Shown here: piece after piece, positions 1 to 64,000 of the stretch
How the letters are laid out: every line of letters begins with the position of its first letter
Numbering within the stretch: position 1 is the stretch's first letter
Source: Thermosulfuriphilus ammonigenes
Lineage (GTDB): Bacteria; Desulfobacterota; Thermodesulfobacteria; Thermodesulfobacteriales; ST65
DNA: 64,000 bases
Assembly (NCBI RefSeq): GCF_011207455.1
Contig: NZ_CP048877.1
Coordinates: 426,576-490,575 of the forward strand
Direction: 5' to 3'
Program-made: the position numbers and the translations under genes
The notes under the pieces: generated by a model
The model's database searches: none
What the model saw: only the letters and a program-made list of their open reading frames with translations
Told to the model about the DNA's origin: nothing

Positions 1-2
1 TC

Positions 3-1205
3 TTTTTGGTAGACCAGATGAATGAGCTGCCCACCGCCCGCGGCCAGGCCGATATCAACATAGCCCTTAGTCTTGGCCAGGATCCCTCCAGCATCAAATA
101 TGAGGGAGACTATTCCTTCCTCCTTAACTTACGCTACGGAGAGCTAACCCCCACAATAAAGGGGCAGGGGCAGTTTAATCAGCAGAGGCTTGACTATCAG
201 GCCAAGGTCAACCTGGCCCAAGAGGAAGTAGACCTTAAGGGATGGGTCAAAGACTATCTTGCCCCCTCCCCTACTTTCCGCCTTGACTTAAGTAGCCAGA
301 CCCTCAATCTTGACCATCTTCTGGCGGCCGCGGCCCTGGTCCCCAAATCATCTCCGAAAGGGAAAAGGAGTGGCCCAGGGGCCGCCCCGGATAGGAAAGA
401 AGCCTTTCCCGACATTCAGGCCTCCGGCCAGGTGGAAATAGCTCGTCTTCTTTACCAGAAGCTGGCCCTGGAAGATTTCAGGGCCAGCTGGCACCTCAAG
501 GGGGGAGCCCTCAAGGTTCGGGATTTCTCGGCCAAGATGGCCCAGGGGCTTATTCAAGGAGGGATTCAGCTTGACCTAAATGACCCCCGGCTAGGCTATA
601 AGGGAGAGATCGATGTCTCCGACCTTAAGCTGGGGGATTTTATCTCCCAGGCCCTGGCCATTCCCAGCCCTCCTATCACAGGGCTATTTCGCTCCCGTCT
701 TGTCTTCTCTGGCCGAGGAACAGAATGGGCTTCCATCAAAAGAAGCCTTTCGGCCGACGGAGACTACGGCCTTCTCCACGGGGCCTTCAAAGAGAGCCTG
801 GTCACCCTGGCCATCTCCCAGGCCCTGGGGCTTGAAGATCTGAGAACCCTTTCCTTTAGAGAAATAAAGGGAAATGTCAGAATCCGCCGGGGCCGGGTAG
901 AGACCGAGGCCCTGCTTACCAGCGACTATCTTTCGCTAAAGGCCAAAGGATTTATCGGCCTTGACGGAAGCCTCGACCTGCCCCTTAAGATCAAACTCTT
1001 TGCCCCTCTGGCCGAGAAGTTCGCCCGCCGCCTCCCTGGGGGAAAATATCTCCTTAACGAAAGAGGAGAGGCCGAGCTTGATCTCTACCTCAAAGGTTCT
1101 CTGTCTGGCCCCAGGGTGTCTCTTAACACCAGGGCCATAGAGAAAAAACTAAAAAAGGAGCTTCCCCAGAGGCTCTTCCAGAAACTCGGGATTCCCTGGC
1201 GTTAG
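3..1205 (+). CDS. AsmA-like protein, 3' part only
   Basis: Only the C-terminal 400 residues are in the window. The frame is open from base 3 and no convincing start or signal peptide is visible. The sequence has the beta-rich repetitive character of the AsmA/DUF748 family: alternating polar and hydrophobic strands, and a C-terminal block near residues 260-390 in which a hydrophobic core leads into strands of the type 'LSLKAKGFIGLDGSLDLPLK'. AsmA-like proteins sit in the inner membrane and periplasm and are linked to outer-membrane assembly and lipid transfer. The stop overlaps the stop of the convergent RND gene by four bases. The AsmA assignment rests on overall pattern, not on a catalytic motif. 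Confidence 0.7.
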   Translation, partial: FLVDQMNELPTARGQADINIALSLGQDPSSIKYEGDYSFLLNLRYGELTPTIKGQGQFNQQRLDYQAKVNLAQEEVDLKGWVKDYLAPSPTFRLDLSSQTLNLDHLLAAAALVPKSSPKGKRSGPGAAPDRKEAFPDIQASGQVEIARLLYQKLALEDFRASWHLKGGALKVRDFSAKMAQGLIQGGIQLDLNDPRLGYKGEIDVSDLKLGDFISQALAIPSPPITGLFRSRLVFSGRGTEWASIKRSLSADGDYGLLHGAFKESLVTLAISQALGLEDLRTLSFREIKGNVRIRRGRVETEALLTSDYLSLKAKGFIGLDGSLDLPLKIKLFAPLAEKFARRLPGGKYLLNERGEAELDLYLKGSLSGPRVSLNTRAIEKKLKKELPQRLFQKLGIPWR

Positions 1206-4200
1206 CCCTCGACCTTCGATCCCGGCCCGGGGGAAGGCCTCTTCCCCACAAGGTCGTTAAGGATCAGATAACAACAGGGAACCAGCACCAGGGTAATGGC
1301 CGTGGCCACCAGGACTCCAAAGCCCAGGCTGATGGCCATGGGGATCAAAACCCTGGCCTGGATGCTCTTTTCAAAGATCATGGGCATAAGGCCGGCAAAG
1401 GTGGTCAGAGTGGTGAGGACCACGGGGCGAAAGCGGTCCGAAGAGGCCTTGACCACTGCCGCAAGGGCCTCCTCTCCCTTTTGCCGATACCAGCGGATCC
1501 GGTCAAGGAGCACCAGGGCATCGTTAACCACCACTCCCGATAGCCCCACAATCCCAAACATGCTGAGAATAGAGAGGTTGTAGCCCATAATGATGTGCCC
1601 CAAAAAGGCCCCCACGATCCCAAAGGGAATGGCCACCATGATGATAAAGGGCTGTAGATAGGACTTAAGGGGCACTGCCAGAAGAACATAAATAAGAAGT
1701 AGGGCCAACAGGAGCCCCCTGATGACCTCCAGGGTTGACTCGGCCTCTTCTTTACCCTCCCCTTCGAGAGAATAAATCAACCCCGGATGTTCTCTCTTTA
1801 GGCGAGGAAGATAATCTTGCAGGAGGTGATCCCTCAGTTCTTTGGCGTTGGTCACCTTTTCGTCTATTTCGGCCTGAACGTAGATCACCCGCCGGCGGTC
1901 GAGCCGATCAAGCTGGACATAGCTCCGGCTGCGGTCTATCTCGGCCACCTCAGACAGGGGAATCTGGCGACCATCGGCCAGGATGAGGCGCATATTCTGA
2001 AGATAAAAGAGACTGCGGCGCTCATCTTCCGGATAGCGAACCAGGACCTGAACCTCATCCTCTCCTCGCTGGAATCTTATGGCCTCAACCCCGTAAAAGG
2101 CTCCTCTTACGGCCCGGGCCAGATCCAGAAGGGTGATCCCCAATTGTCTGGCCCCGGGTTTGAGACGGAAACGAAGCTCATCTTTACCGGGAACATAGCT
2201 GTCTTCCAGATCGTGAACCCCGGGAAAGGAGCGAAGATGGGCCTTTAACTCCTCCACGGTCTTGAGTAATTCGGCCTCCCGGCGGTGGGAAAGGGCCACC
2301 TCTACAGGCTTTCCCAGGCCAAAGAGCTGGCTCTGGAAGACGACGCTCTCGGCCCCCGGCACCGGGCCGGTCTCCTTACGCCAGAGACGGACAAGCTCCT
2401 GAGAGCTTATCCCCGGCCGATCCTGTCCGGGAACAAGCTCCAGGGTGATCTGGGCCAGATGGGATCCCTGTTGAAGAAGCCCGGCCTTATGACCGTGCCT
2501 TTGCTGATGAAATCCGGTGTAAAGGAGGCTGTAGCGAAGAAGGGAGCCTTTACCCGACCAGTGTTTCTCCTCTTCTAATCTTTTAACTGCCCGCCGGCCG
2601 GCGGCCTCTATCTGCCGGGCCACAGAAAGGGTCTCCTCAATGGGAGTGCCGGGAGGCATGGTCAGACGGCAGACCACATCGTCCCCCTCTACCCGGGGGA
2701 AAAAGGTGTATTTGATGCGCCCCCCGAAAAAGAGGGAAAGAACCACCAGAAGCACCAGAAGCCAGAAACTGAAGGTCACGTAGCGCCAGTTAAGAGTCCA
2801 GGTAAGTAGCCGGTGATAGGGACCACGGACAAAATTTCTCACCGGGGCGGCCAATGGCCCCGGACGATGGAGAAAAGAGGTTCCCCGTCTGGAAAGATGG
2901 GCCGGAAGCACCAAAAGGGCCTCCAGCAGAGAGCCAGCCAAGACGGCAATAACCACCAGGGGGATGACCCGAATGAACTTTCCCATCATGCCTGTCCCCA
3001 GAAGAAGGGGCAGAAAGGCCGCCATGGTGGTCAGGACAGAAAAGACCACCGGCACGAAAACCCTCATGGTGCCCTCTATGGCTGCCTCTTCCGGGGCAAG
3101 CCCCCGTTCCCGGTGGCGATGGATGCTTTCGCCAATCACGATGGCGTCATCAACCACAATTCCTAAAACGAGGATGAAGGCAAACAGGGAAATCATGTTG
3201 ATGGTGACCCCCAGGTGGGGAAGGAGAAAGAGACCAAAGGAGAAAGAGATGGGGATCCCCAGCATGATCCAGAAGGAAAGACCGGGGCTGAGGAATAGCC
3301 CCAACATGAGAAGGACAAGGATCATCCCAAGGGAGAGGTTCTTAAGTAAAAGGTGGAGCCGGGCCTTGAGAATGCGCGACATATCCACCGCCACTTCGGC
3401 CACCAGACCTTCGGGCAACTCTCGGTTTATCTCTTCGAGATGGTCTCGAACGGCACCGGCAATCTTGATGGCGTTCTGGCTACCAATACGGAAGACCTGG
3501 ATGATAACCGCCCGCTCTCCCTCAAAGAAGACCCAAAGATCAACCACATCCCTTAAGGAATCCTTGATCGTGGCCAGATCCCCTAGACGAACCTCTCTTC
3601 CTTCAGGGCCGACAAGGATGGGGAAGGTTCGGTAGTCCTCTCCCCGGTAGCGTTTCCCCTGGATACGCAGAAGGATCTCCCGAGAGGGGTCTTTTATCCG
3701 GCCGGCGGGAAGATCAAAGCTGGTCTCCCGAATAACCCGGGCCACCTCGTCCAAATTAAGCCCGTAGGCCCTGAGGGTCTCCTCCGGAATCTCCACGTGG
3801 ATCTCTTCAGGCCGGGTGCCGAAGAGTTCCACCTCCGTGATCCCCGGCAGGGCCAAAAGCTCATCCTTGACCCGCTCTCCCCAGTACTTGAGGGTCTTCT
3901 CCGGGGCCTTACCGTAAAGGGCCAGGGTGATAACGGGATATCGTCTCAGCCGTTTTCTGACAATGGGCCGCTCGGCCTCCTCCGGGAGAGTGGTCAGGCT
4001 ATCAACCTCCACCTTGACGTCATCGTAGAGTTTCCGGGCATCCCAGCCCCTTAAGACCTCTATGACTATCCGCCCCCGGCCCTCCTGGGCCACAGAACGA
4101 ATGCGCTTGATCCCGGCCAGGCCAGCCACCCTCTCCTCAATAGGCTTAATGAGGGAGTCTTCCACCTCTGCCGGCGAGGCTCCCCGATACTCTAGGCTTA

Positions 4201-4342
4201 TTTCTATCTCCTCCGGGCTCACGTCAGGGAAGGTCTCCACCACGATGGTCAAGGCGGTAAGGAGGCCAGATACAAAGATAAAGACCATCAAAAGATTGGC
4301 CGCCACGTGATTCTTGACAAACCAGGAAAATATTCCCCTCAT
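1202..4342 (-). CDS. RND-family efflux pump permease
   Basis: This is a full-length (1046 residues) inner-membrane RND transporter that would export drugs or other hydrophobic compounds using the proton gradient. The N-terminus has the usual cytoplasmic stub followed by the first membrane helix (about residues 12-32). Two large periplasmic loops separate the two six-helix bundles. The proton-relay pair Asp-Asp is present in 'GIVVDDAIVI' near residue 400, and the matching helix in the second half reads 'GVVVNDALVLLD', as in HAE-type pumps. It is the last gene of a tetR-tolC-hlyD-rnd operon on this strand and overlaps the adaptor gene by four bases. The substrate cannot be told from sequence. 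Confidence 0.93.
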   Translation of the reverse strand: MRGIFSWFVKNHVAANLLMVFIFVSGLLTALTIVVETFPDVSPEEIEISLEYRGASPAEVEDSLIKPIEERVAGLAGIKRIRSVAQEGRGRIVIEVLRGWDARKLYDDVKVEVDSLTTLPEEAERPIVRKRLRRYPVITLALYGKAPEKTLKYWGERVKDELLALPGITEVELFGTRPEEIHVEIPEETLRAYGLNLDEVARVIRETSFDLPAGRIKDPSREILLRIQGKRYRGEDYRTFPILVGPEGREVRLGDLATIKDSLRDVVDLWVFFEGERAVIIQVFRIGSQNAIKIAGAVRDHLEEINRELPEGLVAEVAVDMSRILKARLHLLLKNLSLGMILVLLMLGLFLSPGLSFWIMLGIPISFSFGLFLLPHLGVTINMISLFAFILVLGIVVDDAIVIGESIHRHRERGLAPEEAAIEGTMRVFVPVVFSVLTTMAAFLPLLLGTGMMGKFIRVIPLVVIAVLAGSLLEALLVLPAHLSRRGTSFLHRPGPLAAPVRNFVRGPYHRLLTWTLNWRYVTFSFWLLVLLVVLSLFFGGRIKYTFFPRVEGDDVVCRLTMPPGTPIEETLSVARQIEAAGRRAVKRLEEEKHWSGKGSLLRYSLLYTGFHQQRHGHKAGLLQQGSHLAQITLELVPGQDRPGISSQELVRLWRKETGPVPGAESVVFQSQLFGLGKPVEVALSHRREAELLKTVEELKAHLRSFPGVHDLEDSYVPGKDELRFRLKPGARQLGITLLDLARAVRGAFYGVEAIRFQRGEDEVQVLVRYPEDERRSLFYLQNMRLILADGRQIPLSEVAEIDRSRSYVQLDRLDRRRVIYVQAEIDEKVTNAKELRDHLLQDYLPRLKREHPGLIYSLEGEGKEEAESTLEVIRGLLLALLLIYVLLAVPLKSYLQPFIIMVAIPFGIVGAFLGHIIMGYNLSILSMFGIVGLSGVVVNDALVLLDRIRWYRQKGEEALAAVVKASSDRFRPVVLTTLTTFAGLMPMIFEKSIQARVLIPMAISLGFGVLVATAITLVLVPCCYLILNDLVGKRPSPGPGSKVEG

Positions 4343-5490
4343 GGCAGGACCTTTACCCTCATGGCCTCAGTAACCCCGGAGAGGGGGGATAGAACCACCA
4401 GGTCACCGGGGTTAAGACCGGAGACAATCACGGCCCTGTCGGGCTCCAGGCGGGCCACTTCCACCGGGCGGATGTGCAACCGGGAGGACTTATCAACCAC
4501 GTAAACCTGCCAGAGACCCTTTTCGCTGTAATGAAGAGCCTTTCGAGGCAGGACAAAGGCCTTTTTGAGAAGATGCCCTTTGAGATGCACCTCAGCGAAG
4601 AGACCGGGCAGAAGAGGAGGACGTCGAGAAAAGGGGCTTTTTACCCGGACATATACCGTCAGAAGGCGCGTTTTTTCGTCTAACTGGGCGGCGGCTCGAA
4701 CAACCCTCCCCGACCAGACAACCGGTACGCCGGCAGGGCGCACGACCACCCGGGCCTTGGCCCCCTGAGGACTGGTTATTCCCGGAACATCTATCCACCG
4801 GAGATCTTGGGCCGAAAGGGAGATGGCAACTTCTACCTCCCTGACCTCATAGACTCGAGCTAACTCCTGACCAGGAGCCACCTGCTGGCCAAGCTCAACT
4901 TTGGCCTCTATAACCCGGCCATCAAAGGGGGCTTTAATCTCCGTGCGGGCCAGATTCACCCTGGCCTGCATCACAGCGGCCTCGGCCGCCTTGACCTTGG
5001 CCCGGGCCGCGGCCAGCTGGGGCCTCTTGGCCACCAGATCAGGTACGGGGATATCTCCCCTTAACCGATGCCACTCCTCCCTGGCCGTCTGGGACTGGGC
5101 TTCAAGCTCGGCCAAAACCCGGCGAGCCTCAAGAAGCTCGGCCTCAGCCTGGGCCAGGGCTGTTTGGTAGTCTTGAGGGTCAAGTCGAAGGAGAACCTCT
5201 CCGGCCCGAAAGTGTCCCCCCGTTATCAGGGAGGGGGCCAGGTAGATTACCTGACCGGCCACCTGGGCCGAGAGGGTCCCGGAGCGTAGCGGAATCACCG
5301 TACCATAGGCCGAGATCTCCACCTGATGGGCCTGAGGGACAGCCTTGATAACCTTTACCGCCGGAACGTAAGGGGCCCGGGGCTTGCGTTTGAGCTCGGG
5401 CTTGCGAGAGATGATAAGGCCACTTAGCCCTACGGCCAACAGCAAGATGAGCAAGGCTAGGGCAAACTGGAGGAATCTTCTTCTGTCCAT
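4339..5490 (-). CDS. HlyD-type periplasmic adaptor of RND pump
   Basis: This is the membrane-fusion protein that links the RND pump to its outer-membrane channel. Residues 6-24 form an N-terminal membrane anchor. The split lipoyl (barrel-sandwich) halves flank an alpha-hairpin rich in Ala, Glu and Leu (roughly residues 110-180), and 'IKAPFDGRVIEAKVELGQ' is the typical second lipoyl half. The ATG at 5490 is chosen because AGGTG lies just upstream and the reading frame turns hydrophobic right after 'MDRRRF'. The open frame extends 46 codons further upstream into the tolC gene, but that part looks non-coding. It lies 4 bases after the tolC stop and overlaps the pump gene by 4, so translation is probably coupled. 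Confidence 0.92.
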   Translation of the reverse strand: MDRRRFLQFALALLILLLAVGLSGLIISRKPELKRKPRAPYVPAVKVIKAVPQAHQVEISAYGTVIPLRSGTLSAQVAGQVIYLAPSLITGGHFRAGEVLLRLDPQDYQTALAQAEAELLEARRVLAELEAQSQTAREEWHRLRGDIPVPDLVAKRPQLAAARAKVKAAEAAVMQARVNLARTEIKAPFDGRVIEAKVELGQQVAPGQELARVYEVREVEVAISLSAQDLRWIDVPGITSPQGAKARVVVRPAGVPVVWSGRVVRAAAQLDEKTRLLTVYVRVKSPFSRRPPLLPGLFAEVHLKGHLLKKAFVLPRKALHYSEKGLWQVYVVDKSSRLHIRPVEVARLEPDRAVIVSGLNPGDLVVLSPLSGVTEAMRVKVLP

Positions 5491-5494
5491 GGTT

Positions 5495-6913
5495 TCACCT
5501 GGTCTTTCTATCAAGGTTGGGCCAGGAACCTCCAAGGGCCCGATAAAGTGAGACCCGGTTAAGGAAAAGGGCCTGCCGGGCCTCATAGACCGCCCTTGTG
5601 GTCTCAAGATACCGACGGCGGGCCTCAAGGAGAGCGGTGGCCTCCAGGACGCCGGCCTGATAGCGTCGCCCCTTAAGCTCCCACTGGATCTTGAGGGCCT
5701 CTTGTTGCCGGAGGCGCTGGTCCAAGATCTGAGCCAGCTTCTCTTCGGCCAAAAGGGCCGATTCCACCTCGTAGAAGGCCTGAAGAACCGTCTTCATATA
5801 GGTGGCCTCGGCACTTTCAGCCCGGGCCCTGGCCGCCATCTCCTGGGCCTTAAGGGCCCCGGCATCAAAAAGGGGCTGGCTTAAAGAGACGGCCAGCTGC
5901 CACCATCTATTCTCCGGCCGAAGGAGATCTTTTAGGGCCGTAGAAATACGGCCCATATCGGCGGTGAGTTTTATACTCGGAAAGCGGGCGGCTCTGGCCG
6001 CGGCCGCTTGGGCCCGGGCCGCGGCCAGAGCCGCCCGGGCTGACCTTATGTCCGGACGTCGGAGAAGCAGCTCCGAGGGAAGACCGGCCGGGGGCGGGGA
6101 AAGGTTAAGTTCACACAGAGAAGAGGCCCGCCGGGGGCCTGAGCCCGGATAAACACCGGCAAGGAGATCCAGTTTCTGCCCCAAAGACTTAAGCTCCTTA
6201 AGCAGGACCAGACGGTCAGCCTTTTTTTGGGCCAGGAGGGACTCCTGAACCTTAACCGTGGCCAGATCCACCACCCCTTGTGAAAAACGCTCCTGTAAGA
6301 TGGCCAGTAACCGGGACTCCAGGTCGATCTCTTCCTCAAGGACCGAAAGCTGGCACAGGGAAAAGGCCCGTTTCAAGTAGGTACTTACGGCCTCGGCCAC
6401 CAGGATCTGAGCCAGGGCCTGACGATCCTCCTCGGCCTGGAGAAGCCTGAGATAGGCTGCCTGAGACTCTTTTGAGAGCCGACGCCAGAGGTCAACCTCA
6501 TAGGAGGCCGCCAGAGAGGAGTTAAAACGACCAATAATATAACTGGGGCTGCGGGTAAAAAAGGGCCCAAAAATGACATTCCGCTCCCGTCTTCCCTGAA
6601 AGTTAAAGTCGAGCCGGGGGAAGCGGGCCGCCCGGGCCACACGACTCTGGGCCTTCATCTCGGCCACCCGGGCCACGGCCTGACGGAGGTCGTAGTTATG
6701 CTTGAGGACCCGAGCCACCAACTCATCTAGGGCCGGATCAGCGAAATCCTGCCACCAGTTGTCCGGGGGCGGCGTCAGACTAGAGGAGCGGGGAGCAGAA
6801 AGATAGTGCGGCGGAGGTTTAAGGGGAGAAAGGGGCTGGGTGACCGGCCTGCCGCAGGCGACAAGCCAAAGGGAGAGGGACAGGCAGATCCCCACCAGGC
6901 CTGATCTTATCAT
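5495..6913 (-). CDS. TolC/OprM-like outer-membrane efflux lipoprotein (NodT family)
   Basis: This outer-membrane channel completes the tripartite efflux pump. The N-terminus is a lipoprotein signal ending in a lipobox 'LVAC' followed by Gly (Cys at about residue 20). It is followed by the family opening 'DNWWQDFADPALDELVARVLKHNYDL'-type region, which is characteristic of OprM/NodT proteins. Long Ala/Arg/Leu-rich helices typical of the TolC barrel-tunnel repeat make up the rest, in two homologous halves, and the length (472) is normal. Its start overlaps the stop of the tetR gene by four bases. Confidence 0.92.
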   Translation of the reverse strand: MIRSGLVGICLSLSLWLVACGRPVTQPLSPLKPPPHYLSAPRSSSLTPPPDNWWQDFADPALDELVARVLKHNYDLRQAVARVAEMKAQSRVARAARFPRLDFNFQGRRERNVIFGPFFTRSPSYIIGRFNSSLAASYEVDLWRRLSKESQAAYLRLLQAEEDRQALAQILVAEAVSTYLKRAFSLCQLSVLEEEIDLESRLLAILQERFSQGVVDLATVKVQESLLAQKKADRLVLLKELKSLGQKLDLLAGVYPGSGPRRASSLCELNLSPPPAGLPSELLLRRPDIRSARAALAAARAQAAAARAARFPSIKLTADMGRISTALKDLLRPENRWWQLAVSLSQPLFDAGALKAQEMAARARAESAEATYMKTVLQAFYEVESALLAEEKLAQILDQRLRQQEALKIQWELKGRRYQAGVLEATALLEARRRYLETTRAVYEARQALFLNRVSLYRALGGSWPNLDRKTR

Positions 6914-7533
6914 ATTTCTTCCGCCTCCAGACCCAGACCCCTTAGGGAGAAGGTGACGATGTGCTCAATGATTCGGGCCTTAAGGGCGTCATCATAGGGC
7001 TGTTTCAAAAGGGCACTTACCTTAGGCCGGGCCACATTGAAGTGGATAATCTGGGCCATGATGCTCAAGACGGAGAGAAAAAGACGGTCTTGGGGATGGC
7101 TGGGAGGCAAAAAAGGACGAAGCAAAGAGACGACCTCCGAGAAAAAGGGCCTTAAGCCCTGGTCAATGATAATTGAAAGGGCCTCGGTTGGTTGGGTAAG
7201 TTCTCGAAACATAAGCCGCCGGTGCCGCAAACGTTCCTCCTCATCCAAAGGACCATCGATGATAGAAACCGTCAGGGCCCGGATAACCTCTGCGGCCGAG
7301 GCTGGACTGTCTCCTACCAGGGCCCGAAAATGTTCCCGAACTTTTTGAGTCCGCGGTAACCATCGAGAGCGAAAGACCTCAAGGTAGAGATCCCTCTTGC
7401 ACCCGAAGTGGTAGTTGACCGCGGCCACATTACAGCCGGCCACCCGGGTTATCTCCCGTACGCTGACCTCTCGGTAACCACGCTCACCAAACAGCCGTTC
7501 GGCGGCCTCAAGAAGCCTTTCTCTGGTATTCAT
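6910..7533 (-). CDS. TetR/AcrR-family regulator of the efflux operon
   Basis: Residues 1-50 form the TetR helix-turn-helix, ending in the signature 'VNYHFGCKRDLYLEVF'. The C-terminal half, with conserved 'RLMFRELTQPTEA', resembles the CerR/DUF1956-type ligand-binding domain of YbiH-like regulators. It is the first gene of the efflux operon and overlaps tolC by four bases, so it most likely represses its own operon and is released by a pump substrate. The ATG at 7533 is used; an in-frame TTG lies 12 bases upstream and neither has a strong ribosome binding site. The operator could not be identified. Confidence 0.9.
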   Translation of the reverse strand: MNTRERLLEAAERLFGERGYREVSVREITRVAGCNVAAVNYHFGCKRDLYLEVFRSRWLPRTQKVREHFRALVGDSPASAAEVIRALTVSIIDGPLDEEERLRHRRLMFRELTQPTEALSIIIDQGLRPFFSEVVSLLRPFLPPSHPQDRLFLSVLSIMAQIIHFNVARPKVSALLKQPYDDALKARIIEHIVTFSLRGLGLEAEEI

Positions 7534-7682
7534 AAGGGTCTGCAAACAGGTGTTTTAAACGGATATATCAAGCAAATGTTTAAGGGACAAGGAAAAAACA
7601 TCGACCAAAGAAAAGAATTCAAGGAAGATCTTTTAAATAAAAAACGGTGCATAAAACACAGAGGAAGGAATAGCCATAAGGC

Positions 7683-7712
7683 CCCCCTGCCCTTAGAACC
7701 GGGGGCAGGGGG
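7683..7712 (-). terminator. GC-rich hairpin after desulforedoxin-like gene
   Basis: A perfect 10-bp stem (CCCCTGCCC-type arm at 7683-7692, matching arm at 7703-7712, 10-base loop) lies 27 bases beyond the stop of the gene ending at 7740. No T-run follows on the minus strand, so it may be a Rho-assisted terminator or a transcript-stabilising structure rather than a classical intrinsic terminator. Confidence 0.5.
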
Positions 7713-7739
7713 CGAAACTGATGGCCTTAAAGGGGGGAT

Positions 7740-8051
7740 CTAATCCATAGCCACCATGGGCTGGTTGCAGCAGACCGGAGGCTCAGAGCCCGCAGGGATC
7801 TCTTCGTAACGGTTACAAACCGGACAATAATAACGAACCGTCTCCTGGGATGGACTTTGGGTCATAACATAGCCCTCTACCTGAAACTGGGCCTCCGTAC
7901 TTGTCCCGGGCATATAGATCCCCAGGGGAACCAGCTTTCGGCTTTCGCCCTCACACTCCACCAGATACTTCCAGAGACGGTCAAGGGCGGCCTCTTCCTC
8001 TTTGGTTTCGGGGATGAAACGAACAATCTGTTTATCAAACTCGAACTTCAT
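7740..8051 (-). CDS. Small protein with C-terminal desulforedoxin-like metal site
   Basis: This 103-residue protein has an unrecognised N-terminal part (about 1-70) followed by a four-cysteine metal site, 'YYCPVCNRYEEIP' and then 'PPVCCNQPM'. The C-x2-C plus adjacent C-C layout is that of desulforedoxin and the N-terminal domain of desulfoferrodoxin, which bind one Fe. Here the site is at the C-terminus. It follows the rubredoxin gene by 15 bases, so the two are probably one electron-transfer or oxidative-stress operon. The function of the N-terminal part is unknown. The gene starts at an ATG preceded by a GAGAGGAAG ribosome binding site. Confidence 0.75.
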   Translation of the reverse strand: MKFEFDKQIVRFIPETKEEEAALDRLWKYLVECEGESRKLVPLGIYMPGTSTEAQFQVEGYVMTQSPSQETVRYYCPVCNRYEEIPAGSEPPVCCNQPMVAMD

Positions 8052-8066
8052 CTTCCTCTCCTTTCT

Positions 8067-8270
8067 CTATTTCTCTTCCTCTAGCTCGGCCATGGGCCTG
8101 AAGGCCTTCTTTGAAGCCCCACAGACCGGACAGCGCCAGTCATCAGGTAGGTCTTCAAAGGCCGTGCCCTTGGGAATCTTACCCTTGCGATCCCCCTTGG
8201 CCGGATTGTAGATGTAGCCACAGTTGGTGGTTGAACAAATATAAGCTCCCTCAAAGATATTCTCTGACAT
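8067..8270 (-). CDS. Rubredoxin with CX4C first knuckle
   Basis: This small iron protein carries single electrons, for example to rubrerythrin or oxygen/superoxide-reducing enzymes. The second knuckle is normal ('[10 protein letters not shown]'). The first is '[12 protein letters not shown]', with four residues between the cysteines instead of two, as reported for the unusual rubredoxin-2 type of Desulfovibrio. The usual 'Y-x-P-x-x-GD' and 'F-x-x-LPDDW' segments are present. The ATG at 8270 is preferred because an AGGAGG lies 7 bases before it; the in-frame ATG at 8276 sits directly against the same AGGAGG and is too close. Confidence 0.92.
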
Positions 8271-8303
8271 AATCATTCCTCCTTTTTTAGGACAAGACTA
8301 AAT

Positions 8304-8340
8304 ATAGATTGTTTCTATCTTAGAAGATTTTTTAAGTCAA
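8304..8340 (-). promoter_or_regulatory. Candidate promoter with overlapping inverted repeat, rubredoxin operon
   Basis: On the minus strand TTGACT (8340-8335) is followed after 17 bases by TAGAAA (8317-8312). A 15-bp inverted repeat ATAGA-N5-TCTAT (8304-8318) covers the -10 element, as an operator of a PerR- or Fur-like repressor might. The rest of 8271-8492 is AT-rich with no gene seen. This is inference from pattern only. Confidence 0.35.
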
Positions 8341-8492
8341 GAAAAAAGCATTAAAGTTCTAAAATTCTTTATATTCTCCGGGGCTTCTTTCCCTTCCGGA
8401 AACAGGAAAAGACGGAAAAAGATTTAAAGCCCTGCTGTTTTTAGCTGTCAAGATCAGGGGTTATAGACAAATGATTGCAAGGTTTGGAGGGG

Positions 8493-9614
8493 TCAGGTGG
8501 CATCCGGCCAGGGGGGAAGACCCATGGTCTCCAGATAAGCGGTGGCACTAACCTCCACCTCATAAGGACGGACCGCCTCCCTCAGGTGTTCTTTCTGGGG
8601 GGGAGAGTCCAAAATCCTCTCCAGGGCCTGGGCTAAGGCCCCAGCGTCCCCAACCGGCACCAGGGGGCCATAGCGACCATTGGCCAGTATCTCCCGGGGC
8701 CCATGGGGGCAGTCGGTAGAGACCACCGGGGTCCCCAGGGCCAGGGCCTCAATAAGGGCAAAGCCCAGGCCTTCCCAGCGAGAGCTAAAGGCAAAGACCC
8801 GGGCGTGCGCCATATAGGGATAGGGATTTTTGACAAACCCTGGCAGGGAGACATCCCCTGAGACCCCAAGCCTTTGACAGAGATCAAGGAGCCTTTCTCT
8901 CTGACGCCCCCGACCTAAAATAATAAGGCGCAGGGGCCTTTTTTGCCTTACCCGGGCAAAGGCCTTTATCAGGGTAGCAAAATCCTTGCGGGCACAGAGT
9001 TCGCCCACGCCGATAACAATAGGCACCGGATCCCGGTACCAGGGGTGATCCGGAAGAGGCTGTTCGCCCTCAAGGAGTTCTCGAGTCACCACCGGGCTGG
9101 GCACCACCCGGATTTGTTCGAGCCCAAGACGGGCATAGCTGGCCAAATCCAGGGCCGCCCCCTCTGAAGGAACGATCACCTTTTCGGCAAAGCGATAAAG
9201 ATAGCGCAGGGAGACCGTCTGAAGCAGACGGTCCACAGGCCCCCGACTGGCCAGATCCATGGAGATAGTTGTTCCCTGCCGAAAGAAGAGCCTGGTTTTG
9301 ACCCGGGCTATCGTCCGGGCCAGAAGGGCCGTACGGCATACCCGATCCTTATCGGAAAGAAGGACAAGGGGCTGGCAGTCTTTAAGGTATCTGACCAGAT
9401 GAAAAAGGGCGTTATAGACATGATTCGTAGAAAAACGAATAACCCGGAGGTTAGAATGGACGGGCTCAAGATAGGGGCCATGTCTCCTGACCGTCAGAAG
9501 ATCCACCTGATAGCCTCGCCGGGCCAAGGCTGGAAGAAGATGGGCGGCGATGCGATCCACCCCACTGTGTCCAGAGGTGGCCAGAAAAAAGGCAATCCGC
9601 GCTGACCGGGACAT
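8493..9614 (-). CDS. GT4-family glycosyltransferase
   Basis: This is a GT-B fold retaining glycosyltransferase of 373 residues. The N-terminal Rossmann half opens with 'IAFFLATSGHSGVDR'. The C-terminal half has the nucleotide-sugar binding signatures: 'GVGELCARKDFATLIKAF' and the E-x7-E element in 'EGLGFALIEALALGTPVV'. Such enzymes add sugars in lipopolysaccharide, exopolysaccharide or small-molecule pathways. It is the last gene of a four-gene operon and starts 2 bases after the AsnB-like stop. The sugar and acceptor are unknown. Confidence 0.9.
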   Translation of the reverse strand: MSRSARIAFFLATSGHSGVDRIAAHLLPALARRGYQVDLLTVRRHGPYLEPVHSNLRVIRFSTNHVYNALFHLVRYLKDCQPLVLLSDKDRVCRTALLARTIARVKTRLFFRQGTTISMDLASRGPVDRLLQTVSLRYLYRFAEKVIVPSEGAALDLASYARLGLEQIRVVPSPVVTRELLEGEQPLPDHPWYRDPVPIVIGVGELCARKDFATLIKAFARVRQKRPLRLIILGRGRQRERLLDLCQRLGVSGDVSLPGFVKNPYPYMAHARVFAFSSRWEGLGFALIEALALGTPVVSTDCPHGPREILANGRYGPLVPVGDAGALAQALERILDSPPQKEHLREAVRPYEVEVSATAYLETMGLPPWPDAT

Positions 9615-9616
9615 GG

Positions 9617-11431
9617 CTAGATCCAGTCCAGAGGATCCTCGGCCATGGAGGGCCTGGATCCCCTCCTCTCCACAAAAAGATTGTACCAGATGGCCAGCTG
9701 CATAAGAGACCAGATCTCCCTTGAGGCTGAGGCCCGATGCTGCTGGGCCTCAATGAGCTCTTTAATTCCCTGGGGCCGGAACCAGTCTCTTATGGCCCGA
9801 TTGGCCAAAAGCCTTTCCTTTAGGACCCCAAGAAACTCTCCCTTTAGCCACTCCCCGATGGGGACATGGAACCCCTTCTTTTTCAGCCAGAGATGCTCCT
9901 TGGGAAGATAGGCCTCGGCCCAGCGCCGAAGGAACACCTTGCCAAAGCCAGCCTTGACCTTAAGCTCCTCCGGCAAAGAGAGACCGAACTCCACCACCCG
10001 GTGGTCCAAAAAGGGCACCCGGCCCTCAAGACCGTGGCCCATAAGGAGGCGATCCACCTTGACCAGAAGATCGTCCGGAAGAACCGTTACCAGCTCGGTG
10101 TACTGGGCCCGTCGTACATAACCCCAGGAGGTCGGGGTCTTTTGCCAGGCGGCCACAATTGGCTCACGCCAGGCCTTTGAGTATCTCTTCAGCTCCTCAC
10201 CGAAGACCTTTTTCGGCCAAGGACGGCGCCACTGGCCCCTGGTTCGGAGGCCACCGGAACCAGATGAACGCAAGCCCTTTAAGAAGCGCTCCAGAACCCC
10301 GGCCCGATAGCGCCCGTAGCCGGCAAAGACCTCATCTCCCCCTTCTCCGGTAAAGACCACCTTCAGCTCTCTGGCGGCCGCCTGGGCCAGATGGGCGGTA
10401 GGCAGGCAGGCATAGTCCCGAAGGAGATCGTCGGCCGCCCAGACAGAAAAGGGAAGGGCCTCAAAGATCTGCCTTCGGTCCAGGATAATCTCCTGATGCC
10501 GGGCCCCAAAGAGAGAGGCCATCCTGGCCGCCTCTGAAAGCTCGCTTTCAAGGGTTGCCCCCCGATAGCCTACGGAAAAGCTGCGCACCGGCTCCTGGCG
10601 AAAGCGGCTAAGAAGGGCCAGGACCACCGAGGAATCCACCCCTCCGGAGAGAAAGAGGCCAAAGGGGACATCGGATCGCATATGTTCCCGAAAGACTATC
10701 TCTATAAGATGATCAAACTCCTCCGCGGCCTGAGAAAAACTCAGCCTCCGGGGAGCAACCTCAAGGGCCGACCAGTAGGGATGCTCCTTTAGAGAAAAAT
10801 CCTCAAGGGATAAGACCAAGACCCGGGCCGGGGGTAATCGATAAACCCCCCGAACAATGGTCTCCCGTCCCGAGGAAAATTGTCCCTGAAGGTACTGGAT
10901 AAGGGCCCGGGGGTTTATTTCTATCCGGGGGAGCAAGGGAAGTAGGGCCTTGATCTCTGAGGCGAAGGCAAATCCCCAGGGGAGGGAGGCATAAAAGAGG
11001 GGCTTTATCCCCAGACGATCCCGCACCAGGAACAGGCGGCCCTTTTTTTGATCGTAGAGGGCAAAGGCAAACATGCCGTTTAAACGGGTTACGAAGCCCT
11101 CTCCCCAGAGGGCATAGGCGTGAAGAATGGTCTCGCAGTCGGAGTTGGTCAGGAAGGTTCGCCCACAGGCCTCAAGCTCCTGCCTGAGCTCGACAAAATT
11201 GTATATCTCTCCATTGGCTACGGTAACCAGATCTCCTTCCGGGCTAAAAAGCGGCTGACGGCCACCTTCAAGATCAATAATAGACAGCCGGGTGTGGACG
11301 AGGCCGAGGTTTTCCTCAACGAAGAAACCGACATCGTCCGGACCCCGATGACGAAGGAGTTCGGCCAGGGGCCTGAGTTCATCCTGTTCCACCCGGGCTG
11401 ACCGCTTAACAATGCCGGCGATTCCACACAT
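9617..11431 (-). CDS. asnB: Glutamine-hydrolysing asparagine synthetase-like amidotransferase
   Basis: The N-terminal glutaminase domain begins 'MCGIAGIV', so Cys2 is the expected nucleophile, with the 'NGEIYNF' element near residue 74. The C-terminal synthetase domain has the ATP pyrophosphatase loop 'SGGVDSSVVLAL' near residue 262 and 'TGEGGDEVFAGYGRY'. The length (604) fits the AsnB family. The enzyme would amidate a carboxylate using glutamine and ATP. Paralogues sit in polysaccharide and natural-product loci, and its place beside a glycosyltransferase makes a dedicated role possible instead of bulk asparagine synthesis. Confidence 0.9.
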   Translation of the reverse strand: MCGIAGIVKRSARVEQDELRPLAELLRHRGPDDVGFFVEENLGLVHTRLSIIDLEGGRQPLFSPEGDLVTVANGEIYNFVELRQELEACGRTFLTNSDCETILHAYALWGEGFVTRLNGMFAFALYDQKKGRLFLVRDRLGIKPLFYASLPWGFAFASEIKALLPLLPRIEINPRALIQYLQGQFSSGRETIVRGVYRLPPARVLVLSLEDFSLKEHPYWSALEVAPRRLSFSQAAEEFDHLIEIVFREHMRSDVPFGLFLSGGVDSSVVLALLSRFRQEPVRSFSVGYRGATLESELSEAARMASLFGARHQEIILDRRQIFEALPFSVWAADDLLRDYACLPTAHLAQAAARELKVVFTGEGGDEVFAGYGRYRAGVLERFLKGLRSSGSGGLRTRGQWRRPWPKKVFGEELKRYSKAWREPIVAAWQKTPTSWGYVRRAQYTELVTVLPDDLLVKVDRLLMGHGLEGRVPFLDHRVVEFGLSLPEELKVKAGFGKVFLRRWAEAYLPKEHLWLKKKGFHVPIGEWLKGEFLGVLKERLLANRAIRDWFRPQGIKELIEAQQHRASASREIWSLMQLAIWYNLFVERRGSRPSMAEDPLDWI

Positions 11432-11491
11432 TCTGAGTCTCCCTCACGGTGAGGAGATAAGGCTTGATCTTGAGGCCTTTTGGATCTTTTT

Positions 11492-12175
11492 TCAAGGCAG
11501 GATCTTAAAGCCCTCCCCGGTAAGCACGGGGACCACCGAGAAGAGATCTCGCCGGGCGCAGAAGACCACATCGGCCTCCAGCCCCAGCTTGACGAGCCTC
11601 CGGGCGTGGTGGGATCGACGGAGGGCCTCCTCAAGGTGGCTAATTCCGGCGGCCCATTCCCTGGCCACCAGGGTGGCGTCATCTCCCGCTTGATAGTCGG
11701 AAAGTTCCTGAACCAGCAGGCTGGCGAAGAGAAAATCCTCCCGGGAAAAGCGGCCCTCAGTCCCGGCACAGAGGACCACCACCTCGTTAAAACCCCTGGC
11801 CATCTGGACCACGGCCGAAAGATTGAGAAAGGCCCCAGCCACCACCTTAGAGGCCGAACGGATCTTTCCCACGGCCTGGGTGCCGTTGGTGGTGGTAAGA
11901 ACCAGAGCCCTTCCCTTAGCCAAGCGCTGGGCCTCAAGGGGAGAGTTGCCCAGATCAAAGCCCTCTGGGGGAAGACCGCCCCGCTCACCGGCCACAAGAT
12001 AGCCCCTTTGTCGCCAGGAAAGGGCCTCTTCCACCGTGGCCACCGTTTTAACCACCTCAGCCCCGCTGGCCAGGGCGGCAACGATGGTCGAGGTGGCCCG
12101 TAAAATATCCACCAAGACCACCAGACCGCTGGTGTCTATCTCCCGGGGCAAAACTTCGACAAAGACCCTTTTCAT
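11492..12175 (-). CDS. comB: ComB-like 2-phosphosulfolactate phosphatase
   Basis: The family motifs are all present: 'VLVDILRATSTIVAAL' near the N-terminus, 'GERGGLPPEGFDLGNSP', 'TTTNGTQAV' and 'VLCAGTEGRFSREDF'. ComB removes phosphate from 2-phosphosulfolactate to give sulfolactate, first described in coenzyme M synthesis in methanogens. In bacteria the family is widespread and the product's fate is often unknown. No comA, comC or comDE gene is in the window. It lies 12 bases after the radical SAM stop and 60 bases before the asnB start. Confidence 0.85.
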   Translation of the reverse strand: MKRVFVEVLPREIDTSGLVVLVDILRATSTIVAALASGAEVVKTVATVEEALSWRQRGYLVAGERGGLPPEGFDLGNSPLEAQRLAKGRALVLTTTNGTQAVGKIRSASKVVAGAFLNLSAVVQMARGFNEVVVLCAGTEGRFSREDFLFASLLVQELSDYQAGDDATLVAREWAAGISHLEEALRRSHHARRLVKLGLEADVVFCARRDLFSVVPVLTGEGFKILP

Positions 12176-12187
12176 GGAGTTCCAGAC

Positions 12188-13924
12188 CTAGGCCGAGACG
12201 CCTTTTAGAGCCTTTAGGCGGGCCAGGCAGGCCTTCATCCGGGCTTCATCACCCAGAGCCTGAAAACAGACAGCGGCCCGGGAGAGGGCCTCTGGAGAGC
12301 TCTCAAAGGGCAGGAAACACTCCAGAGCCCGCCGATAATCACCGAGATTCATATAGCTTATCCCCAGACAGATGTTAAGGGGCTCACTAGAGGGAAAGTA
12401 CCCCCTGCCCTCCTCCAGGATCTTTACCGACTCCTTAAAGCGTCTCTTCTGCTGATAGATGATCCCCAACCCCAGGTAGGCGTGATGGTCAGGGTGATAT
12501 TTCAGCGCCCGGGCAAAGAGGTGCTCGGCCAGAGAATCCTTGCCCCTTATCTGGGGGTTGCGGGCATAGTCACCATAGCGAAGCGTCATAGCTAAACGGG
12601 TAAGAAAATCAGCATGATGGGGATAAAGATCCCTCTTTTCTACCAGGTCGATTTCTCTTAAGAAACGGGGCAGGTGGCGATAATATTCCTTCTTCAGTCG
12701 CCGTCCGAAGGCCAGAACCTTCTCTGCCGGCAGGTCGGGGTCGGTCTCGTGGTACATGATATCTTCTATGCGTTTTAACCAGATGTCATCGGTGGCTCCG
12801 GTGCGCCTCTTAAACTCCTCATAGAGGGCCGTCCCCGGATAGATATCCAGTATGTAAAAGACCACACTAAGGGGTTTTATCTCCAACATGAGGTCTATGC
12901 TCTCCTGAATGGTCTTCTGGCTCTCTCCTGGAGAGCCATAGATGAAATAGGCCCGCGGCAGGATGCCGTATCTGCGGGTAAGCTCAAAGGCCCTCTTTAT
13001 GGCCTCAGCAGAGATTTTTTTGTTGAAAAAACGCCTGATCTTCTCAGAACCACTCTCCACTCCATAGCTTATCTGGACACAGCCAGCCCGCCGCATCCAG
13101 TAGAGAATCTCTTCATCTATGCAGTCCACCCGCGAGATAGCCTGCCAGGTGATGGAGAGCCCCCGACGAATGATCTCCTGGCAGATCTCGATGACCCTTT
13201 TCTTCTGGAAGGTAAAGGTGTCGTCGGAGACATAAAAGAAGTTTACCCCCTTCTGATAAAGGAGCTCCAGCTGATCAACAAAGTAACCGGGAGAATGGAA
13301 GCGGACCCGCCGACCCCAGAAACGGGGTGAACCACAGAAGGTGCAGTTAAAGGGGCACCCCCTGGCTGAAACCACGTGCTGGAAGGTAAAATAACGGGCC
13401 GGATTGGGTAGAGAATCTATATTTTCTATGGGGTCAGGCCAGCCGGTAAAGATCGGCCCCTCGTCCCCCCGAAAGGCCAGCCCCTTTATCTCCTCAAGCC
13501 CCCGTCCGTTTTTCTCCAGGGCCCTTACCAGATTCAAAAAGGTGTACTCCCCCTCGCCAATAACCACATAATCCACCTCGGGAAAGTGTTTTAGAAAGTG
13601 TTCCCAGAGGAAGCTGGCCCCCACCCCTCCAAAGACAACCTTAACCTCCGGGTCTATCTCCTTGGCTACCCGGGCAATGTCTATGGCCCCCCAGCGGTTG
13701 GCATTAAAGATAGAAAAGCCTATTATCGCCGGCCTTTTGACCTTTAAGGTCTCGGCAATCTTTGTGGGGGTCTTGTTTATGTTGTACCAGTTGAGGACCT
13801 CAACGTCGTAGCCGGCCTCCTTAAGAAGGGCGGCAATATAATAGACGCCAATGGGTACCGGGCGGACATCGTAATCGCGGGGGCGTTCGTCAATACAGTA
13901 AGGATAAATAAGAAGAATTTTCAC
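12188..13924 (-). CDS. B12-binding-domain radical SAM protein with TPR tail
   Basis: Residues 1-150 form a Rossmann-like cobalamin-binding domain that lacks the usual D-x-H-x-x-G histidine motif. Residues 185-400 form the radical SAM core with the [4Fe-4S]-binding cysteines C190, C194 and C197 ('GCPFNCTFC'). Residues from about 460 onward read as tetratricopeptide repeats ('HAYLGLGIIYQQKRRFKESV'), likely for protein contacts. Family members methylate or rearrange unactivated carbons, and the substrate here is unknown. It is the first gene of the operon with comB, asnB and the glycosyltransferase, which suggests they act on a common product. Confidence 0.9.
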   Translation of the reverse strand: MKILLIYPYCIDERPRDYDVRPVPIGVYYIAALLKEAGYDVEVLNWYNINKTPTKIAETLKVKRPAIIGFSIFNANRWGAIDIARVAKEIDPEVKVVFGGVGASFLWEHFLKHFPEVDYVVIGEGEYTFLNLVRALEKNGRGLEEIKGLAFRGDEGPIFTGWPDPIENIDSLPNPARYFTFQHVVSARGCPFNCTFCGSPRFWGRRVRFHSPGYFVDQLELLYQKGVNFFYVSDDTFTFQKKRVIEICQEIIRRGLSITWQAISRVDCIDEEILYWMRRAGCVQISYGVESGSEKIRRFFNKKISAEAIKRAFELTRRYGILPRAYFIYGSPGESQKTIQESIDLMLEIKPLSVVFYILDIYPGTALYEEFKRRTGATDDIWLKRIEDIMYHETDPDLPAEKVLAFGRRLKKEYYRHLPRFLREIDLVEKRDLYPHHADFLTRLAMTLRYGDYARNPQIRGKDSLAEHLFARALKYHPDHHAYLGLGIIYQQKRRFKESVKILEEGRGYFPSSEPLNICLGISYMNLGDYRRALECFLPFESSPEALSRAAVCFQALGDEARMKACLARLKALKGVSA

Positions 13925-14022
13925 CAGAATCTACAAAGGTGGTAATTTTTCTAGAAGTAAAAATTGGGTAAGGAAGATATTCAAGCCCCAGGTATCTGTC
14001 AAGACGGAAGGGGGAAAACAAG

Positions 14023-15450
14023 TTATTCCCCTTTGGTTGCCCGAAACTCCAGACCCTTTTCGCTGAGAAAAAAGGTCCCCCCGGCCAATCGGGTCACGAT
14101 AGAAAAATCGGCATCGGCTATCCCAATATGAACCCCGGGGAAGATACGTTTTTCGATCCGTAAGGTGTTTTTTCTCAATCGTTTAAGCTCTTCGCGGGCC
14201 AGTTTTTCTTCGAGGATGAGTTGCCTAAGATCGTCCCTGAGGTTTTCCAGGAGGTGACGAATCTTCTTAAGAATACCTTTCTGGGCCGGGGACAGGCCCC
14301 CCTTCTTCAAAAGCCTAAGGCCCTTTTCCAGGCCTCCACGGAGATCCCGCTCTTGTCTTTCCATGGTCTTTTGACGTTCCTTAAGCTCAGCCAGACGGCC
14401 AAGGATCAAGGGATCATAGCCGACTCGAAAGTCGGCCCGGACATGGGCCTCGTTCCCTAGGATATAGACCTCCGCCGACCCCCCTACAAGGCATTTGCCT
14501 CCCAAGACAACACCAAGGCCATCAAGAAGACGGAAGTTTTTCCCCACCAGGCAGTAAGGCTGGAGCAGATAGTCAAGAACGGTCAGGTTACCGGAGACCT
14601 CAATCTGGGCATACTCCAGGGCCCCAATGGTTGCGTCTCCCTCGCACCTGATGAGCACCGATTCTCCCTGGATCAAGCCCCGGATAAAAAGATCCCCCGA
14701 GACTTCTATCTGGACATTGTCCTCCACCGAACCATTTATCTCCAGATCTCCCTTCACCTTAAGAGAGAAACCGCGTTTTATGTCTCCGTTGATGACCAGC
14801 CGCTCACCACAAAAGTGAATATTGCCCACCGACCAGTCCACATCCGAATCAAGCACATAAACAGGAGAGACTGACAGGCTTTCGTTCTCGAAGATGAGGA
14901 CGCCGGCCGTCTTGGCCCTAAGGAGAAGTTCATCGGCCTCAAGGCCGGAGCCGTAGTTAAAGGAGATATCTCTACCGGGCAGAGGGGGCACCGGCGTACC
15001 AAAGACGTCCATCCCCGGCTCACCAAGCCCTGGAGGAAGCCTCCGGGCTACCGGTTGGCCAAGCTCCACACAGACCAGGGTGTTTAGTTCTCGGTAAACC
15101 ACCCTATCGGGTTTTTCTTCTTTAAGGGGACCTCGGGAGAGATCAACCAGAAGTTCTATCCGAGCATCTTTGCCGGGGAGGGGCGGCTTTCCTCGGGCCA
15201 CAACCAGGCGCCCGCCGCGACCTTCCTCCGGCTCATCAAGAAGGCCGTAGACCACCCCTCTGGCCTTAAGTTCTAAAAAAAGTTGGGGAATATCCTCGGG
15301 GACAAGGGCTGGCCCGGAACCGCTCTTTACAAGATAGGCCTCCATACTGTCTGGAGAGACAAAGAGACGATAGCGCTCCTCAAGAATAGGAACCCCCTCT
15401 TTGAAGAGAGAACTCTCTAAAGTAGAAGACCGACTCATATCTTTAGTCAT
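14023..15450 (-). CDS. FapA (DUF342) family protein
   Basis: The central part (about 165-345) is a repetitive beta-helix ('GDLEINGSVEDNVQIEVSGD', 'GNLTVLD'), the hallmark of the FapA/DUF342 family. It is followed by a charged coiled coil of about 75 residues (roughly 350-425). The family takes part in polymer or cell-surface related processes, but the molecular role is unclear. The ATG at 15450 is used because AGGA lies six bases upstream; a TTG two codons earlier would sit against that site. It is monocistronic here. Confidence 0.85.
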   Translation of the reverse strand: MTKDMSRSSTLESSLFKEGVPILEERYRLFVSPDSMEAYLVKSGSGPALVPEDIPQLFLELKARGVVYGLLDEPEEGRGGRLVVARGKPPLPGKDARIELLVDLSRGPLKEEKPDRVVYRELNTLVCVELGQPVARRLPPGLGEPGMDVFGTPVPPLPGRDISFNYGSGLEADELLLRAKTAGVLIFENESLSVSPVYVLDSDVDWSVGNIHFCGERLVINGDIKRGFSLKVKGDLEINGSVEDNVQIEVSGDLFIRGLIQGESVLIRCEGDATIGALEYAQIEVSGNLTVLDYLLQPYCLVGKNFRLLDGLGVVLGGKCLVGGSAEVYILGNEAHVRADFRVGYDPLILGRLAELKERQKTMERQERDLRGGLEKGLRLLKKGGLSPAQKGILKKIRHLLENLRDDLRQLILEEKLAREELKRLRKNTLRIEKRIFPGVHIGIADADFSIVTRLAGGTFFLSEKGLEFRATKGE

Positions 15451-15834
15451 ACTCAATCCTAAAGAAGGAGAACTTTTAAAAGCGGGTTCTCATTTTAAAA
15501 GAGTCAAAGAATAAAAGATCTTAAATATATTATCGAGATTAAAGGAAAACGAATTAAAGATCAAATAGATCAAATAAGAAAAGTATAATTAAAAAACAGA
15601 TAAACGATTGATCAAAACCATAAGAAAAACTACCTATAAAGGGCAAAAAGACAACAAAATTGACACTTTTATAAATCAAGTTTGAGGGTATTTTGCTAGA
15701 AATACAAAAGCAAAACAAGAGAGAATAAACCAGGGAAATAAACAACTTGACAGACTGTCTTTGAGTTACCCGGAAACTTAAGAACAAAAAGGTTCTGGAC
15801 TAAAGAAGGGCGGCGTGCTAATTATCCCCAAACT
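15451..15834 (+). other. AT-rich leader before the cobalamin riboswitch
   Basis: This 384-base stretch is much richer in A and T than its surroundings and holds no convincing gene. It must contain the promoter of the FapA-like gene (minus) and of the riboswitch operon (plus). TTGACA at 15749-15754 is the best -35 box for the latter, but no good -10 lies at the right distance. Another TTGACA is at 15660-15665. Confidence 0.4.
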
Positions 15835-16020
15835 TAAATGGGTCTGGTTAAGGGAAGTCCGGTGCAAGTCCGGCGCTGGCCCGCAACCGTGACCGGGGAC
15901 GAACGCCGCTTAGCCTGGAGGGGCAAGCCTCCGGGTGACAGGCCACTGGGGCCGGGAGGCCCCGGGAAGGCGCGGCAAGTAGGTTGATCCGGAAGCCGGG
16001 AGACCGGCCAGGCCCCTTTA
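15835..16020 (+). promoter_or_regulatory. Cobalamin riboswitch
   Basis: The conserved pieces of the B12 aptamer occur in order: 'GGGAAGTCCGGTGCAAGTCC' near 15852, 'CGCTGGCCCGCAACCGTGACC' type core just after it, 'GGGTGACAGGCCACTG', and the B12-box region 'GAAGCCGGGAGACCGGCC' at about 15992-16009. It lies about 105 bases before the cbiK start. Downstream, GCTTCGAGGC (16030-16039) can pair with GCCTCGAAGC (16083-16092). This arm encloses a second hairpin built on AGAAGGCC/GGCCCTTCT, a likely expression platform close to the ribosome binding site GGGAGGA at 16114-16120. No T-run follows, so control of translation is more likely than termination. Confidence 0.95.
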
Positions 16021-16124
16021 GGGAACGGGGCTTCGAGGCTTCCTGCCCTGTCCCAGGAGAAGGCCAATGGCCCTTCTGGCCCGCCTCGAAGCTTCTCCCC
16101 CAAATTTCTTTAAGGGAGGAGCCT

Positions 16125-17054
16125 ATGCGTCTGATTATCTTCTTGGCCCTTTTGTTGATCTGTGGTCTTACCGCCAGTCAGGTAAGTGGGTATCAACTCA
16201 AGACCCAGCACCTTAAAAGGAAACCAGCCATAGTCATTGCCGCCTTTGGCACCTCCACCAGGGCCCAGGTAACCTTTGACCACTTTAATGAACAATTAAA
16301 GAAGGCCCTACCTGGCTATGAGATTCGCTGGGCCTTTACCTCAGAGATCATCCGGGAGAAGATGAACCAGATCTATGCCCGCAAGGGGATAAGTCGCTAC
16401 TTAATGAGCCTCCAGGAGGCCCTGGCCCGGCTTGAGGCCGAAGGCTATAGGCGGGTGGTAGTCCAGCCCTTGCACATCTTCCCCGGATATGAGTATCGTG
16501 ATGTCCTTGAGATATGTGAGCGTTTTCCCGGTCTGAGGATCGTGGTTGGCGAACCCCTTCTCTATCGCTGGGAGTATCTCCATGAGGTCCTTGAGGCCAT
16601 AGAGAAGGAGTTTCTTCCCCCGGAGGAGGGCTTTAATGTCTTGGTGGCCCATGGTACCCCTACAGCCGGTGATCCGGCCAACGTTGTCTATATGGGGCTT
16701 CAGTGGATTCTGGAAGAGAGATATTCCAATGTGGCTCTGGGCACCGTAGAAGGGATTCCCGATGCCGAAAGCGTCCTGGCCCGGGCCAAGAAGTATCCCG
16801 CCTCCAGGGTGCGGTTCATCCCCTTTATGTATGTGGCCGGTGATCATATCATGAACGATATCATGGGGGAGGACCTTGAAGACGGCGAACTCTCCTGGCG
16901 CCAAATAATAGAGACGGCGGGCAAAAAGGCCGACTGTGTGCGCATAAACTATCAGGGAAAGAGTTATTACCGGGGGCTCGGCTTCTATGATGAAGTCAAT
17001 CAGGTCCTTATTAAGAATCTCAAACGAGCCCTAAAGATTATCGAGGTCTATTAG
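16125..17054 (+). CDS. cbiK: Periplasmic sirohydrochlorin cobaltochelatase CbiK
   Basis: The protein inserts cobalt (or iron) into sirohydrochlorin, the entry step of anaerobic cobalamin synthesis. An N-terminal signal peptide (about residues 1-22, ending VSG) makes this the exported CbiK type known from Desulfovibrio. The conserved metal-site histidines are visible at H117 ('PLHIFPGYEY'), H176 ('VAHGTPTAGD') and H241 ('AGDHIMNDI'). The ATG at 16125 follows a GGGAGGA ribosome binding site. Further in-frame codons upstream run into the riboswitch and are not coding. It is the first gene of the riboswitch-controlled operon. Confidence 0.93.
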   Translation: MRLIIFLALLLICGLTASQVSGYQLKTQHLKRKPAIVIAAFGTSTRAQVTFDHFNEQLKKALPGYEIRWAFTSEIIREKMNQIYARKGISRYLMSLQEALARLEAEGYRRVVVQPLHIFPGYEYRDVLEICERFPGLRIVVGEPLLYRWEYLHEVLEAIEKEFLPPEEGFNVLVAHGTPTAGDPANVVYMGLQWILEERYSNVALGTVEGIPDAESVLARAKKYPASRVRFIPFMYVAGDHIMNDIMGEDLEDGELSWRQIIETAGKKADCVRINYQGKSYYRGLGFYDEVNQVLIKNLKRALKIIEVY

Positions 17055-17062
17055 GAGCCAGA

Positions 17063-17773
17063 GTGAAGCCAGGCAAGCTCTATGGCGTGGGGGTTGGCCC
17101 CGGAGACCCCAAACTCATAACCTTAAGGGCCGCCGAGGTCTTAAGGCAGGTCCACCATCTTTTTGTGGCCGCCTCCACCCGCAACTCTTATTCGGCCGCC
17201 CTTTCGGTGGTCAGACCTCACGTACCCGAAAAAGCCACGGTAGAAAGACTCGACTTTCCCATGACCAAAGACAGGGATCTCCTTAAAAGGGCCTGGGAGG
17301 AAAACGCCCGGAGGGTGGCCGAGATCCTGAAGCAGGGCAAGGATGTCGCCTTCCTCACCCTGGGGGATCCGAGCCTCTACTCCACCTTTGGTTACCTTTA
17401 CCGTCATATTAAGAAACATCTACCGGGGCTTGAGTGTGAGTTTATCCCTGGTATCTCCGCCTTCCAGGCTGCCGCCGCCAGACTCAAGCTCACCCTGGTT
17501 GAGGGCGAGGAGTCCCTTATTTTGGCCTCCGGAGCCGAAGGGGGAAGGGCCGTTCGGGAGCTGGGTCAAAGGGCCGACACCCTGGTCCTTTACAAGGTCT
17601 ACAGGAGAGTGGAAGACATCCTTGAGGCCCTTGAAGAGATAGGACGAACCAAAGAGGCTATCGCCATTACGGCCTGCGGCTTCCCGGAGGAGAGAATCTA
17701 CGAGCACATAGAAGATCTGCGCCGGCAGCGGCCTCCCTACTTCACCCTAATTTTAGTAGGAGGCCGAAGATGA
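17063..17773 (+). CDS. cbiL: Precorrin-2/cobalt-factor-II C20-methyltransferase
   Basis: This is a tetrapyrrole methylase that transfers a methyl group from SAM to C20 of the corrin precursor, the step after cobalt insertion. It shows the family opening 'LYGVGVGPGDPKLITLRAAE', the 'FLTLGDPSLYSTFGYLY' signature and 'PGISAFQAAAARL'. The start is GTG at 17063 behind TTAGGAG. It lies 8 bases after cbiK and overlaps btuF by four. No other cbi genes are in the window, so the remaining pathway must be elsewhere. Confidence 0.93.
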   Translation: MKPGKLYGVGVGPGDPKLITLRAAEVLRQVHHLFVAASTRNSYSAALSVVRPHVPEKATVERLDFPMTKDRDLLKRAWEENARRVAEILKQGKDVAFLTLGDPSLYSTFGYLYRHIKKHLPGLECEFIPGISAFQAAAARLKLTLVEGEESLILASGAEGGRAVRELGQRADTLVLYKVYRRVEDILEALEEIGRTKEAIAITACGFPEERIYEHIEDLRRQRPPYFTLILVGGRR

Positions 17774-18675
17774 TCGCCTCAATGAGGTATCTGCTCCCCG
17801 CCTTGCTGGTTCTCCTTCTTACGGCCGGAAGCATCCAGGCCCAGGGAAGTGAGATTACCGACGACCGGGGGAAGATCATCCGCCTTATGGCCCCCCCTCA
17901 GAGGATAATCTCTCTCTACGGGGCCATGACCGAAATCGTCTTTGCCCTGGGAGCCGGAGACAGAGTGGTTGGAGTCACCGCCCACGAGAGCTGGCCACCC
18001 GAAGTCCGAACCCTTCCCCGGGTGGGCACCCACCTTAATCCCAACTTAGAGATTATCCTTTCTCTGCGGCCGGATCTTGTCCTCCAGGGTTCGGTAGCCC
18101 GGGGAGGCCAGCGGGCCGTTGCCGAGCTTGAGGCCCGTGGCATCCCCGTAGCCGTCTTCAACCCCCAAAGCGTCCCCCAGGTCTTGGAGACCATCGTCAG
18201 GGTGGGCATTCTTGTGGGGAAGGAAGATGTGGCTCGCAGGCTCACCACCCAGATGAACCAGCGTCTCCAGAGGCTGGAGGCCACCTTGAGGGGGATAAGA
18301 TCTCGCCCTCGGGTCTTTTTTGAGGTCTCCTACCCAACCCTCCTGGCCGCCGGCAAAAGGCACCTGGTGGATGACCTTATCACCCGGGCTGGAGGGGAAA
18401 ATGTCATCAAGGCCCCCCGGAAGTTTCTACGGGTGGACATAGAACTTCTTCTGGCCCTTGATCCCGATGTCTATATCGTCCAGAGGGGGCCCATGAATCG
18501 CCGCCCCGGTCAGATAAGCCAACGGCCCTACTTCTCTCGGCTTCGGGCGATAAGAGATGGCCGGGTGTATATTGTAGATGAATTCCTCTTCTCCCGGCCC
18601 GGCCCCCGGGTCATAGAGGCCCTTGAGGAGCTGGCCCGGATTCTCCACCCGGAATGCTTCACCGAGAACCCATAA
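17770..18675 (+). CDS. btuF: Cobalamin/corrinoid ABC transporter substrate-binding protein
   Basis: This is a periplasmic binding protein of the BtuF/FecB-like class III fold. It has a signal peptide (about residues 1-25, ending 'IQAQG'), the N-lobe element 'RIISLYGAMTEIVFALGAGDRVVG' split over residues 43-66, and a C-lobe ending with 'RDGRVYIVDEFLFSRPGPR'. No lipobox is seen, so it is probably soluble. It overlaps cbiL by four bases and btuC by 22. Because it sits under a B12 riboswitch, a corrinoid ligand is much more likely than an iron siderophore. Confidence 0.9.
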   Translation: MIASMRYLLPALLVLLLTAGSIQAQGSEITDDRGKIIRLMAPPQRIISLYGAMTEIVFALGAGDRVVGVTAHESWPPEVRTLPRVGTHLNPNLEIILSLRPDLVLQGSVARGGQRAVAELEARGIPVAVFNPQSVPQVLETIVRVGILVGKEDVARRLTTQMNQRLQRLEATLRGIRSRPRVFFEVSYPTLLAAGKRHLVDDLITRAGGENVIKAPRKFLRVDIELLLALDPDVYIVQRGPMNRRPGQISQRPYFSRLRAIRDGRVYIVDEFLFSRPGPRVIEALEELARILHPECFTENP

Positions 18676-19721
18676 AGTCTCAAAGGCCTGGGAATCCCCC
18701 TGGCAAGAGTCGGCTGGTCTCCCTGATTACGGGCTCCCTGATTCTTCTTCTGGCGGCTGCCTGGATATCTCTTCTTTTAGGACGGTACCCGGCCTCGGCC
18801 AGGGACATCCTGGCTGTTCTGGCTGGAGGACAGGTGACCGATCCCCTCCTTTCGGACATCGTCAAGATCAGATTGACCAGAATGGCTCTGGCCGGAATGG
18901 TGGGGGCTACCCTGGCCCTCACCGGAGCCGTCTTCCAGGCCCTGCTGCGCAACCCCCTGGCCGAACCCTTTACCCTGGGGGTCTCCACCGGGGCTGCCTT
19001 TGGGGCCACCGTATCTCTCTATCTGGGGCTCTCGGCCACCACCATCTATGGCCTTACCCTGGTTCCCCTCTCGGCCATGGCCGGTGCCGGGCTCTCTCTG
19101 GCCCTGGTTTTGGCCCTGTCCCGGGGAGAGAGCGGGTTTCTCAGGCCGGCTACCCTCATCCTGGCCGGAATGGTTGTCTCTTCTTTTCTCTCGGCCCTCA
19201 TCAGCCTTATAAAGAGCCTGGCGGATGAAACCCTTTCGTCTATTGTCTTCTGGCTCCTGGGAAGCTTCTCCAACCGGGGGGAGGGGCATCTTATCTTTTT
19301 ACTCCCCTACCTCTTGCCGGCCCTGGCCCTGGCCCTTTTTTGGTACCGGGAGCTGGATATTTTGGCCCTGGGCGACCTTGAGGCCCAGCATCTTGGAGTC
19401 CACGTGGCCAGAGTGCGTTTTTGGCTGCTAATCAGCTCCTGTCTGGCGGCAGCGGCCACGGTGGCCATCTCCGGAGTCATCGGTTTTGTGGGCCTGGTTA
19501 TCCCCCATCTCATCCGTCTGATTTCCGGCCCCGGCCATCGCTCCCTCCTCCCCCTCTCCCTTCTCCTGGGAGCGGGGCTGATGATCCTGGCCGATGTGTT
19601 GGCCAGAATTATTTTACCCACCGGAGAGGAGCTCCCCGTAGGGGTGATTACCTCCCTTCTGGGAGGGCCATTTTTTGCCTGGCTCCTTTACCGCCGTCGC
19701 CGGGAGATCGAGGGCTGGTGA
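18654..19721 (+). CDS. btuC: Corrinoid ABC transporter permease (FecCD family)
   Basis: This is an inner-membrane permease of 355 residues with about ten membrane helices. It has the FecCD/BtuC signatures 'GAVFQALLRNPLAEPFTLGVS' (split in the family motif around residues 90-110) and 'FVGLVIPHLIRLISGPGHR', the loop that contacts the ATPase. The start is ATG 18654, inside the end of btuF. Its TGA stop overlaps the ATG of btuD (TGATG). Confidence 0.93.
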   Translation: MLHREPIKSQRPGNPPGKSRLVSLITGSLILLLAAAWISLLLGRYPASARDILAVLAGGQVTDPLLSDIVKIRLTRMALAGMVGATLALTGAVFQALLRNPLAEPFTLGVSTGAAFGATVSLYLGLSATTIYGLTLVPLSAMAGAGLSLALVLALSRGESGFLRPATLILAGMVVSSFLSALISLIKSLADETLSSIVFWLLGSFSNRGEGHLIFLLPYLLPALALALFWYRELDILALGDLEAQHLGVHVARVRFWLLISSCLAAAATVAISGVIGFVGLVIPHLIRLISGPGHRSLLPLSLLLGAGLMILADVLARIILPTGEELPVGVITSLLGGPFFAWLLYRRRREIEGW

Positions 19722-20479
19722 TGAAGGCAAGGCTGGAGTTTGAAGATGTCAACCTGGGTTACAGAAAAAAGTGCATTCTTCGGGGGATCTCCTTTTCTAT
19801 TTACCCCGGGCAATGGGTTAGCCTGGTAGGGGCCAACGGGGCGGGAAAGACCACTTTACTCATGGCCGCTGCCGGCCTTCTTGAGCCCCAAAGTGGCCGG
19901 ATCCGGCTCAAGGGGACAGATATCAAGAACTACTCTCCCCGCCAGAGGGCCAGACACCTGGCCCTTGTCAGACAGGCCCTTGAGGCCCTGTATCCCTTCT
20001 CCTGTCAAGAAATAGTCCTCTTTGGCCGCTACCCTCACGGAAGATCAGAAAGAGATGGGGACATAGTCCGGAAGGCCATGGCCACCACCGATGTCCTTCA
20101 CCTGGCCTCCCAGCCGATAACTGCCGTCTCCGGGGGGGAGAGACAGCGGGTCTTTTTGGCCCGGGCCCTGGCCCAGGAGGCAGAAATCATCCTCCTTGAT
20201 GAGCCGGCAGCCCACCTAGACCCGGCCCAGGCCCAGGGACTATTTCGGCATTTAAAAAGACTTACCGAAGAGGGGCGCAGTGTCCTCTGTGCCCTTCATG
20301 ATCTTAACGCCGTGGCCACCTTTAGTAGCCGGGTGATCCTGCTTGGTGAAGGAAGGATCATCGCCCAGGGGCCGCCCCTTAAGACCCTTACCCCCGAGAA
20401 CCTGCGTCGGGTCTTTGGGGTTGAATTCACCCTTTATCCTTTGCCCGATGAGGGGCGCGCTTTGATTGTTCCCCGCTAA
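19721..20479 (+). CDS. btuD: Corrinoid ABC transporter ATPase
   Basis: This is the ATP-binding subunit that powers corrinoid import, 252 residues. It shows Walker A 'GANGAGKTT', ABC signature 'VSGGERQRVFLARAL', Walker B 'IILLDEPAAHLD' and the switch histidine in 'VLCALHDLNAVA'. The ATG at 19721 overlaps the btuC stop. A longer open frame upstream is out of frame with btuC and reads as proline/glycine-rich non-coding sequence. It ends 9 bases before the convergent gene at 20489. Confidence 0.94.
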   Translation: MKARLEFEDVNLGYRKKCILRGISFSIYPGQWVSLVGANGAGKTTLLMAAAGLLEPQSGRIRLKGTDIKNYSPRQRARHLALVRQALEALYPFSCQEIVLFGRYPHGRSERDGDIVRKAMATTDVLHLASQPITAVSGGERQRVFLARALAQEAEIILLDEPAAHLDPAQAQGLFRHLKRLTEEGRSVLCALHDLNAVATFSSRVILLGEGRIIAQGPPLKTLTPENLRRVFGVEFTLYPLPDEGRALIVPR

Positions 20480-20488
20480 AATTTCCGG

Positions 20489-21127
20489 CTAGGTTCCAGA
20501 CCTTCCTTCAAGCCCCTTGGTCTTCTCCACCCCACCGGACTTTTCCATGAGATCGGCGAAGCTCTTAAGGCGGGCCCCTTCTTTATCGTATTCGTCCAGG
20601 ACGGCCTTGATCCGGCGGAAATAGGGTAGATAGGGCTTAAGATAGAGGAAGACCAGTTTGGCCAGGATATAAAGCAGGACAAAGACGAAGATGTATCCCA
20701 CGGAATCTCCAAGATAGGGAACTTTAAAAGGAAGGGGGAACTCAACGGAGAAGAAACGATATTGCATCCAGCCCAGGGCAAAGGGAGCTGGCCAGAGCGA
20801 GGCCGCCGAGTAAGCAATGGAAAAGAAAAGAACTTTGCCAAAGACTTCGTTGGCCCGGTCATTGAATATCTTGTAGGCCTCTTTGTCTCCGGCCTCTATG
20901 GCCTCAACGGAGAGATTGTTCCACTTAATGAGCTCGTTGTTCAGCCGATCAAGATAGCTTTTGTTGGCCAGAAAGACAAAAGAGATGGTAAACTCCCCGA
21001 TGACCACCGTAATGAAGGCCAGAAGAAAGGTTCCCAGAAAAAAGCCTATTAGCGGGTCGTCCACCAGACGGTAAAGAGGGATTATAACCCTGTCCAGAAG
21101 AAGATAGAACTTAAGCTCTGAAATCAT
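20489..21127 (-). CDS. Membrane protein of unknown function, Oxa1/DUF106-like topology
   Basis: This 212-residue membrane protein was not recognised. It has one strong helix near residues 27-53, then a polar helical stretch of about 45 residues containing 'RLNNELIKWNN'. Two more helices follow (about 97-115 and 140-165), and the tail is charged and probably cytoplasmic. One helix, a coiled segment and two further helices is the topology of the DUF106/EMC3/YidC-like insertase superfamily, but no diagnostic residues were seen, so this is only a guess. It lies downstream of the sulfite-exporter gene with a strong hairpin between them. Confidence 0.65.
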   Translation of the reverse strand: MISELKFYLLLDRVIIPLYRLVDDPLIGFFLGTFLLAFITVVIGEFTISFVFLANKSYLDRLNNELIKWNNLSVEAIEAGDKEAYKIFNDRANEVFGKVLFFSIAYSAASLWPAPFALGWMQYRFFSVEFPLPFKVPYLGDSVGYIFVFVLLYILAKLVFLYLKPYLPYFRRIKAVLDEYDKEGARLKSFADLMEKSGGVEKTKGLEGRSGT

Positions 21128-21179
21128 TCTCGCCTCTGATTTAGACCTAAAATCTTATACCAGATCTAAGGAGAAGTTG

Positions 21180-21204
21180 AAGGAGGGGGGAGGCCCCCCT
21201 CCTT
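21180..21204 (-). terminator. 11-bp GC-rich hairpin after sulfite exporter gene
   Basis: AAGGAGGGGGG (21180-21190) pairs perfectly with CCCCCCTCCTT (21194-21204) around a 3-base loop, starting 10 bases past the stop at 21215 on the minus strand. A T-run (GGTTTTTATT) lies on the plus-strand side only. It most likely ends transcription of the exporter gene or protects the transcript end. Confidence 0.6.
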
Positions 21205-21214
21205 CTGGTTTTTA

Positions 21215-22473
21215 TTAATATGGGGGAACTATGCTGTAGCCGAGGAACCCTTTTGAGGTGTAGCGGAGCCCCACGTAGATAGCCAGCAGAACAAAGAGCC
21301 GCTTCAACCAGATATCAGGGATGTACTTCTGGGCCGGGGGCCGATCATGGAGCCAATGAAGATTCCGATGAGCTCGGTCCCGATAAAGGGCCACCATACC
21401 GTAACCCCTTTGAGGACGATGTAGGTAAAGATACCGACAATCATCTTAACCAGGACGATAAAGGCCGAGGTTCCAGCCACAATGAACATGGGGAGCTTGA
21501 CGATATCGGTCATAAAGGGGACGAGCAGGAAGCCGCCACCGATTCCCAGAAAGACAGCGATAATGGCAATACCGAAACCACCGAGGGCCGCCAGGAGAGG
21601 GCTGAACTTAAACTCTACGCCGTAGAAGGTAAAGACACACTCGGTGAGACTAAAGCGGACGATCTTAACGCCCTCTTCTCCGCCGCCACCCTTTTTGGCC
21701 GCCTCCTCAAAACGCTTAGCGGCCTCCCGGGCGGCCTTCCGCTTGGCCCGAGCAGCCTCGGTGGTGCCGTACCACATGAAACCGGCCACGGCAAAGACGG
21801 CCAGGCCGAAGTAACCAATATAGGCCTTGAGGCTGATCTTTCCAGCGGTAAGCTCGGCAATTCCCACCGCACCGCCTACGGCACCAATGGCCATCGCTAT
21901 GGCCAGCGGGGCGACTATCCGCTTCATTCGCCAGTAGTTGATGGTGGAGACCAGGGCGCTGATACCCACCAAGAACATATTAGAGACGCGGATAGTGTCG
22001 GTGAGGAACTTATTAAGGGCCGGGTTGGTCTTCTTGAAGCTCTTGGCGTAGTCGGCCAGACCAAAGATAGTAATGTGCCCCACACCGGCCATAATGCCTC
22101 CGAAGGCCCCCACGGTAGAGAAGATCCAGCCCACCCAGATGGCCCACAGAAGGCCGACAATGAAGTTGGGCTTCGGGGCCCCAGGGATGCCCAGATAGCC
22201 ACGAGGGGCATGGGGGTTAACGCAGCCCTTCTGGCCTTCTTCAGTGCAAATAGGGGTTTGGGCGATGAGCTTTCCGAGTTTACCCTTTAGACCATAGTCT
22301 TTTGAGGCCGGGCCTAACCCCTGATGGGCCGCTGTCTGGGCCTCTGTGACTCCGTGCCCCTCCGGACCCTGGGCCACACCCACGTGGAGATAGGTCATCC
22401 AGGTAAGGACACTGATAATTAGGGTTAAAAGGACTACCTTCTTGTTAAAAACCTTGCTCCATACCTCTCTCAT
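21215..22473 (-). CDS. TauE/SafE-family sulfite exporter, frame shifted near 3' end
   Basis: This is an inner-membrane protein of the TauE/SafE (4-toluenesulfonate uptake/sulfite export) family. It has an N-terminal helix, several helices with the family element 'GIGGGFLLVPFM' and a cytoplasmic loop rich in Ala/Lys/Gly. The frame from ATG 22473 runs into a premature TGA at 21304. However, the other frame from about 21340 to 21215 reads 'KYIPDIWLKRLFVLLAIYVG' and onward, a normal last helix for this family. One extra G in the G/C run at 21331-21342 would join them ('GPR-A-QKYIP'). The cause is a sequencing error, a real mutation or -1 frameshifting. Sulfite, sulfate or another sulfur oxyanion is the likely substrate. 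Confidence 0.82.
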
Positions 22474-22532
22474 AAGGCCTCCTTAGTTCTGTTGGTTTTA
22501 GGTAAGGCCTCGGTAAGGTAAATGACGACTGC

Positions 22533-22955
22533 TTACCTCACTAAGACGACACTACAATCAGCATGATGGGCGACTTTATAAGAAACACTGCCCAATAAAG
22601 CCTTGGTAAGACCGGTACCTCGTGATCCCAAAATTATCGTATCCACCCCCTTTTCTTTGGCTTTCTCCAGGATGACCCGGGCCGGACGGCCTTTCTCAAG
22701 GAGGGTTTCAAAGTCAAGCCCCTTCTCCCTGACCTTGGCCGCTACGGCCTCAAGCTGGCTCCGGGCTGCCTGCTCCATCTCCTCTTCGAGCTTGAGGCCC
22801 ACTTCAGTGCCGATGTCTATGTCCGGCAAGAAGAGCTCGGGGACTACGGTGAGGATGTAGAGCCTGGCGCCAAAACACCGGGCCAGCTCCGAGGCCGTCT
22901 CCAGGGCCTTTTGGGCCTCCTGGGAACCGTCATAACCCACCAAGATGGTCTTCAT
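22533..22955 (-). CDS. Universal stress protein UspA
   Basis: This 140-residue single Usp domain has the nucleotide-binding motif G-x2-G-x9-G-S visible in 'GSRGTGLTKALLGSVS', so ATP binding is likely. It opens with the typical 'ILVGYDGSQEAQKALE'. It lies between the porin gene upstream and the sulfite exporter downstream on the same strand. It starts at an ATG with AGGAGGG before it. UspA proteins modulate stress responses or transporters; a partner cannot be named. Confidence 0.93.
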   Translation of the reverse strand: MKTILVGYDGSQEAQKALETASELARCFGARLYILTVVPELFLPDIDIGTEVGLKLEEEMEQAARSQLEAVAAKVREKGLDFETLLEKGRPARVILEKAKEKGVDTIILGSRGTGLTKALLGSVSYKVAHHADCSVVLVR

Positions 22956-22973
22956 TAAGCCCTCCTTTGAGAC

Positions 22974-23005
22974 AAAGCCGGGGGGGTAAATTACCCCCCG
23001 GCTTT
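22974..23005 (-). terminator. GC-rich hairpin between porin and uspA
   Basis: AAAGCCGGGGGG pairs with CCCCCCGGCTTT (12 bp) around a short TAAATTA-containing loop, 6 bases past the porin stop. The tail on the minus strand (GTCTCAAAGG) is not T-rich. It could terminate most porin transcripts while letting some read into uspA. Confidence 0.55.
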
Positions 23006-23010
23006 ATCCA

Positions 23011-24603
23011 CTAGAAGAAGTGTTGGTACATGACCCGGAAGCGGAGATCGTTCTGAGTCTCGCTGTCAAAATCGCTGGCGGTAAGCCCTACCTCGGCCGC
23101 CTCAGCGGCACTGGCGCTCTTTACCTTTCTCTGGAGAAGGGAGATGTCGAAGGTGATGTACTGATTGAAACCGTGGAAGTAGTGGTTTACGCCAAGGACA
23201 AACTGCTGGAGGTAATCCTCCACGCCGTACTTTCCGTTGGCCAGATCCACCAGACCAAGGCCGCTGGCCATGGAGTTGTAAGGGTTGTTGTCGTCCAGGC
23301 GCTCAAAGTAGGCGTATTTGGCCACCACCTCCCACTTACGGGGCACTATGTAGTAGCCCAGATTGGCCCTGAAGGCCCAGCGATCCCAGGTCTCCTGGAT
23401 ATTCAGACTGCCGTCAGGATCCTGGATGAACTCCTCCCAGGCCCACTCAAGATCGGCCGAAAATCCCTTGTAACGATACAGCACCGCCACATCAAAACCG
23501 TAGTTTTCAATGTCGTGGCGTTTGGAGACAGGCGTTACGTTTCCTCCGCTTACGGTGTAATACTCTTTGGGGCGATCCTTGGTCCAAAAACCGGAGAAGA
23601 TGGTCGCCAGGGCCGGAACGGTGTTATAGCCGTAGTCGCCCTGCATGAAGTAGTTGTTAAAAGTCTTGGGGCCCATAGGACCACGAGGATCAGAGCCGGG
23701 GAGCCAGTTGATACCCACCCGGAAGCTGTAGAGCATGTCGTCACTGTTGGTGTTGCGGTTGCCCTGGGTGTCGCGACCGTTGTAAACCCCCAGCCAGTAG
23801 CAGAGGAACTGCTTCTTGTTCATCAGGTCGAGGAAGCCGTTTACGTTGACCCCCTGGGAGCGGTAGTTAAGCATCCCGCCAATGGGAAAGCCGTTATCAA
23901 GGAGGTGGCCACCTACCCGGAGCTCGCCCGTATAGGTCTTACCAGAACGCCTGCCCGTCTTAATCATGGAGCCGGGCCAGATACCCTCTGAATCATCGGT
24001 GAAGATGGTCCGGTCGGTGCCGTTCTGTTTGAATCCACTCTGCCAGTACTCAATCCCCAGCCCGGGAATCTTCATCCGTCCGAACTGAACCTTAAACTCC
24101 TTGTACTTCTGCCAAATGATGAAGGCATCGTGGACATTAACCTTGCTCTTTGGCTCAAGCTGAACATGGACGAAGTATTTCCAGTCTCTATTAGGGGCTG
24201 TTCCGTCCACGAAGAACCGCAAACGTCTCATGGTAAAGCTACTGTAGTTCTCTTCGCTACCATCGATATCTGTATCTCTGTCTAAGTAGGTATAACGAAG
24301 CTGAATCCCTGTACGAAAACGGAAGCGATATTCATTGTTGTTTTTGGGATTTTTGTAATCAATACGGAAGCCATTTTTCCAATAAGCCTTCCAGTTTACT
24401 GGAGCTTTTTGCTCAACAGCTTTCATAGTTTGTTGCTGATTCTTTTCTAACTCTTCAATACGCTTAAGAAGCATTTTAACCTGGGCCTTAAGGGCCTCAA
24501 TCTCCGCCTCATTGCTGGCCTTAACAGGCGAAGGCCGAAGTGTGGCGGAGATAAGAAAGACAAAGGCTAAAAGAAACGGCCACAAAGTCCATTTTCTACC
24601 CAT
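23011..24603 (-). CDS. OprO/OprP-like outer-membrane porin
   Basis: This 530-residue beta-barrel porin resembles the phosphate-selective porin O/P family. It has a signal peptide (about 1-30), then a coiled-coil segment ('EIEALKAQVKMLLKRIEELE', residues 33-52) as in trimeric porins. Alternating aromatic strands follow, ending in Phe ('RFRVMYQHFF'), the signal for barrel assembly. The ATG at 24603 is used because AGGAGG lies 6 bases upstream; 16 earlier in-frame codons are unlikely. Given the exporter neighbours, an oxyanion such as sulfate is a plausible cargo (inference). Confidence 0.88.
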   Translation of the reverse strand: MGRKWTLWPFLLAFVFLISATLRPSPVKASNEAEIEALKAQVKMLLKRIEELEKNQQQTMKAVEQKAPVNWKAYWKNGFRIDYKNPKNNNEYRFRFRTGIQLRYTYLDRDTDIDGSEENYSSFTMRRLRFFVDGTAPNRDWKYFVHVQLEPKSKVNVHDAFIIWQKYKEFKVQFGRMKIPGLGIEYWQSGFKQNGTDRTIFTDDSEGIWPGSMIKTGRRSGKTYTGELRVGGHLLDNGFPIGGMLNYRSQGVNVNGFLDLMNKKQFLCYWLGVYNGRDTQGNRNTNSDDMLYSFRVGINWLPGSDPRGPMGPKTFNNYFMQGDYGYNTVPALATIFSGFWTKDRPKEYYTVSGGNVTPVSKRHDIENYGFDVAVLYRYKGFSADLEWAWEEFIQDPDGSLNIQETWDRWAFRANLGYYIVPRKWEVVAKYAYFERLDDNNPYNSMASGLGLVDLANGKYGVEDYLQQFVLGVNHYFHGFNQYITFDISLLQRKVKSASAAEAAEVGLTASDFDSETQNDLRFRVMYQHFF

Positions 24604-24721
24604 AAAACCTCCTCCTTTAGGATTTTTTTGGCTAGTAGCCATCACCTTCAATTACATCTATTAGGATGCAAATGTCAAGAAAAAGTTTGAATCTGAGAAA
24701 AATATCACGAAATAATAGTCT

Positions 24722-25171
24722 TCATGAAGGTTTAACAATTAGAATTGGAACATTAGAGTGTTTGACTACATATTCTGGCAGTTTTCTTGAGCGAATACGA
24801 TCCCACCGGCTAAGTTTTCTTTGTCCCAAAACCACCAAACTGTAATCTGAGTCTTTTATTTCAGCTAAAATTTCACAAAGTGGATCTCCAACTCTAGCCT
24901 TAACCTCAAAAGTAATGTTTTCTTGACAACACAAGTTAGAAAATTCACAAAAGGTCTGATTAGCTATTTTCTCTAAACAGGAATCTATGTATTCCAGGTA
25001 TTCCCGTCTACCCTGGGAATAAAGTTCGTTATAGAATTTTTTAAGGTAGGGATCTAAGACATGAAGGCCTACTAAGGTGGTCTCAAGACTCCTGGCCAGC
25101 CTAATCGCCCAGAAAATGGCCTCTCTGGTGTGGGGTTCCCCGTCCAGGCAGACCAGGATCTTTCCAGGCAA
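24722..25171 (-). CDS. UspA-like protein with degenerate ATP motif
   Basis: This 149-residue Usp-fold protein ('ILVCLDGEPHTREAIFWAIRLARSL' region at the start, 'VPILIVKPS' at the end) starts directly after the YeiH-like stop. The usual glycine-rich nucleotide loop is replaced by 'LGQRKLSRWDRIRSRKL', so it probably does not bind ATP in the standard way. It may regulate the transporter encoded just upstream (inference from operon order). Confidence 0.85.
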   Translation of the reverse strand: MPGKILVCLDGEPHTREAIFWAIRLARSLETTLVGLHVLDPYLKKFYNELYSQGRREYLEYIDSCLEKIANQTFCEFSNLCCQENITFEVKARVGDPLCEILAEIKDSDYSLVVLGQRKLSRWDRIRSRKLPEYVVKHSNVPILIVKPS

Positions 25172-26449
25172 CTATTGGCCTCCGGTGACCCGGAGAAGAT
25201 CAGTCCCGATAAGATAAACGGCCAGGAGACCAAGGATCATCTTGGCCGCCGCGGCCAAAAAGCCGATGGTAAAGGCCGTCCCTCCGGCCTTTTTCATGTC
25301 TTCAATGGAGATGGAAAGGCCTATGCCGGCAAAACCTATGGCAAAAAACCACTTATAGACGGCATTCATGGCCCAAAAGGGTGTCCCCGGGATCTTGGGA
25401 CCACCGAGGAAGTCAACGTGAAGGCTGTTGAGAAAGACCAGAAGGAAAAATCCCAGGATAAAAATAGGAAACTTGTCCCGGATCAGCCGCCACTTGTTAA
25501 TCTCACCCTCAGAATGGCCAGCCCCCCCACGGAGGATATAGAACCAGAGGGCGTAGAGAACGATCAGAGGAAGGAACATGATTCGGGCTACATTTATAAG
25601 GACCGCCGTATCCCGGGCCTCAAGGCCATACCACTCGGCCGCCGCCACCAGCTGGGCCGTATTGAGAATGGCAATGGCCCCCCAGGCCCCAAATTGGGGC
25701 TCCGAGAGCCCCAGGGCCCGGCCAATATAGGGCATGGTAAAGAGCATAAGGGTTCCAAAAAGGAGGATTGTCCCGATAGCGTAGGCCATATCCCTGGGCT
25801 GGGCCCTGACCACCGGAGAGGTGGCGATAATGGCTGAGACTCCGCAGATCCCGGTGCCCGCTCCCATAATTCCCCCCAGGCCGTCAGGGACCCCAAAACG
25901 ACGACAGAGATACATAACCACAATGGCCGTGCCGAAGATAAAAACCGCCGTCAGCACCAGCCCTACCCCTCCGACCTTGATAACGTCTGACCAGACATAG
26001 TGCACTCCAAGAATAATGATTCCGGGTTTGATTATCGGCCTGGCAACCCCCACCCCGGGCAGAAAGACCCGGTGGACTCCAATGGTATTACGAATAAGGA
26101 TTCCCCCCAAAAGGAGAATGGCCACGTATTTGATCTGGGCCTTCTGGTGAAGGAAGGTGGCCCATTCCCAGCGATCACCCACCGTACCCCCCACCTTGGC
26201 CAGAGCCTGACGGTGTTTTTTGAGCTTGGCCGCAAGGGCGGCCAGCTCCTCAGGAGAGGCCCCCTTTTCCCGCAGAGTGGCCAGCTTTTCTTCCAGAAGG
26301 GGGATCTTCTTTGAGGCCAGATTGGCCCGGTGATAGGTAGCCAGATAGTGGTCAAGATTCATAGCCACAAAGGCAAAAAGCAGGCAGAGAAGAAGACCGG
26401 GGATGTATTTCGGCCAGTCTGGCACCAGGAGCCCGCGCCAAAAGGTCAT
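25172..26449 (-). CDS. YeiH-family putative sulfate exporter with inserted coiled coil
   Basis: This polytopic inner-membrane protein (UPF0324/YeiH family) has about ten helices and the family core 'GAGTGICGVSAIIATSPVV'. Between the first and second helix lies an extra charged helical stretch of about 50 residues ('KLATLREKGASPEELAALAA', about 47-75) that a typical short YeiH protein would not need. The start is the ATG at 26449 with GGAGGTGG five bases upstream; an in-frame GTG two codons earlier lies within that site. Operon: small membrane protein, this gene, UspA-like gene. Confidence 0.87.
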   Translation of the reverse strand: MTFWRGLLVPDWPKYIPGLLLCLLFAFVAMNLDHYLATYHRANLASKKIPLLEEKLATLREKGASPEELAALAAKLKKHRQALAKVGGTVGDRWEWATFLHQKAQIKYVAILLLGGILIRNTIGVHRVFLPGVGVARPIIKPGIIILGVHYVWSDVIKVGGVGLVLTAVFIFGTAIVVMYLCRRFGVPDGLGGIMGAGTGICGVSAIIATSPVVRAQPRDMAYAIGTILLFGTLMLFTMPYIGRALGLSEPQFGAWGAIAILNTAQLVAAAEWYGLEARDTAVLINVARIMFLPLIVLYALWFYILRGGAGHSEGEINKWRLIRDKFPIFILGFFLLVFLNSLHVDFLGGPKIPGTPFWAMNAVYKWFFAIGFAGIGLSISIEDMKKAGGTAFTIGFLAAAAKMILGLLAVYLIGTDLLRVTGGQ

Positions 26450-26461
26450 ACCCACCTCCAG

Positions 26462-26641
26462 CTAAAAGATGAAAAGAGTCTTCTTGAAAAAGTGATAGAT
26501 CTCCTGGGGGAAGGCCATGCTCAAGAGAAGAACAATCAGGGAGATAATAATGGCCCAGATGTCTTCCCTCTTCTCCGAAGAGAAGACATCTTCGGCCATA
26601 GTCTTTAAGTCTTTCCCTTTAGGACTCCCTATACTTCCCAT
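26462..26641 (-). CDS. Small single-helix membrane protein upstream of YeiH
   Basis: This 59-residue protein has a polar N-terminus ('KTMAEDVFSSEKREDIW') followed by one membrane helix ('AIIISLIVLLLSMAFP') and a short basic/aromatic tail. It ends 12 bases before the YeiH start, so it is probably an accessory subunit or regulator of that transporter. The start is uncertain: ATG at 26641 or 26653 (AAAGGA lies just before the latter). No family was recognised. Confidence 0.6.
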   Translation of the reverse strand: MGSIGSPKGKDLKTMAEDVFSSEKREDIWAIIISLIVLLLSMAFPQEIYHFFKKTLFIF

Positions 26642-26990
26642 AAGGACCCCCATCCTTTCAAAATGAAACTCTGAATTATGTAGCTTTGTTTTAAAAAGAA
26701 AACAAGGCCTGAGGCTTGGCCTCACAGATCAGAAGGGATTGGCCAAGTAACTCTAAAAGAAATGATTATCAGAAACAAATCAAATTATATTTTCCTAACT
26801 ATTTTTAAGATACTGTTTAGAACAAACTAGGATATTATTTATAATGAATTTATAAAAATAATTATTTAAATCTCTGACCTAAAGGAGACGAAAAGAAAAA
26901 CAGGTTCATTAACCAAGGGATAAGTTCATAGGTATTTATACCTAAAGAGGCTCTTGGTCATTTAAAACATTTTAAAAAAGGAGGCCCCAG
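26642..26990 (+). promoter_or_regulatory. AT-rich divergent promoter region
   Basis: This region separates the YeiH operon (minus) from the chemoreceptor (plus). For the chemoreceptor, TTAGAA (26817-26822), 17 bases and a perfect TATAAT (26840-26845) make a good promoter, giving a leader of about 140 bases. The AAAAAAGGAGG ribosome binding site lies just before ATG 26991. No gene was seen here. Confidence 0.4.
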
Positions 26991-28928
26991 ATGATCCACT
27001 TAAACCGCCTTTCCCTCAGGGCCCGGTTGGCCGTCCTTATTGTTATCTTTTCGATCTCGCTTCTGGCGGCCTTTGGGATCACCCACCACGCCAATCAGCG
27101 GGTTATCAGGGATCTAAAAGATCTCTATCAAAGAAGGGTCTTTCTCCTGGAGGGTCTTCAGCAAATGTCCCTTAAAGGGGCCAAAATCATGGAAAACCTG
27201 GAGAAGGCCAGAAGGGGTGAATTAGCCCTTGAGGATCTGGGAGCCAGCCTAAGGGGCGAGAAGAGACAGCTCCTTGAGAGCTGGCAGAGGATAAGGCCTG
27301 TTCTCTCCAGAGAGGAAGGCCTCAAAAAGGGGCTGGCTTCGGCCCTTGAGGCCTATCTGGGGGCCCTTGAAGGCTACCTTGGCCAGGGCCTGGCTTCAGG
27401 AGATCTCAGCTCACTTTATGAGGCCTGGCACCGGCTTGAGGGTTCGCTGGCCGAGGTCAGCCAGGGCCTCTTTGAAAGGGCCCGGGCCGACTTTGAGAGC
27501 GGTCTTTCGGCGGCCCAAAGGGGAGAGCGCTATATTCTGGCCGTCTTTGGCCTGGGTCTTATGGCCAGTCTGATGGCCTTTTTCCTCATCAGTGGCCAGA
27601 TAGCTCAGGGGCTCGGCCAGGTGGTCTCGGCCCTGGCTGAGGCCAGCGAAGGGCACTTCAAACAGGCCCTTCCCGTCTCGGGGCGAGATGAGCTGGCCCG
27701 ACTGGCCCTGGCCTTCAACAATCTGGTGGCCGGGGTGGGCCAGATCCTCAAGACCCTGGAGACCCAGACTGGATCTCTCCTGGTGGCGAGCAAGAAGCTC
27801 TCTCAGGTGGGTGAGAGCGTAGATGAAGGGGCCAAAGATCTTGATCGAGTGGCCAGCCAGGTAGCGGCCGCAGCCCAGCAGGCCACCGAAAGCCTGTCCG
27901 GAGTGGCCCAGGCGGTGGAGGAGATGACCACCGCTACCCAGGATATCGCCAAAAGCATCTCCGAGACTGCGGCGGTCACCAATCAGGCCCAAGCCAAGGC
28001 CCAGAGAGCCCGAACAGTGATTGAAAAACTCAGTCATGGTTCCAATCGCATCGGTGAGGTCATTAGGGTAATCAACCAGATCGCCGAGCAGACCAACCTC
28101 CTGGCCCTGAACGCCACCATCGAGGCCGCCCGGGCCGGGGAGGCCGGAAAGGGCTTTGCCGTGGTGGCCAATGAGGTCAAGGAGCTGGCCAAACAAACGG
28201 CCAAGGCTACCGAGGAGATTACGGAGATGATTCGTGGCATCCAAGAAGACACCCGAGAGGCGGTGGACTCCGTGGAGGAGATCACCCAGATCGTGGCCCA
28301 GATAAATGACCTCTCCAATACCATCGCCAGCGCCACGGAGGAGCAAACAGCCACCGTGGCCGAAATAAATCAGAATATCCAGGAAGGGATCCAGGGAGTC
28401 AGCCTGGTAAACGATGAAATCCAGACCCTGGCCAAGCGGGCTCAGGAGTTTACAGAGCTGGCCTCGGAAGTCCTCCTGTCTGAGGAGGCCATCTCCGACA
28501 TCGTCGAAGAGATCAAGACAGTGGGAGAATTTTTTGAGGTAAGTGAGCAGGCGGTAGCCAGGGCCCAGGACCAGGCCAGTGATTCGGTAAGGATTATGGC
28601 CATGTGTCTTCAGCATTATAGCTGGCGCGAAAGAGTCCTTGAGGGAATCCTTAAAGGGACACCCCCTGAGGTTGAGACCGACCACAGCCGCTGTGCCTTG
28701 GGGCGTTGGTTGGCTGGCTACCGGGCCCAAGGCCCGAGGGAGGAACAAATCATCTCCCGGCTTGTCCCCGTCCATGAGGCCCTTCACGGCCAGGTGATCA
28801 AGATAAAAGAGCTCATCGGCAAAGGAGCCGACATTAGGGAGGTTTACGGAGTTCTGGTAAAGGAGATCTCCCCCCGAGTAAAAGAGGTGGTCTCGGCCCT
28901 CAAGGAGCTTCGGGGGGCCTTCGCCTAA
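26991..28928 (+). CDS. Methyl-accepting chemotaxis protein with C-terminal CZB domain
   Basis: This 645-residue chemoreceptor has membrane helices near 10-30 and 178-200 that frame a small periplasmic four-helix sensor. A HAMP domain (about 200-250) follows, then the signalling hairpin with the conserved tip '[19 protein letters not shown]'. Residues about 540-645 form a chemoreceptor zinc-binding domain with the pattern H-x-W early, 'CALGRWL' and 'VHEALHG', which holds zinc and can sense oxidants such as hypochlorite. It would control CheA and flagellar or other motility. Its 3' end overlaps the convergent cytochrome gene by 29 bases. Confidence 0.94.
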
Positions 28929-31311
28929 AGACCCAGGCCATAAAGGCCATGGCCGCCGCTCCCATGGCGGCCATGGCCCCCAAATCATGAAGAGTAAAAA
29001 GAATCTGCCTTAGATTGGCCCCCTGGAGAAAAACAAGCCCCAGACCGGTTACCGCCTGAAAGGTGATCAGGCCAAGGGCCAGGTAGAGACCGGCCCCCCT
29101 GTCTTCCATCTTCAGGAAAACCCCAAAGGCCCCCACTACCGCCAGGGGGGCTACCAGCTTGTGGAACAGGGCCACCCTGGCCATGGCCAAAGGGGTGAGA
29201 AAGCGTCCCAGGAGGACGATTACAGTCGGGCCCAATAGGGCGACAAGGACCATTAAAAGAAAAATCCGCCGGGAAGCTCTGGCTAAAAAGGCTTCTTTAT
29301 TTCCCGCCGGCGAGGCCCAAAGGACTAAAGAAAGCCCGATTAAGAAAAGCCCGACCAGCGTCCCATAATAAAGAAGGGGCTCCAGTATCTCCTGCCTCAG
29401 AGATCCAGACCAAACGGCCAGATGGCTGTAGCCAAGAACCTTATAATTCGGTTCCCAGAGAAGCTCCCCGTCTCTTCCCCAGAGGTCAGTCAGGGTGGGC
29501 CTGTAGAAGAATTCAGACTTAAATGAATGACACTCGGTGCAGCCCTTTGCCCCCAGGGCGGCTCGGGCCGGAAGGATATTGTGGGAAATTTTAAAGGTCG
29601 AGGCATAGGGGCTGGCCTCCCAGGGAAAACGGAAAAGAGGCTGCCAGACACTTCCATCCTCGGTATAGGCCGCGTCCCTTACCAAAACGATTCTTTCCCC
29701 CTCTGAAGGACGGTAGTACTCCCTTAGAGCTGAAAGAATGGCCCGAATCTCTTCTGGCCGGTTAACTTCTGGAAAGCCGTCTTTGTTGTCATCAACTATC
29801 CGGGATAGTTCGGAGTACCTCCGGCCGCGGCTCTCAAAATAGACCCGCCAGAGACCAAAGATGACCTTCATGGGTAAAGGCTTTATGGCCTCCTGATCCG
29901 CAGTCTTTAGGCCTACCCACAGGGTGTGAACCCGGTTAAGAGGCCAAATCTTTCCCTTGTACCAGCCTTTTTCCGGAGCGTAGTCAAAGGAGGTGGTCAG
30001 GTTCCCCAGATCAAAAAGGGCAAAGAAATTCCAGGGACGACCGTCCGGGCCATAAAGGCTCCAGACCCTTTTTAAAGGGGGCCGGATCTCCGGGGATTGA
30101 TTAAGAACGGTGGCTTCCTGAATCAAAGCGGCCCGGATGGAGCGACGGGCCACGTGGCATCCCTGACAGGCAATCTTCTCCAGGTGTCTTAAAGGAAGGC
30201 CCAGATGGCGGACCTTGGGGGCCCCGTACCTTCCCTGGCCATGACAGTCAAGACAGGGACGGACGCTACCGTCGAGATCATCCCGGACAAAGCCGCCTGG
30301 ATCATCCCCTTTGCCTATTTCGTGCCTTTCGCGTCCAAAGATGCGGGAATCTCCGGCTCGGGAGCCGGCCCAGTGACAGTCCACACACTTGAGCCCAGCC
30401 CGAAGATGGACATCATCTCTGGCCAGATAGGCCGTGGCCCGCTTGAGGGTGTCTCCACGTCGGTGGCAGAAAAGACAATTCTTGGAGGGAACCTCTCTGG
30501 TGAATCGGGGACGGAACCGCCCATCGGGAAGAAATTTTTTAAGATCATAGATTACCTTCGGGGATTGGCCCTCTTTTACGCTCCCCAGGACTTTACCCAG
30601 ACCTCCTCCAGCGGTAGCCGCCCATTTGAAGTTCCAGCGTTTTATCTGCTCGGCACGTTCTTTAAAACGATAACCGGGCAGATGACAGATAAGGCAGTCA
30701 GCCTCAAGCACCCCGCTCCTGGTCCAGAAAGACCGAAAATAGTCACCATCATAGTCGTTAATGCCTCCGGGCAGATAGCCCCTTTCCCTCATAAAATCAT
30801 CATAGCGCCGCCCGCCGCGGTCTGTCTCCGCCGGACCACCGCCGGGATGACAGGAACCACAGACAGCCACAAACTCAAAGGAGGTAAGATCTATCTGCCG
30901 CGGTGAGTCGTTCTTTTTTCTCGCCAACTGGCGATGGGGCGGCCCTGGCCCTCACCAGCGCCCCCCATAGCGCCCGGGAGAGAGAATCCAGGGATACCGC
31001 CGGCTCTGCCATGAAGGAGGGGCTTCCCCCCGGCCCTGCTGAAAATGATAGGCCGAAGTTATGAGATCGTAGTCATGGCAGGCACCACAGGTCTTTCGGG
31101 GGCTATAGGGCCGAGCCTTCCGGGCTTCTTGAGGGTTGATGACCCGCCCCTTTTCATCACGAAGATAAAAAGGGGGGCAAATACCATAGGCCGATCGGCG
31201 GGCCAGCTCCTCAGGGCTCCTTTTGGCCACCCGGGGGGTGAAGACCTGCCCGGTGGCCGGTGGAACCAAGAAGAGAAGCAGAAAACAAAAGAGGAAAGAC
31301 TTTATTTTCAT
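28900..31311 (-). CDS. Octahaem membrane cytochrome c, probable selenoprotein (in-frame UGA)
   Basis: One frame runs from ATG 31311 to 28900 (803 codons) and is interrupted only by a TGA at 30952-30954 (codon 120). Before it come a signal peptide (1-21) and one haem site (CGACH, C75-H79). After it come seven more CxxCH sites (CGSCH, CLICH, CLFCH, CVDCH, CLDCH, CQGCH, CTECH), then about five membrane helices with histidines ('LFHKLVAP', 'TLHDLGAM') that could bind haem b. The downstream half alone would need a TTG start and would lack a signal peptide, which a periplasmic c-type cytochrome needs. So both halves are one protein, with UGA read as selenocysteine or, less likely, a disrupted gene. 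A stem-loop fitting a bacterial SECIS follows the UGA. The redox partner is unknown; the architecture suggests electron exchange between quinones and the periplasm. Confidence 0.8.
30921..30954 (-). promoter_or_regulatory. Candidate bacterial SECIS after UGA
   Basis: On the minus strand the UGA (30954-30952) is followed after 22 bases by the stem TCGCC/GGCGA enclosing the loop AGTT (30934-30921). A short stem, a small loop with G in its first two bases and a UGA-loop distance of about 16-37 bases are the described features of bacterial SECIS elements. A competing longer pairing, CTGGTGA with TCGCCAG, would include the UGA itself in a stem. Confidence 0.5.
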
Positions 31312-31473
31312 CTACCCTCCAGCGACCTTCTTTTATAGAAGACGCCTCCAGGAACATCAAGGAAAGTAAAGTTTTTAAAGAAGACGCCGATAGATACTCA
31401 AGCCGGCCAATTTTTAAAGTTAGGTGTTGGTCTTACCGTTTAAAGCTATAAAACGGGGGGCGACCGAGCCACC

Positions 31474-33444
31474 ATGGGATGTAAGATCTTGGAGAAGATA
31501 AAATCCATCCATCACAAACAAAAGGCCGCCAGAGAGGACGATTTCCAGCACTATTCCCATCAGGAAGAAAAAAACCCCTTCTGCCGTCTCCTCGATCGGA
31601 TCTTTAACATGAGCCTCTTTATCAAGATCGGGGTGATAATCGGCCTCTGTTTTCTGGGCTATGTACTTATGGCCGGTTATTTTGTTGTCCAGCTAAAGAT
31701 GATCAAGACCGGCCTTGACCAGCTAGAAAAAATCTATCTGCCGGAATACAAGGTTGGCCAAATAATCCTTAAGCACCTGAAAAACATAGAGGCCGGGCTC
31801 TTTAAATTCACCACCTCTCCCGGTGATCCGGTAATCCTCAAGCGTTATGAGCTGGATATCCGCCAAAACATAAAAGATGGCATCCAGCTTATGGAAACGG
31901 CCTTAAAAGGCGGCAAGGTAAAGGATATCTCCGAGACGGGAATTATTGATGAGTTTACTGTTTACCCGGTAAACGACGCCCAGGCCAAAAAGCACCTGGT
32001 TCAGGCCCTCGAAAAGTTCCGCAAGATCGAAAAGAACTTCGAAAAACTGGTCAACGCCGTGCTGGAAGAAAATATAGACGAAATCCCCGAAGAGGATCTC
32101 TTTGAGATTCTAAAAGAAGACATGTCCCAAAGTGAAGAGGAGATATCCCAGTTTATAAGGCTTGTCTCCAACAAGCATCTGGTGCGTTCGGATAAAATCG
32201 AACGCATTATGGAGCAGGGAAAGGTATCCAGCATTGTCGTTGCCTCTATCCTTATCGGCATTCTTATAGCCACGGGCTATCTTTTCATCCACATGGTCCT
32301 TAAACCCATAAAGGAGATCACCACCCGGATAAGGAATCTGGCCGAGGGGCAGGAAGAGTGCGAAGAGACTCTCCTTGAGGTTAAGACCAAAGATGAGATT
32401 GGGCTTTTGGCCAACGAATTCAATCGTCTGATCAATCAGATAAACCAGTTCAACGCCTTTAAGAAGATCATCGAGGAGGATGAAACCGTCGAAGATATCT
32501 ACAAACGTCTGGCCGATGTCTTTCAGGAAAAACTGGGGCTTAAGACCTTTGCTATCTTTCAGGTCTCAAACAGCGACAACAAGATGAAACCCGTCTATCT
32601 CTGCCCCGAAGATCTGGAATTCAACCCCGAAAAACTCGGTGATGCCAACCGCTGCCGGGCCAAACGAACCGGACATATTATCTCTTCCATCGAGTACCGC
32701 GGCATCTGTAAGCTCTTCCTCTGGAAGGACGAGGTGGATCACATCTGTATCCCGATGATCGTCGGTGGCCGCACAGTAGGAGTGGTGCAGTTTCTCCTCC
32801 CGGTAACCAAGGCCTCCAAGGAGCTCCACCGCTATGATTGGTCCATCCGACAGGCCCAGGTTTACATCCGGGAAGCCTTGCCGGTGATAGAGGCCAAGAG
32901 ATTTGCCCAGTCTATGAAGGAGATGGCCCTCAAGGACGCCCTGACCGAGCTCTACAACCGGCGATTCCTGGAGACTTACATCGATACCCTGGTGGCCGGA
33001 ACCTTAAGAAGGGGGACGGTCCTGGGGGTTCTGATGTGTGATCTTGACTACTTCAAAGAGGTTAATGACACCTATGGGCACGAGGTGGGTGATGAGGTCT
33101 TAAAGAAGACGGCCCAGATCCTGAAGGGCAACATCCGGGCTGCCGACCTGGCCATCCGCTTCGGGGGGGAGGAGTTTTTGATCCTCCTTACCGATGTCCG
33201 CCAGGGGGAGGCCGTCAAGGTGGCCGAAAAGCTGCGCCAACTGGTGGAACGGACCAAGTTTAAAATTCCTGGTGGTCAACTCCACAAGACCATTTCCATC
33301 GGGGTTAGCGAGTTTCCGGTGGATTCAGAGGGTATCTGGGAGGCCATCAAATATGCCGACGTCGCCCTCTACAAGGCCAAGGAGGCCGGCCGTAACCGGG
33401 TGGTCCGCTTCACCCCGGATATGTGGCAAAGTGAGTCTTATTAA
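31474..33444 (+). CDS. Membrane diguanylate cyclase with HAMP and GAF-like domains
   Basis: This 656-residue protein makes cyclic di-GMP. Helices near 48-72 and 245-270 enclose a periplasmic sensor, followed by HAMP (about 270-325), a GAF-like region (about 340-470) and a C-terminal GGDEF domain. The active site is 'RFGGEEF' and the inhibitory site R-x-x-D ('RAAD') lies five residues before it, so product inhibition should work. The start ATG 31474 has only a distant G-rich ribosome binding site. The stop overlaps the convergent nitrilase fusion stop by four bases (TTAA shared). Confidence 0.93.
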   Translation: MGCKILEKIKSIHHKQKAAREDDFQHYSHQEEKNPFCRLLDRIFNMSLFIKIGVIIGLCFLGYVLMAGYFVVQLKMIKTGLDQLEKIYLPEYKVGQIILKHLKNIEAGLFKFTTSPGDPVILKRYELDIRQNIKDGIQLMETALKGGKVKDISETGIIDEFTVYPVNDAQAKKHLVQALEKFRKIEKNFEKLVNAVLEENIDEIPEEDLFEILKEDMSQSEEEISQFIRLVSNKHLVRSDKIERIMEQGKVSSIVVASILIGILIATGYLFIHMVLKPIKEITTRIRNLAEGQEECEETLLEVKTKDEIGLLANEFNRLINQINQFNAFKKIIEEDETVEDIYKRLADVFQEKLGLKTFAIFQVSNSDNKMKPVYLCPEDLEFNPEKLGDANRCRAKRTGHIISSIEYRGICKLFLWKDEVDHICIPMIVGGRTVGVVQFLLPVTKASKELHRYDWSIRQAQVYIREALPVIEAKRFAQSMKEMALKDALTELYNRRFLETYIDTLVAGTLRRGTVLGVLMCDLDYFKEVNDTYGHEVGDEVLKKTAQILKGNIRAADLAIRFGGEEFLILLTDVRQGEAVKVAEKLRQLVERTKFKIPGGQLHKTISIGVSEFPVDSEGIWEAIKYADVALYKAKEAGRNRVVRFTPDMWQSESY

Positions 33445-34658
33445 GATTCACCAGGGGGGCGGATACGCCTGATGATCTCTGAGGTCGAACGCCCCTCAAG
33501 GAGAGGCAGTCTAACCACCCTGCCCCCATAACTGCGAACAAAGCTTGCCCCGACGATCTTCTCCTCCGGCCAATCAGCTCCCTTGACCAAGACATCTGGT
33601 CGAATGGCCTGAATAAGACCCTCGGGGGTGTCCTCATCGAAGACGACAACGTAATCTACTGAGTACAGGTTGGCTAATACCAGAGCCCGGTCTGAGACCG
33701 TATTTACAGGACGCCGCGGGCCTTTGAGTCGCCTAACCGAGGCATCGCTGTTTAGCCCCACTACCAGACAGTCCCCCAACTCCCGGGCCCGACGGAGATA
33801 TTCAACGTGGCCGGCATGAAGGATATCGAAACAACCGTTGGTAAAGACCACCCTCTGGCCCTTTCTTCGGCGCCAGCTGAGCTCTTCAAGAAGAGAATCG
33901 AGATCGGTGAGCTTCGTCTCGGCCCTCTTAAAGACCATGGTTTCGGCTCCGGTGTTAAAAAGCGAGCGGGCCTTTTGGAGGTGACTCCAATCGAGCCGAA
34001 CCACCAGCCCCCCTTCTTCCTCACCCAGACTGGCCAGAACCTCTCCATCAGGAGATATCAAGCGGCTTTTTCCGGCCAGATCCGGCCCGGTAGCGTTCAC
34101 AAGGGCCACATAGACCTGGTTTTCTATGGCCCGGGCCCGAGAGAGAGTCAGCAGGTGCTCGGCACGCCTGCGCGGCCATCTAGCCAGATAAACCAAGAGA
34201 GACGCCCCCCTTGAGGCCAAATGGCGGGCCAGCTCGGGAAAACGAAGATCAAAGCAGAGCATAATCCCCAGAGGCCATCCCCTAAAAGAGACCAACAAAG
34301 GACTTTTTCCGGCAGAAAAGGGATCATCCAGCCCCGGGAAAAGGTTGATCTTGCGGTAGCGGGCCACAGAACCGCCTGCTTCAAGGACAAAGGCGGTATT
34401 GTAGAGTCTGCCCCCCTCCTCTTCGGCCAGGCCACAGATAACCCCTGCTCCCAGCTCAGAACAAAGACGCCTCAGACTATCAAGGATGCTCTGGACCCTA
34501 AGGGCTTGCCCCTTGAGCTCATCCCCGTAGCCAGAGAGGAAGAGCTCCGGAAAGATGACCAGATCCACCGGGGCACAATCCCGGGCCAGCTTCATGGCCC
34601 GGGAAAGATTCTCCTCCATCTCCCCTTTAAGCCCTGTCTGGACAATAGCAACCCGCAT
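33441..34658 (-). CDS. Nitrilase-family amidohydrolase fused to HldE2-like adenylyltransferase
   Basis: Two enzymes are in one frame of 405 residues. Residues 1-245 are a carbon-nitrogen hydrolase with the Glu-Lys-Cys triad at E38 ('FPELFLSGYG'), K103 ('RKINLFPG') and C135 ('MLCFDLRFPE'). Residues about 265-405 are a cytidylyltransferase-fold domain of the RfaE2/HldE type, with 'FTNGCFDILHAGHVEYL' (HxGH at 281-284) and the family end 'LLEGRSTSEIIRRI'. HldE2 adenylylates heptose-1-phosphate for LPS core synthesis. No frameshift or internal stop separates the halves. The start is ATG 34658 behind GAGAGA. Why the two activities are joined is unknown. Confidence 0.9.
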   Translation of the reverse strand: MRVAIVQTGLKGEMEENLSRAMKLARDCAPVDLVIFPELFLSGYGDELKGQALRVQSILDSLRRLCSELGAGVICGLAEEEGGRLYNTAFVLEAGGSVARYRKINLFPGLDDPFSAGKSPLLVSFRGWPLGIMLCFDLRFPELARHLASRGASLLVYLARWPRRRAEHLLTLSRARAIENQVYVALVNATGPDLAGKSRLISPDGEVLASLGEEEGGLVVRLDWSHLQKARSLFNTGAETMVFKRAETKLTDLDSLLEELSWRRRKGQRVVFTNGCFDILHAGHVEYLRRARELGDCLVVGLNSDASVRRLKGPRRPVNTVSDRALVLANLYSVDYVVVFDEDTPEGLIQAIRPDVLVKGADWPEEKIVGASFVRSYGGRVVRLPLLEGRSTSEIIRRIRPPGES

Positions 34659-34729
34659 CAGTCTCTCTCCTGAGGGCCAACCTTAAAACCAAAACAGAGC
34701 CGAAACAAGGATCTCGGATGTCTTTGGGC

Positions 34730-35449
34730 TCAGGTTAAAATTGAACGGGCCAGGGTATAGACCAAAACCCTCCCGGCCCCGGCGGCCTTAAGGACCCGGA
34801 CACACTCATTCACCGTAGCCCCGGTGGTAAAGACATCGTCAACCAGGAGGAGACTCTCTCCGGAGAGCCTTTCCCTGACTGAAAAGGCCCCCCGGACATT
34901 GGCCTTTCTCTTTGAGGGAGGAAGCGTTACTTGAGATGCCGTCTTTCGATGGCGCAGAAGAAGGTTGTAGCGACGGGGAAGATCTGGCCATAGGGCTCGA
35001 AGCAGGCACCAGGCCTGATTAAAAGTCCTTTCCCTGAGGCGGCTTGAATGAAGCGGCACCGGAAGGGCCAGATCAACCTCAAAGGCGGGAAGATCCTGAG
35101 CGGCCAGCTTTACCAGGGTGCGAAAGGCCCCCCGATCGCCGCGGTATTTAAAACGGGCCCAGAGCTTGGCCACCGGCCCGCGATAGACAAAGGAAGACCG
35201 GAGTCCATCGAAGTGCCACAGTTCATTAAGGCAGTTTCGGCAAAGATGATCCGGCCCCCGGGAAAAGGGATGGCCACACCGAGGGCACCAGGGAGGAGTA
35301 ACTCTTCTGGTAAGAGACTGGCAGTTGTCGCAGAGGCAGAAGGCCTCCCTGACCGTTCCTCCACAGGACGGGCACTGCGGGGGAAAGAAGAGATCAAGGA
35401 GGCCTTCCAGAGGCCTAAGAAGCCATGTTTTCCACAATGGCTTTAGCAA
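34730..35449 (-). CDS. comF: ComF family phosphoribosyltransferase-like protein
   Basis: The N-terminal zinc ribbons ('CPSCGG', 'CDNC', 'CPRCGHPF', 'CRNCLNE') are followed by a phosphoribosyltransferase fold with the PRPP loop '[13 protein letters not shown]' near residue 205. ComF-type proteins take part in DNA uptake and related ssDNA handling. No ATG is available; the TTG at 35449 or the TTG four codons later is used, both inside the end of icd, giving an overlap of up to 35 bases and probable translational coupling. Confidence 0.88.
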
Positions 35450-36626
35450 ACTCGGAGCACTTTACCTCTCTGGCCCCATCTATCTGACGGGCCAGATCAT
35501 AGGTGACCACCTTCTGGGCCACAGTCTTCTCCAGGGCCCGAAGGATGATCTCTGAGACTTCTACCCAGCCAAGATACTCAAACATCATGGCTCCAGAGAG
35601 TATAAGAGAGCTGGGATTGACCTTGTCCAGACCGGCATATTTGGGGGCCGAACCGTGGGTAGCCTCAAAAACGGCGTATCCATCACCGATATTGGCCCCC
35701 GGCGCCATTCCCAGCCCCCCTACCTGGGCCGCCAGGGCATCAGACATGTAGTCTCCATTAAGATTGGGCATGGCCAGAACGCTATAGTCCTCAGGCCGCA
35801 AAAGGGCCCACTGGAACATGGCATCGGCAATCCGGTCTTTGATGACCACCTTGCCCTCAGGGGCCGGACCGGTAAGTTCTGATTCGGCAATGGTCTGCTC
35901 GGCAAACTCATCCCTGGCCAGCTCATAGCCCCATTTAGCAAAGGCCCCCTCGGTAAACTTCATGATGTTTCCTTTGTGAACCAAGGTCACCGAGGGCTTG
36001 CCTCGCTCCAGGGCGTACTGAATGGCCTTGCGCACCAAGCGCCGGGTGGCAAAACGGCTGATGGGTTTGATGCCGATTCCAGAGTCTGGACGGACTTTTT
36101 TACCCATCTCCGCTTCCAGAAAGGAGATGAGCTTCTTGGCCTCCGGACTGCCAGCTTCCCACTCGATCCCCGCATAGACATCCTCGGTATTCTCCCGAAA
36201 GACCACCATGTCAACCTTCTCGGGGTGCCTTACCGGGCTGGGAACGCCGGTTATGTATCTTATGGGCCGCACGCAGGCATAAAGATCAAGCACCTGACGA
36301 ATGGTAACATTAAGGCTCCTTATCCCTCCGCCTACAGGGGTGGTCAGGGGCCCTTTTATGGCCACTACGTGATCCTTGATAGCCTCAATGGTTTCCTCCG
36401 GCAGATAGGAGCCGGTTTCTTTATAGGCCTTCTCTCCGGCTAAGATTTCCTTCCAGTGGACACGACGCCGACCACCATAGGCAGCCTCCACCGCCGCATC
36501 CCAAACGAGAAGAGAGGCCCGGGTGATGTCCGGACCAATGCCGTCGCCTTCAATGTAGGGGATGATGGGCTCATCGGGAACAGAAAGCTGACCATTGTCG
36601 CCGATTCTGATCTTTTCCGCGGGCAT
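35415..36626 (-). CDS. icd: NADP-type isocitrate dehydrogenase
   Basis: This oxidatively decarboxylates isocitrate to 2-oxoglutarate with NADP reduction. The 403 residues fit bacterial homodimeric Icd. The regulatory/substrate Ser lies in '[13 protein letters not shown]', the metal-binding acids lie in the '[13 protein letters not shown]' region, and '[13 protein letters not shown]' is the cofactor signature. It precedes comF and follows yajC on the same strand; the GGAGGAACC site lies before ATG 36626. Confidence 0.95.
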
Positions 36627-36645
36627 GGTTCCTCCTTCGACTTAG

Positions 36646-36972
36646 TTACTTCTTTTCGGCCACCACTGGCCCGGCAATATAGGCCTTCATAACCTTGACC
36701 TTTACCCCGGTGGCCACTTCCAGGGTGACCACCTGATCAGTAATTCCAGCCACGGTGCCTATCAGACCGCCGGCGGTAAAGACCGTATCACCCTTCTTTA
36801 AGTTGTCTAAAAAACGCTGGTGCTCCTTGGCCCGCTTCTGTTGAGGCCTGATGAGCAGAAAGTAAAAGACCACAAAGATAAGAATAAGGGGGATGAAGGC
36901 AATAATGGGGTTCCCCCCTCCCTGTGGAGGCGCCCCGCCGCCTCCTCCCATGGCCCAAGCGATTCCAATCAT
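36646..36972 (-). CDS. yajC: Preprotein translocase subunit YajC
   Basis: This is a small single-span membrane protein of the SecDF-YajC complex. It has a glycine-rich N-terminus, a helix about 24-42 ('[18 protein letters not shown]'), the family box '[20 protein letters not shown]' and '[14 protein letters not shown]'. It overlaps tgt by four bases, the common tgt-yajC order; secD and secF do not follow here and icd comes next. Confidence 0.94.
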
Positions 36973-38081
36973 GTTGTTTCCTCCTTTCCTTTGGAGATGA
37001 ATCTATCCCGCAGCTCCCCCAGACGATCCTCCTTTATGGCCTGACGGATTTGGCGCATCAACTCCAGATAGAAGTGAAGGTTGTGAATGGTGTTGAGTCG
37101 ATAGGCCAAAAGCTCCCGGGCCATAAAGAGATGCCGCAGATAGGCTCGCGAGAAGTTTCGACAGGTATAACAACTACAGTTTTCATCAAGGGGCCGCGGA
37201 TCATCGCGAAAATGTGCCCGCTTTATAGCAATCTTGCCCTCTGAAGTAAAGAGAGTCCCTCGCCGGGCATTCCGCGTGGGCAGAACACAATCGAACATGT
37301 CCACCCCTCGCATAACGGCCTCAATGATGTCTTCAGGGGTGCCCACCCCCATAAGATAGACGGGTTTGTCCCCGGGAAGTTCGGCTACCGAGACCTCAAG
37401 CATGGCCAGCATGAGCTGCCGGGGTTCACCCACACTAAGGCCCCCCACCGCGTATCCATCAAAGCCGAGGGAAACAATCTCTCTGGCGCTCTTACGTCTC
37501 AGATCCTCGTACATTCCCCCCTGAACAATGCCAAAGACCAGGCTCTCCCTTGAGGCTGCCTTACGGGAACGAACGGCCCACCGGGTAGTAAGGTCTGTCA
37601 AGTATTTGGTCTCCTCGCGCCCCAGAGGATAGGGAATACAGGTATCAAGGACCATGTGGATATCAGAGTTAAGGGAGGCCTGCACAGCCATGGCCTGCTC
37701 TGGAGAAAGAAAATGCTGGCTTCCGTCAAGATGGCTTTTAAACCAGACCCCTTCCTCCTCAATGCGGCGAAATTTGGCCAAACTATAGACCTGAAACCCT
37801 CCAGAATCAGTAAGAATAGCCCCGGACCAGTTCATAAAACGATGGAGCCCACCAAGACGGGCTATCAAATCGTGACCGGGGCGAAGAAAAAGATGGTAGG
37901 TGTTGGCCAGGATGATTCTTGCCCCCAGATCCCAGACCTCATCAGGGGTAAGGCTTTTGATGCTGGCCTGGGTGCCCACCGGCATAAAAACCGGGGTCTC
38001 TATCTCCCCGCGCCTGGTCTTTAGCCTTCCCAGTCGAGCCAGACTATTCTTTTCACGCTTAACAACAGAAAAACAGCCCAT
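36969..38081 (-). CDS. tgt: Queuine tRNA-ribosyltransferase
   Basis: This exchanges guanine-34 for preQ1 in tRNAs with GUN anticodons. The 370 residues show the nucleophile region '[13 protein letters not shown]', the '[13 protein letters not shown]' motif, '[16 protein letters not shown]' and the zinc site C-x-C-x2-C with a following His ('CSCYTC ... TIHNLHF'). It starts at ATG 38081, divergent from the TPM gene with 85 bases between. Confidence 0.95.
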
Positions 38082-38130
38082 AGCGGCCCCCTAGGGTAAC
38101 CGCAATTGGCCGTCATTCCAAGAAGAAAGC

Positions 38131-38167
38131 GAGACAATCGCCCCTGATGGGCTTATAATTCAGCCCA
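38131..38167 (+). promoter_or_regulatory. Promoter placed for a leaderless transcript
   Basis: GAGACA (38131-38136), 17 bases and a perfect TATAAT (38154-38159) place the transcription start at about 38166-38167, the A of the next gene's ATG. No ribosome binding site precedes that ATG. This points to a leaderless mRNA. Confidence 0.45.
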
Positions 38168-39099
38168 TGGGCCGACCAAAGATCGCTGCAATCTGGCTGC
38201 TTTTATTTCTCTTTGGCCTAACGGGAGCCAAAGCGGCCTCTATTCCCGCCCTTAAAGGCTACGTTAATGACTACGCCGGAATGATCAGTCCTGAGGTAGA
38301 AGTCCGGCTTGAGGCCCTGCTTAAAGACCTGGAGAAAACCGACTCCACGCAGTTCGTTATCCTTACCGTTCCTGACTTAGGGGGTCTTCCCATTGAAGAC
38401 TATGCCCTGAAGGTGGCCGAGACCTACGGCCTTGGCCAGAAAGGCCGAGACAATGGAGTCCTCCTTCTGGTTGCCCGCAAGGAGAGGCGAATTCGGATAG
38501 AGGTAGGATATGGCCTTGAGGGCGTGCTGACCGATGTCATGGCCGGCCGCATCATCGACCAGATCATCAGACCACGCTTCCGGGCCGGCGACTTTGACGG
38601 CGGCTTTATGGCCGGGGCGCAGGCCATAGTGAAGATAGTCCGGGGGGAATTCAAGGGGCTACCTCCCCCAAAGACCACAGGTTCCGGCCTTCCACTGGCC
38701 TCCGTGGTGATCTTCGGAGCTTTTATTATCCTGGCCGCGGCCAGTTTGAGCCGGCTTCTCGGGGCCCTGGCCGGGGCCCTGGCCCTGCCGGCTCTAGCTG
38801 CCCTGGCCCTACCCTGGTCTCCGGCCCTGTTGGCCCTGGCCCCCGTGGGCCTGGTCATGGCCTTCTTCCTTCCGGCCCTGTTTTCCATAAGTGGAGGGGG
38901 AAAAAGGGCCCCAACCTCTTCTCCCCGGTCTGGCTCTGCCCAGGCTGAAGATTACTTCCCCCATCATCACCGGGAGGTGATCTTCTGGATCGGTCCGGAG
39001 CGTTTTGGAGGCCCTTCTTCTGGCTGGCCTGGAGACTTTGGAGGCTTCTCCGGCGGAGGTGGCGGTTTCGGAGGGGGCGGGGCCTCGGGAGACTGGTAG
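38167..39099 (+). CDS. TPM-domain membrane-anchored protein (YgcG-like)
   Basis: A signal peptide (about 1-24) is followed by a TPM domain (about 28-160: 'GYVNDYAGMISPEVEVRLEA', 'IRIEVGYGLEGVLTD', 'GDFDGGFMAGAQAIV'). Two Ala/Leu membrane helices (about 178-240) and a tail ending 'GGGGGFGGGGASGDW' follow, the typical YgcG layout. TPM proteins are linked to membrane-protein repair and photosystem turnover in plants; the bacterial role is unclear. It ends 4 bases before the convergent DUF4340 gene. Confidence 0.88.
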   Translation: MGRPKIAAIWLLLFLFGLTGAKAASIPALKGYVNDYAGMISPEVEVRLEALLKDLEKTDSTQFVILTVPDLGGLPIEDYALKVAETYGLGQKGRDNGVLLLVARKERRIRIEVGYGLEGVLTDVMAGRIIDQIIRPRFRAGDFDGGFMAGAQAIVKIVRGEFKGLPPPKTTGSGLPLASVVIFGAFIILAAASLSRLLGALAGALALPALAALALPWSPALLALAPVGLVMAFFLPALFSISGGGKRAPTSSPRSGSAQAEDYFPHHHREVIFWIGPERFGGPSSGWPGDFGGFSGGGGGFGGGGASGDW

Positions 39100-39103
39100 C
39101 CTC

Positions 39104-40021
39104 TCAGGGTTTAAGAAGCCCCTTGAGGGCCGAGGGGGCCAGGAGATAGACCACCCCTCTTTTCTCCAGGCAGAGGTCTCCTTTTTTATTGAGGCGGCCA
39201 AACTTTAAGGTCTCCTGGCCTCGATCATCCTGTATCTCCAGCAAACCGGTAAGGTGACACCCCTTGGCTGTCGCCTTGTCTAGGAGATCGCTGGCATAAA
39301 GAGGAAAGGCCTTCCGGATAAGACCCTCTACCTCCTCTTTGGTCAGGGCTCTGGTCTGGCCACCCTGCCGGAGGACAAATCCGTCTTTGGTTTTCTCAAG
39401 GCTCCAGGAGACCTTCTTCTCCGGCCAGGCAAAGACCAGTCGCTCTAAGGTCTCAGGCCTTGGAGACAGCACTTTAAGGTCCACAAAGACCCTGGCTGCC
39501 GGGATCTCTGGTTCCTGACTCCAGATCTCCAGCATCCCCAAAACGTCTTCCGGAACAAGATAGACGATCTCCTCTCCGGCCAGACGGACAAAGCTACTGG
39601 ACCACTGAGGACCGCGCCGTCCCACCAGAATATGGGCCAAGTCCTTGCCCCCAGAGCGAAGAATAAGGTGAAGGGCCTGGTCTTCCTTGAGGGAGAAGTT
39701 GGCCCAAAACTCCCTTCCCCGGACCCTCTCCTCTCCCCTTAAGGTGACCACGGCCTTCAGAAGGTGATCTACCTTCTCCGGCTGGGCCGGGGCCTTAAGG
39801 GGGGAGATCAGCCACCAGCGTCCGGATTCCTTTCTTAAAACCACCTGATTTTGCCCCTGCCTGAGGACTATCTCATCTATGACTGAGGACGAAAGACCTT
39901 TGAGCAAAGGTCTAAAGACCTCTCCCACACTTGCCGGACGTAAGGACCTTTGCTGAAGAATGTAGCCAACAAGAAGGGCCAGAAATATCAGACCAAGGAA
40001 AAATAGACTACGACGTCCCAT
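39104..40021 (-). CDS. DUF4340-like periplasmic protein of the Gld-type transporter
   Basis: A membrane anchor at residues 5-20 ('LFFLGLIFLALLVGYIL') is followed by repeated beta-rich blocks of the kind 'VVLRKESGRWWLISPLKAPAQ', typical of DUF4340. It overlaps the GldFG-like gene by 14 bases and follows it in the same operon, as DUF4340 genes commonly do. The function is unknown beyond association with this ABC system. Confidence 0.83.
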   Translation of the reverse strand: MGRRSLFFLGLIFLALLVGYILQQRSLRPASVGEVFRPLLKGLSSSVIDEIVLRQGQNQVVLRKESGRWWLISPLKAPAQPEKVDHLLKAVVTLRGEERVRGREFWANFSLKEDQALHLILRSGGKDLAHILVGRRGPQWSSSFVRLAGEEIVYLVPEDVLGMLEIWSQEPEIPAARVFVDLKVLSPRPETLERLVFAWPEKKVSWSLEKTKDGFVLRQGGQTRALTKEEVEGLIRKAFPLYASDLLDKATAKGCHLTGLLEIQDDRGQETLKFGRLNKKGDLCLEKRGVVYLLAPSALKGLLKP

Positions 40022-42458
40022 GACCGGCTTCCCTCTTTAATTCGGCCAGATATAGTTCGCGACGACGCCGCCGGGCCAAAGCACGGTAGATTCCTACCAG
40101 GGCAAATACCGCCGGGCCGCCAAAAACCACCAAAAGACGCCAGATAAGCCTTTCTGCCGGCGAGACCTCGCCGATAAAACGCTCCACCTGGGTCTTGGCC
40201 CGGATATGAATAAGCTCTCCCCCCAGAGTGAGAGACTCTACCAGGTTAAGGGCAAAAGGGGCATTGGCCAAGGCCTCAAGGGCCGGGTCAGAAAACATCT
40301 CTGAAGAGCCGATAACCACCAGCCGGCTGGCCCTGGTCTCAGCAGAGGGCACCCTCCCCTCTTCTTTCAGATCCTGACCTTTTTTAGCCCCTCTCTGGCC
40401 AGGCTTCTTCTCCGGCCCTTTGCCCTCCTGGTCGTCGGGCCAAGGTGGAGGCTCTTTGAAGTGGGCCGGAAAGTTTCCCTCAAGCAAAACGGCCAGAGGG
40501 TAGGAGCGAAGGTGCTCCGGGGGTCTAAAGTCTTCTGCCTCCATAGGGCCAAGACGAACCTCTTGCTCCCAGGCCCTAGAAGAGGAACGAAAAAGAAGAC
40601 TCTCTTTGAGGCCCAGTTGGGAGATGGTCTTCTCATCCAGTTTGAGAGCACTGCCCCAAAGATACAAAAGGCCCGACAGCCCGGCGGTTACCGGAAGATC
40701 CTGGTTCATCTGTTCCGGCAGAATCTGGATCTGAATGGGAAGATCCACCGGGACCCGGACAATGGCCCAGAAGAGCCCCATGTGCCTCCTCACCGGTAAG
40801 GAGAAGGGGATAGTCTCCTGATCGCAAAACATCTTCTGGCTTACCTTAAGGCCATAGGTTTCCAGGAGACGATTGATGGAAAGATCTCTGGGGCTGGCGC
40901 TGACCGTGATTCCCGAAGTATCGGGAAGATAGGCGTAGGATAGCCCCTGGGCCGCCACAATTACCGGATGGCCGGAGCGCAAAAAACGCTCTATCTCGTA
41001 AAGGCCTCGCTCACTGAGGCCAGAAGGATCTAGGACGAAGAGAAGATCAGCCTCCTTGGGGATAGGGGATTCGCGACGAAGATAAGTGGTTTTAATCACG
41101 TAGCCCTGGGCCTCAAGAATCTCCCTCAGAAGCTGAAAGCGATCCCCGGGGCCAGGCAGGGTCTTGTCTCCGGCCGGCGGCGTATAAAAGGCAATCAGCG
41201 GTGGACGCTCCATAGTCAGACGAAAAATGCGGGAGACAAGGTCATACTCCAGGGTTGTGAGGCTCGCCGGAACTACCTGATCAATAATCTCTTCTCGCTT
41301 ATCAAGATAGGAAATGACAATACTGGAGTAGACCTTACTCAGGCTCACCTGATCCTGCTCTATACTCTCTACGGCAAAGGGACGAACCCCTTTTCGGATG
41401 AGCTTTGAGGCCAGATCAGGGATACTTTCAGGGTTGACAATGGCATAGGTAACCCGGGGAGAGAGAGCCGCCAGTTCGGCCAACACATCGCCTACGTCCC
41501 GGGGCAGATTCTTCATGGTGGTCGGAAGCTTCTCTTTCGGGGAGACATAATAGGTAATGTGAATCGGGACCTGGAGGCGGTCGAGAATCTTTCTGGTCGC
41601 CGGGCTCACCGTATAGAGCTTGCTCTGGGTAAGATCCAGGCGGGGCAGGCGCAGGTCAAAGACAATGGCGTTGGCCAGAAGCAGGATACCGAACATCAGA
41701 GCCGCCGCCAGGGGAAAGGTTCGTTCGGCCCTGAGGCGGAAAAGGGATTCTGCCGTCAGCCTGTTGATAAGGAGCCAGAAAAAGACCTGAGAAACAAAGA
41801 AAAAGGCCCCGGAAAGACTGAACACCCCCTTGGCAAAATCATTAAAATGGCTCCCGAGCCCTAGGGTTTTTTGGAGAAACGTCCCCAGACCAGAGATCCA
41901 GCCGTCAATAAAGGTGGCCACTGCATCCAGGCCCAGGAGATAAAATGACAGCCCCAGAAGGAGGGTGAGGATAAAGGCCACAATCTGATCGGCAAAGAAG
42001 GCCGAGATGGCCAGCCCCATGGCCAGAAGCATGGCCGCCAGGAACATGGCCCCCAGATAGCCCCCGACAATGGGGCCGGGGTCTGGAGCCCCCAGGATAA
42101 AAAGCATAAAGGGCACCGTTAGTGTCCCGGCCAGAACAAGAAAGCAGAACACCAGACTGGCCAGAAACTTACCCAGGATCAGCTCCATGGAGGTGGCCGG
42201 CAAGGTCATCAGAAGGGCGATAGTGCCGGTGCGTTTTTCCTCTGCCCACAGCCTCATGGTCAGGGCGGGGATAAAGACCACCAGAACAAGGGGCAAGAGG
42301 CTGAAGAAGGCCCGCATGTCGCAGACCCGGGCCGTGAAAAAAGTCATCATATACAGGCCCGTGGTCACCAGGATAAAAACCACGGCAAAGACATAGGCAA
42401 TCGGGGCATTGAAATAGGCCCTAAGCTCTCGCAAGGCTATAGTTTTAACCTGCCCCAT
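40008..42458 (-). CDS. Fused ABC permease and GldG-like protein
   Basis: Residues 1-240 are an ABC-2 permease with six helices (GldF-like, opening 'LRELRAYFNAPIAYVFAVVF'). After a helix near 262-280, residues 290-770 form the large extracytoplasmic GldG-type domain ('TVSPATRKILDRLQVPIHI', 'VNPESIPDLASKLI', 'LLFVLDPSGLSERGLYEIE'), and a last helix lies near 785. In gliding bacteria GldF and GldG are separate genes; here they are one chain. It pairs with the ATPase upstream and DUF4340 downstream. In non-gliding bacteria the role is unknown. Confidence 0.88.
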   Translation of the reverse strand: MGQVKTIALRELRAYFNAPIAYVFAVVFILVTTGLYMMTFFTARVCDMRAFFSLLPLVLVVFIPALTMRLWAEEKRTGTIALLMTLPATSMELILGKFLASLVFCFLVLAGTLTVPFMLFILGAPDPGPIVGGYLGAMFLAAMLLAMGLAISAFFADQIVAFILTLLLGLSFYLLGLDAVATFIDGWISGLGTFLQKTLGLGSHFNDFAKGVFSLSGAFFFVSQVFFWLLINRLTAESLFRLRAERTFPLAAALMFGILLLANAIVFDLRLPRLDLTQSKLYTVSPATRKILDRLQVPIHITYYVSPKEKLPTTMKNLPRDVGDVLAELAALSPRVTYAIVNPESIPDLASKLIRKGVRPFAVESIEQDQVSLSKVYSSIVISYLDKREEIIDQVVPASLTTLEYDLVSRIFRLTMERPPLIAFYTPPAGDKTLPGPGDRFQLLREILEAQGYVIKTTYLRRESPIPKEADLLFVLDPSGLSERGLYEIERFLRSGHPVIVAAQGLSYAYLPDTSGITVSASPRDLSINRLLETYGLKVSQKMFCDQETIPFSLPVRRHMGLFWAIVRVPVDLPIQIQILPEQMNQDLPVTAGLSGLLYLWGSALKLDEKTISQLGLKESLLFRSSSRAWEQEVRLGPMEAEDFRPPEHLRSYPLAVLLEGNFPAHFKEPPPWPDDQEGKGPEKKPGQRGAKKGQDLKEEGRVPSAETRASRLVVIGSSEMFSDPALEALANAPFALNLVESLTLGGELIHIRAKTQVERFIGEVSPAERLIWRLLVVFGGPAVFALVGIYRALARRRRRELYLAELKREAGHGTS

Positions 42459-43377
42459 GGCTCTCCCTCACCAAGGCGATGAAGATCTCCTCAAGGCCCG
42501 GATGCTCCTCACAAAACTCAAGGAGATTAAGGCCCCGGTCTTTGAGGGTCTCTAAAACCTCCTCGATCCGGATCTTGTCATCCGCCAGGGCCCGGTAGGT
42601 CCACAGCCCCTTTTGATCCTGAGTTTCGCTCACAGGTTCAAGGCCGGGGAGGGCTTCCAGGGCCTCCCGGAGACGCTCCTTGGCCCGCAGACGGAAGATC
42701 CGCCGCCAACCGGCGGCCCGGGCCAGTTGCCGGAGAGATCCCTGGGCCACCAGATGTCCCTGGTTGAGAATGGCGATGCGATCAGAGACAGCCTCCACCT
42801 CGCTGAGGATGTGGCTGGAGAAAATGACAGCCTTCTCCCTGGCCATCTGACGGATAAGATCCCGGATCTCCAGGACCTGGAGGGGATCAAGCCCCGTAGT
42901 AGGCTCATCTAGGATAAGCACCGGTGGGTCGTGAACAATGGCCTGGGCCAGCCCAACCCGCTGACGATATCCCTTGGAGAGATAAGCAATAGGATGATGC
43001 CAGACATATTCAAGGGAAAGGGCCTCCCGGACAAAATCCATTCTCTTTTTCGCCTGGGCCCCCCTTAGGCCCCGGGCCTCGGCCACAAAGGAGAGATATT
43101 CCTCAACTTCCATCTGATCATAAAGGGGGAGAACCTCCGGGAGGTAACCGATAAGGGCCCGGACCCTGTCTGGTTCTTTTAAGACATCGGCCCCCATTAC
43201 CCGAGCCTGGCCACTGGTAGGGACGATCTGGGTGGAGAGAATCTTCAAAATGGTGGTCTTGCCGGCCCCATTGGGCCCCAGAAGCCCCAAGACCTCTCCC
43301 TGACCAACGGAAAAAGTTACTCCCTCCACGGCCGCATGGGCTCCGTAGAGACGGGTAAGGGAGACAGCCTCTATCAT
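42445..43377 (-). CDS. ABC transporter ATPase (GldA-like)
   Basis: This 310-residue ATPase has Walker A 'GPNGAGKTT', signature 'LSKGYRQRVGLAQAI', Walker B 'VLILDEPTTGLD' and the DrrA/CcmA-type C-terminal extension. The ATG at 43377 is preferred because GGAGG lies 5 bases upstream; a TTG eight codons earlier opens the frame but has no such site. It overlaps the GldFG-like gene by 14 bases. Confidence 0.93.
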   Translation of the reverse strand: MIEAVSLTRLYGAHAAVEGVTFSVGQGEVLGLLGPNGAGKTTILKILSTQIVPTSGQARVMGADVLKEPDRVRALIGYLPEVLPLYDQMEVEEYLSFVAEARGLRGAQAKKRMDFVREALSLEYVWHHPIAYLSKGYRQRVGLAQAIVHDPPVLILDEPTTGLDPLQVLEIRDLIRQMAREKAVIFSSHILSEVEAVSDRIAILNQGHLVAQGSLRQLARAAGWRRIFRLRAKERLREALEALPGLEPVSETQDQKGLWTYRALADDKIRIEEVLETLKDRGLNLLEFCEEHPGLEEIFIALVRESHGAG

Positions 43378-43439
43378 CGCTTCCTCCACGAACCGGCCCA
43401 AAAATTAGGCCCGCCGGAAGGCGATGTCAATAAGCTGGT

Positions 43440-43889
43440 CTAGAAGGTTTTGCGAGAATCAAGAAGGATGGTGACCGGCCCATCGTTGACCAGAAAGACC
43501 TTCATCTCCGCCCGAAAGCGGCCCGCCCGGGTGGAGACTCCGGCCTTGATCAACTGGTTAACAAAGAGCTCAAAGAGGGCCCTGGCCTTCTCTGGAGGGG
43601 CAGCGGCCTCAAAGGAAGGCCGCCGCCCCCGGCGGCAATCGCCGTAAAGGGTAAAATTGGGGACAACCAGAACCTGGCCGCCAATGTCAAGGACCGATCG
43701 GTTCATCCGTTGGGAGTCATCTTCAAAGATTCGCAGGCCAGCCACTTTGTTGGCCAGATAGACCACATCGGCCTCCTCATCCTGACGGCCGGCGCCAAGG
43801 AGAACCAGAAGCCCCTGACCGATACCGGCGATTTTCTGCCCTCCAACCTCCACTGAGGCCTCAAGGACCCGCTGAACTACCGCCCTCAC
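43440..43889 (-). CDS. dtd: D-aminoacyl-tRNA deacylase
   Basis: This frees tRNAs from wrongly attached D-amino acids. The 149 residues include the cross-subunit Gly-cisPro-type motif region '[10 protein letters not shown]' and '[19 protein letters not shown]'; most Dtd proteins have Ser-Gln before 'FTLYG', here Pro-Asn. It starts at ATG 43889, 5 bases after the UPF0173 gene. Confidence 0.94.
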
Positions 43890-43894
43890 TGAAC

Positions 43895-44599
43895 TTACTT
43901 CCCCACGGTGAGGCTTTCTCCGGGAGCCAGAGCTACCATTTCTACCCCAGGGGCCATCCGCTCCAGAAAATCCCTGAAATCATCCACGGTACCGGTGAGG
44001 GCCGGAAAAGTCCCGTAATGCATGGGCACCACTTTGGCTGGATTTATAAGGCCGGTGGCATAGGCAGCCTCCTTGGGCCCCATAACGTAATGATCTCCGA
44101 TGGGAAGAAGGGCTACGTCTGGATGATAGAGCTCGCCGATAAGGCGCATATCACCAAAGACAGCCGTATCCCCAGCATGATAGACAGAGAGACCATCTTC
44201 GGTACGAATGACAAAACCACAGGCCTCTCCTCCGTAAATAATCTTATCCCCTTCCTGGATAGAAGAACTGTGAAGGGCCGGCACCATGGTAAACCGAAGA
44301 CCCTGGGTATGATAAGTTCCGCCAATATTCATACCGGTGACATTGCCGAGCCCTTTGGCCAGGAGATACTGCTGAATTTCGTGGATAGCCACCACCTCTC
44401 CACCCCTCTTGGCTACCTCCAGCACGTCTCCCAGGTGATCTCCATGAGCGTGGGTAACAAGAATAAAATCGTAAGGACCAAGATCCTTTTCATCAGGGGC
44501 CTGGGGATTATTTACCCAGGGATCAATGAGAATTTTGAGCCCGGTGGCGGTCTGAATTTTAAAGGTAGCGTGTCCCAGAAAGGTTATCTTCGTGGCCAT
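43895..44599 (-). CDS. UPF0173 metal-dependent hydrolase
   Basis: This metallo-beta-lactamase-fold hydrolase of the YtkL/UPF0173 family has 234 residues. The zinc ligands lie in '[10 protein letters not shown]', '[11 protein letters not shown]' and 'VPMHYGTFP'. The substrate is unknown. It starts at ATG 44599 with GGAGG upstream and is followed by dtd. Confidence 0.92.
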
Positions 44600-44917
44600 A
44601 GGGAAACCTCCTTGCAGGTAATATTTGACTACAAAAGATAAATATTATCAGCCCCCATAGCATAAAAGGGGATCTTAGCCTTAGGGCCCCAACAATTAGC
44701 TAAAGGCTGCCGGAGCAGACCCCCGAAGGGGAGACCTCCTTATCCTGCCGCTTTTACCACTAAGGCAATTCCGGTGGCAACCAGGTCCTTAAAGACATGG
44801 TCACCTGGCAGAGATAGCCTTTAAGGAGATGAACTTCCGGCTGAAGGGGCAAATTTTTCTTGAGATAACGCTTAGAATATATAACTTTGTGATATCTCTA
44901 ACTTTCTGGGGGTTTAA
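44600..44917. other. Intergenic region with possible gene remnant
   Basis: No intact gene was seen. On the minus strand two frames join near 44800 to read about 'LPLQPEVHLLKGYLCQV' and then 'KDLVATGIALVVKAAG' before a stop, which looks like the broken end of a small protein, perhaps a 2Fe-2S ferredoxin-type sequence (weak guess). On the plus strand 'GAATATATAACTTTG' near 44875 and GGGGG just before ATG 44918 are probable start signals for the next gene. Confidence 0.3.
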
Positions 44918-45481
44918 ATGCTGGGAGTCACCTATGTAGCCGGGGAGAAGGCCTCTTCTGAACCCATAGACGAGAATCTCTTCCGGGCCTACATAGGACC
45001 ACGAGCCGACTACTATCTGGCCCAGTTCAGAAAGTTTTTTCTGGTCCCTGGAGGTCAGTTCACCTTTACCTGGAATTGGGCGGCCTTTGCCTTTGGCTTC
45101 TGGTGGTTTCTCTACCGGAAGATGTATCTCTGGGCCCTGGTGGCCTTTCTTCTCAGCAACATCCTGGGCTCAATCTTCTTTTTTCATGGGCCTCTGGGGG
45201 TTCTTTTTATCCACCTAGGCTATGGAGTTTTAGGTAATTATCTCTACTTCCGTCATGTCCGCTCCAAGGTCGCCGAGGCGGCCATGAACATTCCCGAAAG
45301 AGAGAAGCTTATTGCCTATCTGGCCCGCACCGGGGGGACAAACAATTGGGTGGTCTGGCTGGGGCTGATACTTACCGGGCTCCTTCTTTTGGGGCTCATC
45401 CTTACGGCCTTGGGGGTGGTAAAGATTTTTCTGCCCTGGTTGATGGGCCCCTCACATCATTATCGAGGCCCATGGATTTAG
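44918..45481 (+). CDS. DUF2628-like membrane protein
   Basis: This 187-residue protein has the DUF2628 pattern: 'FTWNWAAFAFGFWWFLYRKM' around residues 51-70, then two to three helices and a polar 'YFRHVRSKVAEA' segment. A last helix lies near 145-170. Family function is unknown. It stands alone and ends 162 bases before the katG end, with a two-way hairpin terminator between. Confidence 0.85.
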   Translation: MLGVTYVAGEKASSEPIDENLFRAYIGPRADYYLAQFRKFFLVPGGQFTFTWNWAAFAFGFWWFLYRKMYLWALVAFLLSNILGSIFFFHGPLGVLFIHLGYGVLGNYLYFRHVRSKVAEAAMNIPEREKLIAYLARTGGTNNWVVWLGLILTGLLLLGLILTALGVVKIFLPWLMGPSHHYRGPWI

Positions 45482-45602
45482 CTAAAAACCCTCGGCCGGC
45501 TTTATGATTACTACCCATATTTCACCCCGGAAAGGAGCTCTCCTTTGCCGCGCAGCCACCATGCGGCCTGTCTCTTCAGTTGAGTTAAAAGTTTGGAGAA
45601 TC

Positions 45603-45637
45603 AAAGGGAGGCAAGGCTTCCGGCCTCGCCTCCCTTT
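45603..45637. terminator. Bidirectional terminator hairpin
   Basis: AAAGGGAGGC (45603-45612) pairs perfectly with GCCTCCCTTT (45628-45637), with an inner AGGC/GCCT pair in the loop. It lies between the convergent DUF2628 gene and katG, with AAA/TTT at its base for either strand. Confidence 0.7.
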
Positions 45638-45643
45638 GTAGAG

Positions 45644-47818
45644 TTAGACTTTAAGGTTAAAGCGATCCAGGTTCATGACTTTGGCCCAGGCGGCTGCAAA
45701 GTCCTTTAAAAACTTCTCTCCACCGTCGTCGGCGGCGTAGGCCTCGGCCACAGCCCTGAGCTCTGAGTGGTGTCCGAAAAGGAGATCAACACGGGTGGCA
45801 GTAAAACGCAGCTTCCCGGTGAGGCGATCATAGCCCTCAAAAAGGCTCCGGCTTTCGTCTGTCGGTTTCCAGACTATGTCCATATCCAGAAGATTCACCA
45901 AAAAGTCATTGGTTAGCACCCCGGGACGCTCGGTAAAGACGCCGTGGGAAGATCCATCCCAATTGGTCTTAAGCACCCGTAGCCCGCCGAGGAGAACCAC
46001 CGTCTCTGGTACGGTAAGGGAGAGAAGCTCGGCCTTGTCCACCAGCATCTCCTCCGGGGAAAGAGGGGCCCTGGGGCTCAGGTAGTTGCGAAAGGCATCG
46101 GCCAGTGGCTCCATATATCTCCAGCTTTCCTCATCCAGGTCTTCCTGGATGATATCCACCCGTCCGGGAACAAAAGGCACGCTAACCTCCACGCCCCCTC
46201 TCCGGGCGGCCTCCTCCACCGCGGCGCATCCGCCAAGGACAATTAAATCCGCCAGGGAGACCTGTTTGCTGCTCTTTTGAGAAGAGTTGAAGTCCCTCTG
46301 GATTCCCTCAAGGACGCGCAAAACCTTTTCAAGAAGTGGGGGATTGTTCACCTCCCAGTCTTTTAGGGGGTGAAGGTGAATGCGGGCCCCATTAGCCCCG
46401 CCGCGAAGGTCACTGGCCCGAAAGGTGGAGGCCGAGGCCCAGGCGACAAAGACAAGTTCCGAAATCTCAAGGCCGGAGGAAAGTATCTTTTGCTTAAGTT
46501 CTTTGATCTCTTCTTCCTCTATGAGGTCAAAGTGCCTCTCCGGTAGGGGATCCTGCCAGGGGAAGACCTCCTCTGGCACCTCGGGCCCCTGATAAAAACT
46601 CCGGGGGCCGAGGTCGCGGTGCGTAAGCTTGAACCAGGCCCGGGCAAAGGCTCTTTCAAACTCTTCAGGGTTTTCCAGAAAACGGCGGGCGATCTTTTCG
46701 TAGATGGGGTCGTAACGAAGGGCCAGATCGGTAGTGAGCATAAAAGGCTTGTGCTTCCTGGCCGGATCGTGGGCATCGGGAATAATCTCTGGGGCCTCTT
46801 TAGCCACCCACTGATGTTTTCCCGCCGGACTTTTGACAAGCTCCCATTCGTACTTGAAGAGGTTGTGCAGAAAGTTGATGCCGAATTTGATAGGAGTTAC
46901 CGTCCAGGCCCCTTCAAAACCACTGGTAAAGGTATCCGGCCCTTTTCCAGAGCCGTAGTGGTAGCGCCAGCCCAGGCCCTGCTCCTCAAGCTCAGCCTCC
47001 TCGGGCTCCGGACCCAGATACTCCTCTCCGGCGGCCCCATGGCATTTTCCGAAGCTGTGTCCTCCGGCAATGAGGGCCACGGTCTCCTCGTCGTTCATCC
47101 CCATGCGGGCGAAGATGGCCCGGATTTCCCGAGCAGCCGCCTCAGGATCCGGGTTGCCACCCGGCCCCTCGGGGTTGACGTAGATGAGCCCCATCTGGGT
47201 GGCAGAAAGGGGATCTTCTATCCCCTTTTCCCGCCTGCGGGTCTCATCAGAGAGCCATTCGCTTTCGGAACCCCAGTAGGTAACTTCGTCGCGCTCCCAG
47301 ACATCGGGACGTCCGCCGGCAAAACCCATGAGTTTCACCCCCATGGACTCCAGAGCCACATTTCCGGCCAGGATTAGGAGATCAGCCCAGGAGAGTCGGC
47401 GCCCATATTTCTTTTTTACAGGCCAGAGAAGACGCATGGCTTTATCCAGGTTGACATTGTCGGGCCAGCTGTTGCGGGGGGCAAGCCTCATGTAAGCCCC
47501 CCGGGCACCACCTCGACCATCGAAGAGCCGATAGGAACCGGCACTGTGCCAGGCCAGATGCACAAATAGTGGCCCGTAATGTCCAAAGTCTGCGGGCCAC
47601 CACTCCTTGGAGTCGGTCATCAAACGACGCAGATCCTCTTTTACCGCCCTTAAGTCAAGCTTTTGAAACTCCTCAGCATAGTTGAAGCCCTCTCCATAAG
47701 GATTGGATCGAGCCTCGTTTCGCCTAAGAGGCGCCAAATTCACCCGATAAGACCACCAACTCTCCTTCTTACGCCCCCCGCTGGTAAGAGGAGCTTTTTT
47801 GAGGGTTTCTCTTTCCAT
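45644..47818 (-). CDS. katG: Catalase-peroxidase with altered distal and mobile arginine positions
   Basis: This bifunctional haem enzyme destroys hydrogen peroxide; the 724 residues are normal for KatG and both halves of the duplicated fold are present. Visible catalytic residues are distal Trp90 and His91, proximal His254 ('[10 protein letters not shown]') and Trp305. The Met239-Tyr213-Trp90 set for the covalent adduct is also present. Two key residues differ: the distal Arg (R104 in M. tuberculosis KatG) is His87 in '[10 protein letters not shown]', and the mobile Arg of 'GP-x-x-R-Y' (R418 there) is Phe408 in 'GPRSFYQGP'. Both changes are in clean, unshifted sequence. Activity may therefore be shifted from catalase. 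It starts at ATG 47818 behind AAAGGAG. Confidence 0.93.
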
Positions 47819-48219
47819 AAAACTCTCCTTTACATTTATTTAAAGCCAAACTTACTTTGAATTAACTCTTTGTCAAGAAAATTTCTAAAAAATTTTAAGG
47901 CCCTTTTTAGGTTTGGATTAAGATATTTGAGAGATTTTAGTAAAAAAATAGTCTTTTTTAAAGATTTTTTTAAACAAGAGGGGCTATCAATCAAATTTTT
48001 CGAATATTTTCCTATAGACCGATCCCTTCTTCTCCCTTAGCCCTCAGGATCTCCGGACCAAAGTGGACTGAATATGGCTTCAAAAACCTGAAATTGCCAA
48101 GGGAAAGGTTTTTGGATAGGACAACAGGGGATGATGTTTGGTAAATGGGTGTACAGGAAGTGCCAAATGATTCCGTAGAACCCGAATTTACGCAGGGAAG
48201 AACCGTAAGGAAGAGGAAA
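47819..48219. other. AT-rich divergent region between katG and the defence island
   Basis: It holds no convincing gene. TTGACA on the minus strand (47876-47871) may be the -35 of katG, but no good -10 is at the right spacing. T-rich sequence (47880-48010) follows. The GC content rises again at about 48150. The helicase frame is open from 48145, but those 25 codons are probably not translated. Confidence 0.35.
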
Positions 48220-51123
48220 ATGCTTACCTGGGGCTCGATCGTACGATTTAGAAAAAGGGACTGGGTACTCCTTCCCAGCCCTCAAGAAAATGTTATCGCC
48301 TTACGGCCTCTTACCGGAGCCACCGACGAAACAGTCTTGGTGCATCAGCAACTAGCCAATCTTCTGGGATACAGCTTCCCTGAGGAGAGAATTTTCCCCT
48401 CTTCCTTCCCTCCCCCTTCTCCTGATGAAGTTTCAGACGCCTTGGGAACCCATCTTCTCTGGCAAGCAGCCCGGCTGCTTCTGCGCGACGGCGCGGCCCC
48501 TTTTCGTTCCCTGGGGCGGATCTCCATCCGGCCCCGGGTCTATCAGTTTGTTCCCCTGCTCATGGCTCTTCGCCTTGATCCGGTAAGGCTTTTCATCGCC
48601 GACGACGTAGGAGTGGGAAAGACTATCGAAGCTTTACTCATTGCCAGAGAGCTTATTGATCGCGGCGAGGTTTCCCGCCTGGCGGTCCTCTGCCCACCTT
48701 ACCTTTGCGATCAATGGGAAAAAGAGCTAAGAGAAAAATTCAACCTTGAAGCCGTAACCGTACAAACGAGCACCATTGGGCGGTTGGATCGCCTAAAGCC
48801 CCGCCACAAAAGCATTTACGAATATTTCCCCTATCTGGTGATCAGTATTGACTGGGTTAAAACCGAGCGAAACAAGTATCAATTTCTCCAGTTCTGTCCC
48901 GAGCTGGTCATTGTGGACGAAGTTCATGGGGCGGCGGACACCGCAGGGCGCAACCGCGCCCAGCAATTAAGGCACCAGCTACTAAGAGAGATCGCCGACG
49001 ACGAAAAAAGACACCTCATCTTGCTTACTGCCACCCCGCACAGCGGTGTAGAGGAGGCCTTCCGCTCTTTGCTTGGCCTGCTCCGGCCGGAATTCCAAGA
49101 CTGGAACCTGGGATCGCTCACCGAAGAGCAGCGTAAACTCCTGGCCAAACATTTCGTCCAGCGCACGCGGAAAGATATCGAAAGTATCTGGGAGGCTGAC
49201 CGCTGTTTCCCTGAGAGGATATCCCTGGAACGGACTTATAGACTCTCCCCGGTGTATTGGGATCTCTTTCGCGAGACCTATCATTACTGCACCGAAATAG
49301 TCAAAACCGGCCCGGGTCTGGAGGACCGCAGGACCCGCGTTCGTTATTGGGGAGCCCTGGCCCTTTTGCGCTGTGTGATGTCAAGCCCGGCTGCCGCCGT
49401 AGCCGCTCTTGAGGCTCGCCGCTCCGCCAAAGACAACTCCTTAACCGAGCCGGAGGACTCTTCTGTCGAAGACGAGGCCTATCAAGGCTTTGTTTATGAA
49501 AGTGCCGACCAGATGGTGGAAGACGAAACCCCTGTGCCCCCTATTGAGGAAAGCGAAAAATACCTTCTTGAAAGCGAACGCCGCCGCTTGAAAAAACTCG
49601 AAAAACTGGCCCGAAAGCTCCTTAATTCCCCCGAAGACACCAAGCTTAAGAAATGTCTTGAGGAAGTTAAAAATCTCCTTTCCGAAGGGTTTTATCCCGT
49701 TATCTGGTGTCGTTACGTGGCCACGGCAGAATATGTGGCCAAGGCCCTGGAGGATGTTCTCCCCCGGGAGGTGCAGGTCGTTTGTCTCACCGGGCGTGTC
49801 CCTGAAGAAGAAAGACGCTTTAAAATCGAAAACCTTGATCCTGATAAACCCCGGGTTTTAGTGGCCACGGATTGTCTCTCTGAAGGCATAAACCTGCAGG
49901 AGAAGTTTAACGCCGTAATCCATTACGATCTTCCCTGGAACCCCAACCGCTTAGAACAGCGCGAAGGCCGGGTAGATCGTTACGGGCAAAAGCTTTCTCC
50001 CCAAGTTAAGGCCATTCTTCTTTACGGTGAAGACAACCCGGTAGATGGAGCGGTGATCAAGGTCCTCCTTGAAAAGGCCCGGGAAATCTACAAGACCCTG
50101 GGCACTCACGTCCCCGTGCCTGAAGAGAGCGAATCCGTAATGCAGGCGGTCATAAACGCCCTCTTTCTCAAGGGAAAAGGCGAGGATCTACGTCAAAAAG
50201 AGCTCTTTGATTATGCCTCCCTTCCGCCGGTCAGGGAGTTTCATCAAAAATGGGATTTGAGCCGGGAGCGGGAGCGTATAAACCGCACCCGGTTCGCCCA
50301 ACGGGCCTTAAAGCCCGAAGAAGTAAAACGTGAGCTTGAAGCCACCGACGAAGTCCTTGGCGATCCAGAGGCGGTCAAAAACTTTGTCCTCTCGGCGGCT
50401 AAGCGGCTGGGGCTTGATCTCCGGCCTGACCCTAAGGAAGAAGACGTCTTTCTGGTAAACCTTACCCCGGAGGCCTTAAGCCTCCTCCCGGAAGCCATCC
50501 GGGCCGAACTTCCCCGAGAGAAAGAGCGCTTTTGGCGGATCAGTTTTGTCTCGCCCACCCCACAGGGCGCGGAGTATATAGGGCGCAACCACCGTCTGGT
50601 GACCGCTATGGCCCGTTTCCTTTTTGAAGAAGCCCTCACCAAAGGGCCAGAAGCCCGCGCTCCCCGGGGCGGAGTAATCCGCACCAGTCTCGTCAACCGC
50701 TTAACGGCCCTTCTGCTTCTAAGGGTAAGGTATCTGTTGGAGATCCCCCAAAAGAGCCCGCTCCTTGCCGAAGAAGTGATGGTGGAGGGCTTTACCCTTG
50801 GCCAAAACGAGCTTCTCGGCTCCCAAAAAGCCCTTGATCTTCTTCTCAAGGCCAAACCCGAGGGCAACGTTCCTCTGCCGGAGAAAAAAGAACTCCTTTC
50901 TTTGGTGTTAGAAGAGCTTGAACCCTGGTCTTCCAGGGAGGATAACCGCCCCCTGCAAAAGGCTCTCAAGGCAAAGATTCTTTCCCGGGCCAAAGAACTT
51001 GAAGAAAGCCACAAACGCATCCGTCGCGCGGTTTCTTTGCGGATAAAGGAGCTCAAGGTTAGGCCTCAATGGCCGCCGGATCTCCTCGGCCTTTTAATCC
51101 TGCAACCAATGGTGAGAGGATGA
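48220..51123 (+). CDS. SNF2-type helicase, DrmD-like
   Basis: This superfamily 2 ATPase has 967 residues. It shows motif I 'DDVGVGKT' (128-135), motif II DEVH (233-236), motif III 'TATPHSG' (270-276) and motif VI 'QREGRVDRYGQ' (about 580-590). A long helical C-terminal part follows. SNF2-like DrmD of class 1 DISARM has the same size and stands before a large adenine methylase, as here. The ATG at 48220 has AGAGG just upstream; an ATG 25 codons earlier is less likely. The stop overlaps the methylase ATG (ATGA). The DISARM role is inferred from neighbourhood. Confidence 0.88.
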   Translation: MLTWGSIVRFRKRDWVLLPSPQENVIALRPLTGATDETVLVHQQLANLLGYSFPEERIFPSSFPPPSPDEVSDALGTHLLWQAARLLLRDGAAPFRSLGRISIRPRVYQFVPLLMALRLDPVRLFIADDVGVGKTIEALLIARELIDRGEVSRLAVLCPPYLCDQWEKELREKFNLEAVTVQTSTIGRLDRLKPRHKSIYEYFPYLVISIDWVKTERNKYQFLQFCPELVIVDEVHGAADTAGRNRAQQLRHQLLREIADDEKRHLILLTATPHSGVEEAFRSLLGLLRPEFQDWNLGSLTEEQRKLLAKHFVQRTRKDIESIWEADRCFPERISLERTYRLSPVYWDLFRETYHYCTEIVKTGPGLEDRRTRVRYWGALALLRCVMSSPAAAVAALEARRSAKDNSLTEPEDSSVEDEAYQGFVYESADQMVEDETPVPPIEESEKYLLESERRRLKKLEKLARKLLNSPEDTKLKKCLEEVKNLLSEGFYPVIWCRYVATAEYVAKALEDVLPREVQVVCLTGRVPEEERRFKIENLDPDKPRVLVATDCLSEGINLQEKFNAVIHYDLPWNPNRLEQREGRVDRYGQKLSPQVKAILLYGEDNPVDGAVIKVLLEKAREIYKTLGTHVPVPEESESVMQAVINALFLKGKGEDLRQKELFDYASLPPVREFHQKWDLSRERERINRTRFAQRALKPEEVKRELEATDEVLGDPEAVKNFVLSAAKRLGLDLRPDPKEEDVFLVNLTPEALSLLPEAIRAELPREKERFWRISFVSPTPQGAEYIGRNHRLVTAMARFLFEEALTKGPEARAPRGGVIRTSLVNRLTALLLLRVRYLLEIPQKSPLLAEEVMVEGFTLGQNELLGSQKALDLLLKAKPEGNVPLPEKKELLSLVLEELEPWSSREDNRPLQKALKAKILSRAKELEESHKRIRRAVSLRIKELKVRPQWPPDLLGLLILQPMVRG

Positions 51124-54100
51124 AGATCTTTCCCGCGGTGCGCATGGAAGGCGGGCTTTTCGCCCCGGATCTCTTTGAAAGGGTTATCAACCAGGACCTT
51201 CCCGGCCAAAAACCAGCAGATTTTGGCCTCTCCTCGCGCCAGGACCTCATTAACGAGATAGCCGCGGTCTTTGCCGACGCCCGCTCCCTTTGGGAAATCT
51301 TCAAGCATCGCCTCGAAAGGCTACCGAAAGAAGCGCGAGGGGAACGCCTCCCCCGCCTCACCCGGGAATATTTAGCCATTCCCCTGCTTGGTCTTCTGGG
51401 CTATGAGCTTTACTCAAACCACCCCCACTATTACAAATACAAAGAAGGCGGGCTTACCTTCCGCATCTCCCACCGCGCCGGGGAAGACCTTTACGCCCCT
51501 CCGGTCCACATCGTCTCCTTTGAACAACCCTTGGGGCAGCTCGCGGAGAGATCGCGCTTTTCGCCCCACTCTTTGGTCCAGGAGTTTCTTAACCGCACCG
51601 AGGCCCTCTGGGGCCTGGTGACCAATGGCAGGGTGATCCGTCTCCTGCGCGACAGCACTTACCTCCGCCGCCAGTGTTATCTTGAATTTGATCTGGAGGC
51701 CATCTTTGAGCAGCACCTTTTCGAAGATTTTTTGCTCCTTTTCCGCCTCCTGCACCGCAGCCGCCTCCCCAGGGGCGCTGAAGACGCCTCCCAGTGTTTG
51801 CTTGAGCAGTACTACCAACTTTCTCTTGAAGAGGGTGAACGGGCCCGCGACCGCCTGCGCGACAGTGTGGTCTCCTGCCTCACGGAGCTGGCCCAGGGCT
51901 TCCTCAGCCACCCGGAAAATAACAGGCTCAGGGAGCGCCTCTCCTCCCCGGACGACTCTTACAACGCCCTGGCCTTCTACCGCGATCTCCTGCGGCTCAT
52001 CTATCGCTTCTTGTTTCTCCTGGTGGCGGAAGACCGCGGGCTCTTAAGTGACGATCCCCTCTATCGCGAGCACTATAGCGTCTCCCGCTTCAGACGCTTG
52101 GTGGAAAACCGCTCCTTTTACACCGAGCATGAGGATCTCTGGCTTTCGCTCCGCGTCCTCTGGAAACTTTTAAGCGACGCCACCCCGAAGGCCGGGGGCA
52201 GGCCCCTGGCCTCCTATCTCGGGCTAAGCCCTTTGAACGGCGAGCTTTTCTCCCCGCTCTTTCTGGATGAATGCCTCATTCGCAACCGGGAGCTCCTTTC
52301 GGCCCTCTGGTGGCTTCTTAACTACCGGGAAAGCGGGGCCGACCTTCCGCACCGCATCAACTACGCGGCCCTGGATGTCGAAGAGCTTGGCTCGGTTTAC
52401 GAAAGCCTTCTAGACTATCAGCCTACGGTCACCAAAAAAGAAGGCCAGGTTCTAACCTTTGAGCTCAATCCCGGCACCGAACGCAAATCAACCGGCTCCT
52501 ACTACACCCCTGCGCCGCTGGTAGCGGAGCTCATCCGCTCCGCCCTCGAACCCGTAATCAAAGAACGCCTCAAGGAAGCCAAGCGAATAGCGAACGGGGA
52601 ATGGCGAACAGCAAACTATTCGCTATTCGCCGCGAAGGCCATTCTTGGCCTTCGCATCATCGATCCGGCTTGTGGCTCCGGACATTTTCTTTTGGCTGCC
52701 GCCAGAAGGCTTGGCAAGGAGCTAGCCCGCATTGAGACTGGGGAAGACGAACCCTCCCCAGAGGCCGTGCGCAAGGCGGTGCGTGAGGTCATCGCTCATT
52801 GTATCTACGGGGTGGACAAGAATCCCCTGGCGGTTGAACTTTGTCGCGTGGCCCTGTGGATCGAAGCCCACGTCCCCGGAAAACCCCTCACTTTTCTTGA
52901 CCACCACATCAAATGCGGGGACTCTCTGGTTGGCGTTTTTGACCTTAACGTGCTCACCCAGGGCATCCCGGATGAGGCCTTCAAACCCCTTGAAGGAGAC
53001 GAAAGGTCCGTCTGTCAGGAACTTCGGAATACCAACAGGAGAGCCCGGAGGAGACTTTTCGGGGAGAGTCTTTTTAACCCCAGAGGAGAAATAGAGAAGC
53101 TGGCGGAAGAGTTCCGCAAGGTGGACGAACTTGCCGAAGACACGGTGGAGGCCCTCCACGAAAAGACCGCTCGTTGGCAGGCCCTGCGCCGAAAGCCCGA
53201 ATGGGAAAAGCTTAAACGGGCCTGTGATCTCTGGACTTCGGCCTTTTTCATGCCCAAGACCCAGAAAACCACTTCCTTGGTGCCCACTTCGCACGATCTC
53301 TATGGTCTTTTAGCCAACCCCGGCGCCCTTTCTCCCCAGAAGCTTGCCCAGGCCGAGGCCCTGGCCGAGAAGCACCGCTTCTTCCACTGGCCGCTTGAGT
53401 TTCCCGAGGTCTTTGCCCGGGGCGGCTTCGATGTGGTTCTGGGAAATCCGCCCTGGGAAATGATGCAACTTGAAGAAGTTCAATTTTTCGCCACACGTGC
53501 TCCAGAAATAGCCCAGACCAGAAATTCAGCAGAGCGGAAAAAGTTGATTAATAAATTGAAAGAAACCAATCCAGCACTGTATGAAGAATATTTAAAAGCC
53601 AAACATTACCAGGCGGCTATCAATCATTACATCCGTAAAAGTGGGCGCTTCCCATTAACTGCTTATGGAAAGTTAAATACCTACAGCGTCTTTGCCGAAC
53701 TGGCCCTGCGGCTCACCTGCCCCGCGGGCCGAGCCGGCATCATCGTTCCCACCGGCATCGCCACCGACGATACGAATAAACATTTCTTTAGCCACCTCAT
53801 GGAAAACGGCCTGCTTGCCAGCCTTTATGATTTTCAGAATAGGGAAAGGCTATTCCCAGCCGTAACCACTCAACAAAAGTTTTCTCTCCTCACTCTTCAC
53901 CATTCATCTTTTCTCCCCTCTCCCTCTGGGAGAGGGGTTGGGGGTGAGGGTCCCTCGCCAAAATTCGTCTTTTTCGCCATCCGCGTGGAGCATTTAAGAG
54001 ACCCGCGGCGCAGCTTCACCCTCACGGCCGAGGACATCGCCCGCATAAACCCCAATACCCGCACCACCCCCGTCTTCCGCACCAGCTACGACGCCGAGCT

Positions 54101-55391
54101 GACCAAAAAGATCTACCGCGTCCCGGTCTTGGTGAACGAAAAGACCGACGAAAATCCCTGGGGCGTTTCCTTTAAGCAAGGTTTGTTCAATATGTCCTCT
54201 GATAGCCACCTCTTCCGCACGCGGGAGCAATTGCAGGCCGCAGGGTATGAGCTTAAAGGGAACATTTTTGTGAAAGCGAATAGCGAACGGCGAACGGGGA
54301 ATAGACCACTCGCTACTCACCATTCGCCACTCGCCGAAATTTATTTGCCCCTCTACGAAGCCAAAATGATCTGGCAGTTCGACCACCGCTTCGGGAGTTA
54401 TGAGGGTTTGGAGAGACGCTCACATCAATTATTCCATCCAGATCCAAGGCACAAAAGAATCTTCGATTTTGTTGTTCAATCTTGGTATTGGGTCCCGGCG
54501 GGAGAGGTGCTTCAACATTTAGAAAACAAGAGAAACTTAGGTTGGCTAATCGGTTTTCGGGATGTTGCGCGCGCTACAGATGAACGCACCGCCATCTTCA
54601 GCCTGCTGCCAAAGGTGGGAGTGGGGCATACCATGCCTTTAATTTTTTTATCACCTCAGAGTGTTTTTATCGCTTGTATATTGGCTAATTTTAATTCTTT
54701 GGTTTTTGACTTTTGTGTTCGTCAAAAACTCGGGGGTACTCATTTGACCTATCACTATCTCAAACAACTCCCCATCCTCCCACCCGAAATCTATACCACT
54801 CGCCACTTACTATTCGCCATTCCCCGCATCTTAGAGCTCACTTACACCGCCTGGGATCTAAAGCCCTTTGCCGACGACCTCTGGGCCGAGGCCGATGAAG
54901 ACCTCCGCTCCGCCATCCGCAAACAATGGGAGGAAAATCAGCGAATAGCGAACGGCGAACAGGGAATAGCGAACGGAGAACAGGGAACAGGTCCGAAGGA
55001 CCGCAACCATTCGCCACTCGCCATTCGCCATTCGCCCCCCGAATGGCTTGAGATCATTTACTCCCTTAATCCTGACCATCCCAACAAGGACGCCTGCCCC
55101 CTTCCACCTTTCAAGTGGGACGAGTCTCGCCGCGCCCGCCTCCGCGCCGAACTCGACGCCTTCTTCGCCAAACTCTACGGCCTCACCGAAGAAGAACTCC
55201 GCTACATCCTCGACCCCCAGGACGTCTTCGGCCCCTCCTTCCCCGGCGAGACTTTCAGGGTTTTAAAGGAGAAAGAAATCCGCCAATTCGGCGAATACCG
55301 CACCAAACATCTCATATTGGAGGCGTGGGAGAGGCTATTCAAAGATCAAGGGGGAAAATGGGAGGGTTGCTTGAATGAGAGAAGAATTTGA
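51120..55391 (+). CDS. Large Eco57I-type adenine-N6 methylase, DrmMI-like, with in-frame repeat insertions
   Basis: This 1423-residue DNA methyltransferase has SAM motif I 'DPACGSGHF' at D515 and catalytic motif IV 'NPPW' at N776. A long helical N-terminal region and a C-terminal target-recognition region flank the core. DISARM class 1 DrmMI methylates host DNA so that the helicase complex ignores it. The ATG 51120 overlaps the helicase stop by four bases. Five stretches (about 52583-52630, 53913-53957, 54276-54343, 54797-54829, 54941-55036) are palindromic repeats translated in frame, adding Arg/Asn/Gly/Ser/His-rich inserts between conserved blocks. The gene may still work, since no stop or shift is introduced. 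Confidence 0.88.
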   Translation: MKIFPAVRMEGGLFAPDLFERVINQDLPGQKPADFGLSSRQDLINEIAAVFADARSLWEIFKHRLERLPKEARGERLPRLTREYLAIPLLGLLGYELYSNHPHYYKYKEGGLTFRISHRAGEDLYAPPVHIVSFEQPLGQLAERSRFSPHSLVQEFLNRTEALWGLVTNGRVIRLLRDSTYLRRQCYLEFDLEAIFEQHLFEDFLLLFRLLHRSRLPRGAEDASQCLLEQYYQLSLEEGERARDRLRDSVVSCLTELAQGFLSHPENNRLRERLSSPDDSYNALAFYRDLLRLIYRFLFLLVAEDRGLLSDDPLYREHYSVSRFRRLVENRSFYTEHEDLWLSLRVLWKLLSDATPKAGGRPLASYLGLSPLNGELFSPLFLDECLIRNRELLSALWWLLNYRESGADLPHRINYAALDVEELGSVYESLLDYQPTVTKKEGQVLTFELNPGTERKSTGSYYTPAPLVAELIRSALEPVIKERLKEAKRIANGEWRTANYSLFAAKAILGLRIIDPACGSGHFLLAAARRLGKELARIETGEDEPSPEAVRKAVREVIAHCIYGVDKNPLAVELCRVALWIEAHVPGKPLTFLDHHIKCGDSLVGVFDLNVLTQGIPDEAFKPLEGDERSVCQELRNTNRRARRRLFGESLFNPRGEIEKLAEEFRKVDELAEDTVEALHEKTARWQALRRKPEWEKLKRACDLWTSAFFMPKTQKTTSLVPTSHDLYGLLANPGALSPQKLAQAEALAEKHRFFHWPLEFPEVFARGGFDVVLGNPPWEMMQLEEVQFFATRAPEIAQTRNSAERKKLINKLKETNPALYEEYLKAKHYQAAINHYIRKSGRFPLTAYGKLNTYSVFAELALRLTCPAGRAGIIVPTGIATDDTNKHFFSHLMENGLLASLYDFQNRERLFPAVTTQQKFSLLTLHHSSFLPSPSGRGVGGEGPSPKFVFFAIRVEHLRDPRRSFTLTAEDIARINPNTRTTPVFRTSYDAELTKKIYRVPVLVNEKTDENPWGVSFKQGLFNMSSDSHLFRTREQLQAAGYELKGNIFVKANSERRTGNRPLATHHSPLAEIYLPLYEAKMIWQFDHRFGSYEGLERRSHQLFHPDPRHKRIFDFVVQSWYWVPAGEVLQHLENKRNLGWLIGFRDVARATDERTAIFSLLPKVGVGHTMPLIFLSPQSVFIACILANFNSLVFDFCVRQKLGGTHLTYHYLKQLPILPPEIYTTRHLLFAIPRILELTYTAWDLKPFADDLWAEADEDLRSAIRKQWEENQRIANGEQGIANGEQGTGPKDRNHSPLAIRHSPPEWLEIIYSLNPDHPNKDACPLPPFKWDESRRARLRAELDAFFAKLYGLTEEELRYILDPQDVFGPSFPGETFRVLKEKEIRQFGEYRTKHLILEAWERLFKDQGGKWEGCLNERRI
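52583..52630 (+). repeat. In-frame palindromic repeat, copy A
   Basis: GCGAATAG (52583-52590) is inverted as CTATTCGC at 52616-52623 and 52623-52630, with GCGAAC/GGCGAA units between. It is translated as 'RIANGEWRTANYSLFA', about 26 residues upstream of SAM motif I of the methylase. Confidence 0.85.
53913..53957 (+). repeat. In-frame palindromic repeat, different family, copy B
   Basis: CCCCTCTCCC (53915-53924) and GGGAGAGGGG (53928-53937) form a perfect 10-bp palindrome with a TCT loop, followed by TTGGGGGTGAGGG. The translation 'LPSPSGRGVGGEGPSP' is unlike the methylase around it. It is a different repeat from copies A, C, D and E. Confidence 0.85.
54276..54343 (+). repeat. In-frame palindromic repeat, copy C
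   Basis: GCGAATAGCGAACGGCGAAC units at the left are matched by inverted CACTCGCTACTCACCATTCG units at the right. The insert is translated as 'ANSERRTGNRPLATHHSPLA', within the target-recognition half of the methylase. Confidence 0.85.
54797..54829 (+). repeat. In-frame repeat, half copy D
   Basis: Only the right-arm type is present (CCACTCGCCACTTACTATTC followed by GCCATTCCCC), translated as 'TTRHLLFAIPR'. It may be a partial copy. Confidence 0.65.
54941..55036 (+). repeat. In-frame palindromic repeat, copy E (longest)
   Basis: Two left units (GCGAATAGCGAACGGCGAAC, then a close copy from 54964) are joined through a GGTCCGAAGGACC palindrome to right-arm units CCATTCGCCACTCGCCATTC. It is translated as 'RIANGEQGIANGEQGTG' and 'NHSPLAIRHSPP', near the methylase C-terminus. 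Confidence 0.9.
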
Positions 55392-55469
55392 AGAAAGTGT
55401 CAAAAGAAAAATCAAAGTTCTATGGTGGCAGTTGGTCCAAGTGAACTCAAGCCTTTTTATTTTGGAAAA
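55392..55469. other. Short AT-rich spacer after methylase
   Basis: The GC content falls sharply after 55391, marking the left edge of the AT-rich insert that reaches about 60200. No gene or clear terminator was seen here. Confidence 0.4.
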
Positions 55470-56111
55470 AATAATTAACTTTCCATGAGATTTGTTTTTC
55501 CCCAAGCCCTCATTCACTTTTTGGGAGCTTACTCTAAAGAAGTTTTATGACACATGTGTCCTGATAATTTTCAGAATAACAGAAAAAGATCTTAAAAAAA
55601 ATTAAGTTTGCAGTAGATAATCGCGGAAATAAAGTGTCTAAAATTAGAAAACTACTTGAAAAATGTAGATGAAACAAACAAGAAAGTTCTAGTGATTAGG
55701 CATAATGAAATAGCACATTTGCAAATGGATGACTGATCGCAAAGTGCGTCAAAAATATTCGTTTAATATAGATACGTTGAATAGGTTAACAAAAAATTTG
55801 AACATGGTTTTTTGTGAAATTTGCAAATTGTTTAATCAAGATAGAGGACTTGTTTTGTGGGGATTAGACGATGAGATGGAAGAAATTATGGATAGCATTG
55901 CAAAACAAAGCCCTTTAATAAGGATGCCAGAAGATCAGCCAGACTATTGGGAGGTCTATAAGAAAGAATTGAGCATTGATGACCTTAATATTCTCAACCA
56001 TTATCGCGGTAAATTTGGCTTGCCATATGTGTGAGATCCATATCATACTGGAGTTTATAAAGTTGCCAAAAGGCTTTGGAAGAAACCAAAATACTATTTG
56101 AAAGTGTATTA
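55470..56111 (+). pseudogene. Decayed HEPN-like (AbiU2-type?) gene
   Basis: Fragments in all three plus frames line up as one protein. They read 'FFPKPSFTFWELTLKKFYD' to a stop after an A-run near 55605; then 'DNRGNKVSKIRKLL'; then 'NYLKNVDETNKKVLVIRHNE' continuing IAHLQMDD to a TGA near 55734. The last is a 101-residue frame (55729-56034) starting 'MTDRKVRQKYSFNIDTLNRL'. R-H-N-E-I-A-H fits the Rx4-6H motif of HEPN ribonucleases, and the F-W opening with N-K-V-S pattern recalls AbiU2-type proteins. After the stop at 56034 the same frame continues to 56111 ('YHTGVYKVAKRLWKKPKYY'). At least three frame shifts make it inactive, unless the last frame is expressed alone. Confidence 0.5.
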
Positions 56112-56481
56112 AATATAATCTTCAAAGAAGCTTAGGAGGATAAAAAGAGGTATAGGTGGGCGAAGCTGGGGGATGCTAAGTTTTTTAAAATATAAATTAG
56201 TTCAACGCCTAAGACGGGTGTAAAAGAGTATTGGGAAAGGAGCACTAAATGGCTAGCGCCAAAAGACTTAGGTAAAAGTCAGGAAATATTATGTTAATGA
56301 CACTGAACGAAAAATAGCAAAAGAAGGGGTTAAAAGTTGTTCAGCTTCTTTAGTCTCAAAAGGTAGTATTGTTATATCAAAAAGAGTACTATTGTATATG
56401 TATTTTATATGTATGATATTCTTTCCGAAGCTATATATTTCAAAGAAAGTATTTTAAACAAAGCCTTTAGGGGGCGTCGCT
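56112..56481. other. AT-rich intergenic stretch before the KAP gene
   Basis: Only short broken frames are seen and no promoter can be named with confidence. GGGGGC lies 8 bases before the GTG start of the next gene and is the likely ribosome binding site. Confidence 0.4.
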
Positions 56482-58401
56482 GTGAATAGTCAGTATCAGC
56501 TAAGGTTTTTAGATGACTGCCCTGTATTTGAAGATAAAATCGGATTGCACAATAATATTGCTAAAAGTATAAAGAATATAATTGCTTTGACTCATGCCAG
56601 CAAGGAAAATGGTCATAAGAAGAAAATAATAGGTCTCTTTGGTTCTTGGGGCTCAGGTAAATCTACTGTAGTAGAGATATTAAAACAAGAATTAGGAGAT
56701 AAGAAGATATTTATATTTGATTCATGGTCCCACAGGGGAGATTTTCTAAAGAGAGCTTTTCTATTAGAATTGGCAAATAAGTTAGGAGTTAAGGAGGAAG
56801 AATATAAACAAGAGATCGGTAATGGTAAACTAACTATGGAAACTGTCTTAACAAGAAAAGTAATAAATAGGATTATTGATTCTAAGCCATTATCAAAGCT
56901 AGATAAACCTATCAAATACTTAACATCTATACTGATATTATCAGTTATAATTATTGCTCTTACTAAAATCTTGAGATACCTAATACTGCCTTTGGTTCCA
57001 AATAATTTGGTTGATCGCTGGGATAAATTCGCGCCTAAATGGATTATTCTCGTGATTCTCACATTGTTAATTCTTTGGAAAAGAAAATTTATAAGTCAAG
57101 TATTAAGTGATTTTATAAATTTTTACTTTTTAAGAAAAGCAAATATTACAGAATCTCACACAACAAAAGAAGATTTAGAATTCACAAATTATGATTACGA
57201 AAAATACCTATCTGATATTATTAAAATAGCAAAAGAGAAAAACAAGTTCGATACAAATAGTCCGTTCATTATAGTTTTTGATAACATAGACAGGGTAGAA
57301 GATGAAACTGTCTTGAATACACTCTCTCTAATACAACTGACAAACGAAGCTATAAGCAAATCCAAATTTAATAATATTTACTTTCTTATACCCATAGATA
57401 AAGAGCGCCTTAAGAAAACTGTAAAGACAATAATTGCAAAAAGTGATTCTGATGATGGGGAAAGAGAAAAGTTTGCACGTGATTTCTTAGAGAAAATTTT
57501 TCCTTACAAGATTACTATACCAAACATTAGTCACACAAATTGGAGGGAATTCTTTGTGGAACTAATAAAGGAAGCTTTCAGCTCTTCAAGTATTTCTGAA
57601 AATGACATATTATTTATTAGACGCTTATTTGAACAAGCTATTATTGAATCAAATACTAATCTTACTCCACGGGAGATTAAAAACTTTATAAATAGCCTCG
57701 TTGAAAATTATATTTATTGGCAAAACTTTGAAAAAGCTCCAGATTTGAAACTTCAAGCTTTATTTGTAATACTTAATAATTATCTAAGTGAAGAATTAAA
57801 AGGATTTATAGATAAATTTGAAGAGTCTAAAAGCTTTGAGAAAGTTATACAATCAGTCAATGGGAATAATGCCGATAGAAGCAGTAAAAGTGGTAGTTTT
57901 GAGAAAATTAAAAAAATTATAGACATTGCTAAAAATGAATTTACTGAAAAAGAAGTTCTTGCATCTTTACTAAAACAATTTTATAGAACAGATAAAATAT
58001 ACACACTATTTGTTGAACAATTTAATAATGCTATCAATACTAAAGATGTGGACACCATAAATAAAATAGTTGAACTGCTTGGAGATAAAGATAAGATTAT
58101 TGCTTTAATTGATGCAGCCATAGAGTCAAAGAGTGATTATGAGCAGGATATAAACTTACTACTCAAGCTTATATTTTCCTTTCAGAAATCTAAGCTAAAA
58201 GTATATAATACATATAATACTTATGAAACATTTATTATCACATCCTTAAAGGATATAATTGCTGATATAGAGGAGTTGTCTAAGCTGGATATTTCTAACG
58301 TGAATGAGTTTAAATACATAATAGATTCTAATACAGAAATCAGGAATATGTTTATAGAGAAAAGTGCAGAAATCATAACGCTTACTTCAAAGGAGGAATA
58401 G
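56482..58401 (+). CDS. KAP-family membrane P-loop NTPase
   Basis: This 639-residue NTPase has Walker A 'GSWGSGKST' (54-62) and Walker B 'FIIVFDNIDRVED' (262-274). Two membrane helices (about 148-175 and 188-206) lie between them, the hallmark of KAP NTPases, which are anchored in the membrane with the NTPase in the cytoplasm. A long helical C-terminal part (about 330-639) is Lys/Glu/Asn-rich. The start is GTG 56482. KAP proteins recur in bacterial defence and toxin-antitoxin neighbourhoods. Base composition is far more AT-rich than in the flanking genes, a sign of transfer. The next gene begins one base after its stop. Confidence 0.88.
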   Translation: MNSQYQLRFLDDCPVFEDKIGLHNNIAKSIKNIIALTHASKENGHKKKIIGLFGSWGSGKSTVVEILKQELGDKKIFIFDSWSHRGDFLKRAFLLELANKLGVKEEEYKQEIGNGKLTMETVLTRKVINRIIDSKPLSKLDKPIKYLTSILILSVIIIALTKILRYLILPLVPNNLVDRWDKFAPKWIILVILTLLILWKRKFISQVLSDFINFYFLRKANITESHTTKEDLEFTNYDYEKYLSDIIKIAKEKNKFDTNSPFIIVFDNIDRVEDETVLNTLSLIQLTNEAISKSKFNNIYFLIPIDKERLKKTVKTIIAKSDSDDGEREKFARDFLEKIFPYKITIPNISHTNWREFFVELIKEAFSSSSISENDILFIRRLFEQAIIESNTNLTPREIKNFINSLVENYIYWQNFEKAPDLKLQALFVILNNYLSEELKGFIDKFEESKSFEKVIQSVNGNNADRSSKSGSFEKIKKIIDIAKNEFTEKEVLASLLKQFYRTDKIYTLFVEQFNNAINTKDVDTINKIVELLGDKDKIIALIDAAIESKSDYEQDINLLLKLIFSFQKSKLKVYNTYNTYETFIITSLKDIIADIEELSKLDISNVNEFKYIIDSNTEIRNMFIEKSAEIITLTSKEE

Positions 58402-58402
58402 G

Positions 58403-60130
58403 GTGAAGTATGAACGTAAGCTTACTTTTATAAAAGCCTTGGCAGAATTAGATAAATTAATAAATATAAGAAATGAACTTGCTAATAAGTTACAAAAGAA
58501 ATTTGAAGAATTAGATATTAACCAGAAAGAATTAATAATTTTAGATTTAGTTGAAGCAGCGTCTTCCCATGAAGCATTCATAGAACCTATTATTAATATC
58601 AAATCTTTAAATATCGGGGAGATTATAAACTTAATAAATAATAGAATAACAAATAACCTTAACTTCTTAAAAGAAATAGATGATCGGTGTTATACTCTGC
58701 TTAAAATCCTATTGAAATTGAAAAGGTTAGACATTAATTGCTCAATAGATTTTATAAGAAGGCTCCATACATTAATTCAGGAGCTTTTCAGTCAAAACAT
58801 TATTTGGAATTACTGGAACAACCCCAATAATCCAAACTATCAAAATCATATCGTTAATTATCTATTCAGGAACAAATCTTTAGTTGACTTAATGGCAATA
58901 CACACAATAAATATTTATAGACAAGAAAAAGATAAGTCGGAAAATTCTAATACTTTGCAACAAATTAGGAATTTTGAAAAGTTCATCATTTCAGTATATT
59001 TACGTATGGCTCAAAAGATTGAAGAAACGAGGAATACATTGGCACCTCTATCAATAATATCTATAATTTTGGATTTATCTGCTGAAGTCCAACCTATGGC
59101 TAATTTCGGGAATATTAATTTAAAAGAAGTATATGGAGCGGTTGTTAATTATAAAAAGCTTGATAGTACTTTAACCGAGTATTTATCACTTTTATATAAT
59201 ACTGCTCTTATATATGGTTTTCTGGACGAATTAGAACAACAATGGAGTCACATATCCGATGGATATAAATCTTTTATTTTGGAATTAATATTGGATGAAG
59301 CTTTCTATACAGACAAAATGTTAGTTGATTATTATATTTTGCTAAGCAGAAATATCCATGAAAAATACGAAAACATTATTTTGCACAAAAACAAAAAAGA
59401 TAAATTCTGGTATAAAAATATAGTAATAGATAATTTAACTCGGAAGGAGAATAATAAGCTTAGTATAATTCATAAAGAAACAATTAGATTTTTACTTTCA
59501 GATATCTTAAATAAAGAGTGGTTGAGAGAAGATGATATAACTCAAAAAGTAAAAGAATTTATTAAGAAACATATTTCAAAGATTTTTGAAGAAGATTATA
59601 TTTATAGCATGCTTGAGCTGTTAGTGACATCTAAGCAGAGATTAGATGTTGACTATACTTCAGACAATTTTGGTCAAAAAATTTTAGAAAATTTCATAAA
59701 TGTAAATGATAATAATTCCCATATATTGGAATTTCTTTTTGCTAATGCAGAATATATACTAAAGAAAAAAGACATTTTAAGGCTAATAAGGAAAATTATT
59801 GAGGAGTTAAGTAAGGAGTTGTCAAAAACACAAGAGGACCACATTAAACTTTTAGGAGAAGCAAGACATCTTATCAACAATATAGACATAGATTTAATTG
59901 AAAGAGTTTTTGATAAGCTAATAGACATTAAAGACAATGCTACACCTTATAAACTTTTTCTATTGATTATTGAAGAAAATAAACAAACATTGAACAATGA
60001 ATTTATAAAAGATATAAAAGATAAACTTAACAATATTAAAGAACATTCTAACGATGAAGAAACTATTAAAACTATAGATGCAATACTTGAGCACTTGGAG
60101 GACAGTTCTAATGCCCATCAACAAAGCTAA
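58403..60130 (+). CDS. Unrecognised 575-residue partner of KAP NTPase
   Basis: I do not recognise this protein. It appears all-helical, highly charged and rich in Ile, Leu, Lys, Asn and Glu, with heptad-like stretches ('FIKALAELDKLINIRNELAN' at the start, 'LEHLEDSSNAHQQS' at the end). It has no membrane helix, no cysteine cluster and no nuclease motif that I can see. The GTG start lies one base after the KAP stop behind GGAGG, so the two genes form an operon. It could be a sensor, effector or scaffold acting with the KAP NTPase. Composition matches KAP and not the flanks. Confidence 0.75.
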   Translation: MKYERKLTFIKALAELDKLINIRNELANKLQKKFEELDINQKELIILDLVEAASSHEAFIEPIINIKSLNIGEIINLINNRITNNLNFLKEIDDRCYTLLKILLKLKRLDINCSIDFIRRLHTLIQELFSQNIIWNYWNNPNNPNYQNHIVNYLFRNKSLVDLMAIHTINIYRQEKDKSENSNTLQQIRNFEKFIISVYLRMAQKIEETRNTLAPLSIISIILDLSAEVQPMANFGNINLKEVYGAVVNYKKLDSTLTEYLSLLYNTALIYGFLDELEQQWSHISDGYKSFILELILDEAFYTDKMLVDYYILLSRNIHEKYENIILHKNKKDKFWYKNIVIDNLTRKENNKLSIIHKETIRFLLSDILNKEWLREDDITQKVKEFIKKHISKIFEEDYIYSMLELLVTSKQRLDVDYTSDNFGQKILENFINVNDNNSHILEFLFANAEYILKKKDILRLIRKIIEELSKELSKTQEDHIKLLGEARHLINNIDIDLIERVFDKLIDIKDNATPYKLFLLIIEENKQTLNNEFIKDIKDKLNNIKEHSNDEETIKTIDAILEHLEDSSNAHQQS

Positions 60131-60150
60131 AACAAAGCATAGAGTAATAC

Positions 60151-60186
60151 ATCGGTGTGTTTTTTCTGCGATCGGTGTGTTTTTTC
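60151..60186 (+). repeat. Two direct copies of a 16-bp repeat at the AT-rich border
   Basis: ATCGGTGTGTTTTTTC occurs at 60151-60166 and 60171-60186, a 20-bp period, just after the end of the 575-residue gene and where GC content rises again. It may mark a recombination border, or the T-run may act as a terminator signal for the KAP operon. Confidence 0.7.
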
Positions 60187-60203
60187 CTACTCAGATTCAT
60201 CGC

Positions 60204-60641
60204 TTAAAGATTCAGATAAGGGTTACCCTTAAACGGATTGATGATCTCCACCCCTTCAAGCTTCATGCCGTGGGATAGATCCTCCGTGAAGAGAACCCTG
60301 CAACCTCCTTTCTTTGCCGCACTGACAATAAGCGCATCCCAGAAAGAAATTTTATACTTCCGGCTTATCTCTATTCCCCGTAGTACAAGCGGCGGATCCG
60401 TGATTACTATGGTCGGTAATTTGGCATACCGCTGTACTATGGATTCGGCATCTTCTTCGGCGATTCCCATCTTTCTGGTAAGGACTACGTAAAGTTCCTG
60501 TAAAACCTGCACCGAAATCATCATTCGACCCGAGGGTCTCCACTCGGCAAGAAGCTGTCTCGCAATAGCCCTCTTCTTCGGATCTTTTAGTTCAAACTCG
60601 TAAGCCAGGATGTTAGTGTCAAAAAACGCCTTATAAGTCAT
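60204..60641 (-). CDS. VapC-type PIN-domain toxin
   Basis: This 145-residue PIN ribonuclease is the toxin of a type II pair. Acidic catalytic residues are visible at D8 ('FFDTNILAYEF'), E49 ('VLQELYVVL'), the Asp of 'SFWDALIV' (about 101) and 'FTEDLSHG'. It starts at ATG 60641, overlapping the antitoxin by 11 bases. VapC toxins cleave tRNA or rRNA when freed from antitoxin. Confidence 0.9.
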   Translation of the reverse strand: MTYKAFFDTNILAYEFELKDPKKRAIARQLLAEWRPSGRMMISVQVLQELYVVLTRKMGIAEEDAESIVQRYAKLPTIVITDPPLVLRGIEISRKYKISFWDALIVSAAKKGGCRVLFTEDLSHGMKLEGVEIINPFKGNPYLNL

Positions 60642-60867
60642 AAAGTTCTTCCCGGTTCCACCTTTCCAGGTGCCCCCCTACTTTCCGGGCTATCTCTTCC
60701 AGTTCCCTGTGAACTTCTTCATAAATGTTCCCTTTTTGTCCCAGCTCTTCTTCTATCCGTTCCCGGACGAAAGCGGAAATGCTTTTCCCCGCCAGAGCAG
60801 CCCTTCTTCTAAGCTCCCTCCAAGTTTCTTCGGAAAGGGTTACGGTGATAACCTTTCCCTTGCTCAT
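60631..60867 (-). CDS. CopG-like (RHH) antitoxin
   Basis: This 78-residue protein opens with a ribbon-helix-helix pattern ('VITVTLSEETWRELRRRAAL') and the 'GKSISAFVRERIEEEL' helix; its charged C-terminal tail would block the PIN toxin. It precedes and overlaps the toxin gene, the usual order. It likely represses its own promoter in the AT-rich region upstream (60868-60965). Confidence 0.88.
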   Translation of the reverse strand: MSKGKVITVTLSEETWRELRRRAALAGKSISAFVRERIEEELGQKGNIYEEVHRELEEIARKVGGHLERWNREELYDL

Positions 60868-60965
60868 CCTATAAAACCTCTCAATAATTTATTGAATCGT
60901 AATTTAATTAATAACTTTTTGCAACATTGCTCCGCTACTGGCGAGTCTGGAGTGGACTTATCATA

Positions 60966-61016
60966 TTGACTTCCACAAATAAACTGGCCAAAATTTGATT
61001 AATTGGTTGATTAATT
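60966..61016 (+). promoter_or_regulatory. Promoter and repeat operator of the Phd-PIN pair
   Basis: TTGACT (60966-60971), 17 bases and CAAAAT (60989-60994) form a promoter. Directly after it the 10-mer TTGATTAATT occurs twice, at 60995-61004 and 61007-61016, a fitting site for the autorepressing antitoxin. Expression of the divergent pair may also respond to this region. Confidence 0.4.
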
Positions 61017-61035
61017 ATTTTGGGAGGTAGAGATT

Positions 61036-61347
61036 TTGAAACGCGTGGTTAGCGCTACCGAAGCCCGGATTCGTTTTGGAGAGCTTATCCGAAGGGTGGT
61101 GGAGGAGGGGGAGCCTGTTCTTGTAGAAAGGGGTGGAAAGCCCTACGTAGTGCTTCTTTCCGTAGAAGAATATGAACGTCTTAAGGCTGCCCAGAAAAAA
61201 GAAACCTGGCGCGAAACCGTTAAAGAGATTTTACGTTTGGGGACCCGCATAAAATCCCGCAGAAAAGGAGAACCCCTTACCCCGCCTGAAGATATCATCC
61301 GCGAGCTGCGTGAGGAAAGAGATGCCCAGCTCCCCCGTCTGCGTTGA
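61036..61347 (+). CDS. Phd/YefM-family antitoxin
   Basis: This 103-residue antitoxin has the Phd opening 'VSATEARIRFGELIRRV', 'GEPVLVERGGKPYVVLLS' and 'VEEYERLKA', with a charged tail that would bind the PIN toxin. The start is TTG 61036 behind GGGAGGT. It overlaps the toxin gene by 26 bases. It is oriented away from the CopG-PIN pair. Confidence 0.9.
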   Translation: MKRVVSATEARIRFGELIRRVVEEGEPVLVERGGKPYVVLLSVEEYERLKAAQKKETWRETVKEILRLGTRIKSRRKGEPLTPPEDIIRELREERDAQLPRLR

Positions 61348-61750
61348 TGCAAGTTTTGTCATAAGGCTTCTGGAAAGTACCGATCCTCATTCTCCTGTTA
61401 TGCGCTTGTGGATAGCATGGCACGAGGATGGGCGTCCGATAGTGGCTCCTTCATTGCTATACTACGAAGTAACTAATGCTCTGTACCGCTATGTCGTTCA
61501 CGGAGAACTTTTAGCTGAGGAAGCCTCCGAATTGCTGGAACTGGCTTTAAAACTGAATATTGATCTTTATGGAGATACGGATTTACACCAGCGTGCTTTA
61601 AATCTAGCCAAGAAGCTTTCTCTGCCAGCAACATATGACGCCCACTATTTGGCTTTGGCTGAACGGCTCGGGGCTGAATTCTGGACGGCTGATAAACGTT
61701 TGGTACGAAGCGTACAAAAAGTAATGCCGTGGGTGCGCTTAATAAAGTGA
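61322..61750 (+). CDS. PIN-domain toxin, second pair
   Basis: This 142-residue VapC-like ribonuclease has D9 in 'CVDASFVIRLLES', Glu in 'LYYEVTNALYR', Asp in 'ATYDAHYLALAE' and Asp in 'WTADKRLV'. The ATG at 61322 is preferred with GAGGAAAG upstream; a GTG four codons earlier opens the frame. It ends 63 bases before the large helicase gene. Confidence 0.9.
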   Translation: MPSSPVCVDASFVIRLLESTDPHSPVMRLWIAWHEDGRPIVAPSLLYYEVTNALYRYVVHGELLAEEASELLELALKLNIDLYGDTDLHQRALNLAKKLSLPATYDAHYLALAERLGAEFWTADKRLVRSVQKVMPWVRLIK

Positions 61751-61813
61751 AATAAAATTTAGGAAATAACGGCCAAGCGCGAAAATAAAAGCCAAAAGAC
61801 CTGAGGAGCAAAA

Positions 61814-64000
61814 ATGAGCGCCTCCATCTTTGACCTGCACCAACTGGTCATCAATGATTACCGGGATTTTGTGCAATCCTTTATTCAGATCACGGATGAA
61901 AGGGCCCGGGAATTCATAGAACAGGCCTTAGTGCATGAAGAACACCTTTGGCCTGAGCCTTTGATCCAGCTCTCCCCTGCTTACAAACGGACGGCCACGG
62001 TAGACGACCTGGCAGCGGAAGGCCTTTTGCACCCGGAAACAGCTCAGATTTTCCGTACCAAAGAGGGCAAGGCCTTTGAGCTTTATCAGCATCAAGTAGA
62101 GGCCATCCGCAAAGCAGCGGCAGCCCAAAGCTTTGTGGTCACCTCAGGTACCGGCTCCGGAAAAAGCTTCTGCTACTTTATCCCTATCATTGACGCTATC
62201 CTCCGCGAGCCTGATCTCCCCCGTCCCGTAGCCTTGATCATTTATCCTTTAAACGCTTTGGCCAATTCCCAGCTTGCCACTTTAGAGGAGCTCTCTCGCT
62301 CTTATTTTAAAAGAACTGGCAAGGACTTTCCTATAACTTTTAAACGCTACACCGGAGAGACACCCGAAGAAGAAAGAGAAAAGATCCGCCGCAACCCTCC
62401 TCATATTCTTCTCACCAACTACGTTATGGCCGAACTCCTCCTTGTGCGCCCTGAGGATCGGCCTCTCCTCACCTCCGCCTCTAAAAGGGAGGCTCCATTT
62501 TTCCTGATCTTTGACGAACTGCATACCTATCGCGGGCGTCAGGGGGCCGATGTGGCCATGCTGGTAAGGAGGTTTAAGGCCAGACTAAACCGCAAGCCCA
62601 TCATCCACATCGGTACCAGTGCGACCATGGTGGCCTCGCGCCAGGCCAGCTTAGAAGAAAGGCGGGCTGCGGTGGCCGAATTCGCTTCCCGGTTCTTCGG
62701 CCATCCTTTTGGGGCAAACGACATCATCGACGAAACTTTAGAGCCTGTAACCGTCGGGGGGCCTCCTTCCGAGGAAGAGCTTAAAGAGGGTTTCGCCCGG
62801 CCTTTTCCTGAGGAAAGGAATGCTTATCTGAAACATCCCCTGGTCCGGTATCTGGAATATGAAATGGGGCTTGAGGAAAGGGACGGTGCACTTGTTCGCC
62901 GGGAACCAAGGCCCCTTTCCGAAGTGGCCAAAAAGCTAGCTTCCTTACTCGGGAAAGAGGAAGAAGAATGTTTGAACAAACTCCGTGCAGCTCTCCTTCA
63001 CGGCATACGTTTTCAGGTTCCCGGAGAACCGCCTCTTTTGGCTTTTAAGCTCCATCAATTTATCAGTCAGGGGCAAGCCGTTTACGCCACCCTTGAGCCC
63101 CTTGAGAAAAGGCGTTTTAGCCTGGAGCGACAGATCACCCAGGAGGAAGATACCCTCTGGGCCCCGCTTCGCTTCTGTCGTATCTGCGGCCAGGATCATT
63201 ATTGCGTAGTCCAAAGATCCGAAGACCAGTTTGAAGCCGCCCTCCCAGGGGAAGATTATACCGAAGAGGGCCTGAAGGGGTATCTCACTCCCCATTCTCC
63301 GGACCTGCCCGAGCTTGAAGAACTCATTCCTTCTGAATGGCGTGATCGTAGGGGAAGACTTAAAAATCCGTGGAAAGATAGGGTCCCACGTCTAGTTTGG
63401 GTTTTTCCTGACGGAAGATTCTCCTGGGATGAGGTAGAAGGGGCGGTACCCATGTGGTGGCAGGCAGAGCGGTTTTGGATCTGCCCCCGGTGTGGGGAGT
63501 ATTACACCGCCCGTGAAGGTGAATATTCCAAACTAGCCGCTCTTTCTACGGAAGGCAGGTCTTCGGCCACCACGGTCTTAGCCCTTTCCTTCTTGCGAAG
63601 GGCCCGGGAGACCGGGGCCCTAGAAGCAAAACTTTTATCTTTCACGGACAACCGCCAAGACGCTTCCCTTCAGGCTGGCCACTTTAATGATTTTGTTCGG
63701 GTGGCCATGCTTCGCTCAGCCCTTTATCAGGCCCTCAAAGAGCATGGCCAATTACAATTCGACAACGTGGCCCGGGAAGTGGTCAATCATCTGGGGCTTG
63801 AAATCGGCGCCATAGCCCAAAACCCGGAACTTGATCCTCAAAGTTCTCAAGCCCAGGAAGTTTGGACGACTTTTGAGAGCTTGACGGAATACCGAATATA
63901 CGAAGACCTCCGCCGCGGCTGGAGGGTTACCCAACCGAACCTGGAAGACGTTGGTCTCCTCCGCCTGGAATATCTGGGCCTTTCGGAACTGGTCGAAAGA
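61814..64000 (+). CDS. DEAD/DEAH helicase of the DUF1998-associated type, 3' end outside window
   Basis: 729 residues are visible and the frame is open to the window end. It shows Walker A 'GTGSGKS' (112-118), motif II DELH (234-237), the 'ELHTYRGRQGADVAMLVRR' box and motif III 'GTSATM'. Two cysteine pairs, C455/C458 ('FCRICG') and C557/C560 ('CPRCG'), could bind zinc. 'LLSFTDNRQDASLQAGHFND' (near residue 615) is typical of large defence helicases that carry or accompany DUF1998, such as DISARM DrmA/DrmB or Druantia DruE. It starts at ATG 61814 after TGAGGAG. Which of these families it belongs to cannot be settled without the missing end. Confidence 0.88.
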   Translation, partial: MSASIFDLHQLVINDYRDFVQSFIQITDERAREFIEQALVHEEHLWPEPLIQLSPAYKRTATVDDLAAEGLLHPETAQIFRTKEGKAFELYQHQVEAIRKAAAAQSFVVTSGTGSGKSFCYFIPIIDAILREPDLPRPVALIIYPLNALANSQLATLEELSRSYFKRTGKDFPITFKRYTGETPEEEREKIRRNPPHILLTNYVMAELLLVRPEDRPLLTSASKREAPFFLIFDELHTYRGRQGADVAMLVRRFKARLNRKPIIHIGTSATMVASRQASLEERRAAVAEFASRFFGHPFGANDIIDETLEPVTVGGPPSEEELKEGFARPFPEERNAYLKHPLVRYLEYEMGLEERDGALVRREPRPLSEVAKKLASLLGKEEEECLNKLRAALLHGIRFQVPGEPPLLAFKLHQFISQGQAVYATLEPLEKRRFSLERQITQEEDTLWAPLRFCRICGQDHYCVVQRSEDQFEAALPGEDYTEEGLKGYLTPHSPDLPELEELIPSEWRDRRGRLKNPWKDRVPRLVWVFPDGRFSWDEVEGAVPMWWQAERFWICPRCGEYYTAREGEYSKLAALSTEGRSSATTVLALSFLRRARETGALEAKLLSFTDNRQDASLQAGHFNDFVRVAMLRSALYQALKEHGQLQFDNVAREVVNHLGLEIGAIAQNPELDPQSSQAQEVWTTFESLTEYRIYEDLRRGWRVTQPNLEDVGLLRLEYLGLSELVER

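Follow-up and report, generated by a model that had tools for sequence, protein, structure and literature searches.

An in-frame UGA in a predicted octahaem selenocytochrome of Thermosulfuriphilus ammonigenes, and the possible link of its family to arsenic

The window analysed here, a 64,000-nucleotide stretch of the Thermosulfuriphilus ammonigenes genome, carries on its minus strand a gene for an octahaem cytochrome that is open in one frame except for a single internal TGA (Table 1). The gene ends at a TGA of its own (28900-28902), overlaps the 3′ end of an MCP gene, and is flanked by genes for this CZB-type MCP and for a GGDEF protein (diguanylate cyclase). As the original prediction had described, a signal peptide and the first CxxCH motif precede the internal TGA, seven CxxCH motifs and hydrophobic helices follow it, and the downstream ORF, which starts at TTG 30927 (MARKKND), has no signal peptide. 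The eight CxxCH motifs were invariant across the 40 family members compared. From the sequence we infer that the full-length product is exported and anchored in the membrane.

Table 1. Coordinates of the predicted selenocytochrome gene and its features within the window.
Feature	Position	Strand	Remark
Octahaem selenocytochrome, complete gene	28900..31311	-	803 aa, predicted Sec at residue 120
Shine-Dalgarno-like GGAGGG	31315..31320	-	precedes ATG 31311
Putative signal peptide, residues ~1-21	31249..31311	-	hydrophobic N-terminus, judged from sequence by eye
Cys45	31177..31179	-	only other conserved non-haem Cys, 38/40 relatives
Haem 1 CGACH (C75)	31075..31089	-	invariant motif
In-frame UGA, predicted Sec120, motif SPGRYGGRW[U]GP	30952..30954	-	column Sec/Cys in 75/79 relatives (best 80 of 263)
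bSECIS-like hairpin UCGCC-AGUU-GGCGA	30921..30934	-	apical loop 22 nt after UGA
Haem 2 CGSCH (C151), then PGGGP	30847..30861	-	CxxCH
Haem 3 CLICH (C206)	30682..30696	-	CxxCH
Haem 4 CLFCH (C279)	30463..30477	-	CxxCH
Lys290	30442..30444	-	aligns with OTR Lys153 (haem-2 ligand); kept in 37/40
Haem 5 CVDCH (C309)	30373..30387	-	CxxCH
Haem 6 CLDCH (C353)	30241..30255	-	CxxCH
Haem 7 CQGCH (C382)	30154..30168	-	CxxCH
Haem 8 CTECH (C591)	29527..29541	-	CxxCH
C-terminal membrane region, residues 630-796	28924..29424	-	five predicted long helices; His717 conserved 37/40

Scanning 84,980 species genomes gave 263 relatives, and the 80 best of them were read at residue 120; one of these loci does not reach the site. 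Among the 79 that cover it, the column holds UGA in 13, Cys in 62, Ser in 3 and Tyr in 1, with Trp and Arg in none, an alignment that agrees with the residues the original prediction had named for this position. A search of 60 relatives turned up the same TGA at the equivalent column of a paralogue in the same genome (C1:713544-715940, 55% identity), and also in the genomes G013 and G057 (51% identity for the latter). Two more distant members (L005 and L006) were also found to have Sec when their loci were read. Because the TGA recurs at one column in the paralogue, in G057 and in the 13 loci, and Cys takes the position in most others, its placement is far beyond chance. Within the phylum, the family occurs in 53 of 395 genomes, many of them with a single TGA somewhere inside the match. 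Automated annotation is likely to break up Sec members or cut them short.

In a 77-row tree, built with the Sec column masked, the distribution of Sec needs four changes. Three Cys members (L037, L038 and L108) are nested in a Sec clade and one Sec member (L055) is nested in a Cys clade. Since the two states interleave on the tree, UGA and Cys codons have been exchanged for one another, an interchange that resembles the one seen in established Sec/Cys families.

The hairpin proposed originally, a 5-bp stem TCGCC/GGCGA closing an AGTT loop 22 nt past the UGA, is present exactly as described, which places a hairpin downstream of the UGA at a loop distance suitable for a bacterial selenoprotein. 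Most Sec members have the AGUU loop 22 nt past the UGA; in three distant ones the spacing is 16 nt. In seven sequences of the same register all five stem pairs are kept; the inner pairs are invariant and covariation is confined to the outer pair, which is UA, CG or GC. When the 50 nt after the codon were folded and compared with shuffles, the mean z was −1.29 for Sec members versus +0.23 for non-Sec members (Mann-Whitney p 5.5e-5), with the window sequence's own z at only −0.62. The Cys member L037 retains UUUCGCC-AGUU-GGCGAAA at the same distance, which we read as a fossil SECIS.

The Sec machinery on which the original prediction depends is complete in this genome: selA (C1:887909-889264), selB (C1:1948230-1950128), selD (C1:748881-749804, with one in-frame TGA of its own) and tRNA-Sec (C1:2200871-2200964) all score above their curated cut-offs. 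Two molybdopterin oxidoreductases and two ExtKL cytochromes of the same genome each contain one TGA as well. Among family genomes with a TGA, selA was found in 18 of 19 tested, the exception being a 90% complete assembly, although selA is a weak discriminator in the phylum, as most genomes without the TGA have it too. With the Sec/Cys column, the hairpin and the machinery all behind the original prediction of Sec at residue 120, the identification of the apparent stop codon as a selenocysteine codon is strongly supported, and the window gene almost certainly encodes a selenoprotein.

Other explanations of the TGA fare poorly against these data. An ordinary ORF caller divides the gene into two ORFs, as it would a split or decayed pseudogene or a gene with a sequencing error at this codon. 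We give these explanations next to no weight: independent genomes share the TGA at this column, with both flanks conserved, Cys replaces it elsewhere, and all eight haem motifs are intact; its presence in independent assemblies argues directly against sequencing error. Insertion of another amino acid through recoding or suppression, or leaky readthrough, is highly improbable, given that the alternatives in the column among the best 80 of 263 relatives are those listed above, that the genome has Sec machinery and the gene a SECIS-like hairpin, and that the gene itself terminates at a TGA.

By sequence comparison, the family is widespread and remotely homologous to octahaem tetrathionate reductase (OTR; TIGR04315, with Shewanella OTR, PDB 1SP3). 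The window protein scores 25.7 bits against TIGR04315, below the family cut-off of 375. Over the core from haem 3 to haem 7, hhalign against five TIGR04315 proteins gave a probability of 98.5 (E 1.8e-15); in a permissive alignment the haem motifs at both ends also line up. Like OTR, the protein has eight CxxCH motifs, a homologous haem core, an aligned Lys, and a Cys or Sec between haems 1 and 2, and we consider it very likely to be an OTR-like octahaem enzyme. In contrast to OTR, the family has an additional C-terminal membrane domain, an arsenic-gene neighbourhood, and the Sec motif GGRW[U]SPAP 31 residues before haem 2, where TIGR04315 has NNF[U] 10 residues before it. A Cys or Sec in the haem 1-2 linker (NNF[C/U]) is found in TIGR04315 proteins too: among the 23 phylum matches that pass the cut-off, 8 carry one in-frame TGA, four matches (L123, L125, L127 and L128) have it at NNF/NSF[U], and a 2026 review lists one GenBank-annotated TIGR04315 selenoprotein. 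Equating Sec120 residue for residue with OTR Cys64 was rejected, since hhalign provides no superposition and only the haem 1-2 linker is common to both (the conserved OTR residues Cys64 and Lys153 were numbered by counting along 1SP3). A Foldseek search of the PDB with the AlphaFold model (pLDDT 83) returned nothing at E <0.001, multihaem folds being poor queries with their sparse secondary structure, and a PDB sequence search with the family profile returned FdnI only.

In OTR, haem 2 is the catalytic haem and is ligated by Lys (PMC11024163). By analogy, haem 2 of the window protein is presumed to be catalytic, with Lys290 probably its sixth ligand. The three exceptions to Lys290 among the 40 members are all Asn and are exactly the three proteins with Ser at residue 120 (L094, L097 and L099), a change confined to a single clade and thus one event. 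Because Asn290 occurs only in Ser120 proteins, the presumed pair appears to have been lost together. Cys45 is a possible partner of Sec120. His residues outside the CxxCH motifs are conserved in the soluble domain at 89, 302, 330, 369, 376 and 577, and further at 462 (34/40) and 491 (35/40), where the window protein has Tyr; this would roughly suffice for seven bis-His haems. At conserved sites the window protein deviates with L289 (K in 39/40) and F429 (H in 27/40) in addition to Y491, and on the tree it is a long-branch paralogue. The tail had originally been called cytochrome-b-like; that description holds for 6 of 40 relatives, whose tails match FdnI/b561-type cytochrome b, but not for the window protein, whose tail matched none of the cytochrome b family models. 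A quinone link of the membrane tail is plausible.

Genes for arsenic metabolism recur beside family members across many phyla. The commonest neighbour clusters (single linkage, with ArsM and ArsF merged in one) are an ArsP/SaoE/SO_0444-like permease, ArsM/ArsF, ArsR, a porin (cluster 3, 22 loci), RND parts, ArsG, ACR3 and LMW ArsC. The representatives of ACR3 (TIGR00832, 465 bits) and ArsG (NF040495, 241 bits) score above cut-off, those of ArsC and the permease hit their families but stay under the cut-off, and the ArsM cluster is represented by a fragment. Of the 43 loci flanked by 12 kb or more, 29 have ACR3, ArsG, ArsC or ArsM/F nearby, and about one third of well-covered loci are without a specific ars gene. 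In a separate set from the phylum, 20 genomes hold a full ACR3, and in 8 of them it is no more than 15 kb from the cytochrome (binomial p ∼7e-11 for an assumed chance of 1.25%). The paralogue in the same genome belongs to an operon ArsR-ArsP-ArsC-ACR3-TolC-MFP-RND-cytochrome-TauE-FmdE, in which the permease is ArsP_1. The window copy, by comparison, has no ars gene beside it and lies outside any ars operon; the window contains TauE (21304-22473) and a YeiH-family putative sulfate exporter (25172-26455), some kb from the cytochrome. A literature search for octahaem or multihaem cytochromes paired with arsenic or ars operons found nothing on this family.

We propose the following account. The internal UGA would be read as Sec by SelB and tRNA-Sec, guided by the downstream hairpin, a step that is well supported. 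The resulting 803-residue selenoprotein would be exported, would bind eight c-type haems and would be held in the cytoplasmic membrane by its C-terminal helices. The alignment and the joint loss of residues 120 and 290 suggest an active site in which Sec120 (Cys in most relatives), in the linker from haem 1 to haem 2, serves as a substrate-binding selenolate beside a catalytic haem 2, with Lys290 as the probable sixth ligand. Electrons would then pass among the membrane domain and quinone pool, the haem wire and an arsenic species bound to the selenolate, an arsenical substrate being proposed because of the ars-operon context. As to direction, we lean slightly towards reduction of a pentavalent arsenical, since the OTR relatives are low-potential reductases (the haems of both OTR and MmcA have low potentials); oxidation of a trivalent arsenical for detoxification is nearly as likely, because it fits the efflux context almost as well. 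Taken as a whole, a quinone-linked, OTR-like periplasmic arsenical oxidoreductase with Sec is a moderately probable reading. Arsenic is the probable substrate of the family, whereas for the window copy the chances that it acts on arsenic are about even; the arsenic role is weaker there than for the paralogue, and a sulfur substrate is the main rival.

Under that rival, the Sec assignment is correct and the substrates are sulfur compounds (tetrathionate, polysulfide or sulfite) or nitrogen oxides, the ars context being a by-product of resistance-gene clustering; a narrower form assigns sulfur chemistry to the window copy in particular. The remote homology to OTR, for which reduction of tetrathionate, nitrite and hydroxylamine has been reported, is consistent with such substrates, as are TauE and the YeiH-family putative exporter in the window and the TauE/SafE genes that recur near relatives. 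We nevertheless consider it unlikely, as ars genes lie near relatives in many phyla and the paralogue sits inside an ars operon. A different possibility is that the protein only relays electrons from quinol towards an acceptor outside the cell or in the outer membrane, with Sec120 or Cys120 in a structural role. Eight haems, a membrane anchor and a frequent porin neighbour would suit such a function, and the related MmcA (TIGR04314), which shares a related haem core and whose model weakly matches the window protein, is reported to be an electron conduit. However, MmcA is described as a seven-haem, Rnf-linked protein without the catalytic second haem, yet all 40 family members compared keep haem 2. 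Replacement of Cys by Sec further suggests catalysis, and residues 120 and 290 change together; a purely conducting role thus seems distinctly improbable, and the arsenical oxidoreductase described above is the reading we prefer.

ArrAB and arsenite oxidase carry out quinone-linked arsenic redox chemistry outside the cytoplasm, the point of likeness that we propose for the window protein; these enzymes are molybdoenzymes, whereas the window protein is an octahaem cytochrome. Some bacteria are known to respire arsenate without arrAB (PMC4432346, PMC9751042), and in one case a cytochrome has been suggested, so a candidate family that can be tested is useful. The family places Sec beside a haem array and, through its neighbours, with arsenic genes over many phyla, pointing to an undescribed arsenic redox enzyme. 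More speculatively, and with rather less confidence than in a role in arsenic chemistry as such, it may be a Mo-free, quinone-linked enzyme with a selenolate- or thiolate-Lys-haem active site, acting either as the reductase of arrAB-less arsenate respirers or as an anaerobic methylarsenite oxidase for periplasmic detoxification.

The selenoprotein subfamily is not evident in a 2026 inventory of 119 families, in which the only cytochromes found were ExtKL and TIGR04315. A search of a plasmid collection returned no match. ExtKL (NF040886; Geobacter and relatives) resembles the window protein in being a multihaem c-type cytochrome with a single Sec, but has five CxxCH motifs and places its Sec after the haems, in GHxIPDG[U]PTPNR; the NF040886 model gave no significant match to the window protein, which does not contain the IPDG[U]PTPNR motif. 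In the genome G057, one ExtKL gene lies directly behind the octahaem gene.

The ars operon of T. ammonigenes encodes, besides ArsR, an ArsP_1 permease, ArsC, ACR3, TolC, MFP, a PIN-like ORF, an RND pump, TauE and FmdE, the selenocysteine (Sec) octahaem paralogue of the window cytochrome. Because a Thermodesulfatator MAG (locus L033) carries a cytochrome almost identical to this paralogue, with RND and TauE genes adjoining, a recent transfer is suggested.

Sec also occurs in true octahaem tetrathionate reductase (OTR; TIGR04315) family cytochromes at four loci (L123, L125, L127 and L128), within an NNF/NSF[U] motif in the interval between haems 1 and 2; the OTR structure 1SP3 has Cys64 at this column. 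Cytochromes of a Planctomycete clade (L094, L097 and L099) combine Ser at residue 120 with Asn at residue 290 and retain 8/8 haems, and these proteins possibly act as a non-catalytic wire. Homologues at six further loci (L052, L055, L067, L073, L102 and L106) appear to be in two pieces or to stop short of the membrane tail, and another ORF belonging to this family lies immediately downstream; these arrangements could reflect either assembly frameshifts or genuine splits.

In the genome of one relative (G057, locus L121), an ExtKL gene immediately follows the octahaem selenocytochrome gene. The two T. ammonigenes molybdopterin oxidoreductases in the table are probably Sec formate dehydrogenases.

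Locations of features in the window and elsewhere in the T. ammonigenes genome (G000, contig C1)
Feature	Location	Detail
ars operon	G000:C1:703559-717439	L113:7560-9920 + L112:43-11439
ExtKL-type selenocytochrome	G000:C1:1755392-1756651	
ExtKL-type selenocytochrome	G000:C1:242440-243597	
Molybdopterin oxidoreductase gene	G000:C1:335470-336747	one in-frame TGA
Molybdopterin oxidoreductase gene	G000:C1:980725-982401	one in-frame TGA
Cobalamin riboswitch	window 15828-16026	Rfam RF00174, 81.9 bits
Overlap of cytochrome gene 3′ end with convergent MCP gene (26991-28928)	window 28900-28928	29 bp

What the first reader, a model, noticed from the sequence alone, without database searches (positions are those of the whole stretch)
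52583..55036. Five palindromic repeats translated in frame inside one methylase gene
Copies of a GCGAATAGCGAAC-type hairpin repeat (A, C, D, E) and one CCCTCTCCC/GGGAGAGGG repeat (B) lie inside the coding frame without a stop or shift and add stretches such as 'RIANGEQGIANGEQGTG' and 'SPSGRGVGGEG'. Such repeats are normally intergenic. Five hits in one gene and none noticed in the rest of the window suggest either a mobile repeat that favours this gene or a region tolerant to insertion. I recall similar peptides in other bacterial proteins but cannot check this here.
Basis: seen in the sequence. Interest (0 to 1): 0.72.

Follow-up and report, generated by a model that had tools for sequence, protein, structure and literature searches.

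The report
In-frame heptad hairpins in defence methylase
A bacterial defence methylase carries four hairpin-shaped selfish DNA repeats translated as loops of the protein, and unrelated bacteria have independently acquired different repeats in the same loops, which points to a recurrent landing site and to a link with a poorly understood element built around the S23 gene.

Summary
Four of the five repeats are real. A, C and E are imperfect hairpins of 7-bp units (GCGAATA/GCGAACG against TATTCGC/CATTCGC), and B is a CCCTCTCCC/GGGAGAGGG palindrome. All are in frame inside a 1440-aa DISARM/PglX-like methylase. D is not an insertion: homologues have the same length there, and it models as core helix (pLDDT about 95). 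The complete 2.29-Mb genome holds the heptads and the B palindrome nowhere else. Three unrelated genomes also hold GCGAAY heptads only in their copy of this gene. Across 90 homologous loci, in-frame heptads and CCCTCTCCC palindromes are over five times (mostly over ten times) more frequent, per base, in this methylase than in other coding DNA; most other coding hits lie in the partner helicase. Different repeats occupy the same loops in different phyla (at least nine changes on the tree). Modelled loops B, C and E fall to pLDDT about 50; A dips less. Unexpectedly, S23/IVP genes are flanked by inverted heptad arrays in about half of unselected loci (13/25; PIN control 1/21). Best reading: A, C and E are ORF-less copies of S23-type hairpin elements tolerated in permissive loops. 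Precedents: Rickettsia palindromic elements; Coxiella IVS heptamers. Mobility, and why this operon is favoured, remain inferred.

The parts
51069..55391 (+). Host gene: adenine-specific DNA methyltransferase (Eco57I / DrmMI-like), 1440 aa; motif I DPACGSGHF at residues 532-540, NPPW at 793-796
   Evidence: model resembles BrxX/PglX and M.TaqI-type methylases
48145..51123 (+). Partner SNF2/DEAD helicase (best PADLOC DpdE 7e-176, DrmD 2e-88), overlapping the methylase start
52583..52630 (+). Insert A: heptad hairpin GCGAATAGCGAACGGGGAATGGCGAAC..CTATTCGCTATTCGC, read as RIANGEWRTANYSLFA, just before methylase motif I; absent from G023
53916..53950 (+). Insert B: CCCTCTCCC-TCT-GGGAGAGGG palindrome with GGGTGAGGG tail, read as PSPSGRGVGGEG; G023 has a heptad stretch (CATTCGCCACTCGCCATTCGCC) at this site instead
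54276..54338 (+). Insert C: heptad hairpin, read as ANSERRTGNRPLATHHSPLAE; the same loop holds heptads in HRbin29 and CCCTCTCCC palindromes in L050 and L094
54797..54825 (+). 'Repeat D': NOT an insert; conserved core helix (YTTRHLLFAIPRI) whose DNA resembles four in-phase heptads
54941..55037 (+). Insert E: left heptad arm (seven units), central mini-hairpin GGTCCGAAGGACC (54990-55002), right heptad arm; read as RIANGEQGIANGEQGTGPKDRNHSPLAIRHSP
   Evidence: same loop carries heptads in L041, L042, L100 and L101

Best explanation
A, C and E are ORF-less copies of a hairpin-forming selfish repeat built from 7-bp units. B is a copy of an unrelated GC-rich palindrome. Each inserted in frame into a loop between conserved blocks of a helicase-linked defence methylase, where the extra peptide is tolerated. 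Shown: position, frame, hairpins, absence from the rest of the genome, loop location in the model, and recurrence of different repeats in the same loops in distant bacteria. Also shown: S23/IVP genes elsewhere are flanked by inverted heptad arrays, the same layout as insert E with a gene in place of its short centre. Inferred: that heptad hairpins are the minimal form of S23-type elements; that this gene acquired them in another host (or an ancestor) that had such elements and then moved; and that they are neutral passengers kept open by selection for a working methylase. Why this operon is hit more than other long genes is not explained.
For: Genome-wide exclusivity to this gene. The same exclusivity for GCGAAY heptads holds in HRbin29 (3/3), Gammaproteobacterium L100/G439 (2 forward + 2 reverse, matching the in-gene copies) and Chloroflexota G548 (1/1, methylase 59% identical). 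Period-7 hits in 90 loci: methylase 27 in 346 kb (13 loci), other CDS 4 in 808 kb (3 loci), non-ORF 17 in 208 kb; periods 5, 8, 10, 11 and 13 gave none in the methylase. CCCTCTCCC-type palindromes: 11 in 9 methylase loci, 4 in other CDS (2 loci), 1 non-ORF. Locus-level binomial p = 3e-5 and 6e-4; most other-CDS hits lie in the partner helicase. Same loops, different repeats; at least 9 changes on the tree. Model pLDDT drops to about 50 at B, C and E and to about 75 at A, but is about 95 at D. S23 genes have heptads within 250 bp in 14/22 and 13/25 loci, against 1/21 PIN controls; 21/28 have inverted partners. All five homologue loci holding an S23 gene also have heptad-like methylase inserts; in four it adjoins the methylase. 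Coxiella's IVS has tandem heptamers before its S23 ORF, varying in number (PMC4990558).
Against: The methylase has genome-like GC (0.551; window left part 0.552), so composition gives no sign of recent import. No genome rich in GCGAAY heptads, i.e. a plausible donor, was found among 395 + 350 sampled genomes. The window genome and HRbin29 have no S23 gene. Heptad sequence varies from locus to locus, so common descent of the units cannot be shown. No transposition event or empty site in a sister strain was seen.
Confidence: 0.62

Rival explanations
1. Functional contingency locus: 7-bp units are not a multiple of 3, so gain or loss of a unit shifts the frame and switches the methylase on or off (phase variation).
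For: Heptad number before the Coxiella S23 ORF differs between strains (PMC4990558). Cyanobacterial homologues carry perfect arrays such as L071. Some homologues are broken near insert sites: L095 at site C by four copies of another palindrome containing stops.
Against: The window arrays are short and imperfect (three to seven diverged units), which disfavours slippage. The CCCTCTCCC palindromes cannot slip this way yet are similarly enriched. Breaks inspected in L090, L037 and L034 show no heptad at the break.
Confidence: 0.12
2. Gene-directed mobility: the repeats, perhaps with S23 or another nuclease, insert preferentially into this operon by sequence or structure recognition.
For: Heptads occur only in this gene in four unrelated genomes. 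S23 genes adjoin the methylase in L039, L041, L064 and L071. A DUF559 nuclease ORF lies in frame between two CCCTCTCCC palindromes inside the L110 methylase.
Against: At least three unrelated repeat families use the same loops, which fits tolerance better than specific targeting. Insert positions differ in detail. No target motif was found.
Confidence: 0.15
3. Conserved functional linkers that look repetitive by chance.
For: True of D.
Against: A, B, C and E are absent or different in homologues. No other period tested (5, 8, 10, 11, 13) gave any hit in the methylases, against 25 for period 7.
Confidence: 0.04

Closest known systems
Rickettsia palindromic elements (RPE; Ogata 2000, 2002, as reviewed in PMC10969869)
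   Same: Palindromic repeats inserted in frame in protein-coding genes, adding peptides the protein tolerates
   Different: RPEs are about 150 bp, described for Rickettsia, multi-copy in their genome and spread over unrelated genes. Here the repeats are short, built of 7-bp units, absent from the rest of the genome, and concentrated in one operon across phyla.
23S rRNA intervening sequence (IVS) with S23p ORF (Coxiella, Leptospira; PMC4990558)
   Same: Hairpin element with inverted terminal arms and tandem heptamers beside an S23 ORF; the S23-heptad link is generalised here
   Different: IVS sits in rRNA and is cut out by RNase III; these sit in an mRNA and are translated.
Heptameric simple repeats of cyanobacteria and Xanthomonas (PMC4692102)
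   Same: 7-bp units, imperfect arrays, many unit sequences
   Different: Described mostly as intergenic, direct, G-quadruplex-type arrays; here inverted arms inside a gene.
REP palindromes (GTAG/CGTC superfamilies, PMC3733652)
   Same: Short GC-rich palindrome like insert B
   Different: B lacks GTAG/CGTC tags; single copy in its genome.

Membership tests
Rickettsia palindromic element | Palindromic, in frame within coding genes | tested here: met
Rickettsia palindromic element | Multi-copy family in the host genome, in unrelated genes | tested here: not met
   all genome copies lie in one gene
S23/IVS-type element | Terminal inverted arms with heptamers | tested here: met
   A, C and E
S23/IVS-type element | S23 ORF between the arms | tested here: not met
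   no ORF between the arms; genome has no PF05635 match, (ORF-less IVSs are known, from general knowledge)
S23/IVS-type element | Located in 23S rRNA, excised by RNase III | tested here: not met
   located in a protein gene; excision not testable here
REP (GTAG/CGTC) | GTAG or CGTC tag at one end | tested here: not met
   sequence of B
REP (GTAG/CGTC) | Associated RAYT transposase | not tested
DISARM class 1 | DrmMI-like methylase with SNF2 helicase partner | tested here: met
   (helicase scores even higher as DpdE)
DISARM class 1 | DrmA, DrmB core genes in the locus | tested here: inconclusive
   neighbouring ORFs scanned gave none; not every window ORF was scanned
Phase-variable contingency locus | Copy-number variation between strains | not testable with these tools
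   no reads or sister strains

The most novel reading that the evidence does not exclude
Heptad hairpins are the mobile, ORF-less form of a widespread S23-encoding element class defined by period 7 and inverted arms rather than by sequence, and this two-gene defence operon is a recurrent in-frame landing site that carries them between phyla.
Probability: 0.3. Interest if true: 0.82.

Novelty: new variant of a known kind. Interest (0 to 1): 0.62.

Why it matters
In-frame selfish palindromes are known mainly as a Rickettsia oddity. Here the same outcome is reached independently in many phyla, by unrelated repeats, in the same loops of one defence enzyme, giving a natural map of where this methylase can be enlarged. 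The statistical link between heptad arrays and S23/IVP genes gives a concrete, testable proposal for what those abundant, functionless-looking 7-bp repeats and the orphan S23 protein have to do with each other.

Tried and rejected
(1) D as an insert: rejected. (2) Recent import shown by composition: not supported, GC and GC3 genome-like. (3) A donor rich in GCGAAY heptads: not found in 395 genomes of the window's phylum or 350 of HRbin29's phylum. (4) Heptads causing the frame breaks in L034, L037 and L090: none at the breaks. (5) A known RNA family: only a sub-threshold mir-483 match on the opposite strand, taken as chance. (6) DUF559 as the general partner of CCCTCTCCC palindromes: only 3 of 13 loci had such a palindrome, so weak. 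(7) A plasmid search with insert E found 11 records; 10 had no annotated gene under the match and 1 lay in a polyketide synthase.

Full report
WHAT IS THERE. The gene at 51069-55391 (+) encodes a 1440-aa adenine DNA methylase: Eco57I domain 1.5e-20, PADLOC DrmMI 1e-84. It overlaps an upstream SNF2/DEAD helicase (PADLOC DpdE 7e-176, DrmD 2e-88). Motif I (DPACGSGHF) and NPPW are intact. The model of residues 430-1440 (mean pLDDT 86.7) is closest to the BREX methylase BrxX/PglX and to M.TaqI-like enzymes. Repeats A, B, C and E lie in frame and fold better than shuffled controls. E is built as a left heptad arm, a small hairpin GGTCCGAAGGACC and a right heptad arm.

D IS DIFFERENT. Homologues have the same length at D. 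The peptide is shared with G023 and partly with G007 and G009. It does not fold as a hairpin and lies in a confident helix. D is protein core, not an insert.

ABSENT FROM THE REST OF THE GENOME. The genome is a single contig of 2,287,345 bases, 100% complete. Every match to the three-unit heptad pattern (9 forward, 2 reverse) lies in A, C or E, and the only CCCTCTCCC..GGGAGAGGG palindrome is B. A second, more distant methylase copy at C1:1567050-1569185 therefore has none. The genome has no S23 gene.

SAME PATTERN IN UNRELATED GENOMES. In HRbin29, all three genome hits of the pattern fall within its copy of this gene, at the loops equivalent to C and E. In Gammaproteobacterium S012_21 the four hits match the copies in the methylase, near A and E. 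In Chloroflexota G548, drawn without selection, the single hit lies in a methylase 59% identical over its first 710 residues.

RECURRENT LOOPS, DIFFERENT REPEATS. Of 80 loci fetched from 84,980 genomes plus plasmid and relative loci, 67 full-length homologues were aligned. Insertions cluster at a few loops: residue 141 (Calothrix, Anabaena and Dolichospermum heptads), 456-460 (Chlorohelix heptads, L078 palindrome), A (Sphaerospermopsis, Dolichospermum, L100 and L101 heptads; L104 and L110 palindromes), 749 and 783 (cyanobacterial and Chlorohelix heptads), C (HRbin29 heptads; L050 and L094 CCCTCTCCC palindromes; in L095 a third palindrome family with stops), and E (L041, L042, L100, L101). L100, L042-C and L095 were read directly from DNA. 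The heptad label needs at least nine changes on the tree. Model confidence drops to about 50 at B, C and E; at A it dips to about 75.

ENRICHMENT. In 90 loci, period-7 hits number 27 in 346 kb of methylase, 4 in 808 kb of other CDS and 17 in 208 kb of non-ORF DNA, a 16-fold excess per base over other CDS. Periods 5, 8, 10, 11 and 13 gave none in the methylase. CCCTCTCCC-type palindromes number 11, 4 and 1, a 6-fold excess per base over other CDS. By locus (13 versus 3, 9 versus 2) both excesses are about ten-fold, with binomial p values of 3e-5 and 6e-4. Most other-CDS hits lie in the partner helicase (L032, L064, L071, L078). Caveats: this gene was singled out because of the window; thresholds were mine; other big defence genes were not tested as controls; some loci (Nostocales) contribute several hits.

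LINK TO S23 GENES. Two plasmid homologues had a four-helix-bundle (S23/IVP) gene beside the methylase with heptads around it, so I tested the link. Heptad arrays lie within 250 bp of the S23 gene in 14 of 22 loci from genomes chosen mainly for being heptad-rich, and in 13 of 25 loci from unselected genomes of the window's phylum. The figure is 1 of 21 for PIN genes in the chosen genomes. In 21 of 28 S23 loci the array has an inverted partner across the gene; 4 are direct. Unit sequence differs from locus to locus while period 7 stays. All five homologue loci holding an S23 gene have heptad-like inserts in the methylase, and in four the S23 gene adjoins it. Independently, the Coxiella IVS paper reports tandem heptamers just before the S23 ORF, varying in number between strains (PMC4990558). 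I found no paper stating the general link among those searched; only openly licensed papers could be searched.

MECHANISM. Shown: location, frame, hairpins, loop placement, recurrence, S23-heptad association. Inferred: A, C and E are ORF-less members of the S23-type element class, B is an unrelated palindrome, and all are tolerated passengers. The gene most likely acquired them where such elements were resident and was later separated from them by transfer or loss; composition neither supports nor excludes this. In the third forward frame each of the four elements has a stop, so the frames seen have passed a filter. The excess in this operon is unexplained; tolerance plus frequent transfer is my leading guess, directed insertion the more interesting alternative.

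Noticed in passing
L110 about 751-1220 (Spirulina sp. CS-785/01): A DUF559-type nuclease ORF lies in frame inside the methylase, between two CCCTCTCCC palindromes, at the loop equivalent to site A.
   Followed up: partly
L095 3700-3930 (Cuspidothrix): Site C holds four tandem copies of a third palindrome (GATCCCGGACTTCTCAAAGAAGTCCGGGATC) with in-frame stops, splitting the methylase.
   Followed up: no
S23/IVP loci L191-L220 and L264-L293: S23 four-helix-bundle genes are flanked by inverted 7-bp arrays whose unit sequence differs at each locus.
   Followed up: yes
window 55400-60200: Low-GC (29%) stretch with a KAP NTPase gene (PifA-like, 56482-58401) and an unassigned gene (58403-60130), next to the 55% GC operon; looks foreign.
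   Followed up: no
L179 (G548), 3799-base contig: Methylase with the same first 710 residues but a different C-terminal part, heptad placed after FPFPPEEY; suggests exchange of the target-recognition part.
   Followed up: partly
L078 4966-8001 (Chloroflexi MAG): The partner helicase gene itself carries three CCCTCTCCC palindromes in its open frame.
   Followed up: partly
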